NCBI GenBank assembly: GCA_937124525.1
Contig: CAKZLA010000516.1
Span: 1-11,932, forward strand
Length of the DNA: 11,932 nt
DNA from: an uncultured Desulfobacterium sp.
GTDB lineage: Bacteria > Desulfobacterota > Desulfobacteria > Desulfobacterales > Desulfobacteraceae
Direction of reading: 5' to 3'
The notes under the pieces are model-generated. The model did not search any database. It was given only the letters and a program-made list of their open reading frames with translations, and was not told the origin of the DNA. Every line of letters starts with the position of its first letter. Position 1 is the first letter of the stretch. The position numbers and the translations under genes were made by a program. Below, piece by piece: positions 1-11,932 of the stretch.

Positions 1-220
1 AGTCATTTTTATCATCCTGGTCCGTAAGCACCTCAATTGCAAGATCCGGGCACCTTAATTCACATAATTTACAGCAGATGCAATCCTCTGGTCTTACTGC
101 AATAACTTTTTCCTTGGAATCAAGTTCAAGAACCTGTTTGGGGCAGAAATCCACACATATTCCGCAGCCCTTGCACCAGTCTCTATTTATGACATGTTCC
201 TTTAGTTTAAGCCTTGCCAT
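1..220 (-). CDS. 2-oxoacid:ferredoxin oxidoreductase delta-type ferredoxin subunit (partial, 3' end missing)
   Basis: This is the first 73 codons of a small iron-sulfur protein; the gene leaves the window at position 1. Two ferredoxin motifs are visible: Cys16-x2-Cys19-x2-Cys22-x3-Cys26-Pro and Cys47-x2-Cys50-x2-Cys53-x3-Cys57-Pro, each expected to bind one [4Fe-4S] cluster. An extra Cys49 lies in the second motif. The short basic N-terminus, about 30 residues between motifs and an acidic tail resemble the delta (KorD/VorD-like) subunit that takes electrons from the catalytic subunits of 2-oxoacid:ferredoxin oxidoreductases in the cytoplasm. The ATG at 218-220 is preceded on the minus strand by AGAGGAG at a short distance, which supports this start. 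If the assignment is right, the alpha, beta and gamma subunit genes should follow to the left. A generic 2[4Fe-4S] ferredoxin is the alternative. Confidence 0.8.
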   Translation of the reverse strand, partial: MARLKLKEHVINRDWCKGCGICVDFCPKQVLELDSKEKVIAVRPEDCICCKLCELRCPDLAIEVLTDQDDKND

Positions 221-245
221 ACACTCCTCTTAGTGTCTGTCCATG

Positions 246-341
246 CCCTTTCAGGGCATTGATAGGTATGAAAGCCGGAACCACGCTGTTCCCGGCACCC
301 CACTCAACCGTTTGAATGGGTTTACCATAAAAACGCTTTCA
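246..341 (-). promoter_or_regulatory. Candidate structured RNA leader of the ferredoxin-subunit gene
   Basis: Read on the minus strand, upstream of the gene starting at 220, this stretch can fold into a three-way junction. The closing stem pairs TGAAA (341-337) with TTTCA (273-269). One arm pairs CCCATTCAA with TTGAGTGGG (320-302) with one mismatch. A second arm pairs GCCGGGAAC with GTTCCGGC (296-274) with one bulged base. A separate tight hairpin, TGCCCT-GAA-AGGGCA, follows at 258-244. I could not match it to a known riboswitch class. The folding is seen in the sequence; transcription in this direction and any regulatory role are inference. Confidence 0.35.
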
Positions 342-360
342 CACAGAATTTAAATATTCC

Positions 361-416
361 GGAAAAAGGCTGTATCAAAAACCATGCCCACTGGGGTGAT
401 ACACGACCTTTTTTCC
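361..416. terminator. Terminator-like inverted repeat in a divergent intergenic region
   Basis: GGAAAAAGG (361-369) then TGTATCA (371-377) pairs with TGATACA (397-403) then CCTTTTTTCC (407-416). The stem ends in A-runs on one side and T-runs on the other, so it could act as an intrinsic terminator in either direction. It lies between divergent genes, where no upstream transcript needs ending; attenuation of one of the two leaders, or blocking of read-through, is possible. The rest of 417-548 is AT-rich, and I could not defend a promoter there. Confidence 0.45.
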
Positions 417-548
417 GATCAAAAGAAAAATACAATTCATAAAATAAATAACCGTATTTTCAGCTTTTTGTGATGCTTATTTTATTTTAGTTACCAAGTC
501 AAGGATAACCTGAATTTATTGGAAAAAATATACGATTTATGGTAAGAG

Positions 549-1406
549 ATGCCCATGAAACCCATAAAAAAAATGCCCCTTGTCACCGCTGTCATCCCCA
601 CCTTTAACAGGGCTTGGTGTCTGGCGGATGCTGTTACATCGGTGATAGATCAAAAATACCCTGCCATGGAAATCATTGTGGTGGACGACGGCTCAACGGA
701 CAACACCTGCCAGGTGCTTGAACCTTACATGGACAGCATTACACTATTGCACCAGGAAAACACAGGAGTCAGCGCGGCAAGAAATTTGGGCATCAGGCAA
801 AGCAACGGTGATTTTGTGGCCTTTCTGGACTCCGATGACCGCTGGACACCGGATAAAATGGAATACCAGGTGAACTTTTTCCAGCACCACCCCGAAGCCA
901 TGATCTGCCAGACCGAAGAGATATGGATACGCAACGGAAAAAGGGTTAATCCCAAATTCAAGCATAAAAAACCATGGGGAATGATATTTGAACCCTCCCT
1001 GGAGCTTTGCTTAGTGAGCCCTTCGGCGGTGATGATGCGACGGGAGTTTTTTCAGATTAAAGGTTGTTTTGATGAGACCCTTCCCGCCTGCGAAGATTAC
1101 GACCTTTGGTTAAGGACAGCCACGGACATGCCCATTTACCTGGTGGATCATCCCTGCACCATCAAGCAGGGGGGCCATTCGGACCAACTCTCCTCGGCCC
1201 ACTCCCTGGATCGATACCGAATACAGTCCATGGAGGGACTGCTCAGAAGCGGTAACCTGAGCCCGGACCAGCAGCGGGCAACCCTTTTTGTACTCCGAAA
1301 GAAATACACCATTTACGGCCAGGGATGCATCAAACGGGGAAAATTGGATGAGGGTCAACGGTGCTTTGACCGAGCAACCACCCTTTCCACCCTTTATCCC
1401 CATTGA
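549..1406 (+). CDS. Glycosyltransferase family 2 (GT-A fold)
   Basis: The 285-residue protein would transfer a sugar from a nucleotide-sugar donor to an unidentified acceptor. The N-terminus has the GT2 signature: VIPTFNRAWCL (15-25), the donor-binding stretch IIVVDDGSTDNT (42-53), NTGVSAARNLGI (71-82), and the metal-binding DSDD (94-97). EDYDLWLR (182-189) occupies the place of the catalytic-base ED motif of the family. No signal peptide or membrane segment is apparent, so it is probably cytoplasmic. The last 35 residues (YGQGCIKRGKLDEGQRCFDRA) resemble a single TPR-like helix pair. Start choice is uncertain: GGTAAGAG directly abuts the ATG at 549, and spacing would suit the in-frame ATG at 555 better. 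It stands alone between divergent and convergent neighbours, so the window gives no clue to the glycan. Confidence 0.85.
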   Translation: MPMKPIKKMPLVTAVIPTFNRAWCLADAVTSVIDQKYPAMEIIVVDDGSTDNTCQVLEPYMDSITLLHQENTGVSAARNLGIRQSNGDFVAFLDSDDRWTPDKMEYQVNFFQHHPEAMICQTEEIWIRNGKRVNPKFKHKKPWGMIFEPSLELCLVSPSAVMMRREFFQIKGCFDETLPACEDYDLWLRTATDMPIYLVDHPCTIKQGGHSDQLSSAHSLDRYRIQSMEGLLRSGNLSPDQQRATLFVLRKKYTIYGQGCIKRGKLDEGQRCFDRATTLSTLYPH

Positions 1407-1448
1407 ATCTGATCTTAATAAGAAAATGCAGCACCGGAGTAGCGCAGA

Positions 1449-1492
1449 GCCCCCGACGTTCCCGTTCCATTCAGGCCAGCCGTCGGGGCGGC
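1449..1492. repeat. GC-rich inverted repeat in the convergent gap
   Basis: CCCCGACG (1451-1458) pairs perfectly with CGTCGGGG (1481-1488) around a 22-base loop, with possible extra outer pairs. It lies between the ends of the glycosyltransferase (+) and hrpA (-), where a terminator for both is expected. No proper T-run follows on either strand, so it is not a textbook intrinsic terminator. Nothing else is visible in 1407-1541. Confidence 0.4.
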
Positions 1493-1541
1493 ATTATACC
1501 ATTGTATTATTTGTTTTACCCATAGCTGTTATCCAGAGAAG

Positions 1542-4500
1542 CTACACCATAAGGGATATTGCCCGACACCGTTCATCCAGCCGTTTGGGGGATATTTTCA
1601 CCGGGGTTTTCAGCTCCTGGGCAAATTGGGAGACCTTGTATTCCTCAATCATCCAAAAAAACTCTTCAATGGCATCTGCCTTTTCCCGGGAGGAGTCCAC
1701 GGAAAGTGTGTTGAGCATCTCATTTAACCGGGTGATATATTTTTCCACGGCTGCTGCCTTTTGCTGATCCCTGTTAAAATCCACCATACCCCGCTGGGCC
1801 CGAATGCCAATGGCCATGACATAGCGTCTGAGATGGGGTATTTTCTCCAAAGCGTACATTTCCAGAAATCCATTGGGAATAAGGGCTGTTACAGCGACCT
1901 TAAGGCCCTCCACCCATTTTATTACCTGGGGCCGATTCATGTTTTTCAGCTGAATTTGTTTTAGAATATCCTGTGTTTTGTCATGGGCCTCACACAATTG
2001 CCCCACTCCTGAGACCAAAGCTTGGCCGATGCCGTACAATTGGGGAATTGTACGGCTGGCATGCTCTTCAAACTCATGCTGGGTACGAATTTCTTTTAAA
2101 AAAAGATGCCGCATCACGCAATTAAATAACGCCCTGTCAAAGGAAAGTTCCCCACCCACCAGAGCAGCGTGGCCTTTAAGATTCCGGGCCCGCTTCAGAT
2201 CTTTTTTCAGGGCATTGATATCTGTTTCATAAATGATTTCATAAAGAGCCATTACTCCCTCCCGGTGGGAGGCCCGGGCGGCACTCTGCTTTTTAAAAAG
2301 GCGAAGGTGCACCGCACCACCCTCCCGGGTCAGGGCAGGGTAAACACCATAAGTATATCCTTCTGCCGCATCAACAGGTATGGACTCAGGCATATCCCCC
2401 AAAATCCAGGAGACAATATTTTCCCTTTCATGTTCTGCGCACACCTTTTCAAAGGCATCTTCCCTGGGGCGCATGGTGTCTGAAAAAGTTTTTAAAACCG
2501 TTCGATCCCGGGATGCCGCAATCTCCCGGTCCTTTTCATCCCGGATGGAGATCCGCATTTTCAAATGTTCTTCAAGCCCTTTATCAGACCAGGCAGATGC
2601 GGGCACATTGACACCAAACCGCCGGTTGACAAACTGACTAAGCTCGGAAAACAGTGGCCTGTCCCGGTGGGGCATCTCCTTTACAATGATCTGGGCCTTG
2701 GTGGATATCGGCATGAGCATCACCCGGTATTTTTTGGGGAGATTTTTGATCAATGCCGTTACCTTTTCCTTAAAAAGGCCTGGTACTAAGTACTCAAGGG
2801 ACTCATTTTTCACCGATGCCGCAGACATCGCCGGCACCTTTAAGGTGACCCCATCGTGTTCGGCACCGGGATCAAACCCATACTCCAACTCAAAGTTACT
2901 CATCCCCATCTGAAGGCTGTCAGGCAAAGAGGCAAGATGTGCCTCATCAGGCTGACTTTTTTGCAAGTCAGTAAGGCTCATGCGCAAAAATGCATCTTCA
3001 CCCCGTTCTTTAAGATATCTGGCAAAGGTTTTCAGATTAAAAAAGGGCTGTTCCAGCCGTTCTTTATAAAAGAAGAATATTTCATCCTCCGAGGCCAGAA
3101 TATCCCGTTTCCGGGTTTTTTCCTCCAGTTTGCTCAATCCATCCATCAGTTCTTGATTGTGATCCATAAATGGCAACCGCCGGGGGACTTCCCCCTCCAC
3201 CAAGGCGCTTCTGATAAAAATTTCACCGGCCTCATCGGGATTTATGGGGCCATAGGAGACCCTCCTTTCCGGGATAATTATCAGTCCAAAAAGGGAAACC
3301 TGCTCTGTTGCCACCACTTCCCCTCTCTTTTTTTCCCAGTGGGGGGATGAATGGGTGCGGGTACAAAGGGTCCCTGCCAGCTCCTCCAGCCAATCAGGAT
3401 CAATGGTGGCGGCAGTTCTTGCAAAAAGCTGGCTGGTCTCCACAAACTCAGCGGCAACGATCCAGTTCCCGGCCTTGTTAAAAATCCCGGACCCCGGGAA
3501 AATCATGGCTGTCTGTCCCTTGGCAGCTTGGAAAAGATGTTTTTCTTTTTTATGGGCAATGTTGGCAAGGTATCCGCACAGCAGAGATTTGTGGAGTTCA
3601 ATGTACAAGGGACCCCCAATATCAAAGGCCTTTGACTTGAGCCCCTTGGTGCCAGATGACAGAGCTATCCTGTTTTTTCCTGTGATGCCATGCTCCCGGA
3701 GCACAGACATGATCTGACCATGGATATCCTTCCACTCCCGCAAGCGTTTAAAGGAGAGATAGTGCTCCTTGCAAAATTTGCGGACACCGTTGCGGGATTT
3801 CAAGCTCTTTTCCGCCCCCTGGCAGGCCTTCCATATGTTCAGCAATGTGATAAAATCCGATGCAGGGTCTTTAAAGATGGCGTGCTTTTGATCTGCCTGT
3901 TGGGATTTATCCTGGGGACGCTGTCTTAAATCAGCAATGGAAAGGGCAGAGGCAATGATGACAGCCTCTTCAAGGCACCCTCTCTCATCTGCTTCAATGA
4001 GGATTCTGGAGAGCTTGGGGTCCACGGGGATACCTGCCATTACCCGCCCTTTTCCCGTTAATGCATAGGCCTTTTTCCCTGTCTTTTTTTTCAGGCATAT
4101 GGCCCCCAGCTCCAGCAGGGTATCAAAGCCATCCTTGATGGATTTACCTGCGGGGGCATCAATAAAAGGGAACGAGGAGACATCCCCCAGTCCCAGGGAG
4201 ATCATCCGGAGAATAACTTCGGCAAGATTACTCCGGAGAATTTCAGGTGAGGTAAACAATGCCCTTGATCCATAGTCCGCCTCATCATAGAGCCGGATAC
4301 AGATACCATTTGAAACTCGTCCACAGCGGCCCTTTCTCTGGTCTGCGCTGCTGCGTGAAATGGGGGACACCGGCAGGGCCGTTGTCCGGGTTCTGGGGGA
4401 GTAATGGGGAATTCTTGCAAGGCCTGAGTCCACCACATATTTAATACCGGGAATGGTCAGGGAGGTTTCCGCCACATTGGTGGACACAATGATCTTACGT

Positions 4501-5528
4501 CCCGGTCCCCGGGAAAACACCTTGGCCTGCTCATGGGCCGACAGCCTGGCATAAAGAGGTAACACAGTTACCCCGGGGTATTGCCGCCCCCGCAGTAACT
4601 CAATGGCCTCGGTGATGTCCTGCTCTGTGGGCATGAACATCAAAATATCCCCTTGGCGGGACTCCCGGAGGATCATATCCACGGCATCCACGCCTGCCTC
4701 CACATACCCTTGATCATCCTGGTCTGGATCATCATGGTTTTGCACCGGCAAATAGCGCAACTCCACCGGATACATTCTGCCGGACACCTCTATCACCGGC
4801 GCATCATCAAAGGCTTTGGAAAATTTTTCCGTATCAATGGTGGCAGAGGTGATAACAAGCTTTAAATCCCGGCGCTTTCGCACCAGATCCCGGAGAATGC
4901 CCAAGGTAAAATCAATGTTAAGGCTCCGCTCGTGGGCCTCGTCCACAATGAGGGTATCATATTCGTTTAAAAAGGGATCTTTCTGGGTTTCCGCAAGCAG
5001 GATGCCATCGGTCATCACCTTGACAATGGCGTTCTGGCTGGATCGGTCATCAAAGCGGATTTTATACCCCACGGACCGTCCCAACTCCTCACCCAATTCT
5101 TCTGCCAGGCGTTTGGCCACTGTGATGGCTGCAATGCGCCGGGGCTGGGTGCATCCGATCCTGCCAGCCGCTCCCCTACCCGCTTCCATGCAGAACTTAG
5201 GAATCTGGGTAGTTTTACCCGAACCGGTCTCTCCGGCAATGATCACCACCCGGTGATGTTTCAGGGCATGGACGATTTCATCTTTTTTATGGGTGATGGG
5301 CAGATCTGGGAAATCCACTATTTTGGGCATGGCCCTGACACGGGCAGCCCGCTGATCTGATGAACGTTTGGCCCTTTTCAGAAGCAGGGCCGCCTGTTTT
5401 TCCTTTTTCCCAGAATCCCGGTGACCCACCCCCCTTTTTTTCAAACCGCGAATGCCCCGGATTAAATGGGGCCGGTCCACACACATCACCCGGTTCAGCA
5501 ATTTTTCTATTTTTTTTATCTCTTTCAT
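1542..5528 (-). CDS. hrpA: ATP-dependent RNA helicase HrpA (DEAH box)
   Basis: The 1328-residue protein is a cytoplasmic DEAH/RHA helicase that uses ATP to remodel RNA. Visible motifs: Walker A GETGSGKT (99-106), TQPRR (127-131), DEAH (196-199), SAT (228-230), NVAETSLTIPG (351-361), and motif VI QRKGRCGR (397-404). The helicase-associated and OB-like regions follow, then a long C-terminal part typical of HrpA. Length and the roughly 98 residues before Walker A match E. coli HrpA (about 1300 residues), which supports the ATG at 5526-5528. No Shine-Dalgarno sequence precedes that ATG, and a near-consensus promoter ends ten bases from it, so translation may be leaderless. The in-frame GTG/ATG at codons 14-15 is a weaker alternative. 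E. coli HrpA is known to act on stalled or collided ribosomes; the same role here is inference. Confidence 0.95.
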   Translation of the reverse strand: MKEIKKIEKLLNRVMCVDRPHLIRGIRGLKKRGVGHRDSGKKEKQAALLLKRAKRSSDQRAARVRAMPKIVDFPDLPITHKKDEIVHALKHHRVVIIAGETGSGKTTQIPKFCMEAGRGAAGRIGCTQPRRIAAITVAKRLAEELGEELGRSVGYKIRFDDRSSQNAIVKVMTDGILLAETQKDPFLNEYDTLIVDEAHERSLNIDFTLGILRDLVRKRRDLKLVITSATIDTEKFSKAFDDAPVIEVSGRMYPVELRYLPVQNHDDPDQDDQGYVEAGVDAVDMILRESRQGDILMFMPTEQDITEAIELLRGRQYPGVTVLPLYARLSAHEQAKVFSRGPGRKIIVSTNVAETSLTIPGIKYVVDSGLARIPHYSPRTRTTALPVSPISRSSADQRKGRCGRVSNGICIRLYDEADYGSRALFTSPEILRSNLAEVILRMISLGLGDVSSFPFIDAPAGKSIKDGFDTLLELGAICLKKKTGKKAYALTGKGRVMAGIPVDPKLSRILIEADERGCLEEAVIIASALSIADLRQRPQDKSQQADQKHAIFKDPASDFITLLNIWKACQGAEKSLKSRNGVRKFCKEHYLSFKRLREWKDIHGQIMSVLREHGITGKNRIALSSGTKGLKSKAFDIGGPLYIELHKSLLCGYLANIAHKKEKHLFQAAKGQTAMIFPGSGIFNKAGNWIVAAEFVETSQLFARTAATIDPDWLEELAGTLCTRTHSSPHWEKKRGEVVATEQVSLFGLIIIPERRVSYGPINPDEAGEIFIRSALVEGEVPRRLPFMDHNQELMDGLSKLEEKTRKRDILASEDEIFFFYKERLEQPFFNLKTFARYLKERGEDAFLRMSLTDLQKSQPDEAHLASLPDSLQMGMSNFELEYGFDPGAEHDGVTLKVPAMSAASVKNESLEYLVPGLFKEKVTALIKNLPKKYRVMLMPISTKAQIIVKEMPHRDRPLFSELSQFVNRRFGVNVPASAWSDKGLEEHLKMRISIRDEKDREIAASRDRTVLKTFSDTMRPREDAFEKVCAEHERENIVSWILGDMPESIPVDAAEGYTYGVYPALTREGGAVHLRLFKKQSAARASHREGVMALYEIIYETDINALKKDLKRARNLKGHAALVGGELSFDRALFNCVMRHLFLKEIRTQHEFEEHASRTIPQLYGIGQALVSGVGQLCEAHDKTQDILKQIQLKNMNRPQVIKWVEGLKVAVTALIPNGFLEMYALEKIPHLRRYVMAIGIRAQRGMVDFNRDQQKAAAVEKYITRLNEMLNTLSVDSSREKADAIEEFFWMIEEYKVSQFAQELKTPVKISPKRLDERCRAISLMV

Positions 5529-5537
5529 AGGAATTGG

Positions 5538-5566
5538 ATATTAAGGGTACCTTGCCAAAATGTCAA
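5538..5566 (-). promoter_or_regulatory. Promoter of hrpA
   Basis: On the minus strand, a perfect TTGACA -35 box (5566-5561) is separated by exactly 17 bases from TAATAT as -10 box (5543-5538). Transcription would start near 5531, only two or three bases before the hrpA ATG, leaving essentially no 5' leader. Confidence 0.65.
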
Positions 5567-5823
5567 ACCACAGGCAGCTCTGGGGCAAGAGATTTTTCAT
5601 AATCTGCTTTTAAACTAAAATTTCAGACCAGAGGTCAAATAAAGTCAAAAGGGGGATGTAAATACAATTTTTTCTTAAATAGGTTGACAACATGCTGTTA
5701 ATAAGCGAAAAATACTACGATATATGTGTAGCAAAAAAAGATTAATTATTACCTGAAAGTTGCAGGCATGGCGCCCAAAGGGTTCGTTGATTTCAAGTCT
5801 TAAACAGGCATAATTTTGTAGAA

Positions 5824-5874
5824 TTGATATCAAAAAAATTATCATAAACATTTTATATTGTTATGATATTTTTT
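5824..5874. promoter_or_regulatory. Palindromic AT-rich element with embedded promoter, upstream of the selenoprotein gene
   Basis: TATCATAA (5840-5847) and TTATGATA (5861-5868) form a perfect 8-base inverted repeat with a 13-base spacer, flanked by an A-run at 5832-5838 and a T-run at 5869-5874. A 10-base palindrome, TTGATATCAA, lies just before it (5824-5833). TTATCA (5839-5844), 17 bases, then TATGAT (5862-5867) make a plausible plus-strand promoter inside the repeat, which would give a leader of about 120 bases. An operator or an AT-rich terminator are both possible readings. In the rest of 5529-5996 I see the hrpA promoter and an isolated TTGACA at 5684-5689 without a well-spaced -10 box, but no gene. 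Confidence 0.35.
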
Positions 5875-5996
5875 AAAACCCCAAACCATGAATACACCTT
5901 TCAAAAAGCATAAAAATGCCCAAGGAAAAAGTGTCGTCAAACGCCCAAACTTTTGACCCACTTGAATGACAAATAGTATACGGAGGAACGTAAAGC

Positions 5997-7316
5997 ATGG
6001 GTGAAGCAGCGGTTAAAATTGGAAGAAAACACCAAAGTGTTTTCAAAAATAAGGTAATGGAGATTCTGCCCGATGGGGGAAATCTCAATGCCTGTCTCAC
6101 ATGCGGTGCATGTGCTTCGGGGTGCCCGGCCACGGGCCTTGAAGGAATGGACCCCAGAAAATTTCTGAGAATGGCGGCCCTGGGAATGGATCAAGAAATC
6201 CTGACCTCCAATTGGGTCTGGATGTGCTCCATGTGTCAAAGATGTGTGTATGTCTGCCCCATGGAAATCAACATCCCCCAGCTGGTTTTTCATGCCAGAA
6301 AGTCCTGGGCCAGGGAAGATAAACCCAAGGGTATTCTGGGTTCCTGCGACATGGCCCTTCGGAACGACACCTGTAGCGCCATGGGTGCCACGGAAGAAGA
6401 CTTTGAATTTGTGGTGGAGGATGTACTGGAAGAGTACCAGGAGGCCCAGCCCGAATTTGCTGAAATGACAGCAGATGTCAACCGTGAAGGGGCCATGTAT
6501 GTATTAAACCAGAACTCCCGGGAACCAGTAACCGAACCCGATGAGATGGTGCCCCTATGGAAGATTCTCCACCTTGCCGGTGCCGATTGGACCTATAGTT
6601 CCAAGGGGTTTGCTGCGGAAAACTACTGCATGTTCATGGCCGAGGATGAAACCTGGGAAAAGATTGTCAGGACAAAAGCCAAGGCGGTGGATGATCTGGG
6701 GGCCAAGTACTGGCTCAACACCGAGTGAGGGCACGAACTATTCGCAGTCCTGGCAGGACTGAAAAAATTCAACATCGAGCACAAATTTGAAATTCTGAGC
6801 ATCATCCAGCTCTACGCAAAGTGGATCAGGGAAGGAAAGCTCAAACCCAGCAGTGATTGGAACAAGGAAAGACAGATCAAATTCACCGTCCAGGATCCAT
6901 GTCAACTGGTGAGAAAAACACTGGGAGATCCCGTTGCAGATGATCTGAGGTACATTGTTAAGGCCGTGGTGGGTGAAGAGAACTTCATCGACATGACCCC
7001 CAATAAGTCTAACAACTTTTGCTGCGGCGGCGGCGGGGGTTTTCTCCAGTCAGGTTTCACCGAGGCACGACGGGCCTATGGTCAGACCAAGACCAACCAG
7101 ATCCTGGCCACCAAGGCAGACTATTGCATCACCCCATGTCATAATTGCCATGCCCAGGTCCATGACCTGAGTGATGTTAATGACCATGCATGGCAGACCG
7201 TTCATCTGTGGACGCTTTTGTGTCTCTCCCTTGGCATTCTGGGTCCCAATGAACGGGAATACCTGGGTGACGATCTTAAAGAAGTGGATGTGTTCCATCC
7301 GGAATCAGCCATGTAA
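5997..7316 (+). CDS. Selenocysteine-containing Fe-S oxidoreductase (DsrK/HdrD/GlpC-like)
   Basis: One 440-codon frame encodes 439 residues if TGA at 6726-6728 is read as selenocysteine (Sec244). The N-terminus carries two [4Fe-4S] motifs: Cys33-x2-Cys36-x2-Cys39-x3-Cys43-Pro and Cys77-x2-Cys80-x2-Cys83-x3-Cys87-Pro. The C-terminus has a CCG-type cluster motif: DPC with Cys302, CCGGGGG with Cys342-Cys343, and Cys381-x2-Cys384. This layout matches the catalytic subunits of heterodisulfide reductase-like and DsrK/GlpC-like proteins, which pass electrons between Fe-S clusters and thiol/disulfide or quinone partners. Sec244 falls in TE-U-GHE, where Cys is expected (ECGH). No membrane segment or signal peptide is seen, so it is probably cytoplasmic. 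GGAGG at 5982-5986 lies ten bases before the ATG. It is monocistronic, ending before a strong terminator. The partner and substrate are unknown. Alternatives are a sequencing error or a nonsense mutation. Confidence 0.85.
6726..6728 (+). other. In-frame TGA read as selenocysteine (codon 244)
   Basis: The frame is open on both sides: 243 codons before and 195 after, with no other stop until TAA at 7314-7316. The two halves are parts of one protein family (ferredoxin domain, then CCG domain). The surrounding peptide TE-x-GHE predicts a Cys at x, and TGA differs from both Cys codons by one base. A SECIS-like hairpin begins 16 bases downstream. Confidence 0.82.
6745..6761 (+). promoter_or_regulatory. 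Candidate bacterial SECIS element
   Basis: CAGTCCT (6745-6751) pairs perfectly with AGGACTG (6755-6761) around the loop GGC, and some outer A/T pairs are possible. The loop begins 23 bases after the TGA. Known bacterial SECIS elements lie directly downstream of UGA, with a small apical loop about 16-37 bases away and a G among the first loop bases; this hairpin fits all of these. It is within the coding frame and encodes AVLAGL. Confidence 0.75.
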
Positions 7317-7365
7317 CAAGGTGCAGATCTCCCCACCGGGGTGAGTGCGCTTGCCGTTTGTATAT

Positions 7366-7403
7366 AAAAAGCCCGCTGTGCAATAATTGTGCAGCGGGTT
7401 TTT
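7366..7403 (+). terminator. Strong intrinsic terminator after the selenoprotein gene
   Basis: CCCGCTG (7372-7378) pairs with CAGCGGG (7392-7398), and the inner CAA/TTG and G-T pairs extend the stem. It is followed by TTTTT (7399-7403) and preceded by AAAAA (7366-7370). It lies 50 bases after the stop at 7316. The A-run on the left means it could also stop minus-strand transcripts that pass the terminator at 7599-7630. Confidence 0.85.
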
Positions 7404-7590
7404 GCTTTTACACGGTCATTTTTTTATATTGACATCTTATAGACGTTCGCAGGCAACTTAATACCCTTTTCACCTTCATTTTAAACGCCAATAACACAAG
7501 CCTGACCCCTCCTGAGAGTGACATATATTATAAATCAAGTCCGAAACTTCAAGTTTGATGATTTCAGTCAGGGAGATAGCATCCTCCCCG

Positions 7591-7638
7591 AAAAAAACAA
7601 AAGGTCACCCTGCTTAACAGGTGACCTTTTATTTTTTT
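7591..7638 (-). terminator. Bidirectional intrinsic terminator after the fadA thiolase gene
   Basis: AAAAGGTCACC (7599-7609) pairs perfectly with GGTGACCTTTT (7620-7630) around a 10-base loop. On the minus strand the stem is followed by a T-rich run (complement of 7591-7602), so it can end the fadN-fadA transcript. On the plus strand a run of seven T (7632-7638) follows. Between this and the terminator at 7366-7403 (7404-7590) I see no gene, only a weak minus-strand promoter-like pair at 7525-7552. Confidence 0.85.
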
Positions 7639-7747
7639 ACGTATGACCCCAAGCAATTGACTGTGTTTTGCAGAAAACTTGAGGCGAATTTTTCCCCTTG
7701 TATCCACCGGAATCCAAACCGCTTGTCTGGACCCGGCAATGGGCATT

Positions 7748-8926
7748 TTACAATCTTTCAAAAACGGCCGCAGAGCCCATACCACCGCCAATGCACATGG
7801 AGACAACGCCATATCTTCCGTTGACTTCCTTCAGGTTGGCAAGACAGGTGGCTGTGAGCTTGGCACCGGTGCATCCCAGGGGATGCCCCAGGGCAATGGC
7901 ACCGCCATGGATGTTGATCTTATCCATGTACTGCTCAAGGTTGAGTTCTTTTATGCAGTAAAGGGCCTGGGAGGCAAAGGCTTCGTTGATCTCATAGATA
8001 TCAATGTCATCAATGGTTAGACTGGCAAGTTCCAGAACCTTGGGGATGGCGTACCGAGGGCCCACACCCATCTCATCGGATTTACATCCCACGCTGGTGT
8101 AGGCCACCAAGCGGGCAATGGGTTTCAATCCCAGTTCATCGCATTTTTCCTTGGAGGCAATGATGGTGGCGGCAGCCCCATCCGTGGTCTGGGAAGAGTT
8201 ACCTGCCGTCACAGATCCGTTCGCGGCAAACACGGTTCTGAGTTTTCCAAGGCCCTCGGGAGTTGATTCACGAATGCCGTCATCGTGCTCAACAATAAAG
8301 GTCTCTTTTTTCATGATACCATCGGCCTGGGCCACATATTTATAGGCCGGGGTAGGTATAATTTCCGTGAACAGGCCGTTGTCCCGGGCCCGGGCTGCCT
8401 TGGCCTGGGATTTTGAAGCAAACGCATCCTGCTCTTCCCGGCTGATGTTGTAACGATTGGCCACGTTTTCTGCGGTGATACCCATGGAGACGTACATCTC
8501 GGGATTGGTCTTTGAATATTCCGGATGGGGTCGGGGTACATTGCCGCCCATGGGCACAAAGCTCATGGATTCCACACCAGCCCCCATGGTGATCTCAGAC
8601 CATCCCATCTGCACCCGGGCCGATGCCAGGGCAATGGCTTCCAGGCCAGATGCACAGAACCGGTTCACCGTGGCACCGGACACATGATCGGGAAACCCGG
8701 CCATCTTGGCAGCCACCCGGCCAATGTTAAGCCCCTGCTCTGCCTCGGGAAAGGCACATCCACACATCACATCTTCAAGGTCTTCGGCCTTTAAATTTTC
8801 TGTTCTGTCCACAGCCTCTTTCATGATAAAGGAAAGGAGCTCTTCGGGTCGGGTCTCTTTAAACAGTCCCCTTTTCTGTTTGCAGCCGGGGGTTCTTACC
8901 GATTGTACTATATATGCATCTTTCAT
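7748..8926 (-). CDS. fadA: Acetyl-CoA acyltransferase (3-ketoacyl-CoA thiolase)
   Basis: The 392-residue enzyme cleaves 3-ketoacyl-CoA with CoA to acetyl-CoA and a shortened acyl-CoA, the last step of beta-oxidation; the reverse condensation is also possible. Thiolase landmarks are intact: nucleophile Cys91 in NRFCASG (88-94), NEAF (314-317), His348 in GGAIALGHPLG (341-351), and the second active-site Cys378 in CIGGGMG (378-384). Length is normal for the family (about 390). No targeting signal is seen. The ATG at 8924-8926 is preceded by GAGAGG with good spacing. It is the second gene of a likely two-gene unit, 127 bases after fadN, and a strong terminator lies 110-150 bases past its stop. 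Preferred chain length cannot be read from sequence; a biosynthetic acetoacetyl-CoA thiolase is less likely given the neighbour. Confidence 0.92.
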   Translation of the reverse strand: MKDAYIVQSVRTPGCKQKRGLFKETRPEELLSFIMKEAVDRTENLKAEDLEDVMCGCAFPEAEQGLNIGRVAAKMAGFPDHVSGATVNRFCASGLEAIALASARVQMGWSEITMGAGVESMSFVPMGGNVPRPHPEYSKTNPEMYVSMGITAENVANRYNISREEQDAFASKSQAKAARARDNGLFTEIIPTPAYKYVAQADGIMKKETFIVEHDDGIRESTPEGLGKLRTVFAANGSVTAGNSSQTTDGAAATIIASKEKCDELGLKPIARLVAYTSVGCKSDEMGVGPRYAIPKVLELASLTIDDIDIYEINEAFASQALYCIKELNLEQYMDKINIHGGAIALGHPLGCTGAKLTATCLANLKEVNGRYGVVSMCIGGGMGSAAVFERL

Positions 8927-8969
8927 GGATATTCCTCTCTATTCATAGTCTCTGTATATCATTTTGAAT

Positions 8970-9027
8970 GGTTCACGCTTTTTATGAAATTCTCCCCAAA
9001 TGGGTTTCTGAAAAGCAAGTGCGAACC
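8970..9027 (-). repeat. Intercistronic stem-loop between fadN and fadA
   Basis: GGTTCACGCTT (8970-8980) pairs with AAGTGCGAACC (9017-9027) at 10 of 11 positions, counting one G-T wobble, around a 36-base loop. It lies inside the 127-base gap between the two minus-strand genes. It has no T-run, so an RNA-processing or stability element is more likely than a terminator. Its function is not shown. Confidence 0.35.
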
Positions 9028-9053
9028 AGCAAATTAAGAATGCACGGTTCTTC

Positions 9054-11462
9054 TTAGTTTCTCAACGGTTTGCCGGTTTTGAGCATGTGGTCTATTCTGG
9101 CAAGGGTTTTCTCTTCTTTGACAAAATCGATAAAGGCTTCGCGTTCAAGCTTTAAAATGGCCTCTTCTGCCACCATGCTGTTTTTATTGGCATCTCCACC
9201 GCTCATGACATAGGCAATACGTTTGGCCAGAAAAGCGTCATACTCGCTCATGAAGTTACCATTGAGCATGTTATAAATTTCGGCATTAACCATGCCCTGA
9301 CCGGCATTCCCCATGACCCGCAGGGGCTTTTTCATGGGAGGTGCATAGGCGTCATCCACCATTTTCAGAACCTCTTTCTTGGCCTCGCCCACCAGGTTAT
9401 CCCGGTTGAACACAATTCTATCGGCAAGTCCCAGAAAACCATTGGCCCGGGCCTCAGCCCCGGACATGGAGACCTTGGCCATGGCCACGTTCATGAAGGC
9501 TGGAATAAAGAGTTTAGCAAGATCGGTATCCTTGGCAACACCTGCAGGAAGGGCATCAATGAATTTTTTCCAAATATTCATGCAACCACCACCAGCGGGC
9601 AAAAGCCCCACACCGATCTCCACAAGTCCCATGTAAAGCTCAGCATGGGCCACAATGCGATCGGCACCCAGGCAAGTTTCACAACCGCCGCCCAATGTCA
9701 TGCCATAGGGGGCTGCCACCACAGGGAAGGGGGCATATTTTGCCTTTTGGATGCCGGTCTGGGCTCTTTCAAGGAAGCCATCCAGTTCTGCATATTTTTT
9801 ATCATGGGCCATGCGGGAGACAAAAGAGAGATCTGCCCCGGCGGAAAAGGCACCGGGCATGCCGCCTGCCTGGTTGCCAATGACAAGCCCTGCACCATTG
9901 GCATCCACATAATTAAGTGCATCATCAATGGAATCAATGATCTCGGCATTCAGCGCGTTCATTTTTGTGTGGAATTCAAGGCAGAACACCCCGTCTCCAA
10001 TATCAATGAGGCTTGCGGAACTGTTCTCCTGGGCCACCTTATCGTTGCCCCGGGCCGCAGCAAGGGAAACCATGGTGTCACTCATGGGAACGACTTTGTA
10101 GGCTGCCGTTGCAAAATCATAAAAATAATTTTTACCCTGTTCCAGTTTATAGAAGCAGGTATTACCAGCAGCCAGCATGGCAGAAACGTTTTCCGGAATG
10201 TCATAGCCTTCGGCCTTCATTCTCGCAACGGCATCGGCAATCCCATAGGTGTCCCACAGCTCAAAGGGACCCATTTCAAAATTGTATCCCCATTTCATGG
10301 AATTATCAATTTCTATGATGGTGTCGGAAATCTCCGGGATTCTGTTGGCCGCATACTGAAAACTTTTTACTGCCATTTTCCAGGCAAATTTTGCGCCCTT
10401 GTCATCTCCTGTGAGAACACATTTGATTTTTTCAGGCAGGGTGGCCATTTTTTTGGCAGCATCCAGGCAGGGAAAGGTGGGACGAGCGAGGTCTTCGTAT
10501 TCCAGTGTGGCCGGATTGATCACCTTCCGGATTTTTTTCCACTCCGGTGTCAGGTCTGTTTTATAAAAACCGGCCCGGGTTTTATTGCCGAGCAGCTTTT
10601 TCTCGATCATATGTTTGATGAATTCAGGAACGATAAAGGCGTCCCGCTGTTCATCATCGGGGCAAAGGTCATAGGAATTTTGACACACATGGGCCATGGT
10701 GTCCAGCCCCACAAGGTCAGTGGTTTTAAAAATAGCGGTTTTGGGTCGACCCAGGGCCGGACCAAACAGGGCATCCACTTCGGGAATGGTCAATCCATCT
10801 TCCAGCATGGAGGACATCACGGCCCCAATGCCATGGACCCCAATGCGATTACCCACAAAGTTGGGGGTATCCTTGGCCCAGACAATGCCCTTGCCCAGAT
10901 TTTTTTCACCAAATCCAGAAATAAAGCTCAACACTTCGGGAAGGGTCTCCTCACCTGGGATGAGTTCCAGAAGATGCATGTAACGCACAGGATTAAAAAA
11001 ATGGGTTCCCAGAAAATGTTGTTTAAAATCAGAACTCAGGCCCTGGGACATATCTTTTAAAGGAATACCGGATGTGTTGGAACTGATGATGGAACCGGGT
11101 TTTCGAACACCTTCAATGCGACCGAAAAGACTTTGTTTAATTTTAAGGTTTTCAACCACCACTTCGCAGATCCAGTCACAGTCTGCCAATTTGTCAAAAT
11201 CATCATCAAGGTTACCGATTTTGATCAATGTGGCATCTTTTTTGGTCATGAACAGGGATGGAAAGGATGCAAGTGCCGCATCCATACCCGCTTTAACCAT
11301 GCGATTTCTTGCTGCGGGATCTTTTTTCTCTTCATCTGTTAAATCAAATGGAACAATGTCTAACAAAAGCACATCCACGCCAGCACCGGCAAGAAGAGCG
11401 GCAATCCCTCCACCCATTATACCGGAACCGATCACTGCTGCCTTTCTGATCTTTCTACTCAT
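9054..11462 (-). CDS. fadN: FadN-like 3-hydroxyacyl-CoA dehydrogenase / enoyl-CoA hydratase
   Basis: The 802-residue bifunctional enzyme would hydrate enoyl-CoA and oxidise the 3-hydroxyacyl-CoA with NAD+, the two middle steps of beta-oxidation. The dehydrogenase is N-terminal: Rossmann motif GSGIMGG (12-18), SSNTSG (127-132), catalytic His154 in GTHFFNP (152-158), Glu166 in LELIPG, and NFVGNRIG (201-208). The crotonase domain follows at about 485-690: oxyanion stretch FSAGADL (539-545), GGGCE with Glu595, and LVEIGVGL with Glu615. Both crotonase acidic residues that are catalytic in FadB appear to be kept. This order is that of Bacillus FadN, not of FadB, which has the hydratase first. The ATG at 11460-11462 follows a perfect AGGAGG (11468-11473) at five bases. 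It is the first gene of the fadN-fadA unit. A promoter and a palindromic operator candidate lie just upstream. Confidence 0.92.
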   Translation of the reverse strand: MSRKIRKAAVIGSGIMGGGIAALLAGAGVDVLLLDIVPFDLTDEEKKDPAARNRMVKAGMDAALASFPSLFMTKKDATLIKIGNLDDDFDKLADCDWICEVVVENLKIKQSLFGRIEGVRKPGSIISSNTSGIPLKDMSQGLSSDFKQHFLGTHFFNPVRYMHLLELIPGEETLPEVLSFISGFGEKNLGKGIVWAKDTPNFVGNRIGVHGIGAVMSSMLEDGLTIPEVDALFGPALGRPKTAIFKTTDLVGLDTMAHVCQNSYDLCPDDEQRDAFIVPEFIKHMIEKKLLGNKTRAGFYKTDLTPEWKKIRKVINPATLEYEDLARPTFPCLDAAKKMATLPEKIKCVLTGDDKGAKFAWKMAVKSFQYAANRIPEISDTIIEIDNSMKWGYNFEMGPFELWDTYGIADAVARMKAEGYDIPENVSAMLAAGNTCFYKLEQGKNYFYDFATAAYKVVPMSDTMVSLAAARGNDKVAQENSSASLIDIGDGVFCLEFHTKMNALNAEIIDSIDDALNYVDANGAGLVIGNQAGGMPGAFSAGADLSFVSRMAHDKKYAELDGFLERAQTGIQKAKYAPFPVVAAPYGMTLGGGCETCLGADRIVAHAELYMGLVEIGVGLLPAGGGCMNIWKKFIDALPAGVAKDTDLAKLFIPAFMNVAMAKVSMSGAEARANGFLGLADRIVFNRDNLVGEAKKEVLKMVDDAYAPPMKKPLRVMGNAGQGMVNAEIYNMLNGNFMSEYDAFLAKRIAYVMSGGDANKNSMVAEEAILKLEREAFIDFVKEEKTLARIDHMLKTGKPLRN

Positions 11463-11503
11463 GACGACCTCCTATATATAATTTATCATACGACCCGTTG
11501 ATT

Positions 11504-11519
11504 ATGAATAACTATTCAT
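11504..11519. promoter_or_regulatory. Operator candidate 1, fadN-proximal palindrome
   Basis: ATGAATA (11504-11510), AC, TATTCAT (11513-11519) is a perfect 7-2-7 palindrome lying 42 bases before the fadN start and just downstream of its likely -10 box. A repressor bound here would block transcription initiation. The size and symmetry suit a TetR-family regulator. The TGAAT/ATTCA arms recall the Bacillus FadR box, but the spacing differs, so identity with it is not claimed. Confidence 0.55.
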
Positions 11520-11523
11520 TTCT

Positions 11524-11552
11524 AAGTAACAAAGTAACTGCCTTGATGTCAA
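11524..11552 (-). promoter_or_regulatory. Promoter candidate for fadN
   Basis: A perfect TTGACA -35 box on the minus strand (11552-11547) is followed after 17 bases by TTACTT (11529-11524), a poor -10 box. The start would fall on or beside the palindrome at 11504-11519. The -35 box is strong; the -10 assignment is weak, as would fit an activated or weakly expressed promoter. Confidence 0.4.
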
Positions 11553-11677
11553 GAACTTAAATATTTTTTTTCCACGGGAGCTGTTTTTATTATATATAAT
11601 GATTATAAATATTTAAAATTTAAAGCCCGCAGATACAAAGACAATAAATATTTTTGCGGCACCCCCTCACAAAAACG

Positions 11678-11693
11678 ATGAATATAAATTCAT
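11678..11693. promoter_or_regulatory. Operator candidate 2, distal palindrome
   Basis: ATGAAT (11678-11683), ATAA, ATTCAT (11688-11693) has the same six-base arms and four-base spacing as the palindrome at 11504-11519, 174 bases away in the same divergent gap. It lies about 20 bases before the -35 box of the likely plus-strand promoter at 11716-11744. The two sites could control both directions. Confidence 0.5.
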
Positions 11694-11707
11694 ATTTTTT
11701 TTTAGGG

Positions 11708-11744
11708 GTATCAACTTGCCAATCCACTTTTGTTTTGATACAAA
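11708..11744 (+). promoter_or_regulatory. Promoter candidate for the gene at 11819, with inverted repeat
   Basis: TTGCCA (11716-11721), a 17-base spacer, and TACAAA (11739-11744) form a plausible plus-strand promoter with a leader of about 68 bases. GTATCAA (11708-11714) and TTGATAC (11735-11741) form an inverted repeat that brackets it. The rest of 11463-11818 is AT-rich, with a 12-base palindrome of A/T only at 11589-11600; I see no gene there. Confidence 0.45.
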
Positions 11745-11818
11745 GGCATTATTTGTCAAACTCAAACACCTATTTAACCTATCAATGCATTACACATAAA
11801 ATCCAATGGGAGACTTTA

Positions 11819-11932
11819 ATGGATTTAAAAAACCGCCACCCACGCCCAAGCCTATCTATGAACATAGACTCAGTGGCACGGTTCATCAGCCAGTTACAAT
11901 ATCAATCTGGAGAAATTCCCTGGCACATTGAT
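11819..11932 (+). CDS. Start of an unidentified protein, possibly prenyltransferase/terpene-cyclase-repeat-like (partial)
   Basis: An open frame of 38 codons runs to the end of the window from ATG at 11819-11821, preceded by GGGAG (11808-11812) at six bases and by a plausible promoter at 11716-11744. The visible peptide has no hydrophobic signal. Its part VARFISQLQYQSGEIPWHID resembles the first repeat of squalene-hopene-cyclase/prenyltransferase-fold (alpha-toroid) proteins, in which a helix is followed by a Q-x-x-x-GEIPW-type turn. This rests on about 20 residues recalled from memory and is tentative. It is divergent from fadN and shares its regulatory gap. The 3' end is missing. Confidence 0.5.
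   Translation, partial: MDLKNRHPRPSLSMNIDSVARFISQLQYQSGEIPWHID

Follow-up and report, generated by a model that had tools for sequence, protein, structure and literature searches.

A gene in the window, the whole 11,932-nucleotide stretch of uncultured Desulfobacterium DNA analysed here, can be assigned with high confidence to the genuine selenoproteins and to the HdrCB type, an in-frame TGA being read as selenocysteine (Sec) at position 244 of an Fe-S oxidoreductase (Table 1). The Sec codon, the hairpin that follows it, the Cys homologues, and the cluster ligand sets are established at the level of sequence. An already-known selenoprotein family thus gains a member here.

Table 1. Features of the selenoprotein gene and its surroundings (window coordinates)
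Feature	Position	Strand	Basis
Ribosome-binding-site-like GGAGGA, before ATG 5997	5982..5987	+	Inferred from position
Selenoprotein gene, 439-residue HdrC+HdrB-like (GlpC/HdrD-type) Fe-S oxidoreductase	5997..7316	+	Read-through translation, Pfam, TGA recurrence, dN/dS
HdrC-like double [4Fe-4S] domain, residues 29-103, Cys 33, 36, 39, 43, 77, 80, 83, 87	6081..6305	+	Pfam Fer4_8/Fer4_17; HdrC 5odc_C match; invariant Cys in 55 sequences
Degenerate N-terminal CCG domain, about residues 166-280, with Cys211 and Sec244	6492..6836 (limits approximate)	+	HdrB fold matches from residue 166; column conservation
Cys211 codon	6627..6629	+	Cys in 173/174 aligned sequences, the exception being the HmcF outgroup
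TGA, Sec codon 244	6726..6728	+	Translation; loci of relatives
His246 codon, putative counterpart of EtfD His583, a noncubane-cluster ligand	6732..6734	+	His in 174/174
SECIS hairpin, stem 6745-6751/6755-6761, loop GGC 6752-6754	6745..6761	+	Pair conservation, isolated fold
C-terminal CCG domain, residues 297-388, Cys 302, 342, 343, 381, 384; predicted noncubane [4Fe-4S] site	6885..7160	+	Pfam CCG; HdrB profile match; Cys in 174/174
Terminator-like 17-pair hairpin, 3' arm ending in a T run	7367..7403	+	Fold -24.8 kcal/mol, z -6.53

Decoding of the in-frame TGA

Read through, the frame runs from an ATG over 439 codons to a TAA, and its sole in-frame stop is the TGA at codon 244, in the context NTE-U-GHE (U244-G245-H246), in agreement with the original prediction of a single frame broken only by this codon. 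Under translation table 11, the locus gives two ORFs of 243 (5997-6728) and 135 residues (6909-7316, GTG start), so that standard annotation truncates the gene, as had been anticipated. These two ORFs are what a real stop, with the halves as separate proteins, has in its favor. Nonetheless, from the TGA to the GTG, a span of 60 codons, protein identity to each of three relatives (L001, L002, and L006) is 93%, compared with 88-97% for codons 1-243, the Cys homologues are single, unsplit proteins, and the hairpin described below is kept in TGA genes and lost in Cys genes, all of which makes such a stop very improbable. By base composition alone, the 194 open codons 3' of the TGA have a probability of ~7e-5.

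The TGA is also recurrent. A genome scan for relatives found 419, and the best 80 of these gave 79 loci, with 74-96% protein identity, all of which have a TGA at codon 244. The second copies in L002 and L003 likewise have it at this codon; in both loci, the two TGA family members are in tandem with ~1.8 kb between them, and the second copy of L002 is placed on a different tree branch. A protein search gave 2472 matches, and Cys is found at column 244 in all 54 of the matches listed that were aligned with the window protein, a set in which Cys forms are over-represented, TGA genes being truncated by standard gene calling. Since the standard code splits such genes in two, the family is easily under-counted. 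The TmcB and HmcF proteins compared also have Cys at this column; the alignment of Cys with codon 244 in homologues had been set beforehand as a test. In the 10 Cys homologues read, the Sec column falls in every case within ECGH (NTECGH in nine and NIECGH in one), as expected from the TE-Cys-GHE proposed originally.

A sample of 297 genomes from the phylum of Desulfocicer vacuolatum, the D. vacuolatum genome included, was scored for at most five candidates per genome. Matches at E ≤ 1e-80 are observed in 42 genomes, and an internal TGA is present in 45 of 61 matches and absent in 16, the query itself being a Sec form. For the TGA-bearing loci retrieved from this sample, the position of the TGA is codon 244. 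Four matches with non-TGA stops were considered as possible pyrrolysine cases and rejected: the TAG codons of L086, L111, and L118 are at alignment positions 432-433 and correspond to gene ends, and L116 has a TAA outside the alignment and TGC at codon 244. A tree of 120 of the 174 rows of the ligand alignment described below (90% identity filter) requires at least seven Sec/Cys changes and, when rooted on TmcB/HmcF, has Sec in its deepest branches, the outgroup branches being very long and the support values SH-aLRT only.

A comparison with L001 (D. vacuolatum) gives a dN of 0.0149 and a dS of 0.553 for codons 1-243 and a dN of 0.0222 and a dS of 0.683 for codons 245-439, a dN/dS of ~3% in either part. 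With L002 and L006, too, dN is far below dS before and after the TGA. Purifying selection is similar on both sides of this codon. Moreover, selA, selB, tRNA-Sec, and selD score above curated cut-offs in the three relatives searched (the genomes of L001, L002, and L006), the best selD of each carrying a TGA itself. Among 14 control genomes, the same cut-offs are exceeded by selA in 1, selB in 2, tRNA-Sec in 5, and selD in 2. In-frame stops are absent from the other four long window genes, which end in TGA, TAG, TAA, and TAA; since one of them ends with TGA, this codon is a stop elsewhere in the window. A sequencing error or a decaying gene, for which nothing speaks beyond the lone stop codon, is hardly credible given the TGA common to the 79 loci and the low dN relative to dS, and the reading of TGA as another residue, for example, Trp by a code change, is just as hard to credit in view of the use of TGA in the other window genes, the Cys of the relatives at column 244, and their Sec machinery.

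For the SECIS hairpin, the spacing between the TGA and the stem base is 16 nt, the stem arms having offsets of 19-25 and 29-35 relative to the T of the TGA. Among 82 sequences (the window and 81 others), the numbers that keep each of its seven pairs are 78, 82, 76, 82, 82, 81, and 82. At the innermost pair, 28 have T-A, 51 G-C, and 3 G-T, and at pair 20/34, 63 have A-T, 12 G-T, 6 G-C, and 1 T-A. The swap at the innermost pair turns a Leu codon into an Arg codon, so that RNA pairing prevails over the amino acid at this point. All 107 distinct TGA segments keep six or seven of the seven pairs (14 with six and 93 with seven), whereas the distinct Cys-codon segments used as a control, only seven in number, all keep two to five. 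Folded in isolation, the hairpin has an energy of -9.6 kcal/mol and a z of -2.83; a 61-nt stretch adopts an alternative fold (z -1.00) in which it does not appear. An Rfam scan of the window gave no match at gathering scores. Short bacterial SECIS elements are highly variable.

Cluster ligands and the possible role of Sec244

The halves of the frame had been described as ferredoxin and CCG domains, and Pfam bears this out, the best Fer4-type stretches being inside residues 29-92 and CCG at 297-388. Across the degenerate N-terminal CCG domain (~166-280), Pfam gave no match. Ligand positions were compared in 174 sequences (110 TGA, 62 Cys, and two outgroups) taken from matches of at least 330 residues in L001-L128, the 54 database proteins, and proteins from L129, L130, and L134, with L080-L083 and duplicate rows removed. 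Cys302, 342, 343, 381, and 384, Glu243, Cys/Sec244, and His246 are invariant, and Cys211 (173), Asn173 (172), Gly245 (171), and Ser174 (166) nearly so.

In EtfD, according to the available part of its description (PMC13083937), a linear [3Fe-4S] cluster is bound by Cys503, 538, 581, and 584 and a noncubane cluster by Cys637, 672, 673, 709, and 712 together with His583. By the C-x-H spacing, position 244 would correspond to EtfD Cys581 and position 246 to EtfD His583. This mapping agrees with a HMMER side alignment to HdrB that is very weak and in which position 244 falls on an HdrB Cys; in a MAFFT alignment, three EtfD-like proteins of relatives keep His at the 246 column and an HdrD-like protein has CxxC. 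When the family was compared with one HdrB in hhalign, the alignment was confined to the C-terminal CCG domain, so the mapping of the N-terminal one relies on the fold and on the weak HMMER and MAFFT alignments. In the 174 sequences, position 247, equated with EtfD Cys584, varies among E, S, V, A, and other residues, M or L is found at 212, and no Cys is present near the EtfD Cys503 position, the site of the Asn173 and Ser174 mentioned above. A variable Cys584 position and the lack of Cys at the Cys503 position suggest that the first cluster, the linear [3Fe-4S] one, is probably absent and that the His-completed noncubane cluster is probably present. Cys211 could be the counterpart of EtfD Cys538, an uncertain match given a six-residue offset in the MAFFT alignment. 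The ECGH motif is common to the two TmcB and one HmcF aligned, Cys211 being missing in one TmcB and the HmcF. The placement of Sec near the CCG cluster in the original prediction is refined here: residue 244 is outside the full-ligand CCG domain (302-384) and within the degenerate N-terminal one.

UGA is very probably decoded as Sec244 with the aid of the SECIS hairpin, giving an electron-transfer subunit in which an HdrC-like double-cubane domain is fused to an HdrB-like CCG pair. A flavoprotein partner would donate the electrons, as HdrA/MvhD-type genes adjoin many relatives, and these would pass through the two cubanes to the noncubane [4Fe-4S] cluster on Cys302, 342, 343, 381, and 384, completed by His246, and then to an adjacent, redox-active Sec244. 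In this position, Sec244, perhaps with Cys211, would occupy the second-cluster site of HdrB/EtfD and serve as a fast thiol/selenol relay or a catalytic group towards an acceptor. We tentatively propose that Cys211 and Sec244 may form a redox pair beside the noncubane cluster. It is conceivable, though doubtful, that this pair replaces the HdrB-type outer cluster, a selenenylsulfide being the terminal or catalytic center, and that the ECGH Cys is an overlooked redox center in TmcB and HmcF too.

Sec244 could instead be a direct Fe-S ligand, either binding the noncubane cluster as a selenolate or helping to hold a small second cluster in common with a partner subunit, which we consider possible but rather unlikely. 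EtfD Cys581, equated with position 244, binds the linear [3Fe-4S] cluster in the available part of PMC13083937, the very weak side alignment sets 244 on an HdrB Cys, and Cys or Sec is found at 244 in 174/174, all of which would fit such a ligand. However, the other second-cluster ligands (Cys503 region, 247, and 212) are missing in the 174 sequences, and only two protein ligands would be left, a low number for a cluster. The Sec column marks the one Cys common to TmcB, HmcF, and the Sec family in a ligand-depleted CCG domain, and this shared Cys makes the role of the degenerate CCG domain in the electron-transfer complexes of sulfate reducers testable.

Genomic context

The upstream neighbor, on the opposite strand, is an HrpA-type helicase (1542-5528), and downstream, both on the minus strand, follow a thiolase at 7748-8926 and, at 9054-11462, an HCDH/enoyl-CoA hydratase protein. 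The latter has 802 residues, its nearest NCBIfam model being Staph_FadB (537 bits vs a cut-off of 999). The Sec gene looks monocistronic; the terminator-like hairpin behind it is not listed in a simple terminator scan of the window. Four window blocks match D. vacuolatum DSM 3385 (L001) in order with 83-89% DNA identity, which makes a related species of the Desulfobacterota the probable host. In the window clade (L001-L022), the Sec gene is alone, with hrpA upstream in the opposite direction in 18 and ParA downstream in 15.

HdrA, FlpD(MvhD), MetV, or MetF is found on the same strand within 2.5 kb in at least 32 of the 79 loci, a lower bound because flank lengths differ, and several loci have the order MetV-MetF-HdrA-FlpD-Sec gene. 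Closely spaced hdrA and mvhD ORFs were considered as one Sec-split gene; since their frames differ in five of seven cases and a TAA intervenes in the other two, they are separate genes. In L074 and L076 (~3350-3370), an FlpD/MvhD frame has an in-frame TGA in CCK(Y/F)*GYTAAD, reminiscent of the known Sec-containing MvhD.

In D. vacuolatum, the family numbers five members at ≥51% identity, three with a TGA and two without. One TGA member is between MetF and a 1478-residue GltD/HdrA (HdrL-like) fusion, in a cluster (L133:1041-9543) that also has a short ORF, a MetV-like ORF, and, upstream, an HTH and response-regulator gene. A Cys-form member adjoins a 1280-residue ORF (L134:8049-11891, minus strand) with HdrA-type flavin parts, ferredoxin, and FlpD domains, where an HTH_17-like stretch scores 25.5 bits against a cut-off of 27. 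In L132:13676-17570, a Cys-form member is followed downstream by a double-cubane-cluster reductase scoring 465 bits for NF040772 (cut-off 350), and a further ORF there resembles the activator ATPase of this reductase.

Relation to known systems

The DsrK/HdrD/GlpC-like assignment proposed originally is right as to kinship, the nearest NCBIfam models being HmcF, TmcB, and DsrK and the fold being of the HdrCB/EtfD type, but the scores are far below the cut-offs: 152.6 bits versus 750 for HmcF (NF045711), 138.2 versus 735 for TmcB (NF045724), 111.5 versus 400 for DsrK (NF045796), and 35.4 versus 279.9 for GlpC of anaerobic glycerol-3-phosphate dehydrogenase (TIGR03379). Neither GlpA nor GlpB was detected among the five long window ORFs scanned with Pfam. 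The Fer4+CCG layout is shared with HmcF, TmcB, and DsrK; the HmcF and TmcB proteins compared have 25-29% identity to the window protein and Cys, not Sec, at the column, the ECGH comparison covering one HmcF and two TmcB.

As in HdrD (HdrCB fusion), HdrC-type and HdrB-type domains are in one chain. Canonical HdrD has two complete CCG ligand sets. An HdrD-like protein of a relative also has two, whereas the window protein is complete in its C-terminal set only. In the model, residues 14-436 match EtfD over positions 284-751 alone, without the N-terminal heme membrane domain of EtfD. Thus, compared with EtfD of Mycobacterium smegmatis (9ojn; available part of PMC13083937) and HdrB (5odc), the window protein has no membrane part, and its N-terminal CCG domain is without most second-cluster ligands, with Sec at a remaining one.

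That the family might not be new, as originally supposed, is confirmed by two selenoproteins in print, as far as the available parts of these papers go: the Fe-S oxidoreductase(-like) protein named GlpC, with the motif UGH (PMC1794560; PMC13188914), and HdrD4 of Desulfobacterium autotrophicum HRM2 (PMC2702500). In the openly licensed PMC text, no title was found on the cluster or Sec chemistry of the Sec HdrCB/GlpC-like family, and the available parts of the three descriptions mention neither the degeneracy of the N-terminal CCG domain nor the putative His ligand or possible Cys-Sec pair. What is added here is that Sec takes the place of Cys in an ECGH motif common to TmcB/HmcF, within a ligand-poor N-terminal CCG domain, and that the His of this motif matches the His completing the EtfD noncubane cluster.

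Like the selenoprotein GlpC in those partly available accounts (PMC1794560; PMC13188914), the window gene has a UGA followed by Gly-His, encodes an Fe-S oxidoreductase, and belongs to a deltaproteobacterial host; a SECIS-type hairpin 3' of the UGA, Cys homologues at the Sec column, and, for its relatives, adjoining hdrA and mvhD-type genes are further likenesses. On the other hand, the operons given there are glpC-hdrA-frhD-frhG-frhA, whereas the window gene is alone beside hrpA. Its placement with this selenoprotein (reference WP_174406253.1, PANTHER PTHR43551) is by motif and description. The HRM2 hdrD1-4 products are presented in the available part of PMC2702500 as HdrC+HdrB homologues without membrane parts, and the window protein, likened by description only, resembles HdrD4 in being of the HdrC+HdrB type, without a membrane part, and a Sec protein.
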